Under the pieces are notes generated by a model that made no database searches, was not told the DNA's origin, and worked only from the letters and a program-made list of their open reading frames with translations. From Archangium sp. (GTDB taxonomy: Bacteria > Myxococcota > Myxococcia > Myxococcales > Myxococcaceae): a DNA stretch of 45,380 nucleotides. Both the position numbers and the translations under genes were made by a program. Positions 1-45,380 of the stretch are shown piece after piece (position 1 is the first letter of the stretch; the number at the start of each line of letters is the position of its first letter). Where the stretch lies: contig JAUYRZ010000122.1 of NCBI GenBank assembly GCA_030695565.1, forward strand, positions 1 through 45,380. The letters run 5' to 3'.

Positions 1-15
1 TCCTGACGTCCTCGC

Positions 16-43
16 CGAGGGTGGCACGCACTCGCCACCCTCG
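16..43. terminator. Perfect 10-bp inverted repeat at window start
   Basis: The arms CGAGGGTGGC (16-25) and GCCACCCTCG (34-43) are perfectly complementary across an 8-nt loop, giving a strong GC-rich hairpin. No T tract follows on either strand. It could end a gene lying left of the window, or sit in the leader of the CHAP hydrolase, whose possible ATG codons start at 44, 47 and 89. The terminator role is inferred; only the hairpin is seen. Confidence 0.4.
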
Positions 44-81
44 ATGATGGCCATCACCGCGGTGGTGCGCACCCCTCCGCG

Positions 82-1533
82 TTGCGTGATGGCCATCAAC
101 AAGTCGGATCAGCCGGCCCTCAACAAGCGTGCTTCGCAACAACCACGCCGGCGCTGCCTTCCAGGGCGCAGCTCAAGCAGGCCGAGTCGATGCTCACGCG
201 CGCTGGTTTCAAGCCCGGCGCCGTCGACGGCAAGGTGACCCCCGCCTTCACCAGGGCGCTCAAAGAATTTCAGGCCTCGCTGGGGCTGACCGCCACCGGC
301 ACGCTCGACCCCAGGACGAGCACGAAGCTCGCCGCGGTCAACCAGCGCATCAAGACCCAGAAGGACGACCTGTTCGTCTCCGTGGGCCAGAAGTCCGACT
401 CGATTCAGGTGCTCGAGCGCCGCCTCAACAAGCTCGGCTACACCGCCGGCAAAGCCGACGGCATCTTCAGCCGCGAGACCGGCGCCGCGGTGAAGGCCTT
501 CCGCAAGGATCAGAAGGAGCTCTCCGACGGCGCGCAGTGGCTGGGCAAGAAGTCCCGCCAGGTCCTCAAGTCGGAGGTCAGCAAGCTCGCCCACGCCCCG
601 GAGCGCCGCCGCATCGCGCCCACCAAGGCGCAGGCCCGGCTCGATCGCGCCACCGCGCTGGCCTGCGGCCGCCTGCAAGAAGGCGCGAAGGGCGCTGCCG
701 TGAAGAACGTGCAGCTGCACCTCAAGGCGGCCGGCTTCGACCCCAAACACACCAGCGGCACCTTCGACGAGCGCACCCGCGGCGCCCTCGAGGCGTTCCA
801 GGCGAAGTCGAAGCTGCCCGTCACCGGCACCGTCGACACCCGCACCTGGAAGGAGCTCAAGAAGAGCTACATCCTCTCCACGAAGCCGGCCGACCCCGCG
901 CAGAAGCTCAACGAGCGCAGCGGCGCGGTGAAGGCCTCGGAGAAGCTGCTCAAGAAGCTCGGCTTCAACCCCGGCCGCATCGACGGCTTGTTCGACGCCC
1001 GCACCCAGAAGGCGGTCAAGGCGTACGAAAAGAAGGCGAAGCTCGAGCAAGACGGCGCCATCGGCACCAACCAGCTGGCGAAGATGAAGAAGGACGCGAA
1101 GAGCGACTACCGCGACAAGGTGCTCGAGACCGCGCGCCGCTTCCTCGGCTTCCACGAGAAGGGCGAGAACGGGAACCCGTTCTCCACGTTCTTCGGCCGC
1201 CCGCCCGAGGCCTGGTGCGCTGACTTCGTGAGCTACTGCTACTCGAAGGCCGGCAAGCCGCTCAACGAGCCGTGGACGCCCGCACTGCTGGAGAAGATCA
1301 AGAGCAACGGCACCTTCAACCGCAACAACCCGAAGCCGGGCGACATCATCATGTTCGACTGGCAACCGGGCAGCGGCCCGACGGCCCAGCACACCGGCAT
1401 GGTGGAGAAGGTCTTCCGCAAGAACGGCCGCTTGATGGTGCAGACCATCGAAGGCAACTCGGGTGACGCGGTTCGCCGGCTGACCTACGCCGTGGGTGAT
1501 GCGCGCATCGCCGGCTTCGGCACCATTCGCTGA
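82..1533 (+). CDS. Peptidoglycan-binding repeat protein with C-terminal CHAP hydrolase domain
   Basis: Predicted cell-wall amidase or endopeptidase. Four PG_binding_1-type repeats lie at about residues 28-85, 99-145, 195-256 and 276-335, each with the AGFxPGxxDGxF...AVKAFQ pattern. A CHAP domain fills about 344-483. Its catalytic Cys is C379 in AWCADFVSY, the His is H437 in QHTGMVEKV, and the third polar residue is probably in IEGNSGD (about 457-461). No signal peptide is visible. The start is doubtful: the only upstream start codon in this frame is a TTG at 82 with no Shine-Dalgarno sequence, while the next frame has ATG at 89 reading MAINKSDQPALNKRA, a more natural N-terminus. A one-base frameshift near 135-150 is likely. 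It converges on a TPR gene, with a palindromic repeat between them. The hydrolase call is firm; bond specificity is unknown. Confidence 0.85.
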   Translation: MRDGHQQVGSAGPQQACFATTTPALPSRAQLKQAESMLTRAGFKPGAVDGKVTPAFTRALKEFQASLGLTATGTLDPRTSTKLAAVNQRIKTQKDDLFVSVGQKSDSIQVLERRLNKLGYTAGKADGIFSRETGAAVKAFRKDQKELSDGAQWLGKKSRQVLKSEVSKLAHAPERRRIAPTKAQARLDRATALACGRLQEGAKGAAVKNVQLHLKAAGFDPKHTSGTFDERTRGALEAFQAKSKLPVTGTVDTRTWKELKKSYILSTKPADPAQKLNERSGAVKASEKLLKKLGFNPGRIDGLFDARTQKAVKAYEKKAKLEQDGAIGTNQLAKMKKDAKSDYRDKVLETARRFLGFHEKGENGNPFSTFFGRPPEAWCADFVSYCYSKAGKPLNEPWTPALLEKIKSNGTFNRNNPKPGDIIMFDWQPGSGPTAQHTGMVEKVFRKNGRLMVQTIEGNSGDAVRRLTYAVGDARIAGFGTIR

Positions 1534-1543
1534 AGACCATGAA

Positions 1544-1568
1544 CTCCCTCTCCCGCTGGGAGAGGGAG
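1544..1568. repeat. REP-like palindrome between convergent genes
   Basis: Perfect 11-bp arms CTCCCTCTCCC (1544-1554) and GGGAGAGGGAG (1558-1568) with a 3-nt loop, followed by GGTGAGGG. It sits between two convergent stop codons and so could act as a two-way terminator. The same CCCTCTCCC/GGGAGAGGG core recurs in other intergenic spaces of this window. Confidence 0.75.
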
Positions 1569-1585
1569 TGGGTGAGGGCCGTGCG

Positions 1586-2890
1586 TCAGTTCTTCTCGAG
1601 CAGATTCGACTCGAGCTTCTTCGCCTCGGCCACCATCGGATCCGTCGCGGGCGCCTTGCTCTGAATCTCCCGGGCCAGCGCGAGCGCTTCTTGAATCTCG
1701 TTCAAGCGCACGTGCGCCAGCGCGAGGTTGTAGTGCACGCGCCATTCACCTGCGGGCGCCAGGCCCTTCGCCTTGAGCAGCAGCAGCTTGGCGTCCTGGT
1801 GTTTGGCCTTCACCGTGGTCTGCACCAACATGGTGGCGAGGTTCATCAGCACCTTCCACTCGTCGCCCTTGATGGCCAGCGCCTTGCGGTACGCGTCTTC
1901 TGACTTCGCCTCGTCGGGCACCGCGTCGTACAGGTTGCCCAGGTGGAACCACGCTTCCCAGCTCTTCGGGTTGCGCTTGATCAGCTCTTTGGCCGCCGAC
2001 TCGCTGCGATCGAGGTTCTCCGTCAGCAGCGACAGGTGCGCCAGGTTGAGCCAGCCCTGTTCATGCTGCGGCACCACCTTGAGCTCACGCTCCAGGTACG
2101 CGCAGGCGCCCGCGGCGTCGTCGAGCATCATCGCGCAGGCGGTGGCTTTCTCGAGCAGGGCCGGGTGTTCACCGACGGCCTTGAGGCCGTTGTCGAGCGT
2201 GGTGCGGGCGGCGGCGAACTCACGCGCTTCGAACAGCACGTCGGCCAGGGTGGCCCAGCCGTCCACGTTCTTCGGGTTGAGGTCCTTCGCCTTCTCGATC
2301 GCCTTGAGGGCCTTCTCGAACTGCTTCACCTTCTTCTGCGCCATCCCGAGGATCATGAAGCCGTCCGCGTTCTTCGGCTCGAGCTCCACCGCCTTGAGCA
2401 GGAAGGGAATGCCTTCACCCGCGCGCCCTTCGGAAGCGAGCAGCCGGCCGAAGTTGAACTGGCAGAGGAAGACGTGGGCGCCCAGCTGCGCGCCTTTTTC
2501 CAGGTGGGTGAGCGCCGCCTTCGGGTCGCCCTCGGCTTCGTGGACGAGGCCGAGCAGAGTCCACGAGAGGCCCAGCTGCGGGCCGACCTTCACCGCCGCC
2601 ATCGCGTGCGTGCGCGCATCGGCGAGCTGACCGGTAAACAACGCGATGCGCGCCAGCCCCAGGTACACCTCGGGCAGGGTGGGGTTGCGCTCGAGCACCG
2701 TGTTGAATTGCTGCGCGGCGACGTCGACCTTGCCGGCGAGCAGGTTCTGCTCAGCCTGGCGCAGCAGGTCTTTCGTCGCTGCGGTGGTGCCAGCCTTCTC
2801 TTCGTTTTCGGAGAAGAGTTTTCTGGCTTCAGCAAAGCGGCCCGCTTTGAGCTCAGCGAGCCCCTGCGTGAACAATGGGGTGTGTGCCAT
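1586..2890 (-). CDS. Tetratricopeptide repeat protein
   Basis: 434-residue all-helical protein made almost entirely of TPR units (for example YLGLARIALFTGQLADARTH, and later units containing ADGFMILGMAQKKVKQFEKA and PKSWEAWFHLGNLYD). No signal peptide, transmembrane segment or enzymatic domain is visible, so it is probably a cytoplasmic scaffold that binds partner proteins. The ATG at 2890 (MAHTPLFTQG) is preferred over a TTG seven codons upstream because the TPR-like sequence begins there; the Shine-Dalgarno is weak (GAGAG about 10 nt upstream). The next gene upstream on the same strand ends or begins 53 bp away, so an operon with the M15 peptidase is possible but unproven. Partner unknown. 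Confidence 0.85.
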   Translation of the reverse strand: MAHTPLFTQGLAELKAGRFAEARKLFSENEEKAGTTAATKDLLRQAEQNLLAGKVDVAAQQFNTVLERNPTLPEVYLGLARIALFTGQLADARTHAMAAVKVGPQLGLSWTLLGLVHEAEGDPKAALTHLEKGAQLGAHVFLCQFNFGRLLASEGRAGEGIPFLLKAVELEPKNADGFMILGMAQKKVKQFEKALKAIEKAKDLNPKNVDGWATLADVLFEAREFAAARTTLDNGLKAVGEHPALLEKATACAMMLDDAAGACAYLERELKVVPQHEQGWLNLAHLSLLTENLDRSESAAKELIKRNPKSWEAWFHLGNLYDAVPDEAKSEDAYRKALAIKGDEWKVLMNLATMLVQTTVKAKHQDAKLLLLKAKGLAPAGEWRVHYNLALAHVRLNEIQEALALAREIQSKAPATDPMVAEAKKLESNLLEKN

Positions 2891-2943
2891 GAGCGCGAAA
2901 CTCTCGCCCAACTGCCGTCAGAAGACGAGCGAGACCGCAGGCC

Positions 2944-3585
2944 TCACCCGCGGAACGTCCAGTGCCACGGCTCACCGCGCACGTCGTTGACGAAGCCGTA
3001 GGCGCGCGCGTTGCGGGCCATCCACTTGTACGTGCGGCTGCCGTACCCACCGGTCGCCACGTCGGCCGAGAGGCCGCCCTGGTGGTTGCTGTAGCCCGGG
3101 CGCGCGGCGAGGTTGCCCCGGCCGGCCTTGTAGGCGGCGTAGAGCGAACGCTGCTGCGCCATGGTGCGGAAAGCCGAGTTCACGTTCAGCGAGATGCCAG
3201 CGCGGCGGGCCGCGGCCTTCATCTTGTTGAACTTCGCTGCAGCGTCGGCGCGCATCACCTTGCCGCCGCCCACGGACGCCACGCGGATCTTCTTGGCCCT
3301 GCCGTTCACGTAGCCGGTGACCAACGAGCCGCGAGGGGCAGCAGCGACCGGCGCTGCCTTCTTCACGCCCGGGGGGTTCTTCCCGTCGGTCAGCAGCTTG
3401 TTCCACGTCTTCGGGCCAACGACGCCGTCGGCGCCGAGGCGGTAGCGGGTCTGGTACTGCTTGACCGCCTTGAGGGTGCCTTTGCCAAAGACGCCATCAG
3501 CGCGACCGACCGCCATGCCGGCTGCTTTGAGTTCTTGCTGCAGCCGAACGACCTGACTTCCACGCGAGTTGATTCGGAGGGCCAT
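2944..3585 (-). CDS. Peptidoglycan-binding M15 D,D-carboxypeptidase-like protein
   Basis: 213 residues. A PG_binding_1 repeat at about 5-65 (SRGSQVVRLQQELKAAG...GVVGPKTW) is joined by a Pro/Ala linker to a VanY-like peptidase M15 domain (about 105-213). The zinc-site motifs are present: H168 and D175 in SNHQGGLSADV, and E205 and H208 in GEPWHW. The likely role is trimming peptide stems of peptidoglycan, its own or that of prey. No signal peptide or lipobox is present, so if exported it uses a non-Sec route or lysis. The upstream region has a marked AT-rich stretch at about 3628-3651, a probable promoter, and a block shared with the Lys/Ala-rich gene at 4662-6443. Family assignment is confident; substrate is inferred. 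Confidence 0.88.
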   Translation of the reverse strand: MALRINSRGSQVVRLQQELKAAGMAVGRADGVFGKGTLKAVKQYQTRYRLGADGVVGPKTWNKLLTDGKNPPGVKKAAPVAAAPRGSLVTGYVNGRAKKIRVASVGGGKVMRADAAAKFNKMKAAARRAGISLNVNSAFRTMAQQRSLYAAYKAGRGNLAARPGYSNHQGGLSADVATGGYGSRTYKWMARNARAYGFVNDVRGEPWHWTFRG

Positions 3586-3607
3586 GCTGCGTTCTCGGCG
3601 CGAGCTC

Positions 3608-3651
3608 GCTTCTCGAATACCAGCACGAATGTAAATTCTATTTATGTTTAA
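3608..3651 (-). promoter_or_regulatory. AT-rich promoter region with shared upstream block
   Basis: On the plus strand GCTTCTCGA (3608-3616) is followed by CGAATG (3626-3631) and then an AT-rich tract to 3651, exceptional in this GC-rich DNA. The same two blocks in the same order lie upstream of the gene starting at 6443. The block begins 23 nt upstream of the start codon at 3585. Regulatory role is inferred; no clear -35/-10 pair is assigned. Confidence 0.4.
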
Positions 3652-3655
3652 GCGG

Positions 3656-4591
3656 TCACCGCGTTCGAGCCGGCGTGGCGAGCGAGGCGATCAACACGTC
3701 GCGCTGGGCAGGCTTGTCGATGAGCTCGTGCACCACCCCGCTGCTGAGCGCGGCCTGGGCCTCGGGCGGCATCGCACCCGAGTGCAGCACGCGCTTGAGC
3801 CGGGGCCAGCGGCGCGCCACTTCAGCGAGCAGCGAGAGCCCGTTGCGGCCCGGCATGTCGAAGTCGCTCACCACGGCGTCGAACTCCTGATGCTCGAGGA
3901 AGCCGAGCGCTGAGGCCACCGAAGACGCGATGGTGACGTCGGCCACCTTCGCCAGTGCACGCGCCAGCCCGTTGGCCACCAGCACTTCGTCGTCGACCAG
4001 CAGCACCCGCGGCCGCGCGAGGAACGGCACCGGGCTGAGCATGGCGGAGGTCCAGCTCAGCACCACCACCGTCTTCTCGTCGCCGGCCCAGCGCCGGCTC
4101 TGCAGCGCGCTGGCCACCTGGTGACCACCACTGGCGGTGAGCAGCTCCTCGAAGAAGCCGATGGTCTGCCAGGTCGCGCACTCCTCCGAGATGGAGCTCA
4201 TTCCGTAGTCGACCTCGAGCTGCGTGGCCTCGTCGTCCACGCTCAGCACCGTCACCACCGCGAAGTCGAACAGGCTGCCCAGGTAGTTCTGGAAGCGCAT
4301 CACCGAGTCGCGGGGATCCTCAGGGTTCGCCAATTCAGGGAGCGCCAGCAGCGCGGTCTGCACCTGGCTGCGGCCCCAGAGGCGGATGGCGTCGGTCTCG
4401 CCGGCCACCACGTGCCTGAGCACCACCAGGCCGAGGCGCTCGAAGGCGTCCATCGGGTACCAGCCGTCGAGCGCGATGCGGGCGTCGATGAGCGCGCAGT
4501 CTTCGGCGGTGAGGATGTCCCTCCACCCGGGCACCTGCCGCCGGATGATCCGCACATAGTCGACTAGCAACACGCCTCGAACCCGCCGCAC
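3656..4591 (-). CDS. Response regulator with N-terminal V4R/DUF2378-like sensory domain
   Basis: 311 residues. The C-terminal part (about 192-305) is a receiver domain: the acidic pair in VLLVDDE, the phospho-acceptor Asp as the first D of SDFDMPG, the Ser of HSG and the Lys of LIDKPAQ are all present. The N-terminal about 185 residues resemble a family expanded in Myxococcota (GWYPMDAFERLG, then CATWQTIGFFEELLTASGG and a closing Trp strand). The layout matches the single-domain protein at 20190-20747, so I infer a V4R/TIGR02265-like ligand-binding or signalling fold. There is no DNA-binding or enzymatic output domain. The receiver at the C-terminus is the reverse of the usual order. The start is a GTG at 4591. 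No histidine kinase is adjacent. Confidence 0.75.
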   Translation of the reverse strand: MRRVRGVLLVDYVRIIRRQVPGWRDILTAEDCALIDARIALDGWYPMDAFERLGLVVLRHVVAGETDAIRLWGRSQVQTALLALPELANPEDPRDSVMRFQNYLGSLFDFAVVTVLSVDDEATQLEVDYGMSSISEECATWQTIGFFEELLTASGGHQVASALQSRRWAGDEKTVVVLSWTSAMLSPVPFLARPRVLLVDDEVLVANGLARALAKVADVTIASSVASALGFLEHQEFDAVVSDFDMPGRNGLSLLAEVARRWPRLKRVLHSGAMPPEAQAALSSGVVHELIDKPAQRDVLIASLATPARTR

Positions 4592-4661
4592 CGTGACGAT
4601 ACTTCACCACGCCGTCAGCACGGCTGCACGCGGGCTCTGTTACTGCTCGATGCGAACGGGG

Positions 4662-6443
4662 TTACCAGGGCATCCACGAGCGCACGGTCGACGCCGCGCT
4701 GGAGACCGCCGAGCTGGCTGCCGCCGTCGCCTTGCTGGCCGCCGCGCCCACGTCGTCGAAGCCCAGCTTGCCGTCGCCGTTCACGTCGGCGGTGTTCTTC
4801 GCCATGGTGCCGATGGCCGCCACATCGACCTCGACCGCCACCGAGCCGCCCAGGCCCACGCCCAGCGCTGCGCCGAGCGAGCCGCCCAGCTTGAGCTTGC
4901 CGTCCTGGTAGCCGATGACGCCGCTGGCCGTCGCTTCGGCGCCCGCGCTGGCGTAGCCGGAGGCCTTCACGGAGAACGGACCGGCCGAAGCCTTCACGTC
5001 GGCCTCCGCCTTCACCACGGCCGACGCACCCAGCTTGCCTTCAGCGATGGCGGTGGGCGGGTTGCGGGTGATCTTCACCTTGCCGGTGGCCTCGGCGGAG
5101 ACTTCGGCCGCGACGCGCGCGTTGCCTTCGACGCCAGCGGTGAGGTCGACGCCGGCGAACTTCACGGGCTTCGTCTGCAGCGTGCCCTTCACCGACGCTT
5201 CGGCCGAGATGCCCGCCTTCGCGCCGACGCTGACGTCGAGCCCGTTCGCGTTGAGCTTGCCCGACGCGTCGAAGGTGGCCTTCGCCTCGACCTTCGCCTG
5301 CGCCTGGTAGCCAGCCTTGCCGTACTTGCCGTCGACCTCGTGGCTCTTCTCGGCGTACAGGCCCGCGACGGCCTCGCGCTTGAACTTGCCTTCGACGCCG
5401 TTGGCGCCGACCGTCAGGCTGCCTTCACCGCGCACGCCGACGCGGCTGCCCACGAACTCGGGCGTCTTGAACGACTCGGGTTTGCCGGTGGTGTCGAACT
5501 TCTTCTCTTCCCACACGGTCTTCTTGAGACCCGCGGCGCCGAGCACGTCACCGACCGCCTGCGCCTTGTCGAGCTTGCTGCTCTTGTTGGTCTGGCTGAA
5601 GCCCTTGTCGGCCGCCGGCTCCTTGAGCTTCCACTCCTTCTCCTTGCCGGTCTCCTTGTTGAACGAGTTCTTCTTCCAGTCGGCGGAGTCCTTCAGCGTG
5701 AAGGTGCCGTCCTTGAACTCCCTGGACGAGCTCAAGGCGAAGTCGGTGCCGGTGGTGGACTTGGTGGTGGTGGTGGTCGTGCTGTTCTTCGCCGCGTCCT
5801 TCACCTCGACCTTGTCTTCCACCACGGTCTGCTTCGTTCCGAAGACACCCTTGCTGGTGGTGGTGCCGTGGGTGTTGGTGGTCTGGCCGTGCTCGACCGC
5901 TTTCGAAGTGCCGGTGGTGACCTTCTTGTTGCCGAGCTTGTCGACGTCGGTCTGCTTCGAGGTCGTGGTGGTGACGTTGCCCTTCTTGATCGCCGTCTCG
6001 TGCGACTGGCTGCTGCTGAAGCGGCCGAAGGCGTCCTTGTCCTGGCTGAGCTTGGTCTTGCTCTCGCGGTTGCCCGTGGTGCGGGTCTCTTCGAACTTGA
6101 GCCTGGTCTCACCGAGCTTGCTCTTGCTGGTGGTGAGCTCCTGCTTGGTGGTGGTGCCCTTCTTCGTCTTCTCGGAGGTGGTGGTCTGAGAACCATCCTT
6201 GTTCAGCTTCGAGGTGCCCTTGCCGTTGGCGAGCTTGCTGACGTCGGAGGTCTTGCTGCTGGTGAAGCGGTCCTTGTTCTTCGCAGCGGCAGCAGCGGCC
6301 TTCTTCGCAGCGTCGGCGGCGGCCTTCTTCGCGGCGTCGGCGGCGGCCTTCTTTGCGGCGGCGGCTGCAGCAGCGGCAGCGGCCTTGGCAGCGGAGATCA
6401 TCGAGGCGGCACTGGAGGTCAGCTTGTTCGCGATGGAGGACAT
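4662..6443 (-). CDS. Lys/Ala-rich repetitive protein with C-terminal EF-hand loop
   Basis: 593 residues; not assigned to a known family. The ATG at 6443 follows a good Shine-Dalgarno (AGGGA, 7 nt). Residues 1-60 form an Ala/Lys helix with three KKAAADAA-like units. Residues about 60-270 are rich in Thr, Ser and Lys and low in complexity. Residues about 330-550 alternate Gly/Ala/Val with charged residues, as in short beta-strand repeats (GVEGKFKREAVAG, KVEAKATFDASGKLNANG, VSVGAKAGISAEASVKG). A canonical EF-hand calcium loop, DVNGDGKLGFDD, is at 553-564, followed by a short Ala/Ser helix ending SWMPW. No signal peptide. Neighbouring peptidoglycan hydrolases and the shared upstream block suggest an exported or structural role, but this is inference. 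Confidence 0.8.
   Translation of the reverse strand: MSSIANKLTSSAASMISAAKAAAAAAAAAAKKAAADAAKKAAADAAKKAAAAAAKNKDRFTSSKTSDVSKLANGKGTSKLNKDGSQTTTSEKTKKGTTTKQELTTSKSKLGETRLKFEETRTTGNRESKTKLSQDKDAFGRFSSSQSHETAIKKGNVTTTTSKQTDVDKLGNKKVTTGTSKAVEHGQTTNTHGTTTSKGVFGTKQTVVEDKVEVKDAAKNSTTTTTTKSTTGTDFALSSSREFKDGTFTLKDSADWKKNSFNKETGKEKEWKLKEPAADKGFSQTNKSSKLDKAQAVGDVLGAAGLKKTVWEEKKFDTTGKPESFKTPEFVGSRVGVRGEGSLTVGANGVEGKFKREAVAGLYAEKSHEVDGKYGKAGYQAQAKVEAKATFDASGKLNANGLDVSVGAKAGISAEASVKGTLQTKPVKFAGVDLTAGVEGNARVAAEVSAEATGKVKITRNPPTAIAEGKLGASAVVKAEADVKASAGPFSVKASGYASAGAEATASGVIGYQDGKLKLGGSLGAALGVGLGGSVAVEVDVAAIGTMAKNTADVNGDGKLGFDDVGAAASKATAAASSAVSSAASTVRSWMPW
6298..6369 (-). repeat. Three 24-bp tandem repeats inside the Lys/Ala-rich gene
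   Basis: Three head-to-tail 24-bp units (6298-6321, 6322-6345, 6346-6369) encode the AADAAKKA-type octapeptide. The first two differ at one position; the third has diverged at its end. They extend the Ala/Lys helix in whole heptad-like steps and could expand or contract by slippage. Confidence 0.8.
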
Positions 6444-6471
6444 GGGATTTCCCTGGGGCTGGCTGCGGAGT

Positions 6472-6498
6472 GCTTCTCGAGTATCGCGAATGAGAAGC
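6472..6498 (-). promoter_or_regulatory. Inverted repeat upstream of the Lys/Ala-rich gene
   Basis: Perfect 7-bp arms GCTTCTC (6472-6478) and GAGAAGC (6492-6498) around a 13-nt centre, 29-55 nt upstream of the start codon. The left arm plus CGAATG (6487-6492) matches the block upstream of the M15 peptidase gene. It is an operator or promoter candidate; no protein is assigned. Confidence 0.4.
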
Positions 6499-6570
6499 AG
6501 CCAGTTGTGCGGATCACCAAGTGCGTACAACCACCGACAGCGGTGATGACGGGCGAAGTCGCAGGCGCGC

Positions 6571-7497
6571 CTACTTCTTCTTACGTTTGGCGCGCGCCTT
6601 CTCTTCTTTCGCGGCCAGGGCCTTCTTCTTCGCCTTCTCCTGCTCCACCGAAGCGAGCACCTTCTTCCACTGCGCCTCGACGCGCTTCACGTCGGCCTGG
6701 CAGGTGGCCGACAGCTGCGCGGGCGTCTGCGGCTTGCCCGTGGGCATTTGAAAGCCGGTGCCCCCGGTGAGTTTGTCTTCGTCGAAGGGTTTGGCGGTGC
6801 GGTCGCAGGCAGAGAGTTTGGTGCGCGCGTCGCGCAGCGCTGTTTCCTTGTCGCCCAGGTCCTTGCGGCTCTTCGCTTCGAGCTCCAACGCGAGGCCCTC
6901 TTTCCAGGCGACCACCGGCCCCTCGAGAAAAGCGACGCCCTTCCTGCCGCGGGCCACGCTCTCCAGCGCCTTGTCGACCTTGTTGCGCTGCGACCTGGCC
7001 CACGCGGCGAAGTCGGCGTCCTTCACGAAGAGATCGAGCTCGTCGTCGACGGCGTCTTTCACGGCCTTCGCTTTGTTCTCCAGGGCGTCGATCAGCGCGC
7101 GGGTGGGGGCCGAGGCGGGCACGGCTTCTTGCGCCTCCAGCATTGCTTGCACGCGGGGCACGATCTTGTCGCGGGCCGCGTTGAGCCGGAGCTCGAGATC
7201 GCGCTTCTCCCGCTCGGCCTTCACCTGGGGCAGGCGGGCGGCGAGCTCCTTGAAGCGATCGAAGTGCATCTGCGACTCGGGGTAGAGCTCGATGTCTTTC
7301 TGGCGCAGCTCGTCTTTGGCGTCGTCGAGCGCGCGCTCCATGTCTCTGGGCTCGAGCTGGATGGCTGCTTTTTCTGCGCGGTCCAGATGACCCGAAGCGC
7401 GGTCGGCCATGCGCTCGGCATCACGGAGGCGGGCGTCCATCGTCTTGGGTCCGCAGGCGCTGATCAGGAACACCAGAACCAGCACAGGGACTCGCAT
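6571..7497 (-). CDS. Coiled-coil lipoprotein
   Basis: 308 residues with a lipoprotein signal peptide (MRVPVLVLVFLISAC; lipidated Cys C15 in the lipobox LISAC). The mature part is almost wholly helical and highly charged, with long predicted coiled coils (about 25-130 and 150-235), two Cys residues near 235 and 270, and a very basic Lys/Arg tail (EEKARAKRKKK). It is probably anchored to a membrane facing the periplasm. No family function is recognised. It starts 26 bp from the divergent DUF4272-like gene; that short gap (7498-7523) must carry both promoters or they overlap into the coding regions. The homology-free call rests on the signal and composition. Confidence 0.85.
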   Translation of the reverse strand: MRVPVLVLVFLISACGPKTMDARLRDAERMADRASGHLDRAEKAAIQLEPRDMERALDDAKDELRQKDIELYPESQMHFDRFKELAARLPQVKAEREKRDLELRLNAARDKIVPRVQAMLEAQEAVPASAPTRALIDALENKAKAVKDAVDDELDLFVKDADFAAWARSQRNKVDKALESVARGRKGVAFLEGPVVAWKEGLALELEAKSRKDLGDKETALRDARTKLSACDRTAKPFDEDKLTGGTGFQMPTGKPQTPAQLSATCQADVKRVEAQWKKVLASVEQEKAKKKALAAKEEKARAKRKKK

Positions 7498-7523
7498 GAT
7501 GCGGGAGTGTATACCCCACGCGC

Positions 7524-8429
7524 ATGGCGACCTCCCGCAAGCCGCTGTTCGACCCTGATGAAAAGACCGCCACCGAAGGCACCCCGGTTGCGCTGCCGCC
7601 GGAAGAGGCGCTCGCAGACGAAGCGCTCGATGAAGACGGAGACGCGCCGCTCACCGCTCCACCCGAAGCCGACGTGGTGGCGAGCCGCGCGCTGATGGTG
7701 GGCGCGTTGCTCGATCGCGCGAGCCTCGAGTCGAAACGGGATGCGTCGCGCTTCACCGCGCTGAAGACCTGGGTCGATGAGCTCGGCCTGTTCGGCAACC
7801 TGGGCGCCGACGGCGTCGAGCTGTTCGAAGCGAAGCTCGGCAGCTGGAGCGACGAAGACATCGAGTCCGTCGACTGGACGGGCGAAGAGCTGCAGCTGTT
7901 GTTGTGGGCGTTGGAGAAGGCCGAGTTCCCCGCCTTCGACCAGCGCGCTGACACGGCGAAGCTGGTGGCGAGCTTGCCGTTGTTGGCGGTAGCCGAGCCG
8001 TTCCTCGAAGAAGCGGCGTTGCGATCGATCGACGACCTCGAGGTGCACCGCGCGCTGTGCGAGGCGATGTTGGAGGCGATCCGCTCCGAGGTCTACGCGC
8101 GCAGCCTGCAGGAAGATCCGTCGTCGTTCGAGTCTGACGAAGATCTCGAGGAGCTGCTCACCTCGGTCGCTGCCGAAGGGTTCGACCGCGAGGCGGCGGC
8201 GAAGAAGGGGCCGGCGAACGAGGCGGTGCAGGGGCTGCGCTACTGGAGCCGCTCCTTGCTCACCGAGCTGTTCGCTTCGGGAAGTCCGCACGAAACGCAC
8301 CGCATCGACTCGGCCGCGCTGGTGGGGCTCGATGAAGCGACGCTCGCCACCTGGTTGGGCATCGCGCACGCGCGCAGTGAAGCGATGGCCTGGCTGCTCG
8401 AAGGCGACGAGTACGAAACCGAAGAGTGA
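7524..8429 (+). CDS. DUF4272-like protein
   Basis: 301-residue soluble acidic protein. The central part resembles the DUF4272 family: an Arg/Ala helix, then a hydrophobic segment, then WTGEELQLLLWALEKAEFP, where the family has a W..E.L..LLWAL motif. The first about 45 residues are acidic and probably disordered. There is no catalytic motif, signal peptide or transmembrane segment. The biochemical role of the family is unknown. It starts at an ATG 26 bp from the divergent coiled-coil lipoprotein gene and is followed by a degenerate REP-like palindrome. Confidence is high for a real gene and moderate for the family. Confidence 0.8.
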   Translation: MATSRKPLFDPDEKTATEGTPVALPPEEALADEALDEDGDAPLTAPPEADVVASRALMVGALLDRASLESKRDASRFTALKTWVDELGLFGNLGADGVELFEAKLGSWSDEDIESVDWTGEELQLLLWALEKAEFPAFDQRADTAKLVASLPLLAVAEPFLEEAALRSIDDLEVHRALCEAMLEAIRSEVYARSLQEDPSSFESDEDLEELLTSVAAEGFDREAAAKKGPANEAVQGLRYWSRSLLTELFASGSPHETHRIDSAALVGLDEATLATWLGIAHARSEAMAWLLEGDEYETEE

Positions 8430-8447
8430 ATTGGAGTCGGGAGTCCC

Positions 8448-8460
8448 CTCCCTCCGGGAG
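8448..8460. repeat. Degenerate REP-like palindrome
   Basis: CTCCC (8448-8452) and GGGAG (8456-8460) form a short hairpin 19 bp after the DUF4272-like stop, flanked by AGTC on both sides. It looks like an eroded member of the CCCTCTCCC/GGGAGAGGG family and may serve as a terminator. Confidence 0.4.
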
Positions 8461-8542
8461 AGTCAGGGCGAATCTCATTCGTGAGAATTGAAGTCCCAAA
8501 AACAAGACAGCTCCATCCGCACCCCGTGGCGACAATGGGCAC

Positions 8543-8989
8543 ATGAAGATCAACCGCCCCGCCACGCCCGCAGTCACCGCCCAACCCAAACCGCAAACCA
8601 CCAAGCCGGCCGCTGCCGCCGCTGAACCTGCGCGAGGTTGGGGCCCGAAGCCGCGCGAGGTGCTCTCGGCGCTGGTCCAGCTCCCGTTCTCAGAAAAGAT
8701 CTCCCCGGGCGGCCCTCCGGGAAAGCCGAAGAACCCGCGCGCCGTGGTGGCCGAAGCCGCCAGCGCCGCCGCGCAGCAGGTGACCAACAAAGCCCAGCAA
8801 CTGAACGACCTCACCAAACCCAGCACCACCAACGCAGCCGGCCGCACGCCGACCACGCCCTACAAATACACGGGTGCGCTCGAAGTGGGCCTCGAGACGC
8901 TCAACCGCACCTTCGAAGGCGGGGGCGTCGACCTGAAGAAGGCAGCGCAGTTCCTCGAGAAGAACTCGAAGCTGCCTGACAACAGCTAA
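8543..8989 (+). CDS. Small Pro/Ala-rich protein of unknown function
   Basis: 148 residues. The first about 35 are Pro, Thr and Ala rich (MKINRPATPAVTAQPKPQTT). A Pro/Gly/Lys-rich middle (SPGGPPGKPKNP) and an Ala/Gln helix (AEAASAAAQQVTNKAQQLND) follow, and the C-terminus (ALEVGLETLNRTFEGGGVDL) looks folded. There is no signal peptide. The style of the N-terminus resembles other leaderless proteins at the left of this window. About 60 nt upstream is CATTCGTG (8476-8483), related to the block upstream of two of those genes. Its stop overlaps that of the convergent spermidine synthase-like gene by sharing CTAA at 8986-8989. Function not recognised. Confidence 0.7.
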   Translation: MKINRPATPAVTAQPKPQTTKPAAAAAEPARGWGPKPREVLSALVQLPFSEKISPGGPPGKPKNPRAVVAEAASAAAQQVTNKAQQLNDLTKPSTTNAAGRTPTTPYKYTGALEVGLETLNRTFEGGGVDLKKAAQFLEKNSKLPDNS

Positions 8990-10482
8990 TTCCAGCGGCG
9001 CCACTCGTCTTCGTAATAGTGAACGAGCACCTGGTTGTTGAGCCGGTTCACCTCGGCCGGCACGGCCTCCATGTCTTTCGGAAACTGGAAGAGCGTAGGC
9101 ATGGTCTCCTCCGTCAGAAACCGCAGCTCATCCGGCAATGGATGCTGCGGGCTCGACGGCCCGACCGACGCGAGCACGTAGCCCCACTCGCCGAAGCTGG
9201 GCACCCACACATGGTACGGGCGCGTGGAGAACCCGGCGGCCTTGATGGTGGTGTCGATGCACCAGTAGCTCCTTCGCGCGAAGAGCGGAGACGTCGACTG
9301 CACCACCACCACACCCCCGGGCGCGAGGTGCGCCTTGAGCAGCGAGTAGAAGCGCGTGGTGTAGAGCTTGCCGAGCGAGAAATTGTTCGGGTCGGGGAAG
9401 TCGACGATCACCACGTCGAACTTCTCGGGCGTGTTGCCCAGCCACTGCATGGCGTCGTCGTTGATGATGCGCAGCTTTGGATTTTCGAGCGCGTGCCCGT
9501 TGAGCGCGGCGAGCTCGTGCGATTCGACCGCCAGCTTGGTCATCGCGCCGTCGAGATCGACCAGGGTGATGCGCTTCACGTCGTCGTACCGGAGCACCTC
9601 TCGCGCCGCGAGCCCGTCACCGCCGCCCAGAATGAGCACTTCACTGCGCGTGCCGGCCGACTGAAACGCCGGGTGCACCAGCGCCTCGTGGTACCGGTAT
9701 TCGTCGACCGAAGAGAACTGCAGGTTGCCGTTCAGAAACAACGAGAAGCCGCGGTGGCTGCGCGTCACCACGATGCGCTGGTACGGGGTCTGCTGCGCGT
9801 GCACGACCTCGTCGTTGTAGAGCTGCTCCTCGAAGAGCGAGGTCATCGAGTCGGCCATGGCGATGCCCACGATGAGGATCACCGACACCAGCACCGCTTT
9901 GATCCGCAGCCGCGTGACGTTGCCGAGCACGGGAGCGAGCAGCCAGGTGCTCCACAAGCCGACCAGCGCGTTGATCAACCCGAATACGAGCGAAGTGCGC
10001 ACGAGGCCCAAGCGCGGCACGAGCACGATGGGGAAGAGCAACGACGCAAAGAGGCTGCCCAGGTAATCGAAGGTCAGCACGCGGGAGACGAGGTCTTTGA
10101 ACTCCAGCTGCTCCTTCATCAGCCGCATCAGGAGCGGAATCTCGAGCCCCACCAACGTGCCGATCACCAGCACCATGCCGTAGAGCGTGACGCGAAAACT
10201 CGCGCCAGCCGCGAAGGTCGCGAAGAGAAACGGCGCCGAAATACCACCCGCGAGCGCCACCGCGAGCTCGATCTCCACGAAACGTTGCGCGAGGCCCTTG
10301 TCGATGAAGCCCGACAACCACGCGCCGATGCCCAGCGCGAACAGGTACACGCCGATGACGGTGGAGAACTGCGTGATGCTGTCGCCCAGCAGGTAGCTCG
10401 CGAGCGTGCCGACGATGAGCTCGTAGATGAGCCCACAGGTCGCGATGACCAGAACGGTGACGTAGAGAAGCGAGCGGTTCAT
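8986..10482 (-). CDS. Membrane-anchored spermidine synthase-like aminopropyltransferase
   Basis: 498 residues. About six to seven transmembrane helices occupy residues 5-210, followed by a spermidine synthase (SpeE) Rossmann domain at about 225-490. Signature elements are GGGDG (286-290), VDLD (308-311), DDAMQW (342-347) and the catalytic-type DFPDP (360-364). Soluble SpeE enzymes transfer an aminopropyl group from decarboxylated SAM to putrescine; in such membrane fusions the substrate is often unproven, so polyamine synthesis here is an inference. Its ATG overlaps the stop of the upstream NTF2-like gene by 4 bp (ATGA at 10479-10482), showing translational coupling. Confidence 0.9.
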   Translation of the reverse strand: MNRSLLYVTVLVIATCGLIYELIVGTLASYLLGDSITQFSTVIGVYLFALGIGAWLSGFIDKGLAQRFVEIELAVALAGGISAPFLFATFAAGASFRVTLYGMVLVIGTLVGLEIPLLMRLMKEQLEFKDLVSRVLTFDYLGSLFASLLFPIVLVPRLGLVRTSLVFGLINALVGLWSTWLLAPVLGNVTRLRIKAVLVSVILIVGIAMADSMTSLFEEQLYNDEVVHAQQTPYQRIVVTRSHRGFSLFLNGNLQFSSVDEYRYHEALVHPAFQSAGTRSEVLILGGGDGLAAREVLRYDDVKRITLVDLDGAMTKLAVESHELAALNGHALENPKLRIINDDAMQWLGNTPEKFDVVIVDFPDPNNFSLGKLYTTRFYSLLKAHLAPGGVVVVQSTSPLFARRSYWCIDTTIKAAGFSTRPYHVWVPSFGEWGYVLASVGPSSPQHPLPDELRFLTEETMPTLFQFPKDMEAVPAEVNRLNNQVLVHYYEDEWRRWN

Positions 10483-10838
10483 CCGTGGTAGACGCGCGAC
10501 GCGACGATCTTCCCGCCGCTGACGTCGAAGACTTCGGCGATGGGCATCGGCGGGCCATCGGGTGCATGCCGCACGTACTCGAGGAACACGCGGTCATCGC
10601 TCGCGGTCATGGCCGTCTTCTCGTACCTCAGGCCGGGCAACCGCTTGAGCGCATCGGCCCACCACTCCGTGAGTGCAGGGCGGCCGATCAGCTTGCCGCC
10701 GGTCTCCGGGTGGAGCGCGCGGATCTTCGGCGAGGTGTGCGTGCAGTTCTCGGCGTACAGCGCGACGAGCCGGGGCACGTCACCTGCGTTGAACGCGTCG
10801 AGCCAGGCCTGGGCGATCGCCTCGTGAGGGTGGGGCAT
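10479..10838 (-). CDS. NTF2/SnoaL-like protein
   Basis: 119 residues of the cone-shaped NTF2-like fold (SnoaL-like). Visible features are the opening helix IAQAWLDAFNAGDVPRLVALY, the turn CTHTSPKI, the GRPALTEWW helix and the final strands VFLEYVRHAP and IAEVFDVSGGKIVASRVYH. Members bind or convert small hydrophobic ligands or only dimerise, so the substrate cannot be read here. The ATG at 10838 is chosen because residues upstream of it are unlike the family. It is the first gene of a two-gene unit with the spermidine synthase-like gene (4-bp overlap). Confidence 0.85.
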   Translation of the reverse strand: MPHPHEAIAQAWLDAFNAGDVPRLVALYAENCTHTSPKIRALHPETGGKLIGRPALTEWWADALKRLPGLRYEKTAMTASDDRVFLEYVRHAPDGPPMPIAEVFDVSGGKIVASRVYHG

Positions 10839-10890
10839 GGCGGCGGTGTACCGCGCAACGGATCGACGCGCAGCACGCCACTGACCTGCC

Positions 10891-11193
10891 GTGAACCGAA
10901 TGCTTTCGCTGCTCCTGTTGTTCGCCGCCTGTGCTGCGCCAGAAGAAGAGTGCCTGCTCCCGCCGCGGTTCACGGAAGACGAAGCGACCCGTTTCGTGGC
11001 GGGAGGCGTCATTCTCGTGGGCAACATGCCGGACTGCGAAGGCGCCGCCTGGTGCGTGCGTGATCGCACCGTCCCGATGGGTGCTCCCTCAGCCGCGGCG
11101 TCCGGGTATTGCGCGGTGCCGTGCGAGCTCGGCTGCCGGCCCGGCACGCGGTGCAGAGAGATCGACGGCAAGAGACTCTGCCTTCATCAATGA
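10891..11193 (+). CDS. Small Cys-rich lipoprotein
   Basis: 100 residues from a GTG at 10891 (an ATG lies three codons later). The signal peptide ends in a lipobox (LLLLFAAC, Cys C14). The mature part has eight further Cys residues, mostly paired near the C-terminus (GYCAVPCELGCRPGTRCREI), implying a disulphide-bonded domain on the outer face of a membrane. Similar small Cys-rich lipoproteins are common in myxobacteria, some tied to gliding motility, but no specific assignment is possible. It is followed 48 bp later by a larger Cys-rich lipoprotein on the same strand, so the two may be cotranscribed. Confidence 0.8.
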   Translation: MNRMLSLLLLFAACAAPEEECLLPPRFTEDEATRFVAGGVILVGNMPDCEGAAWCVRDRTVPMGAPSAAASGYCAVPCELGCRPGTRCREIDGKRLCLHQ

Positions 11194-11241
11194 ACTCGCG
11201 GTGAGAGGATCACGCAGTTCACCTGTGCTAGCCCACCGCAC

Positions 11242-12561
11242 ATGAGAACCCTCGCGATGGTGTCGTTGCTGCTCGGCTCTGGTCTCGTCCTGACCGCGTG
11301 TGGAACGCTCGCCCCAAAGTGTTCCACGCTCAACTGTTCCGGCTGCTGCGACGCGGCGGGTGAGTGTCAGTCCGGCAACTCGAACGCGGCGTGTGGTTCG
11401 GGCGCCGGGCAATGTCAGCCTTGCGCCAGCTCGCAAGCCTGCACCGTCGGCATCTGCATCAACCAGAACCCGTCCGGAGGTGGCGCAGGTGGCGGCTCCG
11501 CAGGTGGCGCAGGTGGCGGCTCGAACGGCGGGGGCGGCGGTGGCTCGGTCACCTGCTCTCCGGCCAACTGCGCAGGCTGCTGTGACAGCACCGGCCAGTG
11601 CCGCAACGGAAACGCAGTGCCGGCGTGCGGCCGCAACGGCACCGCCTGTGCGCAGTGCGGGAGCGGCCAGCTCTGTTCCTCCTCGGGCGCCTGCGTCTCG
11701 GGCTCGGGTGGTGGCGGCGGCTCGGTCACGTGCTCCGCGGCCACCTGCGCGGGCTGCTGTGACAGCTTCGGCCAGTGCCGCAACGGAGACTCGGTGCCGG
11801 CGTGCGGCCGCAACGGGACCTCCTGTTCACAGTGCGCGAGCAACCAGCTCTGTTCCTCCTCTGGCACCTGCGTCGCCTCGGGAACGGGCGGCGGCGGAGG
11901 AAGCACCTCCTCCTGTTCACCCAGCACCTGTCCTTCGGGCTGCTGCACCGCGGCGGGCGTGTGCATCAACACCACCACGCCCTCCCGCTGCGGAGCAGGC
12001 GGCAACGCGTGCCAGAGCTGCCAGATGGGCAACACCTGCGTGTCCGGCAGCTGCCAGTCATGCAGCGGCTGCATCGACATCAACACCGGCAACTGCGTGG
12101 GCGGAACCGTGAACGCGCAGTGCGGCCGCAACGGCGGCTTCTGCCAGGCGTGCGATTTCTTCGCTGGTCAGACCTGCCAGGCGGGCGTGTGCAGCGGCGG
12201 CACCACCTGCAACGCGAGCACGTGCTCCGGGTGTTGCGACGGCAACACCTGCGTGCAGCCCAGCCAGTTCACGAACGCGCAGTGCGGCCAGGGTTCCGCG
12301 GGCGCGGCCTGCACGACCTGCCTGGGGGGCGCCATCTGTACCGGGGGCAGCTGCGCGGGCGGCGGCACCGGCGGTGGCGGCGGCGGTCTGCCCCCCTTCG
12401 ACGGCGGCTCGTTCGACCTGTGTACGCTGTCGGGAACGCCCTGCACCGCGACTCAGTGCTGCGATGTCGACGCGATCCTCGGTTTCATTCCCACCTGCTA
12501 CTCGCAGGGCATGGCGTGCGGCCTGTCGGGGGTCTGCGGCGCCGGCAATGTCTGCCAGTAG
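11242..12561 (+). CDS. Large Cys-rich repeat lipoprotein
   Basis: 439 residues with a lipoprotein signal (LVLTAC, Cys C20). I count about 67 Cys, near 15% of the protein. They fall into repeated modules of the form C-x4-C-x2-CC-x5-C-x8-C-x6-C-x2-C-x5-C (for example NCAGCCDSTGQCRNGNAVPAC), separated by Gly/Ser linkers (GGGGGS). Two modules are near-identical 59-residue copies; other modules are diverged, and the C-terminus has a different Cys pattern after a Gly stretch. Such proteins are probably disulphide-rich surface stalks or adhesins. The function is not known. It nearly abuts the convergent propeller lipoprotein gene (1 bp between stops). Confidence 0.88.
   Translation: MRTLAMVSLLLGSGLVLTACGTLAPKCSTLNCSGCCDAAGECQSGNSNAACGSGAGQCQPCASSQACTVGICINQNPSGGGAGGGSAGGAGGGSNGGGGGGSVTCSPANCAGCCDSTGQCRNGNAVPACGRNGTACAQCGSGQLCSSSGACVSGSGGGGGSVTCSAATCAGCCDSFGQCRNGDSVPACGRNGTSCSQCASNQLCSSSGTCVASGTGGGGGSTSSCSPSTCPSGCCTAAGVCINTTTPSRCGAGGNACQSCQMGNTCVSGSCQSCSGCIDINTGNCVGGTVNAQCGRNGGFCQACDFFAGQTCQAGVCSGGTTCNASTCSGCCDGNTCVQPSQFTNAQCGQGSAGAACTTCLGGAICTGGSCAGGGTGGGGGGLPPFDGGSFDLCTLSGTPCTATQCCDVDAILGFIPTCYSQGMACGLSGVCGAGNVCQ
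11533..11886 (+). repeat. 177-bp tandem duplication in the Cys-rich lipoprotein gene
   Basis: Two direct copies (11533-11709 and 11710-11886) each encode one 59-residue Gly-linker plus ten-Cys module and are still highly similar in DNA, including silent positions. This points to recent duplication or gene conversion and possible copy-number variation between strains. Confidence 0.8.
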
Positions 12562-12562
12562 C

Positions 12563-13513
12563 TCAGCGGCCGGAGTACCAGGGCTCGACGGCCTTCGGCA
12601 CGAGCAGCGTGGGTGAGGTGCTCGAGGGCAGGTTCACCTTGTACACACTGTCGTTGCCGCCGCTGTCCGACGAGAACGCAATCGAGCCGTTCCCCATCCA
12701 GCAGGGGAACGAGTCATTGGTGCCGGGCTCACCCGCGTAGATCGACGTGACCACCTTCGAGCCGAGATCGATCACGAACAACCGCGTGACGCTGCTCGAG
12801 ACCAGGCCATCGAACGCCGCCTTGGTGCCGTCGGGCGAAATCACCAGCCGGTTCGAGATGCCCTGGGCCTCGTTACCCAGCACGTTGGTGACGTTGGTGA
12901 CCGAGTTGCTGGCCAGCGTGATGCGTTCGATCTGCGTGTAGCCGAGCCCCGGGGGGCCCGCGGCCACGATGAGCGCGGTGCCATCGGGCGTGAACGAAGG
13001 GTACGCCTGCGACAGACCACCGCTGGCGAGCACCCGCGCGCCGGTGCCGTCGGCGCCGATGAGGCCGATGCGCGTGCTGTTGCCGTCATCGAAGCCGAAC
13101 GCCACCTGCGCACCGTCGGGCGAAAACACAGGCGTCTTGAAGTTCTTCTGCTGTGCCGAGGTGGCCACCACCGTTCGCACGATGCCGCCCGCGGTGGGCA
13201 CGATGGCGATCTCCGAATCCATCGAGGTGCCACGCACGAAGACGATCTGCTGGCCGTCGACCGAGAAGCTCGGCGTGCGCACGTTGGCTGAGCCCGTCAA
13301 CGTGGTGGTGGTCTGCGTGTCGGCGTCGTCGACCAGGTACACGTTGCGGTCGTCTTTGCGTACGAAGGTGAAGCCCTTCTCGAAGGTGAAGGCCGAACCG
13401 CTGCCACCACCGGTGCCGCCTCCACCACCGCCACCTCCGTTGAGGAAGTCGCAAGCAGGCAGAAGCAGGATGAGGGCCAAAGCGGTGAACCACGAAGAGC
13501 CGGGCATGCGCAT
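12563..13513 (-). CDS. TolB-like beta-propeller lipoprotein
   Basis: 316 residues. The lipoprotein signal MRMPGSSWFTALALILLLPAC (Cys C21) leads into a Gly-rich linker and then several PD40/WD40-like propeller blades with SPDGxxxAF patterns (FSVDGQQIVFVRG, FSPDGAQVAFGFDDG, FTPDGTALIVAA, ISPDGTKAAFDG, and a GNGSIAFSSDSGG blade). These resemble the TolB C-terminal propeller, a protein-binding platform; no TolB N-terminal domain is present. It is likely membrane-anchored in the periplasm. The start at 13513 is set by the signal peptide; twelve further codons upstream are hydrophilic. Partner unknown. Confidence 0.85.
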   Translation of the reverse strand: MRMPGSSWFTALALILLLPACDFLNGGGGGGGGTGGGSGSAFTFEKGFTFVRKDDRNVYLVDDADTQTTTTLTGSANVRTPSFSVDGQQIVFVRGTSMDSEIAIVPTAGGIVRTVVATSAQQKNFKTPVFSPDGAQVAFGFDDGNSTRIGLIGADGTGARVLASGGLSQAYPSFTPDGTALIVAAGPPGLGYTQIERITLASNSVTNVTNVLGNEAQGISNRLVISPDGTKAAFDGLVSSSVTRLFVIDLGSKVVTSIYAGEPGTNDSFPCWMGNGSIAFSSDSGGNDSVYKVNLPSSTSPTLLVPKAVEPWYSGR

Positions 13514-13582
13514 GGAACGCACTGCATCACGCGTTTGTTCAGGAGCCAACCGTGTTCCCGGGTCGTTACCCGCCGGGAAGGA

Positions 13583-14107
13583 CTAGACGCGCCGAATTTT
13601 GGCGAGCTCGTTCCGGCAGTTGTTGCACAGGTGCAGCTGACGGCGCTCCGCATCGGTGATGGTGGTGGCGAGGAACATCGCGCAGCGCGCATCTTCACAA
13701 TACGAGAGGCCCACGAGGTGACCTGCCTGGTGCACCGCCTCGACGAAGGTGCGCCGCTTCCACGCTTCACCTTCGCCTTTGAGGCGCCAGAGCGACATCA
13801 CCGCGGCGTGGGACTCCCGGTCGGCCTCGCCGTAGACGAACGGCGAATCAGGCACGAAGAGATCGACGTCGGCGATGCCGATGATCAACGGCGTGCCTGT
13901 GTCTTTGAGGGTGAGCAGCCGGCGCATGATGGCCGTGGTGTGGTACTGGTTCCGATCCTTGTTGAACGCGAAGGTCGGCTGCGCGAGCAGTGGCTTGCCC
14001 ACGTAGGCCGCGACACCCAGCACCTGCGCGATGGGCGCTTCGAGTTCCTTCAGGAAGACCCCTTGAACGGGGCCGACGGGCACTAACTGGAGCTCCATGA
14101 CTGCCAT
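13583..14107 (-). CDS. Archaemetzincin-like protein with catalytic Glu replaced by Gln
   Basis: 174 residues, the usual size for archaemetzincins (peptidase M54). The family signature HExxHxxGxxxC-x4-CxM-x17-CxxC is seen as HQAGHLVGLSYC (126-137), C142, M144 and CNNC (161-164), so both zinc sites are largely kept: H126, H130 and the structural Cys pairs. The general-base Glu, however, is Gln (Q127, codon CAG). In metzincins that Glu is essential, so peptidase activity should be lost or greatly reduced. The ATG at 14107 has a good Shine-Dalgarno (AGGGGGA, about 7 nt). It may act as a zinc-binding or regulatory pseudo-enzyme; alternatively a single-base error could explain the change. Confidence 0.88.
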   Translation of the reverse strand: MAVMELQLVPVGPVQGVFLKELEAPIAQVLGVAAYVGKPLLAQPTFAFNKDRNQYHTTAIMRRLLTLKDTGTPLIIGIADVDLFVPDSPFVYGEADRESHAAVMSLWRLKGEGEAWKRRTFVEAVHQAGHLVGLSYCEDARCAMFLATTITDAERRQLHLCNNCRNELAKIRRV

Positions 14108-14203
14108 GCTGCTTCCCCCTGAGGCGAAGGCATCGTCAACCGCTGACCCGTTCGAATTGTGACGTACTTCTGCGCAGAAGCCACCCGCGCAGTTTCGCTA
14201 CAT

Positions 14204-14274
14204 CTGGGGCGCGTGGATTCGAACCACGATATTCAGAGTCAAAGTCTGATGTCCTACCCTTGGACGACGCCCCA
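14204..14274 (-). tRNA. tRNA-Gln (anticodon TTG)
   Basis: 71-nt cloverleaf on the minus strand. The acceptor stem is TGGGGCG/CGCCCCA with discriminator G. The anticodon stem is TCAGA/TCTGA with loop CTTTGAC, anticodon TTG. The T stem is CGTGG/CCACG with loop TTCGAAT. The 5' U and the discriminator G are typical of bacterial glutamine tRNAs. CCA is not encoded. No integrase or direct repeat of its 3' end is visible, so it does not look like a used attachment site. Confidence 0.95.
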
Positions 14275-14306
14275 TCGTTCAGCTCAACGAGGCGACATTA
14301 CGGCGA

Positions 14307-15695
14307 TCAGCGCTGGCTGACGAGCCAGATCAACCCAGAGAGCAACGCGACGATCGCCAGGAGCAGGGCGATGTAGAGCGGCACCCGCGACGTGGGGGGC
14401 TGTGCGGCCACCGGCCCCAGGATGTCGGTTTGGTCCGCTGGGTCGCTTTCGACGATGGGGGGCAGGGTGGGTTGGCTGGCCGGCCGCCGCTTGGGGCTCT
14501 GCGAGCGCACCACTTCTTCCGGATTGACGGCCATGGTGGGCAGCTCGAAGCCCCGGCTCGACTGAAACCGCGGGCGGTTGCCCGAAGAAGACGGCTCCGG
14601 CTCGGGCACGTCGTGGGCGACGTTGGTGGCCGCCCAGGGGGAGACGTGATCGTTGGTGCTCACCTCAGAGCCCTTGTCGTTCGAAGCACTCTCGGTGACC
14701 AGGGTCTTGGCCTCGCCCCACTCGCGCCTGGGCACCACGCCGGTGGTCGAGCGATTGAGCGCGACGCTCTTGCCAGAACTGCCGGTGCGCCCGTCGCTGA
14801 TGCGCCGCAGGGCCCGGCGCGCGTCTTCGGCTTCCTGGTACCTCTTCTCGGGTTCGCGAGAGAGCAGGCGCATCACCCAGTCGTCGAGCTCTTCATCCAT
14901 CGAAGGCTGCCACTGCCTGGGCCGAATCGGGTCGTGCGCCATCTTCTGCGAGAGCACCTCGATGGCCGAAGGCCCCTCGTGGGGCAGGTGATTGGTGAGC
15001 ATCTGGTAGGCGATGCCCCCCACTGCATAGAGATCGGTCGCCGGGGTGACCTTGGTACCGAGCACCTGCTCGGGCGCCATGAAGGCGGGCGTGCCCAGCA
15101 GCGTGCCGGGGTTGGTCGGTTTGACCGAGCCGCCGGCGCGATCGGCCTGCTTGGCGAGCCCGAAGTCGATGACCTTGATGCCCTTCTGGCCGTCGGGTTT
15201 CGACTCCACGAAGACGTTGCCGGGCTTCAGGTCACGGTGAATCACGCCCACCGCGTGCGCGGCCGAGAGCGCCGAGAGCAGCTCGTCGAGAAACGGCGCC
15301 ACCTGGCGCAGCTTCATGGGGGCGTGCAGCTTCAGGTACTCGTCGAGGGGGTCGCCCTCGAGCAGATCCATCACGATGTATGGCTGCTCGGTGCGCTGGA
15401 TGGTGCCGAAGCCGAAGATGTCGACGATGGCGGGGTGGCGGATGGCGTTGACGGTGCGCGCTTCACGAATGAGGCGCTGCACCATCTCGGGATCATCGGA
15501 GTAGTCGGCCTTGAGCACCTTGATGGCGACGGCCTTGCCGATGATCTGGTGCACCCCGCGGTACACCATGCCCATCGCACCGGAGCCGACGAGCGACTCG
15601 ACCTTGTAGCTCTCGATCACCTGACCCAGCAGCGGATCGCTGGCCGGGCCCAGGTTCACGTTGCGAATGGTCTCGTCACCGACCTTGGGACCCAC
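14307..15695 (-). CDS. Transmembrane Ser/Thr protein kinase (Hanks type)
   Basis: 462 residues. The kinase domain spans about 28-295 with a full set of motifs: Gly loop VGSGAMGMVYRG, Lys K59 in VAIKVLK, catalytic loop VIHRDLKPGN (Asp D155), DFG at D177 and MAPEQ. A linker of about 140 residues is rich in Pro, Ser and Glu, and a single C-terminal transmembrane helix (about 438-458) ends in VSQR. The kinase thus faces the cytoplasm with almost no extracytoplasmic part, so any sensing is by partners. It should be an active kinase that phosphorylates Ser/Thr on unknown substrates. The start is GTG at 15695. The PilZ gene upstream on the same strand is 23 bp away, so the two are probably cotranscribed. 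Confidence 0.92.
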   Translation of the reverse strand: MGPKVGDETIRNVNLGPASDPLLGQVIESYKVESLVGSGAMGMVYRGVHQIIGKAVAIKVLKADYSDDPEMVQRLIREARTVNAIRHPAIVDIFGFGTIQRTEQPYIVMDLLEGDPLDEYLKLHAPMKLRQVAPFLDELLSALSAAHAVGVIHRDLKPGNVFVESKPDGQKGIKVIDFGLAKQADRAGGSVKPTNPGTLLGTPAFMAPEQVLGTKVTPATDLYAVGGIAYQMLTNHLPHEGPSAIEVLSQKMAHDPIRPRQWQPSMDEELDDWVMRLLSREPEKRYQEAEDARRALRRISDGRTGSSGKSVALNRSTTGVVPRREWGEAKTLVTESASNDKGSEVSTNDHVSPWAATNVAHDVPEPEPSSSGNRPRFQSSRGFELPTMAVNPEEVVRSQSPKRRPASQPTLPPIVESDPADQTDILGPVAAQPPTSRVPLYIALLLAIVALLSGLIWLVSQR

Positions 15696-15718
15696 GGTGA
15701 CCGGAAGCTACCTGAAAC

Positions 15719-16153
15719 TCAGCTCGACGCGACGGCTTCCCACACGGGGAGCGCTTCGGCCGAGTCGATGAAGCGACAGTGGTGCGCGAACTCGGCGCCC
15801 TTCTTCGAGGCCGACAGCACCTCAGCGCGGGCCACGTGACCCTTCACCACGATGTCGACGTGCCTCGTCTCGACCTTGCGATCGAGCAGGAACATCGCGC
15901 CACCTTCGGAGACGTCGCCGGTCACCTTGACGGCCTCACCTCGCAGCTCGACGCCGAAGGCCAGGTTCACCCGGCGGAAACGGCGGGAGGCGGCGGTGCC
16001 GTGCTCGGGGAACTCCGCGGGCGGCCAGTTCGGATCCTTGATCAACCCGTGACGCACGCCAAAGCTCGGCGAGAACTTGCCGGCCTTCTTGTTCTGGGCG
16101 GTGCGGGTGATGACCGACGAAACTGAACTCGACTTCGTAAAGACATCGCTCAT
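15719..16153 (-). CDS. PilZ-domain protein (c-di-GMP binding)
   Basis: 144 residues. A Ser/Lys-rich N-terminal stretch of about 50 residues is followed by a PilZ domain with both c-di-GMP signature parts: RRFRR (57-61) giving RxxxR, and DVSEGG (80-85) giving D/NxSxxG. Binding of c-di-GMP is therefore likely, and output would be by protein contact. The ATG at 16153 follows the Shine-Dalgarno AAGGGGA, which lies in the right arm of a hairpin (16157-16175), suggesting translational control. A consensus-like -35 hexamer is further upstream. The Ser/Thr kinase gene follows 23 bp later on the same strand, so a c-di-GMP/kinase module is plausible. Confidence 0.88.
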   Translation of the reverse strand: MSDVFTKSSSVSSVITRTAQNKKAGKFSPSFGVRHGLIKDPNWPPAEFPEHGTAASRRFRRVNLAFGVELRGEAVKVTGDVSEGGAMFLLDRKVETRHVDIVVKGHVARAEVLSASKKGAEFAHHCRFIDSAEALPVWEAVASS

Positions 16154-16156
16154 GGT

Positions 16157-16175
16157 GTGTCCCCTTGTGGGACAC
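16157..16175 (-). promoter_or_regulatory. Hairpin enclosing the Shine-Dalgarno of the PilZ gene
   Basis: Perfect 7-bp arms GTGTCCC and GGGACAC (16157-16163 and 16169-16175 on the plus strand) around a 5-nt loop. In the mRNA the right arm GGGACAC, 3 nt before the AUG, contains most of the Shine-Dalgarno AAGGGGA. Folding would hide the ribosome-binding site. The structure is seen; the control mechanism is inferred. Confidence 0.5.
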
Positions 16176-16198
16176 GGATGCTCCTGTGGGGGTGTGTG

Positions 16199-16204
16199 TG
16201 TCAA
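16199..16204 (-). promoter_or_regulatory. Consensus -35 hexamer upstream of the PilZ gene
   Basis: The minus strand reads TTGACA, a perfect sigma-70 -35 element. The expected -10 position (about 16175-16182) has only a weak match (GCATCC), so the promoter is tentative. Confidence 0.3.
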
Positions 16205-16248
16205 TCCCCCTTGTTCATTCGATGTAGGTCTTGAGTTGTTTCAATATC

Positions 16249-16647
16249 TTAGCGGCGAGCCAAAAACGCTTTGGGACGCGCCTTCGACTTCTTGGCGACG
16301 GCGGTCTTCTTGGCGGCCGGGGGCGCGATGGGCCCTCGTTCGATGCTCTGCAGCACCAGCGAGGTCGCGTGCACCAGGTCGGTGGAGGAGATCTGATTCC
16401 ACTCGTTGAGCGGGGCGAAGGTGGTGAGCCGCGCCTGGCCGCTGGCGCTGGTGACGGTGAGCTCGACGCCGCCTTTGACGCTCTTCCCGGTGACCACGAA
16501 ATCGCGCGCACCGCTGCTCACGCAGTTCATCGAGATGCAGAGCGTCTCTTTGAGGGGGGCGGCAGCGCCGGTGATGCTGATCCGTTCTCCGGTCGCGAAG
16601 GCCGCGGAGGAGATGCACAGGGAGGCGAGCAGGAGTGAGCGGATCAT
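16249..16647 (-). CDS. Secreted hypothetical protein with basic tail
   Basis: 132 residues. The Sec signal peptide MIRSLLLASLCISSAAFA probably ends before TGERI. The mature domain is about 80 residues, beta-rich, with a close Cys pair (ETLCISMNCVS) that may form a disulphide. The C-terminal about 25 residues are very basic (AAKKTAVAKKSKARPKAF). No family is recognised, but the layout is that of a small periplasmic protein; the tail could bind polyanions such as peptidoglycan, LPS or DNA. A 95-bp gap to the PilZ gene, carrying the latter's promoter and leader, suggests the genes are separately expressed. Confidence 0.75.
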   Translation of the reverse strand: MIRSLLLASLCISSAAFATGERISITGAAAPLKETLCISMNCVSSGARDFVVTGKSVKGGVELTVTSASGQARLTTFAPLNEWNQISSTDLVHATSLVLQSIERGPIAPPAAKKTAVAKKSKARPKAFLARR

Positions 16648-16716
16648 GCGGCCCCTGTGTGCACGAAGAGGGCCAGCACGCAGGTGCCCGGATCAACCTC
16701 TTGCGGTGCTGACACT

Positions 16717-16732
16717 GGAGCGTGGGCGCTCC
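16717..16732. other. Short GC hairpin in the intergenic gap
   Basis: GGAGCG (16717-16722) and CGCTCC (16727-16732) with a 4-nt loop lie about 35 bp past the stop of the small membrane protein gene at 16767-17021. No T tract follows on its strand, so a terminator role is weak. The rest of the 119-bp gap holds only the 12-bp palindrome at 16755-16766. Confidence 0.3.
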
Positions 16733-16766
16733 AATTGTGAGGCCGCGACACCGCGCACTGCAGTGC

Positions 16767-17021
16767 TCAGGTCTGGGCGGCGACGCTCACGGCGACCCAG
16801 CGCAGGGCGATGCCGAGTACGCCTGCTCCGAGCCAGCCGGCGAGCACCAGGCCTTTGCGGCGGTGCTCGAACTGGGAGAAGCCGTAATAGACGTTGTAGA
16901 TGGGCAGGCAGAGCACGATGAAACCGGTGCCGATGCTGCGCTGAAAAGCGTGCACGAGGACCAGCGCGAACGAGACGACTGAGACGAAGATGAGGAGCAG
17001 GCCGAGCACGCTGAGCGCCAT
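16767..17021 (-). CDS. Small membrane protein
   Basis: 84 residues with three likely transmembrane segments (about 2-24, FIVLCLPIYNVYYGF, and VLAGWLGAGVLGIALRW). A short basic loop (QFEHRRKG) lies between the second and third. The ATG at 17021 starts directly on the first hydrophobic helix; the longer form with 17 extra hydrophilic residues is less likely. No family is recognised. It is divergent from another small membrane protein (17087), with a 65-bp gap that would hold both promoters. Confidence 0.65.
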   Translation of the reverse strand: MALSVLGLLLIFVSVVSFALVLVHAFQRSIGTGFIVLCLPIYNVYYGFSQFEHRRKGLVLAGWLGAGVLGIALRWVAVSVAAQT

Positions 17022-17086
17022 GAGTGGCGGATAGCACGCTTGAGCGGGTCGTCTCATTCCCGCAAACGTCATGCTAAGCCGAACGC

Positions 17087-17359
17087 ATGGCTCAGCTCCG
17101 AGTGGTCATGACGTTCGTGGTGGCGTTCGCGTTGCTGGCGGTGCTCCTCGTGAGCTGGGCAGGCCCGAGCTACATCAGCTGGGACAACACGCCCGGCAGC
17201 GGCACGGCGGCGATGTGTTTGTGCTCCAGCCAGGCGCTGCAGGGGGCGCAGAAGATGATCTCGTACCAGATGACCGGGTGCGCCGTCGGTGCGGCCCTGG
17301 GGGCGATCCTGGGCATCACCGTCGTCGCGCTGCGCCGCAAGAAGGTTGTCGCGGCGTAA
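17087..17359 (+). CDS. Small two-helix membrane protein
   Basis: 90 residues. The first hydrophobic helix (VVMTFVVAFALLAVLLVSWA) is followed by a short outside loop with two close Cys (MCLCSSQAL) and one further Cys, and then a second helix (AVGAALGAILGITVVAL) ending in a basic RRKK. The topology places the loop outside and both ends inside. Function unknown. Downstream is a degenerate copy of the REP-like sequence and then the sigma factor gene. Confidence 0.65.
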   Translation: MAQLRVVMTFVVAFALLAVLLVSWAGPSYISWDNTPGSGTAAMCLCSSQALQGAQKMISYQMTGCAVGAALGAILGITVVALRRKKVVAA

Positions 17360-17361
17360 TC

Positions 17362-17394
17362 CCCTCTCTCTCAAGGGTCAGGGTGAGGGAGCCC
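17362..17394. repeat. Degenerate REP-like sequence
   Basis: Contains CCCTCTCTCTC followed by GGGTCAGGGTGAGGGAG, recognisable as an eroded member of the CCCTCTCCC/GGTGAGGG family seen elsewhere in the window. It lies between the small membrane protein gene and the sigma factor gene. Confidence 0.4.
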
Positions 17395-17431
17395 GATATG
17401 CCCCGCCGCCAGAGTCGTTCTAGGAGTTCGC

Positions 17432-17917
17432 GTGAGTGACTTCTGGAAAGACGCCGTCGACGCACACGATCACAAGCTGATCATCTCTCTCCTCGCGGCC
17501 GGTCTGCGCCTCGACGAGGCCCGAGACGTGGCGCAAGAAGCCTGGCTGCGGCTGATCGAAAACAGTGCCCGCCTGGAACGCATCGAGTTGCCGGGCCTGG
17601 TCATCCGGCAAGCCTCGTTCATCGTGGCCGACCGCCGAAGGGCGAGTCGTCACCGAGTCCATTCACAGGACGCAGACGTGCTCCCGGCCCCGGAGACCGC
17701 CGAAGGCAACACCCATGCTCGACAGCTGCTCGAAGCGGTGAACGCCGAGTTGGCCACCGCGACGCCGCGTGCACGTGATGTCTTCTTCGCGGTTCTCGAC
17801 GCGCCCGACGAAGCGCACCGCACCCTGGCCGCGAAAGAAGGGCTCTCGCTGCAGCGCTTCCGCCAGGTGCTCTGTGAAGTGCGAGCGAAGCTGCGCCGCG
17901 GGGTGGAGAAGCCATGA
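17432..17917 (+). CDS. ECF-type RNA polymerase sigma factor
   Basis: 161 residues, the size of ECF sigma factors. Region 2 is recognisable in RLDEARDVAQEAWLRLIEN and the following LPGLVIRQASFIVADRRR; region 4 (about 105-155) is degenerate but keeps a helix-turn-helix-like AHRTLAAKEGLSLQRFRQVL. The GTG start at 17432 has AGGAG 5 nt upstream. It overlaps the putative anti-sigma gene by 4 bp (ATGA), so the two are translated together, as usual for sigma/anti-sigma pairs. The target promoters are unknown; the gene may regulate its own operon. Distance from typical ECF groups makes the subclass uncertain. Confidence 0.8.
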   Translation: MSDFWKDAVDAHDHKLIISLLAAGLRLDEARDVAQEAWLRLIENSARLERIELPGLVIRQASFIVADRRRASRHRVHSQDADVLPAPETAEGNTHARQLLEAVNAELATATPRARDVFFAVLDAPDEAHRTLAAKEGLSLQRFRQVLCEVRAKLRRGVEKP

Positions 17918-18261
17918 GCCACCCTTCGGTGTTCGAGCTCGACGGTTTCATTCGGCAAGGTGCGACGTCTTCTGCGTTCGAGCGCCACGTGAGCGAATGC
18001 GACGCCTGTGCAGATCAGCTCTCACGTCTGGCGCGTCGTGCGAGCCCGCTCGAGTTGATCCGTGACGAGCCGGAAGCGCGCCGGTTTCAGGCGGCCGCGG
18101 TGGCGTTGGCGGCGTGCCTGGCGGTGTTGTTGGTTCGTACGGTGTCGGTGCTGCCGATGCCGGTGGATTTCCGAGCGCCCGAAGGGGTGCACGGCGTCGG
18201 TGCTGTTTCGCAGGAAGTGTCTTTGGTGGACGCGGGTCCGAGCGACTCCGGCGTTCGCTAA
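17914..18261 (+). CDS. Putative membrane anti-sigma factor (zinc-finger type)
   Basis: 115 residues. The N-terminal FERHVSECDACADQL carries the H-x3-C-x2-C zinc motif (H25, C29, C32) of ZAS/zf-HC2 anti-sigma domains, followed by a transmembrane helix (about 57-78) and a short periplasmic tail of about 37 residues. Location and 4-bp overlap with the ECF sigma gene support the assignment. It would hold the sigma factor at the membrane until an envelope signal releases it. The periplasmic part is too short to contain a sensor domain. Confidence 0.8.
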   Translation: MSHPSVFELDGFIRQGATSSAFERHVSECDACADQLSRLARRASPLELIRDEPEARRFQAAAVALAACLAVLLVRTVSVLPMPVDFRAPEGVHGVGAVSQEVSLVDAGPSDSGVR

Positions 18262-18268
18262 CCGAAAA

Positions 18269-18377
18269 CCTCTCCCTGCGAAGCGGGGAGAGGTCGGCCG
18301 CAGGCCGGGTGAGGGGCGCGCTTTTCCTCATGCTGGCCCCTCACCCCGACCCTCTCCCCGCTCGCGCAGGGAGAGGG
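18269..18377. repeat. Inverted REP-like doublet before the ArnT-like gene
   Basis: Two palindromes facing each other: CCTCTCCC/GGGGAGAGG (18269-18293) followed by GGGTGAGGGG, then CCCCTCACCCC leading into CCCTCTCCC/GGGAGAGGG (18350-18377). The pair forms a larger inverted repeat, like a REPIN. It ends 14 bp before the ArnT-like start codon; that gene's Shine-Dalgarno (AGGAG) follows directly. A reverse-ordered copy lies after the same gene. Confidence 0.8.
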
Positions 18378-18391
18378 AGTTCAGGAGTCAC

Positions 18392-20065
18392 ATGTCTGTC
18401 TTTCGATCCGCGCTCCTCGTGGGGGCCGTGGTGTGCCTGCCGTTCCTCGGCTCCGTCGGCCTGTGGGATCCGTGGGAGACGCATTATTCCGAAGTGGGCC
18501 GCCAGATGTTGGCGCGAGCCGATCTGGTGCACCCGTACTGGGAGCACCACTACTTCTTCTCCAAGCCCCCGTTGGTCCCCTGGCTCTCCGCGCTCGGACT
18601 CTTCCTGAGCGGAGCACAACCGTGGGGCGAACAGGGCACAGGTCCACTCCCCACGCATGCGGAGTGGTTCATCCGACTGCCAAGCGCGCTGCTCATGCTC
18701 ATCGCGGCGGCGCTCTTCGCTGACACGATCGCCAGACACACCACCCGTCGCATCGGCCTGCTCACCGCGGTGGTGTGGTGGACGATGCCGTTGGTCTGCT
18801 TCATCTCGAGGCAGGTGATGACGGATGGTCCGTTCGTCTCCTGCGTGATGCTGGCGTTGGCTTGCGCGCTGAGAGGCGAGTTGGAAGCCCAACCCGCGCG
18901 ATGGTGGGCAGGCGCGTTCTCCGCAGTCGGAGTCGCCCTGCTCGCCAAGGGACTGCTCGGCTTTCTGCCCTTCGTCCTGATGCCGTTGGCCTGGCTGCTC
19001 CTGGACGGTAGGCAAACATGGACGCGGATTCGCAGGCTGCCCTGGTGGGGCGTGCCGCTCACGTTTTCCATCGGAGCGCCCTGGTACATCGCGATGGGCG
19101 TCTTCTCCGAGCGTGATGATGAAGGTCGCCGGTTCCTCGAGCGCTTCTTCGGCTACGACCATCTCGATCGGCTGGTCAACGGAGTGCACACCACCACCCC
19201 GGGCGGCACCTTCACGTACTTCCTCGAACAAGGTGCGTTCGCGCTGGCGCCGTGGGTGCTGCTGCTGCCGCTCGCGTTGCGGTTCGACGAACGCCACCGC
19301 CGCATCACGCTCACGATGGGGCTCACCTCGCTCTTCACCTTCGCCTTGTTCTCCGCGAGCGCGACCCGGTTTCACCACTACGTCTTGCCGGTGCTTCCGG
19401 GCCTGGCGGTGCTGCTCGCGGTCGCGATCGATCGGCTGCTGACCGAAGGCTTCTCGGCCCACCGGCCCGCGCTGCTGCTGGGCGCCGTGCTGCAGGCGTT
19501 GGTGTGGAAGGATCTCTGGCAGCGCCCGCGACATCTGCTCGATCTCTTCACCTACAACCACGATCGCCCGTATCCGGATGCCGTGCTGCTCACGCCGCCG
19601 TTCAAGACGGTGCTGATCTGCGCGTTGATCCTGATTGGTCTCGCGTTGATCCACGCGTTCGTACGGGAGCGCGCTGATCACTTCGTGAGAGCGGTACTCG
19701 TGTCGAGCGCGGTCATCGCGCTGTTTCTCTCCTGGCAACACTGGCCAGCGCTCGGCAGACACTGGACGCAGCGCGAACTGCTCGCCCCGTACTTCGCGCA
19801 GCGGCAGCCGGGAGAATCGGTCGGCGCATTCCTGATGAACTGGAAAGGCGAGACCTTCTACACACGCAATGAAGTGGTGCAGCTCTCGGCGAGAGATCCA
19901 CGCGGAGAGTTGGCCGCCTTCGCGCTCAGACCGGGGAGAGCGTTCCTCGTGGTGGAGCACGCGAGAATTCCGATGCTGCGTTCCGCACTGCCACCGGGTC
20001 AGCGCCTCGAAGTGATCGCACCGGACACGATGAACAAGTTCGCCCTGATCCGCCTCGAAGACTGA
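18392..20065 (+). CDS. ArnT-like membrane glycosyltransferase (PMT_2/GT39-83 type)
   Basis: 557 residues with about ten to eleven transmembrane helices. The family signature loop follows the first helix: WDPWETHYSEVGRQMLARAD, then HHYFFSKPPLVPWLSAL, matching the acidic-pair and KPPL patterns of ArnT-type enzymes, which use polyprenyl-phosphate sugar donors in the periplasm to modify lipid A, proteins or polysaccharides. The acceptor here is unknown. The ATG at 18392 has a good Shine-Dalgarno (AGGAG, 4 nt). An upstream extension of the frame through the REP doublet was rejected. The gene is flanked on both sides by inverted REP-like doublets, and the sigma/anti-sigma pair lies before it on the same strand. 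Confidence 0.9.
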   Translation: MSVFRSALLVGAVVCLPFLGSVGLWDPWETHYSEVGRQMLARADLVHPYWEHHYFFSKPPLVPWLSALGLFLSGAQPWGEQGTGPLPTHAEWFIRLPSALLMLIAAALFADTIARHTTRRIGLLTAVVWWTMPLVCFISRQVMTDGPFVSCVMLALACALRGELEAQPARWWAGAFSAVGVALLAKGLLGFLPFVLMPLAWLLLDGRQTWTRIRRLPWWGVPLTFSIGAPWYIAMGVFSERDDEGRRFLERFFGYDHLDRLVNGVHTTTPGGTFTYFLEQGAFALAPWVLLLPLALRFDERHRRITLTMGLTSLFTFALFSASATRFHHYVLPVLPGLAVLLAVAIDRLLTEGFSAHRPALLLGAVLQALVWKDLWQRPRHLLDLFTYNHDRPYPDAVLLTPPFKTVLICALILIGLALIHAFVRERADHFVRAVLVSSAVIALFLSWQHWPALGRHWTQRELLAPYFAQRQPGESVGAFLMNWKGETFYTRNEVVQLSARDPRGELAAFALRPGRAFLVVEHARIPMLRSALPPGQRLEVIAPDTMNKFALIRLED

Positions 20066-20073
20066 GTCGTGCG

Positions 20074-20186
20074 CCCTCTCCCTGCGATGCGGGGAGAGGG
20101 TCGGGGTGAGGGGCTGTTCGAGCACCCAGCCAGGGCCCCTCACCCGGTCCTTCGGACCGACCTCTCCCCGCTCTCGCAGGGAGAGG
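20074..20186. repeat. Inverted REP-like doublet after the ArnT-like gene
   Basis: CCCTCTCCC/GGGAGAGGG (20074-20100) with TCGGGGTGAGGGG, then CCCCTCACCC and CCTCTCCCC/GGGAGAGG (20161-20186). It contains the same two element types as the doublet at 18269-18377 but in reverse order and orientation, so the ArnT-like gene sits inside one long inverted repeat. It ends 3 bp before the stop of the V4R-like gene and could terminate both converging genes. Confidence 0.8.
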
Positions 20187-20189
20187 TTC

Positions 20190-20747
20190 TTACGTCCAGT
20201 TCGCCACCAACTCGCAGCACTCATCACCCTTCAACCGGCACCGCTTCTCGACTGACGAGTTCACCTTCGCGCCCGACATCTCGATCGATCGCGTGAACCA
20301 CCCGAGCACCGACAAACAGTGCGCGCGGTGCGGCATGCCGAACTCATGAATGCGCAGGTGCACCGAGCCCTCGTCATCGCGATGGGTCTCCATGCGGCCC
20401 GAGTCGTAGTGCGCGCCCCAGAGCTTCGATGCGCGCTCGAGCAAGAACATGGGAGAACCAAACCGATAGAAAAACCGGAACACGCGGGGCAGGGTGGTCG
20501 TGGCCGCCCACGCGCCCATCTCGCGGCACAGCGCGAGATCGCCTCGCCCATGCATCCGGTCCGCGACGACGTTCACGTCGATGAACGCCGAGAACGGAAC
20601 CCACTCATGCGGCAGCACGCGGCGCTCGAGCAGTGCCTGCGTCTCGGGAGCGAGCTCACGCGTGAGGCGTTGCGACGCTTCTTCACCATGCACCTCGTGC
20701 ACGTACCGCAGCCGCGAGGTGAGGATGAGGCCTTTGCACTGAGCCAT
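20190..20747 (-). CDS. V4R/heme-NO-like sensory domain protein (myxobacterial family)
   Basis: 185 residues, soluble. Features include KGLILTSRLRYVHEVHGEE, a Trp-Pro turn (HEWVPFSAFID), GRGDLALCREMGAWAA, GSPMFLLERASKLWG, and a C-terminal segment CRLKGDECCELVANW with the Cys-x-x-x-G-x-x-x-C pattern found at the end of V4R-type domains. I infer a small-molecule-binding sensory domain of a family expanded in Myxococcota. No output domain is present. The layout matches the N-terminal half of the response regulator at 3656-4591. It is the downstream neighbour of the hmgA-hppD operon on the same strand (59-bp gap), so cotranscription is possible. Confidence 0.65.
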   Translation of the reverse strand: MAQCKGLILTSRLRYVHEVHGEEASQRLTRELAPETQALLERRVLPHEWVPFSAFIDVNVVADRMHGRGDLALCREMGAWAATTTLPRVFRFFYRFGSPMFLLERASKLWGAHYDSGRMETHRDDEGSVHLRIHEFGMPHRAHCLSVLGWFTRSIEMSGAKVNSSVEKRCRLKGDECCELVANWT

Positions 20748-20806
20748 TCACTGCCCCCGCGCGCGAGCTTACAGGCGGAGGCTGGTCGGAAATAGCCCAC
20801 CCCACT

Positions 20807-21850
20807 TCAGTTGAAGACACCTCGCTTCTGCTGCTCCCGCTCGATGCTGCGGAACAGCGCGCCGAAGTTTCCTTCACCGAACGACGCGTGGTTCTTGCGC
20901 TGAATGAGCTCGATGAAGATGGGCCCCACCAGGTTCTTCGTGAAGATCTGCAACAGGTACCCCTCGTCATCACCATCGACGAGCACGTTGCGCCTGCGCA
21001 GCTCGAGTTTGTCTTCGGTCACGCGCGGCACGCGGGCGAACACGTCGGCGTAATACGCGTCGTCCATGTCGAGCATCTCGATGGGGGAGCCCTCGAGCTT
21101 TCGCAGCGACTCCAGAATGTCCTCGGTGATGAAGGCCAGGTGCTGAATGCCCGGGCCTTTGTATTCCTCGAGGTACTCGTTGATTTGCGACTTCTTCTCG
21201 TCGGCTTCGTTGATGGGAATGCAGAAGCGGCCACAGGGTGAACGCAACGCGAACGAGGTCAGCCCCGTCTTCGCGCCGCGGATGTCGAAGTAGCGGACCT
21301 CCTCGAAACCGAAGACCTGTTTGTAGAAGGTGGCCCACTGCCCCATCGTGCCCTTCTCGACGTTGTTGGTGAGGTGATCGAGCGCGAGGAAACCCTTGTC
21401 GGGCACCAGCTCCGGTCGTTCGAGCGGCACGAAGCCGCGCCGGGTCCACGAATCGGGGCGGCCGTAGGTGTCGACGAAGCAGATCAAGCTGTCGCCGATG
21501 CCGAAGATCGTGGGGAGCGCATGGCCGTCGAAGCTGCGCCCACCGCGAATGAGGGCCACCTCACGTGCGCGCTTCGCGTCTTTCGCGCGCCAACCCATCG
21601 AGCAGATGCTCGGCCCGTGCAGCTTGCCGAAGTTCGCCGCGAACGAGCCCGGTTCGCGGTTGATCAGAAACGAGATGTCGCCCTGCTGGTACAGCTCGAT
21701 GGGCTTCTCCAGGTGCCGCATCGTCTTGCTGAAGCCGAAGGCCTTGAAGAGCGCGTCGAGGCGTTCGGGTTCGGGTGAGACGAACTCCACGTAGTCGAGG
21801 CCATCGAGGCCGCAGGGGTTGTCGAGCGCGACGGGGAACGGGGGCTTCAT
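20807..21850 (-). CDS. hppD: 4-hydroxyphenylpyruvate dioxygenase
   Basis: 347 residues, as usual for bacterial HPPD. It converts 4-hydroxyphenylpyruvate to homogentisate in tyrosine degradation. Two vicinal-oxygen-chelate halves are visible; the C-terminal half has the iron ligands H159 (ALDHLTNNV), H237 (GIQHLAFIT) and E314 (PIFIELIQR), followed by the closing helix region FGEGNFGALFRSIE typical of the family. The start at 21850 overlaps the stop of hmgA (21847-21849), so the operon is hmgA then hppD with translational coupling. The LysR gene across the shared promoter region is the probable regulator. Confidence 0.96.
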   Translation of the reverse strand: MKPPFPVALDNPCGLDGLDYVEFVSPEPERLDALFKAFGFSKTMRHLEKPIELYQQGDISFLINREPGSFAANFGKLHGPSICSMGWRAKDAKRAREVALIRGGRSFDGHALPTIFGIGDSLICFVDTYGRPDSWTRRGFVPLERPELVPDKGFLALDHLTNNVEKGTMGQWATFYKQVFGFEEVRYFDIRGAKTGLTSFALRSPCGRFCIPINEADEKKSQINEYLEEYKGPGIQHLAFITEDILESLRKLEGSPIEMLDMDDAYYADVFARVPRVTEDKLELRRRNVLVDGDDEGYLLQIFTKNLVGPIFIELIQRKNHASFGEGNFGALFRSIEREQQKRGVFN

Positions 21851-22962
21851 GGCTGCTCCTTCCAGGACTTCCAATACTCAGGCAGCTCGGCCGGCAACGC
21901 CGCGCTCAGCACCTGGAGCGGCCGCTTCGTGTCGATCATCACCGCCACTTCATCGGTGCGGCTGGCGGTGCGGCTGCGCTCGAACGCGGCGCTCTGCGGC
22001 CCGTGGTGAATGCCTTGTGGATGGAAGGTGAGCATTCCCGGCGCGATGCCCGCGCGGCTGAAGAAGTCGCCCGAGTGGTAGAAGAGCACCTCATCGAAGT
22101 CGATGTTCGAGTGGTAGAACGGCACCTTCAGCGCCGCCGGGTCGCCGTTCTCCAGTGGCCGCGGCAAGAAGCTGCAGACCACCGCGCCGTGCATGATGAA
22201 AGTCGTGTGCGCCGACGGCGGCAGATGAAAGCGATCCGAGAGCACCGGGCGGATGTCGCGCACGTTGAGCTTGAGGGCCGCGAGCGTGCCCTTCCAACCG
22301 ACCACGTCGTGCGGATTGAACGGGTAGAAGATCTTCGTCACCTCGCCCGCGTGCAGCACCCGCAGCTCCCATTCACCCGAGGCACCGGGCGTGAGCGACG
22401 AGGCCTCCGGGGTGGGCACCTGCAGCACCGCGGGGTCGAACAAGGCGTGCTGGCCGAGCATGCCCTTCTCGGGAAAGTTCACTTCGCTGTACGCCTCGAT
22501 CACCAGCAGCCGTGACGGACTCGTCGGGCTGAGCCGGTACGCGGTGCCGCGCGGCAACAGCAGGTAGTCGCCAGGCTCGTACGCGAGGGGGCCGAAGTCG
22601 GTCTCCAGCCGCCCGGCGCCCGCGTGCACGAAGAGCAGCTCGTCTGCGTCGGCGTTGCGAAACAGGTACGGCATCGGCGAGCTCAGCGTGGCGAGCGAGA
22701 GCTTCAGGTCGGCGTTGCCCAACACGCCCCGGCGCGCGGAGAGCCAGTCGTCGTGCCGTTCACCTTCGAGGCGGCGCAGATCGTACGCGCGCGGCTTGAG
22801 CGGGCCTTCGATGCGGCTCCAACCCACCGGCGCGTGCTGCCGGTAGAGATGCGCGTAGCGGCCGAAGAAGCCGTTGCGCGCGTACTCCTCTTCCACCGTG
22901 CCTTCGGGCAGGCCCACGTGTGCCTGCGACGCCACCCGCCCGCGGATCCAGGGAATGTCCAT
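21847..22962 (-). CDS. hmgA: Homogentisate 1,2-dioxygenase
   Basis: 371 residues, the short bacterial form. Cupin-type ring-cleavage enzyme that opens homogentisate to maleylacetoacetate, the step after HPPD. Probable iron ligands are H284 (FYHSNIDFDE), E291 and H320 (PQGIHHGPQ), in the order and rough spacing known for the family. The ATG at 22962 has a Shine-Dalgarno (AAGGA, 4 nt); a longer open frame upstream runs into the promoter region and was rejected. First gene of the operon with hppD (4-bp overlap). Later pathway genes (maleylacetoacetate isomerase, fumarylacetoacetase) are not in this window. Confidence 0.93.
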   Translation of the reverse strand: MDIPWIRGRVASQAHVGLPEGTVEEEYARNGFFGRYAHLYRQHAPVGWSRIEGPLKPRAYDLRRLEGERHDDWLSARRGVLGNADLKLSLATLSSPMPYLFRNADADELLFVHAGAGRLETDFGPLAYEPGDYLLLPRGTAYRLSPTSPSRLLVIEAYSEVNFPEKGMLGQHALFDPAVLQVPTPEASSLTPGASGEWELRVLHAGEVTKIFYPFNPHDVVGWKGTLAALKLNVRDIRPVLSDRFHLPPSAHTTFIMHGAVVCSFLPRPLENGDPAALKVPFYHSNIDFDEVLFYHSGDFFSRAGIAPGMLTFHPQGIHHGPQSAAFERSRTASRTDEVAVMIDTKRPLQVLSAALPAELPEYWKSWKEQP

Positions 22963-23038
22963 GTCGTCCTTCGTAGGCTGTCGCCCCGCTTCGAAGACAG
23001 TGACAAAGAATTGAGCCTCATTGTCGAAGTGGTGAACA
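22963..23038. promoter_or_regulatory. Divergent promoter region hmgA / LysR regulator
   Basis: The 76 bp between the two divergent start codons hold an imperfect inverted repeat, TGACAA (23001-23006) and TTGTCG (23021-23026) separated by 14 nt, in the range of LysR-type binding sites. The regulator probably binds here to control hmgA-hppD and itself. Site assignment is inference. Confidence 0.45.
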
Positions 23039-23917
23039 ATGCCCGCCGTGAACATCACCCTCGATCAAGCGCGCACCCTCGACGCCTTCTCCCGCGAAGG
23101 CACCTTGCAGGCTGCGGCGAGGAAGCTGCACAAGGGCCACCCCGCGGTGCTCTACGCGCTCAAACAACTCGAGCTGCAGACCGGCCTCGCGCTGTTCGAT
23201 CGCACCGGCTACCGCACCCGGCTCACCTCGGCGGGCGACGCGGTGTTGCGGCACTGCCGGGTGATGCTGGAGGCCGAACGCGCGCTGGAGGCGACCTGCA
23301 CGGTGCTGCAGTCGGGTTGGGAGCCGGTGTTGCGCGTGGTGTTCGACGCCATCGTGCCGCTCGCGCCGGTGCTCGAGGTGGTCAAGCAGGTGCGGGAGCA
23401 GGGCGCGCCCACCAAGGTGATGCTCTCGGTCGATTCACTCAGCGGCGTGGAGCAGCGCTTCACCGACGAGCGCGCGCAGGTGATGGTCTCGGTGTTGCCC
23501 CACACGCCGCTCGACGGCCTCACCATGTACGAGCTGCCCCGCCTCAAGGCGCGCCTGGTCGCGCACCGTCGTCATCCGTTGAGCAAACGGGCACGCGTCA
23601 CCCGGGAAGAATTGAGCGAGCACGTGCTGCTCACCGTGCGTGGCAGTGATCCACGACTTCACCTCGCCACCGCCGAGCTCGACACGCAGAGCACCGTGCA
23701 CCTGCCCGATTTTCATTCGAAGAAGGCGGCCATTCTCGACGGCATCGGCTTCGGCTGGTTGCCGGAGTGGTTGATCGAACGTGAACTCGAGAAGGGTGAA
23801 CTGCGGCCGCTCCAGTTGGCGCGGGGCGCGGTGCATGTGTTCGAGCCGAGGGTGTTCACCCGGGGGCCGCTGGGCCGCGCTGGAGCAGCCTTGCTCCACC
23901 AGCTTCTCAATCCCTGA
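23039..23917 (+). CDS. LysR-type transcriptional regulator
   Basis: 292 residues, typical LysR length. Winged helix-turn-helix at about 7-66 (TLDQARTLDAFSREGTLQAA, then LKQLELQTGLALFDRTGYRT). A substrate-binding-type effector domain follows (about 92-290). The gene is divergent from hmgA-hppD with only 76 bp between, so by the usual LysR arrangement it likely controls that operon in response to a tyrosine-pathway intermediate. The effector is not deducible. An internal GTG at 23048 is an alternative start and would remove only three residues. Confidence 0.9.
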   Translation: MPAVNITLDQARTLDAFSREGTLQAAARKLHKGHPAVLYALKQLELQTGLALFDRTGYRTRLTSAGDAVLRHCRVMLEAERALEATCTVLQSGWEPVLRVVFDAIVPLAPVLEVVKQVREQGAPTKVMLSVDSLSGVEQRFTDERAQVMVSVLPHTPLDGLTMYELPRLKARLVAHRRHPLSKRARVTREELSEHVLLTVRGSDPRLHLATAELDTQSTVHLPDFHSKKAAILDGIGFGWLPEWLIERELEKGELRPLQLARGAVHVFEPRVFTRGPLGRAGAALLHQLLNP

Positions 23918-24015
23918 GAGCAGCGCGCGCAGATTCGTCAGTTAAATCATATGCTTGAGACTATTCCGCACGGGGTCCCTGCATCGTTCACACTTTTTCA
24001 GGTACACATCTCGTC

Positions 24016-24576
24016 ATGTTGGATGACACCCGGCTGGACGGAAAGCTCCTGGAGTTGTCACGAGAACTGATGGTTCGCTCGTTGGTGCCTGGGTTCGGCA
24101 TCGCTGACGCGTTCACCATGAAGGGCATCGACGAGGCCGGGCGACCGGGTTTGTTCGCCGCCGTTCTCCTCGCGCCCGGGAAGATCGCCGAGCTCGAGAC
24201 GCTCACCACGTTCCGCCAGCTGCTCACGCAGCGCCTCAAACAGCTCGACACGCGCACGCCGGCGTGGCCGATCGTGGTGCAGGCCGCGCCCGAGGTGATC
24301 GACGCTCAGAACGTCGTGCCCGGTGGCCGTGAATACTTTCAGCAGGTGAAGACCGAGCTGGTCGCTCGCACCGCGCGCATGAAGCAGCGCGTGTCGGTCT
24401 CGCAGATGCCGGTGGTTCGGCTCGCTCCTGAAGCGAAGGCGTCGAAGCCCATGGTGAAGGCGGCTCCCGCTGCAACGGCGAAGCGCCCCGCAGCTCCGGC
24501 GCGCAAGGCGACCACCGCGGCTCGCCGCTCGGCGCCGGCTCGTTCGTCTGCACGCACCGCGCGCGCGCGCCGCTGA
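24016..24576 (+). CDS. Unknown protein with histone H1-like basic tail
   Basis: 186 residues. The first about 128 residues look globular (DTRLDGKLLELSRELMVRSL, and FRQLLTQRLKQLDTR). The last about 55 are Ala, Pro, Lys and Arg rich (VKAAPAATAKRPAAP, then ARSSARTARARR), like the tails of eukaryotic H1 and of bacterial DNA-binding proteins such as AlgP. Nucleic-acid binding by the tail is an inference. No signal peptide. Upstream (23918-24015) is AT-rich with CATATG and a T5 run, which suggests its own promoter. Convergent with the next gene; only 3 bp separate the stops. Family unknown. Confidence 0.7.
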   Translation: MLDDTRLDGKLLELSRELMVRSLVPGFGIADAFTMKGIDEAGRPGLFAAVLLAPGKIAELETLTTFRQLLTQRLKQLDTRTPAWPIVVQAAPEVIDAQNVVPGGREYFQQVKTELVARTARMKQRVSVSQMPVVRLAPEAKASKPMVKAAPAATAKRPAAPARKATTAARRSAPARSSARTARARR

Positions 24577-24579
24577 CCG

Positions 24580-25716
24580 TTACGACTGGCGGAACACCCG
24601 ATGCGTGGGCACTGCCGCTTCTTCGAGCGTGCCCAGCACCGCGCCCACCGCCCAGTTGAGCGGTGGCACCCGATGTTTGACCCACAGTGACGAAGGGCCC
24701 GCCACCGCGCCGAGCCGCGCTTTGGGTTCCTCCGAGGTGCGGCCCATCGACGCTGAAGCGCTCCTCCACGCGATGGCCTGCTCGATGACCGAGATGAGCA
24801 GCCGCAGATAGAGCGGCGCCTCCACGCTCTTGTCGTAGCCGAGGTAGTAGCCGACGCAGACGTCCTGGCTCTCGAGGCACACGCCGAACGCGTCGAGCTG
24901 GCCGTCTTTCTCGAGACCAAACATCGCGCAGGAATCAGGCAGCCGGCGTTTGAGCTCGACGAAGAACTTCCCCGACAAACGCAGCGGCCGCACGTCGGCG
25001 TTGGCCCACACCTGGCCGTAGAGCGCGTCGAGCCGCGCTTCGTTCGCTTCGAGCTCCGCCACGTTCAGCTCACGCGCGCGATAGCCGCCGGCCTCGAGCT
25101 GCTGCAGCGTCTTCTTCACGGCGCGCCGCGGATTCGAGCTCAAGCTGGCGAGGTAATCATCGAGCGACTTCCACCCGGGCTCGAGGGTCAGCTGCATGTC
25201 GGCGCCCGACGGCGCGAGCTGATAGCCCTGCTGGCGCAGGGTGAGCTCGTGCGCCTCGGTCACCGCGTCCTTGATGAAGGACACGTTCACCACGCCTTCG
25301 GACTTCTCGAAGCGGCGAAGCCTGTCCATCAGGCGCATCGCTTCCCGCCACACCAGGTCCGCGTCGGCGCCAGGCCGCATCACGAGACCGGTGTCGCCCC
25401 AACCCACCAGACTGCCCAGCACCAGCGCCCGTTCGTCGAGCAGCTGCGTGAGTCCGCTCAACGGCACGCTCGCTGCGACCGCCGCGCGGCCTTCGACGCG
25501 GACCAGTTGCATGCAGAGCGCCGCGATCGCTTCTTCACCGCGGTACATCAGCGCGTAGCGGGGCGAGACGTTCGCCGGGAGCGCCTGCTCGAGCGCGGTG
25601 AGGAAGGGCGCCTGCATGAAGACGCTCGCGTCGTGGGTGAGCTCGTTCCACGCGGCGGCGTCGAGGTGGGCGATGCGTTCAGCGAGAGCGAACTGCACGT
25701 TCCGGGTCGGTCGCAT
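24580..25716 (-). CDS. FemAB/GNAT-like acyltransferase-type protein
   Basis: 378 residues. The N-terminal part (ASVFMQAPFLTALEQALP, then SPRYALMYRGEEAIAALC) and the C-terminal pattern GYYLGYDKSVEAPLYLRLL followed by GRTSEEPKARLGA are typical of double GNAT, FemAB-like proteins, in which aminoacyl or acyl groups are transferred to cell-wall precursors or other acceptors. The substrate cannot be read. The ATG at 25716 is chosen because the 118 codons upstream in the same frame show no conservation and cross a REP-like repeat. A short frame (25679-25819) overlaps the start in another frame. Confidence 0.8.
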   Translation of the reverse strand: MRPTRNVQFALAERIAHLDAAAWNELTHDASVFMQAPFLTALEQALPANVSPRYALMYRGEEAIAALCMQLVRVEGRAAVAASVPLSGLTQLLDERALVLGSLVGWGDTGLVMRPGADADLVWREAMRLMDRLRRFEKSEGVVNVSFIKDAVTEAHELTLRQQGYQLAPSGADMQLTLEPGWKSLDDYLASLSSNPRRAVKKTLQQLEAGGYRARELNVAELEANEARLDALYGQVWANADVRPLRLSGKFFVELKRRLPDSCAMFGLEKDGQLDAFGVCLESQDVCVGYYLGYDKSVEAPLYLRLLISVIEQAIAWRSASASMGRTSEEPKARLGAVAGPSSLWVKHRVPPLNWAVGAVLGTLEEAAVPTHRVFRQS

Positions 25717-25819
25717 GCACACCCCAAGGCTCGTGCGGCGCGTCGTATTCCCTTCGTGCGCGCATGCACGCCAGCGCGCGGTTGATCTTGTTGCGGTGCC
25801 TGCGCAGGTCTTTGCGCAA
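25679..25819 (-). CDS. Possible small basic protein or gene remnant
   Basis: 46 codons from a TTG at 25819 to a TGA at 25679, too short for standard gene tables. It reads LRKDLRRHRNKINRALA, then CMRARREYDAPHEPWG, with GC-rich third positions and normal-looking composition. Upstream the frame is closed by a TGA inside the REP-like element (25850-25884), so it may be the 3' remnant of a gene cut by that element, or a small gene overlapping the FemAB-like start by 38 bp. No ATG start other than an internal one (28 residues). Low confidence. Confidence 0.25.
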   Translation of the reverse strand: MRKDLRRHRNKINRALACMRARREYDAPHEPWGVHATDPERAVRSR

Positions 25820-25849
25820 AAGACGGTGAGGTGCGCCGAAGAGGTGAGG

Positions 25850-25884
25850 CCCTCACCCCGACCGACTCCCGAAGGGAGAGGGAG
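25850..25884. repeat. REP-like element
   Basis: CCCTCACCCCGACCGACTCCC followed by GAA and GGGAGAGGGAG. It carries the CCCTCACCCC arm and half of the CCCTCTCCC palindrome seen elsewhere. It lies just after the queE stop and may be that gene's terminator. Confidence 0.65.
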
Positions 25885-25888
25885 ACGG

Positions 25889-26581
25889 CTACACGCCGCG
25901 GGCGTCCGGCTCCCAGAGGTACTTGTGCTGCTGCAGCTGAAAGCGCACCGGCAGGCGGTCGGCGATGATCCACTCGGCCAGCTGCGTGGGCTGCAGCTTG
26001 CTGAAGACCGTGGAGAACAAAATGCCGAACGGGCGCGTGTCGAGCCGGTGCTCACGGAGGAGCCCCACACTCCAGTCGTAGTCTTCGCGTGAGCCGATCA
26101 CGAACTTGAGCTCGTCGCGTGAATCCATCGACTCGAAGTTGCGCAGGTCGTTGCGGGAGACTTCTCCGGACGACGGCGTCTTCATGTCGACGATCGCGTG
26201 CACCGCGTCAGGCACTTCGCGGATGTCGATGGCGCCGCTGGTCTCGAGCAACACCGTGAGGCCCGCGTCGAGCATCGACTGCATCAACGGGTACACACCG
26301 GGCTGCAGCAGCGGCTCCCCACCCGTCACTTCGACGCGCGGGGTCTTCAGGTCGAGGATCTGCCGGAGCACCTCGGCGTTCTTCATGCGCTCGCCGCCGC
26401 GAAAGGCGAACTCCGAGTCGCAGTAGGTGCAGCGCAAATGACAGCCGGTCAGCCGCACGAAGGCGCAGAGCAGGCCCTGGTGGGAGCTCTCGCCCTGGAG
26501 AGAGAGGTAGATCTCCTTCACCATCACCGAATCGGCGGAGGCGACGCGGCGCGGTTCGATGTGGGGGCGTGCGGCAAGCAT
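25889..26581 (-). CDS. queE: 7-carboxy-7-deazaguanine synthase, radical SAM
   Basis: 230 residues. QueE makes 7-carboxy-7-deazaguanine from 6-carboxytetrahydropterin, a step towards preQ0 and queuosine. The radical SAM cluster motif is C47-x3-C51-x2-C54 in GCHLRCTYCDSE, followed by the characteristic VEVTGGEPLLQ and LETSGAIDI; FSLQGES-type start sequence (IYLSLQGESSHQG) matches the family. The start is uncertain: ATG at 26581 is used, but ATG at 26524 (MVKEIYLSLQGE) gives a more usual N-terminus. Other queuosine genes are not visible here. Confidence 0.93.
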   Translation of the reverse strand: MLAARPHIEPRRVASADSVMVKEIYLSLQGESSHQGLLCAFVRLTGCHLRCTYCDSEFAFRGGERMKNAEVLRQILDLKTPRVEVTGGEPLLQPGVYPLMQSMLDAGLTVLLETSGAIDIREVPDAVHAIVDMKTPSSGEVSRNDLRNFESMDSRDELKFVIGSREDYDWSVGLLREHRLDTRPFGILFSTVFSKLQPTQLAEWIIADRLPVRFQLQQHKYLWEPDARGV

Positions 26582-26620
26582 GACGAGGGGCCTCTACCAC
26601 GCACTGTCCAAACCTGAACT

Positions 26621-26698
26621 CCCTCTCCCATCGGGCCCATCGGGAGAGGGTGGGGGATGCCGTCGTGACAGCACCTTCTCCCCCTCGGGGAGAGGGAG
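26621..26698. repeat. Two REP-like palindromes before queE
   Basis: CCCTCTCCC/GGGAGAGGG (26621-26650, 12-nt centre) and TCTCCCC/GGGGAGA (26677-26693) lie in the 145-bp gap between the start of queE and the stop of the PilZ-Hsp70 gene. Nothing else is recognised in this gap. Confidence 0.7.
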
Positions 26699-26726
26699 CG
26701 TTGGAGGTTGGAGCTCGGGGGCGTTT

Positions 26727-29309
<2,583 letters not shown>

Positions 29310-29396
29310 GGCGGCGCGATTATGCAGGCTCTTCGCCGACGCGGCGAAGATTGAGGTGTCCTACATCCACGGAGGTTCCGCTGACTCTGGAAGCAG

Positions 29397-32120
29397 TTAC
29401 CTCGTGTCAGCGAGCGCGGCGTGGGCTGCGGCCAACCGTGCAACCGGAATGCGGAACGGGCTGCAGGAGATCGAGTCGACGCCGATGCGGTGACAGAAGG
29501 CGATGCTGCGGGGGTCACCACCGTGTTCGCCGCAGATGCCCACGCTCAGCTTGGGGTTCGTCTTGCGACCCAGCTTGATGGCCAGCTGCATCAATTGACC
29601 CACTCCCGGCTCGTCGATCGAGGTGAACGGGTTCTCGGTGAGGATGCCCTTCTCGAGGTACTCGGTGAGGAAGCCGCTCTCGGCGTCGTCGCGCGAGATG
29701 CCGAAGGTGGTCTGGGTGAGATCGTTGGTGCCGAAGCTGAAGAACTGGGCTTCGCCGGCGATCTGATCAGCCGTCAGCGCCGCGCGGGGGATCTCGATCA
29801 TCGTGCCGAATTGGTAGGGCACCTTCGTCTTGCGTTCGGCCATCACCTCGCGGGCCACGGAGACCAGCAGGGTCTGCTCGACCTTGAGCTCGTTGAGGTG
29901 AGCCACCAGCGGAATCATCACCTTGGGCAACACGGTGATGCCCTCGTTCGCGCAGTCGCACGCGGCCTCGAAGAGCGCGCGCACCTGCATCGCCACCAGC
30001 TCGGGCATGTGAATGCCCAGGCGTACGCCGCGCAGCCCGAGCATCGGGTTCTCTTCGTGGAGCGTGTCGACCGCCAGCAGCAACGTCTGCTTTTCGTGGA
30101 GCAGATCTGCCAGCGCGCGCGGGTCGCCGTCCTGCAGCCGCACCCGGGTCTCCAGCTGTGCGACCTCGTGAATGAGTGACTCCCTGCGCGGGAGGAACTC
30201 GTGCAGCGGCGGGTCGATCAACCGGATGGTGACCGGGTTGCCATCCATCGCGCGAAACAGGCCCGCGAAGTCGGCGCGCTGCATCGGCAGGAGCTTTTGG
30301 AGCAGCTCGTCACGTTCGGCGCTCTCCTTGGCGAGGATCAACCGCTGCACCAGGGGCAGCCGATCGGTCTCGAAGAACATGTGTTCGGTGCGGCACAACC
30401 CGATGCCTTCGGCGCCCAGGGCCCGCGCGCGCTCGGCGTCACGCGGGTAGTCGGCGTTCGCGTAGACCGAAAGCGTGCGGAACTCGTCGGCCCACTGCAG
30501 CAGCTCGAGCAACCAGGGATCTTCCAGCGCTGGCTGGCGGGTATCGATGCGCCCGGAGAAGACCTCGCCGGTGTTGCCGTCGAGCGAGACCTCGGTGCCT
30601 TCGAGCAGCACCACCTTGGTCAGGGTGACGATGGCCTCGCGCTTCTTCTCATCGACCTCCAGGGCGGAGACGCCCACCACCGCGGGTTTTCCGAACTGGC
30701 GGGCCACCAGGGCGGCGTGACTGGTGCGGCCACCGCGGCTGGTGATGATGCCTTTCGCGGCGAGCATGCCGTGCACGTCGTCGGGTTTGGTCTCCGCGCG
30801 GATCATGATCACGTCGCGCTTTTCCTTCGAGAGCCTGACCGCTTCGTCGGCGTCGAAGGTGAGCCGGCCCGTCGCCGCGCCCGGTGAGACGTTGAGCCCG
30901 ATGGCGATCACCCGGCCTTCTGCGCGCGCGGTCTTCACCGCCTCGGGGTCGAACTGCGGGTGGAGGAAGAAGTCGACGTGTTCCGGTTTGACGCGCATCA
31001 CTGCTTCTTTGCGGGTGATGCGGCGCTCCCTGGCGAGGTCGACGGCGATGCGCACCGCGGCGCGGGCGGTGCGTTTGGCGTCGCGGGTCTGCAGCATCCA
31101 CAACGTGCCGCGCTCCACGGTGAACTCGACGTCCTGTACCTCGCGGTAGTGCAGCTCGAGCTTGCGGGCGATCGCCGCCAGCTCGTCTGCGGCTTCGGGG
31201 AGGTCGACTCGCAGCTGAGAGAGCGGCCGGGTGGCCCGGGTGCCCGCGACCACGTCTTCACCCTGCGCGTTGAGCAGGTAGTCGCCCTCGAGCACCTTCT
31301 CGCCCGTGGAGACGTTGCGCGTGGTGGCCACGCCCGTCGCGCTGCCCGCGCCCATGTTGCCGAACACCATCGCCACGATGTTCACCGCGGTGCCGAGGTC
31401 ATCGGGGATGTGGGCCGCCTTCCGGTAGTCGCGCGCACGTTTGCCCTTCCACGAGCGGAAGACGGCTTCGGTGGCGAGGCGCAGCTGCTCCATCGGCTCT
31501 TCGGGGAAGGGCCGGCCGGCGTGTTCACGCACCAGCGTCTTGAAGCGCAGGGTGATCTCTTCGAGATCTTCGGCGGAGAGATCGGCGTCGTTCTCCACCT
31601 TGCGGCGCGCACGGAAGTCGGTGAGCACCGCCTCGAAAGGCACGTCGGGCACCTCCATCACCACGGTGCCGAACATCTGCACCAGGCGGCGGGCGGAGTC
31701 CCACGCGAAGCGCGCGTCGGAGGTGAGCTTGGCGAGACCCAGCGTCACTTCGGGGGTGAGCCCGATGTTGAGCACGGTGTCCATCATGCCGGGCATGGAG
31801 AACTTCGCGCCCGAGCGGCAGGCCACCAGCAGCGGGTTTTCGGGATCTCCGAAACGTTTGCCCGAGTGCTTCTCGAGCTTCTTGAGCGCCGCTTCGACCT
31901 GCGACCACAGGGTCTTGGGCACCGCGTCTTTGTGCAGGTACTCGCGGCAGGCTTCGGTGGTGATGATGAAGCCCGGCGGCACGGGCAACCCCAGGCGCGT
32001 CATCTCGGCGAGGTTGGCGCCTTTGCCGCCGAGCAGGGAGCGCACGTCTTCCCATTCGCGCGCGACGCGTTGGACCTTCGGCAGTTCATCGAGGCCGTAA
32101 ACCCAGCTCTTGGGCGACAT
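29397..32120 (-). CDS. ppdK: Pyruvate, phosphate dikinase
   Basis: 907 residues, the usual length. It interconverts pyruvate, ATP and Pi with phosphoenolpyruvate, AMP and PPi. Domains in order: ATP-grasp nucleotide-binding part (about 1-380, with GGKGANLAEMTRLGLPVPPG), swivelling phospho-histidine domain (H468 in GGRTSHAALVA), and PEP/pyruvate barrel (about 530-900, with C863 in GICGEHGGDP). The ATG at 32120 is preferred; the frame stays open for about 370 codons further upstream, but that part is antisense to the universal-stress/PLD gene and is not conserved in type. Probably its own transcription unit, 88 bp upstream of the PilZ-Hsp70 gene. Confidence 0.95.
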   Translation of the reverse strand: MSPKSWVYGLDELPKVQRVAREWEDVRSLLGGKGANLAEMTRLGLPVPPGFIITTEACREYLHKDAVPKTLWSQVEAALKKLEKHSGKRFGDPENPLLVACRSGAKFSMPGMMDTVLNIGLTPEVTLGLAKLTSDARFAWDSARRLVQMFGTVVMEVPDVPFEAVLTDFRARRKVENDADLSAEDLEEITLRFKTLVREHAGRPFPEEPMEQLRLATEAVFRSWKGKRARDYRKAAHIPDDLGTAVNIVAMVFGNMGAGSATGVATTRNVSTGEKVLEGDYLLNAQGEDVVAGTRATRPLSQLRVDLPEAADELAAIARKLELHYREVQDVEFTVERGTLWMLQTRDAKRTARAAVRIAVDLARERRITRKEAVMRVKPEHVDFFLHPQFDPEAVKTARAEGRVIAIGLNVSPGAATGRLTFDADEAVRLSKEKRDVIMIRAETKPDDVHGMLAAKGIITSRGGRTSHAALVARQFGKPAVVGVSALEVDEKKREAIVTLTKVVLLEGTEVSLDGNTGEVFSGRIDTRQPALEDPWLLELLQWADEFRTLSVYANADYPRDAERARALGAEGIGLCRTEHMFFETDRLPLVQRLILAKESAERDELLQKLLPMQRADFAGLFRAMDGNPVTIRLIDPPLHEFLPRRESLIHEVAQLETRVRLQDGDPRALADLLHEKQTLLLAVDTLHEENPMLGLRGVRLGIHMPELVAMQVRALFEAACDCANEGITVLPKVMIPLVAHLNELKVEQTLLVSVAREVMAERKTKVPYQFGTMIEIPRAALTADQIAGEAQFFSFGTNDLTQTTFGISRDDAESGFLTEYLEKGILTENPFTSIDEPGVGQLMQLAIKLGRKTNPKLSVGICGEHGGDPRSIAFCHRIGVDSISCSPFRIPVARLAAAHAALADTR

Positions 32121-32330
32121 GCCCTTGCAGGGTGCAATTTCTGGGGAAAGCGCTCCGCGGGGGGGAGCCTGCCAGCGGGCGTGCAAAAGCTGCGAAGTCG
32201 CGCCGGCACGCGCAGCCCGTTCACCGTCTGGAGTGATGGAAGGAAGAAGCGCCCCACCGTTCGCATCGAGCGAGAGTCGAGAGGCCACCTCACGGTGCGC
32301 TCGGGCGGAACGGTAGGGTAGACAGACACG

Positions 32331-34982
32331 ATGAGTGGCGCGCACGTCGTCCTGGTCATCGACGCCACTGCGCCCGCCGCGCCGGTGTTCGAGCTCGCGC
32401 GCCGCTTCTCGCCCGGCTTCACCCACGCGCACGTGGTCGCGCTCGACGGCGAACGGGCGCGGCCCGAAGTCGATCGCCTGCTCGCCACGCTCGAAGCGGC
32501 AAACCTCGAGTTCTCCATCGAAGAGTCGTTCGACGAGGCCCAGGTCGCGCTGGCGGCGCACCAGCACCGGGGCTCGCTGGTGGTGGTCGGCCCCTGGCCC
32601 AGCCGTCCACCCCGGGCGCGCGCGTTGGCGGTGCTCCAGTGGGTGGCCCGCTACGACGTGAACGTGCTCGCGGTGAGCACGCGCTGCGCAGCACTCGAAC
32701 CCGAGAACGGGCTCATCTGCGTCGCCCTCGATCCCGGCTCCAGCGCGCTGGCTGAGACGGCCGCCGCCGTCCGCGAGCTGCCGCGGGTGAAGAAGGTGGC
32801 CATCCTGATGCGGGGCACGCTCCCCGACACGGCCGAGCCCACCTTGCGCGCGCTGTTCCCCGCGCACGAGCTCGAGCTCATCGCAGCAGGAGAACTCGAG
32901 CCGGCCGAACTCGCACAAGGCGCGCACGCGCGTCACGCCGAGTTGTTGGTGGTGCCCAGTGCCGACGTGTCTGCCGGCAGCTTGATGAGCAGCATCTTCT
33001 CCGGGCAGGCGCTCAACGACACGCCGTTGCCGGTGCTGATTCTTCATCACGACGCCGCCTCCACCGGGCTGTTCGCCGAGCGGCTCTCGGCGACCGACAC
33101 CGTGCAGGTGCCGGGGCTGCCTCTGCGCCTGCTGGTCGAGCGCTCGAGCGCGTTGGGCCGCGCTGCGCTCCCCGAGAAGGAGACCTTCTTCCTGGTGGGC
33201 GCCGAGCAGCTCGGCCCGCTCGCGCACGTCGACGGCGTGGTGCAGGTGCCGCAGGCGTGGTTGCCCCCGCAGGCCAGCTCCTTCGCGTTGAGCGCCGCGG
33301 GCTCACCCACGCCGGTGGCGAGCGCGATGGTGCTGCGGGGCAAGCCGCTGGTGCTGCTCGACGCCCGCTTTCCCGTCGAGGCGCTCACCGACGTCGAGCC
33401 CTTCGCGTTGGAGCACACCATCGTGGTGGTGCGGCTTCGGGCTGATCAACCGCTCGAGACCGTGCGCACGCGGTTCGATGCCGCCGCGCCCTGGGGTGGG
33501 CCGGTGCCGGTGCTCGACGCCAGCGCCTTCCTCGCCGACGGCGGCGCCGGTGACGTCTCCGAGCTGGTCGACGGGGTTCGCCTGCAACGCCTCGCGCTCG
33601 AGCTGTTGATGCGGGGCGCGCCGGTGGTGTCCATCATCACGCCTTCGGGCCCTGAGCCGCGTTCGCCCGCGTTCAGCACCTGGACCGCCTCGTCGTTGCG
33701 CGCGCGCAGCCCGACCATGCGGCTGAGCAGTCCGCCCGTGCTGGCCCCTGATGACGAGGCGCGGTGGCGGCTGCGCACCCAGGCGCCGCTGGTGCAAGGG
33801 CATCGCGTCACGCTCGAGCTGGAGAACTCGGCGGCGCGTCAGGCGCTGCTCGCCTCCATCGCCGACGCGCGCGAGCGCATTCATTGGCAGTCGTACATGG
33901 TCGACGACGACGCCGTCTCGGAGGAGGTGGCCGACGCGTTGCGCCAGGCCGCCGCGCGGGGCGTGAAGGTGCGCGTGCTGGTCGACGCGCTCTACAGCCT
34001 GCACCAGGCGTACTTCACCCGGAACCCCGTGCTCGAGCGCCTCGGCGCTGCGCCCAACGTCGAGGTGCTCGCTTCGCGGCCGCTGTCGGGGCTCCCACAG
34101 ATCGTCGATCTCAAGCAGCGCAATCACCGCAAGCTGCGCTGCATCGATCGCCGCCTCGCCACGGTGAGCGGGCGCAACCTGGGCGCTGCGTACTACCGCG
34201 GCTTCAGCGAGCTCGAGCTGACCAGCGCGACACCGTTTCACGAGGTGCCGTGGCTCGATGCGGGTGTGGCCTTCGAAGGGCCGTTGGTAGAAGCGGTCGA
34301 CCGTTCTTTCCTCGCCGACTGGCTGCGAGCGGGCGGTGAACCCTTCGAGGTCTCTCCCAGCCCCCCCGCGGGCACGATGGCCTGCAGGCTGGTGCTGCAT
34401 CAGGGGCTGGAAGACGCGTACACGCTCGACACCCAGCTCGAGCTCATCCGCAGCGCGCAGAAGCGCCTGGTGATGGTGAACACGTTTCCGCTGGTGCTCG
34501 AGCTTCAGCGTGCGCTGGTGGCCGCGGTGCAGCGGGGGGTTCGGGTGCAGTGTCTGTTCGGCAGTGTGCTGCCGCGGTGGGGCGATGATCAGCCCTTCGG
34601 CCGTGGCGCGTTGCGCTCCCTGGCAGATGAGCTCGTACGCGCGCGCATGAGCCCGGTGCTGCGCGCCGGAGCGGAAGGGTTTCAGTACATGGTGGCCGCC
34701 GCGGGCCTCGGGCCGGTGTTCACCCACGTGCACGCGAAGCTGCTGGTGCGCGATGAAGACACGGTGGCCGTGGGCAGCGCCAACGCCGACGTGACCTCGG
34801 CGTATTGGGAGAGCGAGGCGGTGCTGCTGGTGCACGATCAAGGCTTCGCGCGGTCGGCGCTCGCCGCGTTGGAGCCGTTGATGACCAGCGCGCGGCCCGT
34901 CGACTTGCGCACGCCGGGTTGGAAAGAACTCGAGGCCCGCCGCGCGTGGCTCAGCCGCAACTGGCCCACGCTTTTCCCTTGA
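32331..34982 (+). CDS. Universal-stress-domain/phospholipase D fusion protein
   Basis: 883 residues. The N-terminal about 245 residues resemble two UspA-type alpha/beta domains (AHVVLVIDATAPAAPVFELA, LVVVGPWPSRPP, and LLVVPSADVSAGSLMSSIFSG with the GSxxxxI-like phosphate loop). A less clear alpha/beta middle part follows (about 260-480). The C-terminal part (about 500-883) is a two-motif phospholipase D/cardiolipin synthase: HxKx4D at H599-K601-D606 (HRKLRCID) followed by SGRNLG, and H801-K803-D808 (HAKLLVRD) followed by GSANAD. No transmembrane segment or signal peptide is visible, unlike most cardiolipin synthases. Activity may be phosphatidyl transfer or hydrolysis. The 210-bp gap upstream holds no recognised feature other than its promoter and that of ppdK. 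Confidence 0.87.
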   Translation: MSGAHVVLVIDATAPAAPVFELARRFSPGFTHAHVVALDGERARPEVDRLLATLEAANLEFSIEESFDEAQVALAAHQHRGSLVVVGPWPSRPPRARALAVLQWVARYDVNVLAVSTRCAALEPENGLICVALDPGSSALAETAAAVRELPRVKKVAILMRGTLPDTAEPTLRALFPAHELELIAAGELEPAELAQGAHARHAELLVVPSADVSAGSLMSSIFSGQALNDTPLPVLILHHDAASTGLFAERLSATDTVQVPGLPLRLLVERSSALGRAALPEKETFFLVGAEQLGPLAHVDGVVQVPQAWLPPQASSFALSAAGSPTPVASAMVLRGKPLVLLDARFPVEALTDVEPFALEHTIVVVRLRADQPLETVRTRFDAAAPWGGPVPVLDASAFLADGGAGDVSELVDGVRLQRLALELLMRGAPVVSIITPSGPEPRSPAFSTWTASSLRARSPTMRLSSPPVLAPDDEARWRLRTQAPLVQGHRVTLELENSAARQALLASIADARERIHWQSYMVDDDAVSEEVADALRQAAARGVKVRVLVDALYSLHQAYFTRNPVLERLGAAPNVEVLASRPLSGLPQIVDLKQRNHRKLRCIDRRLATVSGRNLGAAYYRGFSELELTSATPFHEVPWLDAGVAFEGPLVEAVDRSFLADWLRAGGEPFEVSPSPPAGTMACRLVLHQGLEDAYTLDTQLELIRSAQKRLVMVNTFPLVLELQRALVAAVQRGVRVQCLFGSVLPRWGDDQPFGRGALRSLADELVRARMSPVLRAGAEGFQYMVAAAGLGPVFTHVHAKLLVRDEDTVAVGSANADVTSAYWESEAVLLVHDQGFARSALAALEPLMTSARPVDLRTPGWKELEARRAWLSRNWPTLFP

Positions 34983-35040
34983 AGTCGCCACTCCCCATCC
35001 AATCGGGTCCGGCGCTGGGGGAGGCGTGGTACGAGCGCGC

Positions 35041-36414
35041 ATGCCGAAGACGATTGCCGCCACGCCCCGTGCTGTCCTCGTGGGGGTTCAGTTGCCCAGC
35101 GTCTCCGACGTCGACCACGAAGGAGATCTCGCTGAGCTGGGCCGCCTGGTGCACACGCTCGGGTACGAGGTGGTGGGGAAGGTCACCCAGAAGCGCGCAG
35201 GGCTCGCCTCGGGCACGGTGGTCGGTGAAGGCAAGCTGATGGAGCTGGCGAAGCTCACCGGCGGCAGCGGCGAGACCTTCACCGGTGCGCCGGAGCGGAA
35301 GTCGAAGGCGCGCGACAAGTGGGCCGAAGAGAACGAACCCGAAGAGGTCCTGGAAGAAGAGGAACCCGAGACGTTCGATGAAGACGGCGATCCCACCGCG
35401 AAGGCGACGGTGGTGGTGGTCGATCATGAGCTGTCTCCCGCCCAGGCGCGGAACCTCGAGCGGGCCACGGGCGCCACCGTGCTCGATCGCACGGGCGTCA
35501 TCGTCGACATCTTTCATCGGCACGCGAAGAGCCGTGAAGCGCGCATGCAGGTGGAGATCGCCCGCCTCAACTACGTCGCCCCCCGCATGCGCGAGTCGAC
35601 GGGCGGCACCGAGCGCCAGCAGGGCCGGGGCGCTGGTGAGTCTTCGCTCGAGCTCGATCGCCGGAAGATCCGCGATCGCATCGCCGAGCTGAAGGAGCAG
35701 CTGGCGCTCATTCACGCGGATCAGGATCAGCGCCGCTACGCGCGTAAGGATCAGCTGCGCGTGGCGCTGGTGGGGTACACCAACGCCGGCAAGTCGTCGC
35801 TCATGCGCGCGCTCACCGGCAGTGAAGTGTTCGTGGCCGATCGGCTGTTCGCCACGCTCGACACCACCGTGCGCGCGCTGCAGCCCGAGACGCGGCCTCG
35901 CATTCTGGTGTCCGACACGGTCGGGTTCATCAAGAAGCTGCCGCACGATCTGGTCGCGTCGTTCAAGTCGACGCTCGATGAAGCGCTCGAGGCGTCGTTG
36001 CTGCTCTACACGGTGGATGCGGCGGATCCGACGTGTGAAGCGCAGCTCGAGGTGACCCGCGGGGTGTTGCGGGAGATCGGCGCTGAGGCGGTGCCGAGCC
36101 TGCTGTTGTTGAACAAGGCCGACCGGCTCGATCCGAAACGGCGCGCGGAGCTGCTGGAGAAGTATCCCGAAGCCATCGTGCTCTCGGCGCATGCGCCGGA
36201 GGACGTGGGCGCGCTGCGGCAGACCATCATCGATCACTTCGAGAAGTCGATGGTCGATGCGCACCTGGTGATTCCGTACGCGCAGCAGGCGCTCATCGCG
36301 CAGATCTACGAGAACGCTCGCGTGGTCACCGAGGAGTTCGATGAGACGGGCCGCAAGCTGCTGGTGCGCGCGTTGCCGGCGGCGGTGGCCAAGCTCACTC
36401 GTTTGTTGGCGTAG
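35041..36414 (+). CDS. hflX: GTPase HflX
   Basis: 457 residues. Ribosome-associated GTPase that can split stalled or idle ribosomes. The HflX N-terminal domain (about 10-235) includes the family glycine-rich segment (ARLNYVAPRM, then ESTGGTERQQGRGAGES) and a coiled region. G motifs: G1 GYTNAGKSS (245-253), G3 DTVGF (292-296), G4 NKAD (358-361), and a G5-like SAHAP. Unusual: an acidic insertion of about 48 residues (about 73-121, EEVLEEEEPETFDED) sits inside the N-terminal domain. The ATG at 35041 is preferred over a GTG at 35026. The gene follows the universal-stress/PLD gene after 58 bp on the same strand. Confidence 0.93.
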   Translation: MPKTIAATPRAVLVGVQLPSVSDVDHEGDLAELGRLVHTLGYEVVGKVTQKRAGLASGTVVGEGKLMELAKLTGGSGETFTGAPERKSKARDKWAEENEPEEVLEEEEPETFDEDGDPTAKATVVVVDHELSPAQARNLERATGATVLDRTGVIVDIFHRHAKSREARMQVEIARLNYVAPRMRESTGGTERQQGRGAGESSLELDRRKIRDRIAELKEQLALIHADQDQRRYARKDQLRVALVGYTNAGKSSLMRALTGSEVFVADRLFATLDTTVRALQPETRPRILVSDTVGFIKKLPHDLVASFKSTLDEALEASLLLYTVDAADPTCEAQLEVTRGVLREIGAEAVPSLLLLNKADRLDPKRRAELLEKYPEAIVLSAHAPEDVGALRQTIIDHFEKSMVDAHLVIPYAQQALIAQIYENARVVTEEFDETGRKLLVRALPAAVAKLTRLLA

Positions 36415-36425
36415 CGGGAGCTCCG

Positions 36426-37472
36426 TCAGAGCGGCTTGAGGAGCTCCGGAGCAGGCGCTTCGAGCACCGGTGAGTCTTCTTCGTCGAACTCCGAGCGCAG
36501 CTTGCCCGCGAGGTAGAGCACCGGGAACGACATGAAGAGCCCGGCGAACCCCAGCAGGTGCTCCCACGCGATGATGGAGAGGATCAGCACGAAGCTCGGC
36601 AACGCCACGTGCCGCGCGGTGAGCCGGGGGTTCAAATAGTACGACTCGATCTTGTGGAGCACGAAGGTGAGCACCACGAAGATCACCACGCCCACCCAGC
36701 CCTTCACCTGGAAGGCCATCACGATCAGCACCCAGCCGCTGATCATGTTGCCCACCACGGGGATGAGCCCGGTCACGAAGATGAACGCCATCAACGCTGG
36801 CACGTGCGGCACCCCGATGAGCAACAGCACCGGCAAGGTGAGCACCGCGTTGCACCCAGCGACCACCAGCTGGAGCTGTACCGTCAGGCTCACCGACTCC
36901 GCCAGGTGTTCGAACCAGCGCACCAGGGTGCCGAACAACGAGCGCGGCATCAGCGAGTCGCGGAACGCGCGAATGCGATCCTGATCGAGGAAGTAGACCA
37001 CCGCGAGGATGAAGCCGACCACCGCGGCGATGAGCACGCGCCCCACCGCGGCCGCAGACTTCGCCACGTCTTGCGCGTAGTGCTCGGCTGATTTCGCGAG
37101 GTCTTCCGAGTCGGGCAGGTACTCGTCGAGCGCGACGTACCAGGGGTGCTCACGCACCGCCGCGATGCGCTCGGGCAGCTTGTCGCGGGTGTCGATGACG
37201 ATGGCTTTGAGTCTTCCCGCCGAGGCCCAGCCCGCCAGCGTCAGCCCTCCACCGGCCACCAGCAAGACCAGCAACAACGCGGGCAGCCGCTGCCACTTCA
37301 GCCGTCGCGAGAGCAGGCCCGCGGTGAAGAAGAGCGCGCGCTCGAAGAGCACGAAGAACACCAGCAGCACCGCCAACTGGCGGAACGCGATGATCAACGT
37401 GAGGAAGATCAGCAGCGCCACGGCCCGGCGCGCGGTCTTCTCCGAGAAAAACCCCGCGATGCGATCAGCCAT
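36426..37472 (-). CDS. AI-2E (PerM/TqsA) family membrane protein
   Basis: 348 residues with about seven to eight transmembrane helices and a mid-length soluble loop (about 95-150). The C-terminal half has the family patterns GLIPVVGNMISGW and LHKIESYYLNPRLTARHV, then LPSFVLILSIIAWEHLLGFAGLF. Members export autoinducer-2, act as antiporters or have unknown roles, so transport substrate cannot be assigned. ATG at 37472 is preferred over an upstream extension that overlaps the divergent coiled-coil gene. Convergent with hflX (11 bp between stops). Confidence 0.88.
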   Translation of the reverse strand: MADRIAGFFSEKTARRAVALLIFLTLIIAFRQLAVLLVFFVLFERALFFTAGLLSRRLKWQRLPALLLVLLVAGGGLTLAGWASAGRLKAIVIDTRDKLPERIAAVREHPWYVALDEYLPDSEDLAKSAEHYAQDVAKSAAAVGRVLIAAVVGFILAVVYFLDQDRIRAFRDSLMPRSLFGTLVRWFEHLAESVSLTVQLQLVVAGCNAVLTLPVLLLIGVPHVPALMAFIFVTGLIPVVGNMISGWVLIVMAFQVKGWVGVVIFVVLTFVLHKIESYYLNPRLTARHVALPSFVLILSIIAWEHLLGFAGLFMSFPVLYLAGKLRSEFDEEDSPVLEAPAPELLKPL

Positions 37473-37506
37473 GGCCCAACACTGTGCCACTTGCGAGACT
37501 CCGGCC

Positions 37507-37818
37507 ATGTCTTCGTCGGAGGAGAAAGAGCTGCGCGCCGCTTTGGAGAACGCCCAGCACGAGGCGAAGGAATTGCGTGGCCGGGTGGGCGAGTTGATGG
37601 CCTTCAAGCCTGAGGAGCTGCTCGCTCGCATTCATGAGTTGGAGGCCAGCAGCGGGGAGCTGCGCATGCGGCTGGAGCAGGCCGACAAGGTGCGTGAGGA
37701 GTGGGACGCGCGGGTACAGCGGCTGCGGCGGGAGCTGGAGATCGCCCGGCAGGAACAGGACCGGCTGCGCAACCTGCTCGAGAATGAGCGGCTGTCGAAA
37801 GGGTCGGCTTCCACCTGA
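37507..37818 (+). CDS. Small coiled-coil protein
   Basis: 103 residues, almost entirely one long heptad-patterned helix (RAALENAQHEAKELRGRVG, then ELRMRLEQADKVREEWDARV, and LEIARQEQDRLRNLLE). No signal peptide. Probably a cytoplasmic dimerisation or scaffold protein. It starts 34 bp from the divergent AI-2E gene and is followed 34 bp later, after a half-copy of the REP-like sequence, by a Ser/Thr kinase gene on the same strand, so the two may be cotranscribed. Function unknown. Confidence 0.75.
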   Translation: MSSSEEKELRAALENAQHEAKELRGRVGELMAFKPEELLARIHELEASSGELRMRLEQADKVREEWDARVQRLRRELEIARQEQDRLRNLLENERLSKGSAST

Positions 37819-37832
37819 GCAGGGAGAGGGAG
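37819..37832. repeat. Half copy of the REP-like palindrome
   Basis: GCAGGGAGAGGGA lies directly after the coiled-coil stop codon and before the kinase GTG. It matches one arm of the CCCTCTCCC/GGGAGAGGG family; the other arm is missing. It may be chance or a remnant. Confidence 0.3.
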
Positions 37833-37852
37833 AAAAGAGGTAGTTTCGGCCC

Positions 37853-39391
37853 GTGCGCGAGCGCCTCGGCAAGTACGAGCTGGTGACGTTGATGTCGGTC
37901 GGTGGGATGGCCGAGCTGCAGCTGGCCTCGATGCCGGGCCCGGGGGGCTTCCGCAAGGCCGTGGCGGTCAAGCAGGTGCTGCCCGAGTTTCGAGATGACC
38001 CCCACTTCGTGCAGTGTTTCCTCGAAGAGGCGCGCATCACCGCCGCGCTCACGCACCCTCACCTCGCGCAGGTCTTCGACCTGGGTGAAGTCGATGGCGA
38101 GCTCTACCTCGCGATGGAGTTCATCGCCGGCGTCGACCTCGCCCGCATCGTGCGCGCGGGCGTGAGCCCCCGGCTCCCCCCCGGCTTCGTGGTTCGCGTG
38201 GCCCGCGACATCGCACTCGCGTTGGCGTCGGCCCACGGGCTGAGCGACCCCGTCACCGGAGAATCGCGCGGCGTCGTTCACCGCGACATCAACCCTCGCA
38301 ACGTGATGGTCACCTTCGATGGAGTGGTGAAGGTGATCGACTTCGGCCTCGCGCGTTTTCGCGGCCGGCGCGTGAGGACCGCCGTGGGCACCGTGCGCGG
38401 CACGCCGCAGTACATGGCGCCGGAGCAACTCCTCGATCAGCCCCTCGACGCGCGCACCGATCTCTACGGCCTGGGCGTGGTGATGTGGGAGCTGCTCGCG
38501 GGCCGCTATTTCGCCGCCGTCGGCATTCAAGATGTCGAAGCACGCCTCAACCGGGGTGAGCCCGCGCCGCGCGTGCGCACGGTGGTGCCCGAGGTGCCGG
38601 TCGAGCTCGACGAGATCATCGCGCTCTGTCTTTCCACCGACCCCGAGGCGCGGTTCGCCTCCGCGCGTGATCTGGGCCGGGCGCTGGAGCGCTGCGGCGT
38701 CGAGCTCTTCGACGAAGGCCGGCTCAGCGAGTTCCTGGCGGAGCGCCTGCCGCAGACGCGCAGCATCGTGCGGCGGCTCGTCGCGCTCGCCGAACAACCC
38801 GACGCGAGCACCGAAGCGGTCAAGCAAGAGCTCCAGGCGCTGCGCAAGGCAGACCTCCGCCCGGCGCCCCAGGCCCCGGTGGCGACCTCGTCCATCGCGC
38901 ACCCCGACCTGCCGTCGGTGATCGTCGCGCCCGACGCTCCACCCGAGACGCCGCGCCTCGCGGAGGTGAACGGCTTCGTGGTGTTGATCGCGGCCTGCCT
39001 GGTGGCGCTGCTGGTGGGGATGGGCTTTCAGTATTTCGAGGAGCCGGCCCTCGAGCGCTCGCCTGCGTTCACCAATCCAGAAGTCATGAAGCGCGCGCGC
39101 AAGGCGCTCCTGGCAGGAGACCCGCTCGATGCCCGCGCGATCGCGGTGCAGTGCATCGGGCCCCAGGGCAAGTGCGCTGGCCTCGACACGCTGCTGGGCG
39201 AGATCGACGTGGCGCTCGCGCAGAGCCCGTGTGGCACCGAAGCGCAAGCGAAGGCGATCGTCGACGAAGCGAGCGAACTCGCCCCTGAGGCCGCTGCGGC
39301 CCGGCTGCTTCAGTGCGTCGCGGGCAAGAGGCTGCACCCGATCGCGGGCGCCGCGCTGCAACGGCTGGAGCTCTGGCAACCGACCGAGTGA
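37853..39391 (+). CDS. Transmembrane Ser/Thr protein kinase with atypical HRDIN loop
   Basis: 512 residues from a GTG at 37853. Kinase domain about 7-270: Gly loop MSVGGMAELQLA, K40 in VAVKQVL, catalytic loop VVHRDINPRN (D145; N147 in place of the usual Lys), DFG at D163, and MAPEQ. A linker leads to one transmembrane helix (about 374-395) and an extracytoplasmic part of about 115 residues with four Cys (CIGPQGKCAG and others). The catalytic Asp and metal ligands remain, so activity is likely although the HRDxK Lys is absent. Substrate unknown. Convergent with the DUF3592 gene (10 bp). Confidence 0.9.
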   Translation: MRERLGKYELVTLMSVGGMAELQLASMPGPGGFRKAVAVKQVLPEFRDDPHFVQCFLEEARITAALTHPHLAQVFDLGEVDGELYLAMEFIAGVDLARIVRAGVSPRLPPGFVVRVARDIALALASAHGLSDPVTGESRGVVHRDINPRNVMVTFDGVVKVIDFGLARFRGRRVRTAVGTVRGTPQYMAPEQLLDQPLDARTDLYGLGVVMWELLAGRYFAAVGIQDVEARLNRGEPAPRVRTVVPEVPVELDEIIALCLSTDPEARFASARDLGRALERCGVELFDEGRLSEFLAERLPQTRSIVRRLVALAEQPDASTEAVKQELQALRKADLRPAPQAPVATSSIAHPDLPSVIVAPDAPPETPRLAEVNGFVVLIAACLVALLVGMGFQYFEEPALERSPAFTNPEVMKRARKALLAGDPLDARAIAVQCIGPQGKCAGLDTLLGEIDVALAQSPCGTEAQAKAIVDEASELAPEAAAARLLQCVAGKRLHPIAGAALQRLELWQPTE

Positions 39392-39401
39392 TGACGCCTC
39401 T

Positions 39402-39863
39402 TCACGAGGTCGCGACCCGCGCGCTCGAGTACCACCGCTTCGCCAGGTACCAGAACGGAAGGGTGATCAGCACCGACCCCAGCCCCACGAGATAAAATCC
39501 CGTCGGGGACTCGGGCTCCTGGTTGGGGAAGCGGTTGTCTGCCGGATCTTCGGGGTCGTACCGCAGCATCACCCTGGTGCCCTCGGGGGTGGCTCCGCTG
39601 GTCCTGAACTCGTACTCACGACCCGCCACCTGGTACCGGTAGCTCACCATCGAGTGGGGGCGGGCCACACCGCGCTCGTGAAGCTGCGTTTGCACGCTGG
39701 TGATGACGGTCGCCTCAGTGGAGGGCCAGCTCAGCGAGGCCACATCGCGTTGGGCTCGGTAGTGGCCCACGCCGGCCATGATGCCGCCAAAGAGCACGAT
39801 GACGAACGCGAGCCCTGCGGGGATGAGGAACATCGAATCTGGCCGCTGCGACGCGTCGCTCAT
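39402..39863 (-). CDS. DUF3592 membrane protein
   Basis: 153 residues. Two transmembrane helices (about 12-32 and 120-142) flank a soluble beta domain with the family pattern ATVITSVQTQLHERG, then VSYRYQVAGREYEF and VMLRYDPEDPADN. DUF3592 proteins are of unknown function. Convergent with the kinase gene at 37853-39391, and possibly in one unit with the B-box/TPR gene, which ends 71 bp upstream on the same strand. Confidence 0.85.
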   Translation of the reverse strand: MSDASQRPDSMFLIPAGLAFVIVLFGGIMAGVGHYRAQRDVASLSWPSTEATVITSVQTQLHERGVARPHSMVSYRYQVAGREYEFRTSGATPEGTRVMLRYDPEDPADNRFPNQEPESPTGFYLVGLGSVLITLPFWYLAKRWYSSARVATS

Positions 39864-39934
39864 CGGCGCTGTTCTACTCGCCGCTGAGGCGACATTGAAG
39901 CTGACGGCGCACGGGGAAGTTTGATGGTCTGGAA

Positions 39935-41383
39935 TCAGTTCGAGGTGAGCCAGGTCTTCGCGTACGTCGCCGCTGACGTGCCGGCCTGCTCTTCGAGCAC
40001 CCGGCGCATCAAGGTCACCGCGTCGTCTTTGCGATTGAGCCGCTCGGCCAGCAGCCGCGCCAGCATCACCCGCGCGCGGCCCAGGGGCTCGGGCGAGGCC
40101 GAGCGTTCAGCCGCCTTGCGGAACGCGAGCTCTGCCGATTCGTAGTCGATGTGTGAAGAGGCGGTCTGCCCCAGCCACACCAGCTCTTCGAAGCTCAGCT
40201 GCGCTGCCGCGGAGAGCCCAGTGGAGCGGAACCCGTCGAGCGCCACTTCGGCGTTCCCCACTGAGATCGCCTGCCGAATGGAGACGGCCGACTGCTCGGA
40301 GAAGCTGGGCAGCAACGACACGTCGAGCGGCGCCACGTCGGGGGGCGCTTCGGAGTGTGGATCGAGCTCGATCGCCGCGAACCTGTCGTGCGTGCGCGCC
40401 GGCTGCGCCTCGGGCACCGGCTCAGGCTCGAGCTCGATCGACGAAGGAAGATGACGGGGCAGGGTGCTCTCTTTGACGGGCAGCTCACCCCGCGGCTGGG
40501 TCTCGCCGAGCATCGGCTCCCAGAGGTCGACCTCTTCGCCCCAACCGAACACCGGCCCGTGCAGCATCAACACCAGGCCCGCCACCCGCGCCGCCACGAA
40601 GGGGCCGAACACCAGGATCATCTGGGTGAGCACGCCGCCGAGCACCGGCACCACCACGTACTCGTCGACCAGCAGCGCCAGCGGCCCGCAGACCAACATC
40701 GTCACGGTGACCGCGATCATCCCGCCCACGTACACGCCGAAGTCTTTCCCGATGCGCGCGGTGGCTCCCAACACCCGCAGCGGGTTGAGCATGTGCACCA
40801 CGCTCGTGCCGGCGGCGGCCGCGATGTACGCGGTGGGGCTCCACAGAATGGTGACGATCGCCGCGACCCACAGCAACCAGTTCTGGTGCAGCCAGCCCGC
40901 GAGCAAGGTGCCCGCCCAGGCCGGGAACATCACCAGCATGAAGCGCACGATGGGCATGGCGATCGACTGCAGCGGATCCTGAAAGTCCGTCAGCTCGATG
41001 TGATCGCCGCCCCGCGCCGTCGAGCGGGTCAACCCGAAGAAGCTCGCCAGGGCCACGCCCCAACCCACCACCGCCCCGATGGCGCCCAGAAACGAGAGCA
41101 CCCAGAGGAACATCGAGATGCCCAACCAGGCCGGCAGGCCCTCACCCTTGAATGGAAAGGTGAAGGCGCCGGGCAACCGCTGCGCCAGGGTGGCCGTCGC
41201 GCTCTTCCTCCGCAGCAACGGCTCGGCCATCTCGCCGCAGCGCCCGCAGGCGAGCAGGGTGACGGGCGTGATCACCTTGAGCGCGGCGCAGTCGGGGCAC
41301 AGCGGCTGATGACAGACCGTACATTCCCAACCGGCCACCGCGCCGTGGCGCTGGCACCGCTGCACCACGTTGGGGTTCTTCAT
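39935..41383 (-). CDS. B-box zinc-finger membrane protein with C-terminal TPR region
   Basis: 482 residues. N-terminal zinc-binding module with C10, H13, C21, C24, C29, C32, C46 and C49 (RCQRHGAVAGWECTVCHQPLCPDC pattern, B-box-like, followed by CGRCG). About six transmembrane helices follow (about 85-310), then an acidic linker and a helical TPR-like C-terminus (about 380-480, with SSHIDYESAELAFRKAAERS). The middle resembles the Yip1-type membrane domain. Probably a membrane scaffold; function unknown. The ATG at 41383 is set by the start of the zinc module. Transcribed in the same direction as the PEGA kinase 70 bp upstream. Confidence 0.8.
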   Translation of the reverse strand: MKNPNVVQRCQRHGAVAGWECTVCHQPLCPDCAALKVITPVTLLACGRCGEMAEPLLRRKSATATLAQRLPGAFTFPFKGEGLPAWLGISMFLWVLSFLGAIGAVVGWGVALASFFGLTRSTARGGDHIELTDFQDPLQSIAMPIVRFMLVMFPAWAGTLLAGWLHQNWLLWVAAIVTILWSPTAYIAAAAGTSVVHMLNPLRVLGATARIGKDFGVYVGGMIAVTVTMLVCGPLALLVDEYVVVPVLGGVLTQMILVFGPFVAARVAGLVLMLHGPVFGWGEEVDLWEPMLGETQPRGELPVKESTLPRHLPSSIELEPEPVPEAQPARTHDRFAAIELDPHSEAPPDVAPLDVSLLPSFSEQSAVSIRQAISVGNAEVALDGFRSTGLSAAAQLSFEELVWLGQTASSHIDYESAELAFRKAAERSASPEPLGRARVMLARLLAERLNRKDDAVTLMRRVLEEQAGTSAATYAKTWLTSN

Positions 41384-41453
41384 GAGCCGGGTCGCTCCAC
41401 CCCGGCCGGCCGGCCGCTGCGCTCCCGTCGATCTCGCGCAGCGTTCTGCGGCT

Positions 41454-42983
41454 TCATCGCGAGGTCTTGATGTCCGGGTTCTTGCCGCCGCTGCCACCGG
41501 TGGGGGGCTTCACCACGGCGACCTTCTTCTTCATCGCCAGCGAAAGCGTGGGCCCGGTCATGTCGGTGAGCGTCGCTTCAGCCGGCTCGTAGCCTTCGGC
41601 GGTCAGCCGCACCGCGACGGGCAACTTCACCTTTTCAACGTGCGCATCGAAGGGCGTCTGACCCACGTTGGCGCCGGCCAGCTCGACGCTGGCCCCACTG
41701 GGCTCGGAGACGATGTGCACCACCAGGGCCCTGGGTTGCGGGTTGGCCTCGACAGGGGCTGCCACCACGGGCGGAGGCACCCCCTCGACCACCGGCTTCA
41801 CGTCGGGCCGGGTGCCCAGATAGACGCCTGCGCTGATGCCCAGCAGCAGCACCACCGCGCCCACCACTTTGGGCAACGGCGAAGACTTCGAAGGCGGTGG
41901 CAACAGCTGCGTGCCGTGCACCTGGGTGGCATTGCCCGGGGGCAACTTGTTGCGATCGACCACCGTCGCGCCGCTCGCCGCGTTGGCCGGTTTGGACAAC
42001 CCGCCCACGTCGAGATCGGTCAGGCCCGAGTCTTCTTCGAAGAAGCGCGGGTCGGCCTCCTTCGCGATGCGCTCGGCGTACAGGTCCTGCATGAAGGCGG
42101 CGAGGCTCGACGACGACGTGGGGATCGCGTTCTGCAGCGCGAAGTCTTCCAGCGCGTTTCGCAGCTCGGCGGCGTCCTGGTAGCGCTCGGCCGGATCTTT
42201 GGAGAGCGCCTTGAGGGTGATGGGGTCGAGACCCGCGGGCACCGACGGCTCGACGCTGGAGGGCGCGGGCACCTGGCAGGCGCGCACCAGGCGCTGCGTG
42301 GCGAGATCGTTCTCGCCCTTGAACAGGCGGCGGCCGGTCAGCTGCTCCCACAACACGATGCCCAGCGCGAACACGTCGCTGCGGCAGTCGAGCTCTTCAC
42401 CCTGTGCCTGCTCGGGCGACATGTACGGGAACTTGCCCTTCAAGATGCCGGTGGCGGTGTGTTGCGCGCGGCCGGCCGCCTTGGCCACGCCGAAGTCGAT
42501 CAACTTCACCGAACCATCGAAGCCGATGAGCACGTTCTGGGGGCTCACGTCGCGGTGCACCAGGCCCAGCGGCACGCCTTTGGCGTCGCGCGCCTTGTGG
42601 GCGAAGTCGAGGCCGGCCGCGGCGTCGGCGATGATCTTCAAGATGAACCCGATGGGGATGCCCTTGCCCACCGCGGCGGCGCGCTTCTCGATGCGGCGCA
42701 CGTCTTCACCGGCGACGTACTCCATCTCGATGTAGTGAACGCCGGCCTCCACGCCGAACTCGTTGATCCGCGCGATGTTCGGGTGATCGAGGCGCATGGT
42801 GATCTTCGCTTCGTCGCGGAACATGGTGAAGAACTCTTCGTCTTCCACCAGGTGCGGCAAGATGCGTTTGAGCACCACCAGCTTCTCGAAGTCGTCCTGG
42901 CCTTTCTTGGCGAGCAGGACCTGGCCCATCCCTCCGGACGCGATCTTCTTCAGCAGCTGGTAGCGCCCGAAGGGGATGCCCAT
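41454..42983 (-). CDS. Transmembrane Ser/Thr protein kinase with PEGA domain
   Basis: 509 residues. Kinase domain about 7-280: Gly loop IASGGMGQVLLA, K39 in VVLKRIL, catalytic loop VHRDVSPQN (D145; S147 in place of Lys), DFG at D163, and MSPEQ. A transmembrane helix (about 371-389) leads to an extracytoplasmic Pro-rich stretch and a PEGA domain (about 419-486, HIVSEPSGASVELAG and LTAEGYEPAEATL), a presumed surface-polymer-binding fold. Kinases with HRDVSPQN are common in myxobacteria and are taken as active. Likely an envelope-sensing kinase. It is divergent from the response regulator gene (189-bp gap). Confidence 0.92.
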   Translation of the reverse strand: MGIPFGRYQLLKKIASGGMGQVLLAKKGQDDFEKLVVLKRILPHLVEDEEFFTMFRDEAKITMRLDHPNIARINEFGVEAGVHYIEMEYVAGEDVRRIEKRAAAVGKGIPIGFILKIIADAAAGLDFAHKARDAKGVPLGLVHRDVSPQNVLIGFDGSVKLIDFGVAKAAGRAQHTATGILKGKFPYMSPEQAQGEELDCRSDVFALGIVLWEQLTGRRLFKGENDLATQRLVRACQVPAPSSVEPSVPAGLDPITLKALSKDPAERYQDAAELRNALEDFALQNAIPTSSSSLAAFMQDLYAERIAKEADPRFFEEDSGLTDLDVGGLSKPANAASGATVVDRNKLPPGNATQVHGTQLLPPPSKSSPLPKVVGAVVLLLGISAGVYLGTRPDVKPVVEGVPPPVVAAPVEANPQPRALVVHIVSEPSGASVELAGANVGQTPFDAHVEKVKLPVAVRLTAEGYEPAEATLTDMTGPTLSLAMKKKVAVVKPPTGGSGGKNPDIKTSR

Positions 42984-43104
42984 GAGGTCGAGCCGTGACT
43001 CTACCCGGGCCGGGTTACAGGCGGAGTGATCTCTTCACCCAAACGGGGGGAGGATACAGGCCGTTCGGCCCCGGCTGGACCCTCATTTCCTGACCAGAAC
43101 TGAC

Positions 43105-43154
43105 GTTACCGCCTCGTAACCCACTGCCTGGGCGGTTGAATCGCCCGCGTTCAA
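43105..43154. promoter_or_regulatory. Two inverted repeats upstream of the response regulator
   Basis: GTTAC-6nt-GTAAC (43105-43120) and TTGAA-9nt-TTCAA (43136-43154) lie 18-68 nt upstream of the ATG at 43173, within the 189-bp gap to the divergent PEGA kinase gene. They may be operators for either gene. There is no visible sigma-54 GG-N10-GC pair. Rest of the gap: nothing recognised. Confidence 0.35.
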
Positions 43155-43172
43155 TCCACATTCTGAACACCC

Positions 43173-44519
43173 ATGCTCAACATCCTCCTTGTCGACGACG
43201 AGCCTTCGATTCTTCTGTCCGTTGAGGAAGCGCTGCGCGCAGAGGGCTACCAGGTCACCACCGCCCTGGACGGGCTCTCCGCGCAAGCCGCCCTCACGGG
43301 AAAAGTCTTCGATGTGGTGATCAGCGACGTGCGCCTGCCGCGCGTCGATGGCTTCACGCTCTTCAAGAAAGTGCGCCACGAGTCGCCGCGCACCAGCTTC
43401 ATCTTGATGACCGCGTACGCCACGGTGCCCGACGCGGTCGTCGCGCTGAAGCTGGGCGCCGTCGACTACCTGCCCAAGCCCTTCGAGCTCGACGTGTTGC
43501 TCAAGCTGCTCGAGCGCATCACCAAGGAGCGTTCGCTCAGCCAGCACTTCGTCGCCCAGCGCCTCGCGCCGCAGCCCGGTGACGAGCTGCTCGGCACCTC
43601 GCCGCCGATGGAGCGCCTGCGTTCGCTCATCGAGCAGTACGCCGCCAGCGACGAGCCGGTCTCCATCGTCGGAGAGCGTGGCACCGGTAAGCGCCTGGTG
43701 GCGTTGGCGTTGCACCAGAGCAGCGCGCGCGCCTCGTGCCCCTTCGTGGCGTTGAGCTGTGCGGGGTTCCCCTCCAGCCCTGAAGCGGTCGAGCTGCTGG
43801 GCGCCGAAGAGTCACACGCGGCCCAGGGTGGCACGCTGTACCTCACCGAGCTCGCCGAGCTGCCGATGTTCGCGCAGGTGCGGTTGCTCCGCTCGCTCAA
43901 GGAGCGTGAGGCGGGCCGCGGCAAGCAGCCCGACGTGCGCATCATCACCTCGAGCCTGGTGCCGCTGCGCGAGTTGGTGGCCGGTGGTCATCTGCTCGAG
44001 GGCCTGGGTGAGCGCTTGCGCGTGCTCGAGCTGCCCGTGCCTGCCCTGCGTACCCGCGGCGACGACCTCATGCTGCTGCTGGAGCAGTTGCTTCGCCGCG
44101 CCGCCGCGCCTTCTTCGCCCCCGGAGCTCTCCGTGGCTGCGCTCGCGGCGCTCTCGGCCTATCCGTTCCCCGGCAACGTGCGCGAGCTGCATCACGCCCT
44201 GCGCCGCGCGCTGGTGGTCTCGGGCGGCCGTCGCGTCGAGCTCTCGCACCTGCCTCCGGAGATCGCCGGCCAGCAGGCGCCCCAGAGCGGCACCGAGCCG
44301 CTCAACGACTCGCGTTCGTTGCCGGAGGCCGTGCGGGCCTTCGAGCGTGAGTACTTGAAGCGCGTGTTGCAGAAGTCGGAAGGCCACCGGGCGCGCGCCG
44401 CGCAGTTGTTGGGCATCTCGCGCAAGAATCTCTGGGAGAAGCTCAAGGGCTACGGCATCTCGGATGCCGACCTGACGGGTACGCCCGCGCCTGCAGTGAC
44501 TGAACGAGAGGAGCGTTGA
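43173..44519 (+). CDS. NtrC-like response regulator with degenerate AAA+ domain
   Basis: 448 residues. Receiver domain 1-118 is intact (D52 phospho-acceptor in SDVRLPRVDG, T80, K102). The AAA+ domain (about 138-365) keeps a Walker A (GERGTGK, 167-173) but lacks the sigma-54-contacting GAFTGA loop, and the Walker B Asp is replaced (GGTLYLTELAE, T225-E226). The C-terminal Fis-type helix-turn-helix (about 383-428, EGHRARAAQLLGISRKNLWEKL) is intact. It should bind DNA but is unlikely to open sigma-54 promoters in the usual way. Stop and next ATG touch (TGA/ATG share 44519-44520 junction), so it is cotranscribed with the multi-HAMP kinase, its likely partner. Confidence 0.9.
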   Translation: MLNILLVDDEPSILLSVEEALRAEGYQVTTALDGLSAQAALTGKVFDVVISDVRLPRVDGFTLFKKVRHESPRTSFILMTAYATVPDAVVALKLGAVDYLPKPFELDVLLKLLERITKERSLSQHFVAQRLAPQPGDELLGTSPPMERLRSLIEQYAASDEPVSIVGERGTGKRLVALALHQSSARASCPFVALSCAGFPSSPEAVELLGAEESHAAQGGTLYLTELAELPMFAQVRLLRSLKEREAGRGKQPDVRIITSSLVPLRELVAGGHLLEGLGERLRVLELPVPALRTRGDDLMLLLEQLLRRAAAPSSPPELSVAALAALSAYPFPGNVRELHHALRRALVVSGGRRVELSHLPPEIAGQQAPQSGTEPLNDSRSLPEAVRAFEREYLKRVLQKSEGHRARAAQLLGISRKNLWEKLKGYGISDADLTGTPAPAVTEREER

Positions 44520-45380
44520 ATGGTTGCCGAAGCACGTGATGAAGGCGGCATCGACCGCGAAGACCTGCTCACCGTGCTCTCGGCCGTCAAACGAGGTGAC
44601 TTCAGCATCCGGATGAAGGTGCGCGGCACCAGGGCGAACAAGCAGGTCGCCGCCGCGCTCAACGACATCATCTCCCTCAACGACCAGACGGCCACCGAGT
44701 TCGATCGGGTGGCCACGGCGGTGAGTAAAGAAGGCCGCGTCGAGGTGCGCGCGAAAGTGAGCCGCGCGCCTGGCAGCTGGGCTTCGAAGGTGAACTCGGT
44801 GAACACCCTGGTGGGCGCGCTCGCCCAGCAGAGTGATGAAATGGGCCGCGTCATCGGCGCGGTGGCCAAGGGCGATCTGAGCAAGAAGCTCTCGTTGACC
44901 GTGGGCGACGACGCGCTCAAGGGCGACTTCCTGCGCACGGCGCGGCTGGTCAACGGCATGGTCGATCAGCTCAGCTCGTTCGCCTCTGAAGTGACGCGCG
45001 TCGCGCGTGAAGTCGGTACGGAAGGCAAGCTGGGCGGCCAGGCCGTGGTGAAGGGCGTGGGCGGCACCTGGAAGGATCTCACGGACAACGTGAACTCCAT
45101 GGCGTCGAACCTCACCACCCAGGTGCGCAACATCGCCGAGGTGACCACCGCCGTCGCAGGCGGCGACCTGAGCAAGAAGATCACCGTCGACGTGCGCGGC
45201 GAAATTCTCGAGCTCAAGAACACCATCAACACGATGGTCGATCAGCTCAGCTCGTTCGCCTCTGAAGTGACGCGCGTCGCACGTGACGTCGGTACGGAAG
45301 GAAAGCTGGGCGGCCAGGCCGTGGTGAAGGGCGTGGGCGGCACCTGGAAGGATCTCACGGACAACGTGAACTCCATGGCG
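44520..45380 (+). CDS. Multi-HAMP sensor histidine kinase, N-terminal part
   Basis: Open frame from the ATG at 44520 to the window end (287 codons, no stop), so the gene is cut by the window edge. A Shine-Dalgarno-like GAGAGGAG is about 6 nt upstream. The protein starts [16 protein letters not shown] and then shows successive HAMP units, each with the [11 protein letters not shown] or [13 protein letters not shown] motif followed by [20 protein letters not shown] and [18 protein letters not shown], spaced 92 residues. This matches the HAMP arrays of Nik1-type (group III) hybrid kinases, which lack transmembrane segments and report osmotic or internal signals. The kinase core is expected beyond 45380. 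Confidence 0.88.
44958..45380 (+). repeat. 92-codon direct repeat in the HAMP array
   Basis: The segments 44958-45104 and 45234-45380 are 147 bp each at a 276-bp period and differ at only three bases by eye, two of them silent. Such near-identity in DNA implies recent duplication or ongoing gene conversion among HAMP units, and the array may continue past the window edge. This could also collapse in short-read assemblies. Confidence 0.85.

Follow-up and report, generated by a model that had tools for sequence, protein, structure and literature searches.

A degenerate tandem Usp-like unit and a two-motif phospholipase D of cardiolipin-synthase type in one protein of Archangium sp.

The window, i.e. 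the whole stretch of 45,380 nucleotides that was analysed, carries on its forward strand a gene for a protein of 883 amino acids, P0001, in which a tandem Usp fold and a two-motif phospholipase D (PLD) stand in a single chain, an observation that we confirm here. L and G numbers designate the loci and genomes of its relatives. The features of the locus are the following:

32331..34982, + strand: whole gene of the 883-aa protein P0001 (ORF with an ATG start; relatives align over the full length)
32331..32696, + strand: Usp-like domain 1, residues 1-122 (hhalign, Pfam Usp in the relative L020, structural match)
32697..33065, + strand: Usp-like domain 2, residues 123-245 (hhalign, PDB profile match to 4wny at 6.8e-9, structural match)
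33066..33788, + strand: middle region, residues 246-486, conserved and of no known family (alignment of relatives, PDB profile search)
33789..34979, + strand: PLD / cardiolipin-synthase-type domain, residues 487-883 (PLDc_2 9e-25; bac_cardiolipin 79 bits, residues 486-855)
34125..34178, + strand: first HKD motif, H599-D606 to N616 (HRKLRCID...SGRN; motif and alignment)
34731..34784, + strand: second HKD motif, H801-D808 to N818 (HAKLLVRD...GSAN; motif and alignment)
35080..36414, + strand: neighbour, separate from the Usp-PLD gene, the gene of the GTPase HflX (TIGR03156, 357 bits, above cut-off)

The original prediction had placed in this reading frame two HxKx4D motifs and no membrane anchor. 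Both points hold: the motifs begin with H599 and H801, and the Kyte-Doolittle mean over 19 residues peaks at 1.44, staying below 1.6 throughout, so that no anchor is seen. A promoter and terminator scan gave nothing above chance. Elsewhere in the window, an 860-aa ORF (26727-29309, - strand; GIDLGTTNSACAV) shows by eye a PilZ-like N-terminus and an Hsp70/DnaK-like ATPase, and two protein-kinase-like ORFs near the gene (37853-39391, + strand, and 41454-42983, - strand) carry Ser/Thr kinase motifs, also read by eye.

Full-length relatives 74, 73 and 54% identical to P0001 (best segment) lie on three MAG contigs, two of Archangium sp. and one of a Myxococcales bacterium; these 3 loci are the yield of a whole-protein scan of contigs that took in other phyla and picks up close relatives only. 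Among the matches listed, relatives that include the N-terminal sequence occur in 29 of the 96 genomes of the window's family, all 29 being also strong matches to a profile of residues 1-484; the remaining family matches listed do not extend to the N-terminal side of residue 382 and are apparently other PLD proteins. When the 195 genomes of the phylum were scanned with the residues 1-484 profile, 38 matched at E <= 0.001, from which G037, G049, G138 and G144 were left out as weak (E 1.6e-7 to 8.6e-4). The survey for the same domain order therefore leaves 34 of the 195 genomes, and five of the 34 belong to families other than that of the window (f3, f7 and f25). The copies of G012 and G132 are incomplete, split at contig edges, and the alignment A1 of 29 family relatives omits G047 (later L081) and the split G012. 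Nothing matching residues 1-484 was seen on plasmids.

In a maximum-likelihood tree with 32 proteins (truncated L084 omitted; midpoint root, for drawing only), 26 rows (g1, g3 and g19; clade A) stand apart with full support from six (clade B), which are those of f3, f7 and f25 plus two rows from the window's own family (g7 and g13). Between P0001 and five clade-B proteins conservation is highest in the PLD half, with 46% identity against 20% for domain 1 and 17% for domain 2. A conserved PLD and a drifting Usp half are what one would expect if an enzyme has a regulatory part that adapts.

The C-terminal half of P0001 belongs to the phospholipase D superfamily: it matches the Pfam profile PLDc_2 at 87.5 bits (9e-25; cut-off 27), two or more HxKx4D motifs are present in all 33 sequences compared (P0001 and 32 relatives), and H599, K601, D606, H801, K803 and D808 are invariant among 27 aligned members. 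The best-scoring NCBIfam model, bac_cardiolipin (TIGR04265), covers the catalytic length in one stretch with 79 bits (80.1 in the genome search), which is far from its equivalog cut-off of 290; likewise ClsB (NF008427) reaches 73.7 bits for a cut-off of 281, and DISARM DrmC (NF038319) 61.8 bits, in two pieces, for a cut-off of 133. Three other loci of the same genome score 225, 218 and 213 bits to TIGR04265, all below cut-off; these being better cardiolipin-synthase candidates, P0001 is a divergent, additional member. When P0001 is aligned with three HKD proteins of its own genome, the similarity extends through the segment that separates the motifs, and the W-x-D...GP...F stretch is common to P0001 and two of these proteins. 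As far as sequence can tell, the enzyme half is cardiolipin-synthase-like, short of an assignment as cardiolipin synthase. Residues 703-742 (34437-34556 of the window) also give a sub-threshold match to the archaeal regulator TrmB (PF11495), seen in 26 of 27 members (best 4e-4), perhaps from a PLD-like fold common to both.

A rival reading of P0001 is a nuclease or an anti-phage type HKD protein acting on nucleic acid with a phosphoesterase partner. Besides the DrmC score, PADLOC matches speak for this: the best for P0001 is to MkoB (4e-15) and the best for the clade-B protein L079 to DrmC (1.5e-16), the defence-model matches of Usp-PLD proteins being confined to DrmC/MkoB-type models. However, the Cls and ClsB models outscore DrmC and cover more length, and the defence scores lie far below the NCBIfam cut-offs. 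The gene neighbourhoods, described below, also bear on this reading.

The N-terminal half had been read as tandem UspA-type domains over residues about 1-245. In P0001 alone PF00582 has no match at E<=1, so that the HMM check proposed with the prediction gave a match for the PLD and, in this protein by itself, none for the Usp part; single-protein searches of Pfam, NCBIfam and PDB sequences all missed it, and it becomes visible only via the profiles of relatives. When the 27 aligned members were scanned one by one, 12 matched PF00582 at E<=5 (best 2.1e-6) and 15 did not. The 24-bit cut-off is exceeded in at least two members, i.e. the one with 2.1e-6 and L020, whose domain 1 (residues 1-101) reaches 28.3 bits (2.9e-6). 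L021 (21.1 bits), L081 (21.8), L017 (16.7) and L011 (16.2) stay below, the matches in L011 and L017 lying in the second domain. In a separate Pfam scan five of nine members had no Usp match, and among five clade-B proteins L081 is the only one with a match (domain 1, the 21.8 bits given above). Usp-type profile matches thus occur in relatives of both deep clades.

Comparison of profiles gives a clearer picture. Against a set of 16 Usp domains from the same genome, hhalign returns for residues 1-122 a probability of 94.3 (P 9.6e-8, 101 columns) and for residues 123-245 a probability of 93.5 (P 2.3e-7, C-terminal 75 columns only), with 0.6 for the middle region and 0.5 for the PLD region as negative controls. 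The two domains match each other weakly (24.7%). In a PDB profile search with residues 1-246 (23 rows) solved Usp structures rank first: 4wny (6.8e-9), 1wjg (7.7e-4) and 1tq8 (0.0042) for domain 2 and 2pfs (0.0054) for domain 1. From 0.06 on, the matches are mixed with unrelated proteins such as gelsolin and were taken as chance.

The whole-protein AlphaFold model, built from a 4-row alignment, is poor (mean pLDDT 42.1), with useful signal in the first ~240 residues only (52-84 in ten-residue blocks of residues 11-240). With this model Foldseek finds a tandem Usp protein first, then tandem Usp proteins mixed with cation-chloride cotransporters. In VIA-align, a comparison of residues 1-245 that barely covers the middle and PLD parts, model residues 2-241 superpose on Rv2623 with a Z of 15.1 (rmsd 3.6, 227 aligned), followed by UspE (Z 14.4), TTHA0350 (Z 13.3) and cation-chloride cotransporter domains (12.1 and below). 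Taken together, the Pfam matches of relatives, hhalign with its controls, the PDB profile matches and a superposition from a model of modest confidence bear out the tandem UspA-type reading, i.e. a Usp alpha/beta fold present twice.

Between the two halves, the third domain suspected at 260-480 is found as a conserved region of no known family (residues 246-486). It has 13 invariant columns in 18 diverse rows, among them D344, R368, R370, D396 and R417 (P0001 numbering). Its profile has no match at E<=10 among PDB sequences, which does not establish a new fold, and the region folded alone from its single sequence is uninterpretable (pLDDT 39.8).

The surroundings of the gene differ between groups of relatives. 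In all 18 g19 loci (every g19 genome in which the phylum scan found the gene) a MlaD gene lies upstream on the same strand, and in 15 of them the examined stretch also includes genes for two MlaE and two ABC ATPases, which complete the set (names from Pfam on L082, by position in the other g19 loci). MlaD ends no more than 35 nt from the match in 5 loci; in L082 it stands 15 nt from the called gene, in L097 a gap of 223 nt separates it from the match, and in the other 11 loci the distance is 1.1-8.0 kb. No MlaD was seen within the stretches examined of 3 g3, 5 g1 and 6 clade-B loci; confined to one genus, the Mla linkage could therefore be plain synteny. In clade B the stop of a calcineurin-like metallophosphoesterase gene overlaps the start codon of the Usp-PLD gene by 4 nt in 5 of the 6 loci examined (L073, L074, L075, L079 and L081; truncated L084 not counted), the shared sequence being ATGA in four loci and GTGA in the fifth and the phosphoesterase being named by Pfam in L079 and by similarity in the others. 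L076 has no overlapping phosphoesterase. Two genomes with this pair, G040 and G047, belong to the window's own family, which could reflect horizontal transfer.

A second type of phosphoesterase, like putative RNA lariat debranching enzymes, lies downstream on the same strand in 15 of 18 g19 loci and is itself followed by a DEAD-box helicase; that of L083 (12126-12974, + strand) matches 4peh ('RNA lariat debranching enzyme, putative') at 3.3e-31 with phmmer. This phosphoesterase and helicase are no pointer to lipids. Recurring in most g19 loci, they are in keeping with the nuclease or anti-phage reading raised above, as is the weak match of the clade-B phosphoesterase to anti-phage phosphoesterase models. 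But the Mla genes upstream in g19 argue the other way and, with the profile scores, leave an action on nucleic acid very improbable.

The window's copy adjoins neither Mla genes nor the clade-B phosphoesterase. It is flanked by a divergent gene read by eye as pyruvate-phosphate dikinase and by HflX, which starts within ~100 nt of the Usp-PLD stop (a longer frame starts at 35026); the lipid link of this copy is therefore borrowed from its relatives. HflX is also downstream on the same strand in L005 (1.6 kb off) and was unseen in the examined stretches of the other three g1 loci. The same genome has a MlaD ortholog (53% identical) on another contig and two matches to the clade-B phosphoesterase (38% and 29% identity) on other contigs, and gave no match to the g19 debranching-like phosphoesterase in a search run without a positive control. 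L007 has a relative of the clade-B phosphoesterase (37%) on the opposite strand, at a distance of 567 nt downstream from its Usp-PLD gene. Overall the gene context of the relatives suggests lipid or phosphoester chemistry, and the recurring layout, often beside lipid-transport or phosphoesterase genes, suggests that the enzyme acts on membrane lipids and has its regulatory part built in.

What the Usp unit might bind was approached through the loop of the ATP-binding UspFG type, scored as G-2X-G-(8-10)X-G(S/T/N) with G-2X-G-9X-G(S/T/N) as canonical form. Among the 33 sequences, which include L084 lacking most of the Usp region, the pattern occurs in the Usp region of one (L011, off-site), compared with 8 of 16 Usp domains of the own genome, and the canonical loop is at the expected place in none. 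P0001 thus falls outside the ATP-binding Usp subgroup as defined by this loop. The original prediction of a stress nucleotide module tied to a lipid enzyme survives in part: the neighbourhoods of relatives support the lipid link and make a functional coupling plausible, and the canonical ATP loop is missing. Two other positions are retained. D11 at the end of strand 1, a nucleotide-site aspartate according to Table 1 of PMC3673472 and our own alignment, is D in 26 of 33 sequences and E in 6, and G87 is kept in 30 of 33.

Taken to its full extent, with a Usp module that senses ATP or AMP and so couples lipid synthesis to the energy state, the prediction is opposed by this missing loop and seems decidedly unlikely. 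It has on its side good structural matches to the ATP-binding Rv2623 and TTHA0350, as well as two precedents: Table 1 of PMC3673472 includes degenerate Usp domains that still bind ATP (TTHA0350 and KPN01444), and the Usp-like domains of KCC1 and NKCC1, of the same fold, are described in PMC8280820 as binding adenine nucleotides, with no shift for two KCC3b variants. Since degenerate-motif Usp proteins appear in that table both with and without ATP, loop loss settles nothing on nucleotide binding.

The missing loop would also fit a tandem Usp unit that is a mere dimerisation or scaffold part without ligand, P0001 then being a constitutive Cls/PLD-type enzyme. Domains 1 and 2 are indeed among the least conserved parts of the protein, with 4 invariant columns in 23 rows. 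Retention of the D11 and G87 positions and the Usp-type profile matches in both deep clades count against such a ligand-free unit, and we regard it as somewhat doubtful. For E. coli UspE, PMC4750201 describes a hydrophobic pocket with density that was modelled as the 3-hydroxymyristoyl group of an unidentified ligand. Because of this density and of the nucleotide binding by KCC1 and NKCC1, a lipid or nucleotide ligand for the Usp unit of P0001 is, by analogy, no more than a fair guess.

We therefore favour, with a probability of about 45%, a reading of P0001 as a phosphatidyltransferase that carries its degenerate tandem Usp unit as a regulatory part, is regulated by a ligand and is tied to phospholipid homeostasis. 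The enzyme would be soluble or peripheral, cytoplasmic and of the cardiolipin-synthase/PLD type. PLD enzymes have a single active site, built from both HKD motifs, and work via a phosphatidyl-histidine intermediate; the residues are present in P0001, which would act in the same way. Comparable to UspE or to the regulatory C-terminal domain of cation-chloride cotransporters, the Usp unit may have a role in regulation and docking, in which a small hydrophobic or nucleotide ligand would alter enzyme activity or membrane recruitment, and the conserved middle region would link unit and enzyme. Judging from the neighbourhoods, the product may feed phospholipid homeostasis, with the Mla transporter in one clade, and in the other the co-translated metallophosphoesterase may dephosphorylate or hydrolyse it. 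The narrower proposal of a ligand-gated phospholipid remodelling, in which the Usp unit, of the sort controlling animal chloride cotransporters, would sense a lipid or nucleotide and thereby switch a Cls-type enzyme working with Mla (clade A) or with the co-translated phosphoesterase (clade B), is unlikely as it stands. If true, it would mean direct control of bacterial membrane lipid composition by a single protein, and would show a possible coupling of lipid head-group chemistry to lipid transport in myxobacteria. To our knowledge the biochemical role of Usp proteins is still largely open. A Usp unit on an enzyme with a measurable reaction offers a read-out, in which a candidate ligand is added and phosphatidyl transfer is measured.

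Within the literature and genomes searched, where relatives appeared only in the window's own phylum, the architecture is not one already described and common across bacteria: P0001 combines known parts in a new way that is limited to its lineage, and adds a third region of no family. No recognisable paper on a Usp-PLD fusion was found in the open-licence literature, judged from titles and abstract openings. Published fusions also place Usp on signalling or membrane functions, the partners listed in the legend of Fig. 2 of PMC3673472 being kinase, CBS, TrkA, KdpD, antiporter, CLC and amino-acid permease, but neither this legend nor the consulted part of PMC12159084 has a PLD enzyme among them.

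On the enzyme side, bacterial cardiolipin synthase (TIGR04265) and ClsB have the same two HKD motifs in the same order and match P0001 over nearly the whole catalytic length, and ClsB is not known to have a transmembrane anchor, none being seen in P0001 either; P0001 differs by ~485 extra N-terminal residues and by scores far below the cut-offs. On the Usp side, UspE, Rv2623, TTHA0350 and AF1760 have, as P0001, two Usp folds in tandem over ~240 residues (Z 13-15), but they are stand-alone proteins, whereas P0001 has lost the ATP loop and has an enzyme attached. The regulatory C-terminal domain of cation-chloride cotransporters (KCC, NKCC and the prokaryotic 3g40; Z ~10-12) is likewise a degenerate Usp-like tandem, carried by a protein that acts at membranes, although it sits on a transporter and at the end of the chain opposite to that in P0001.
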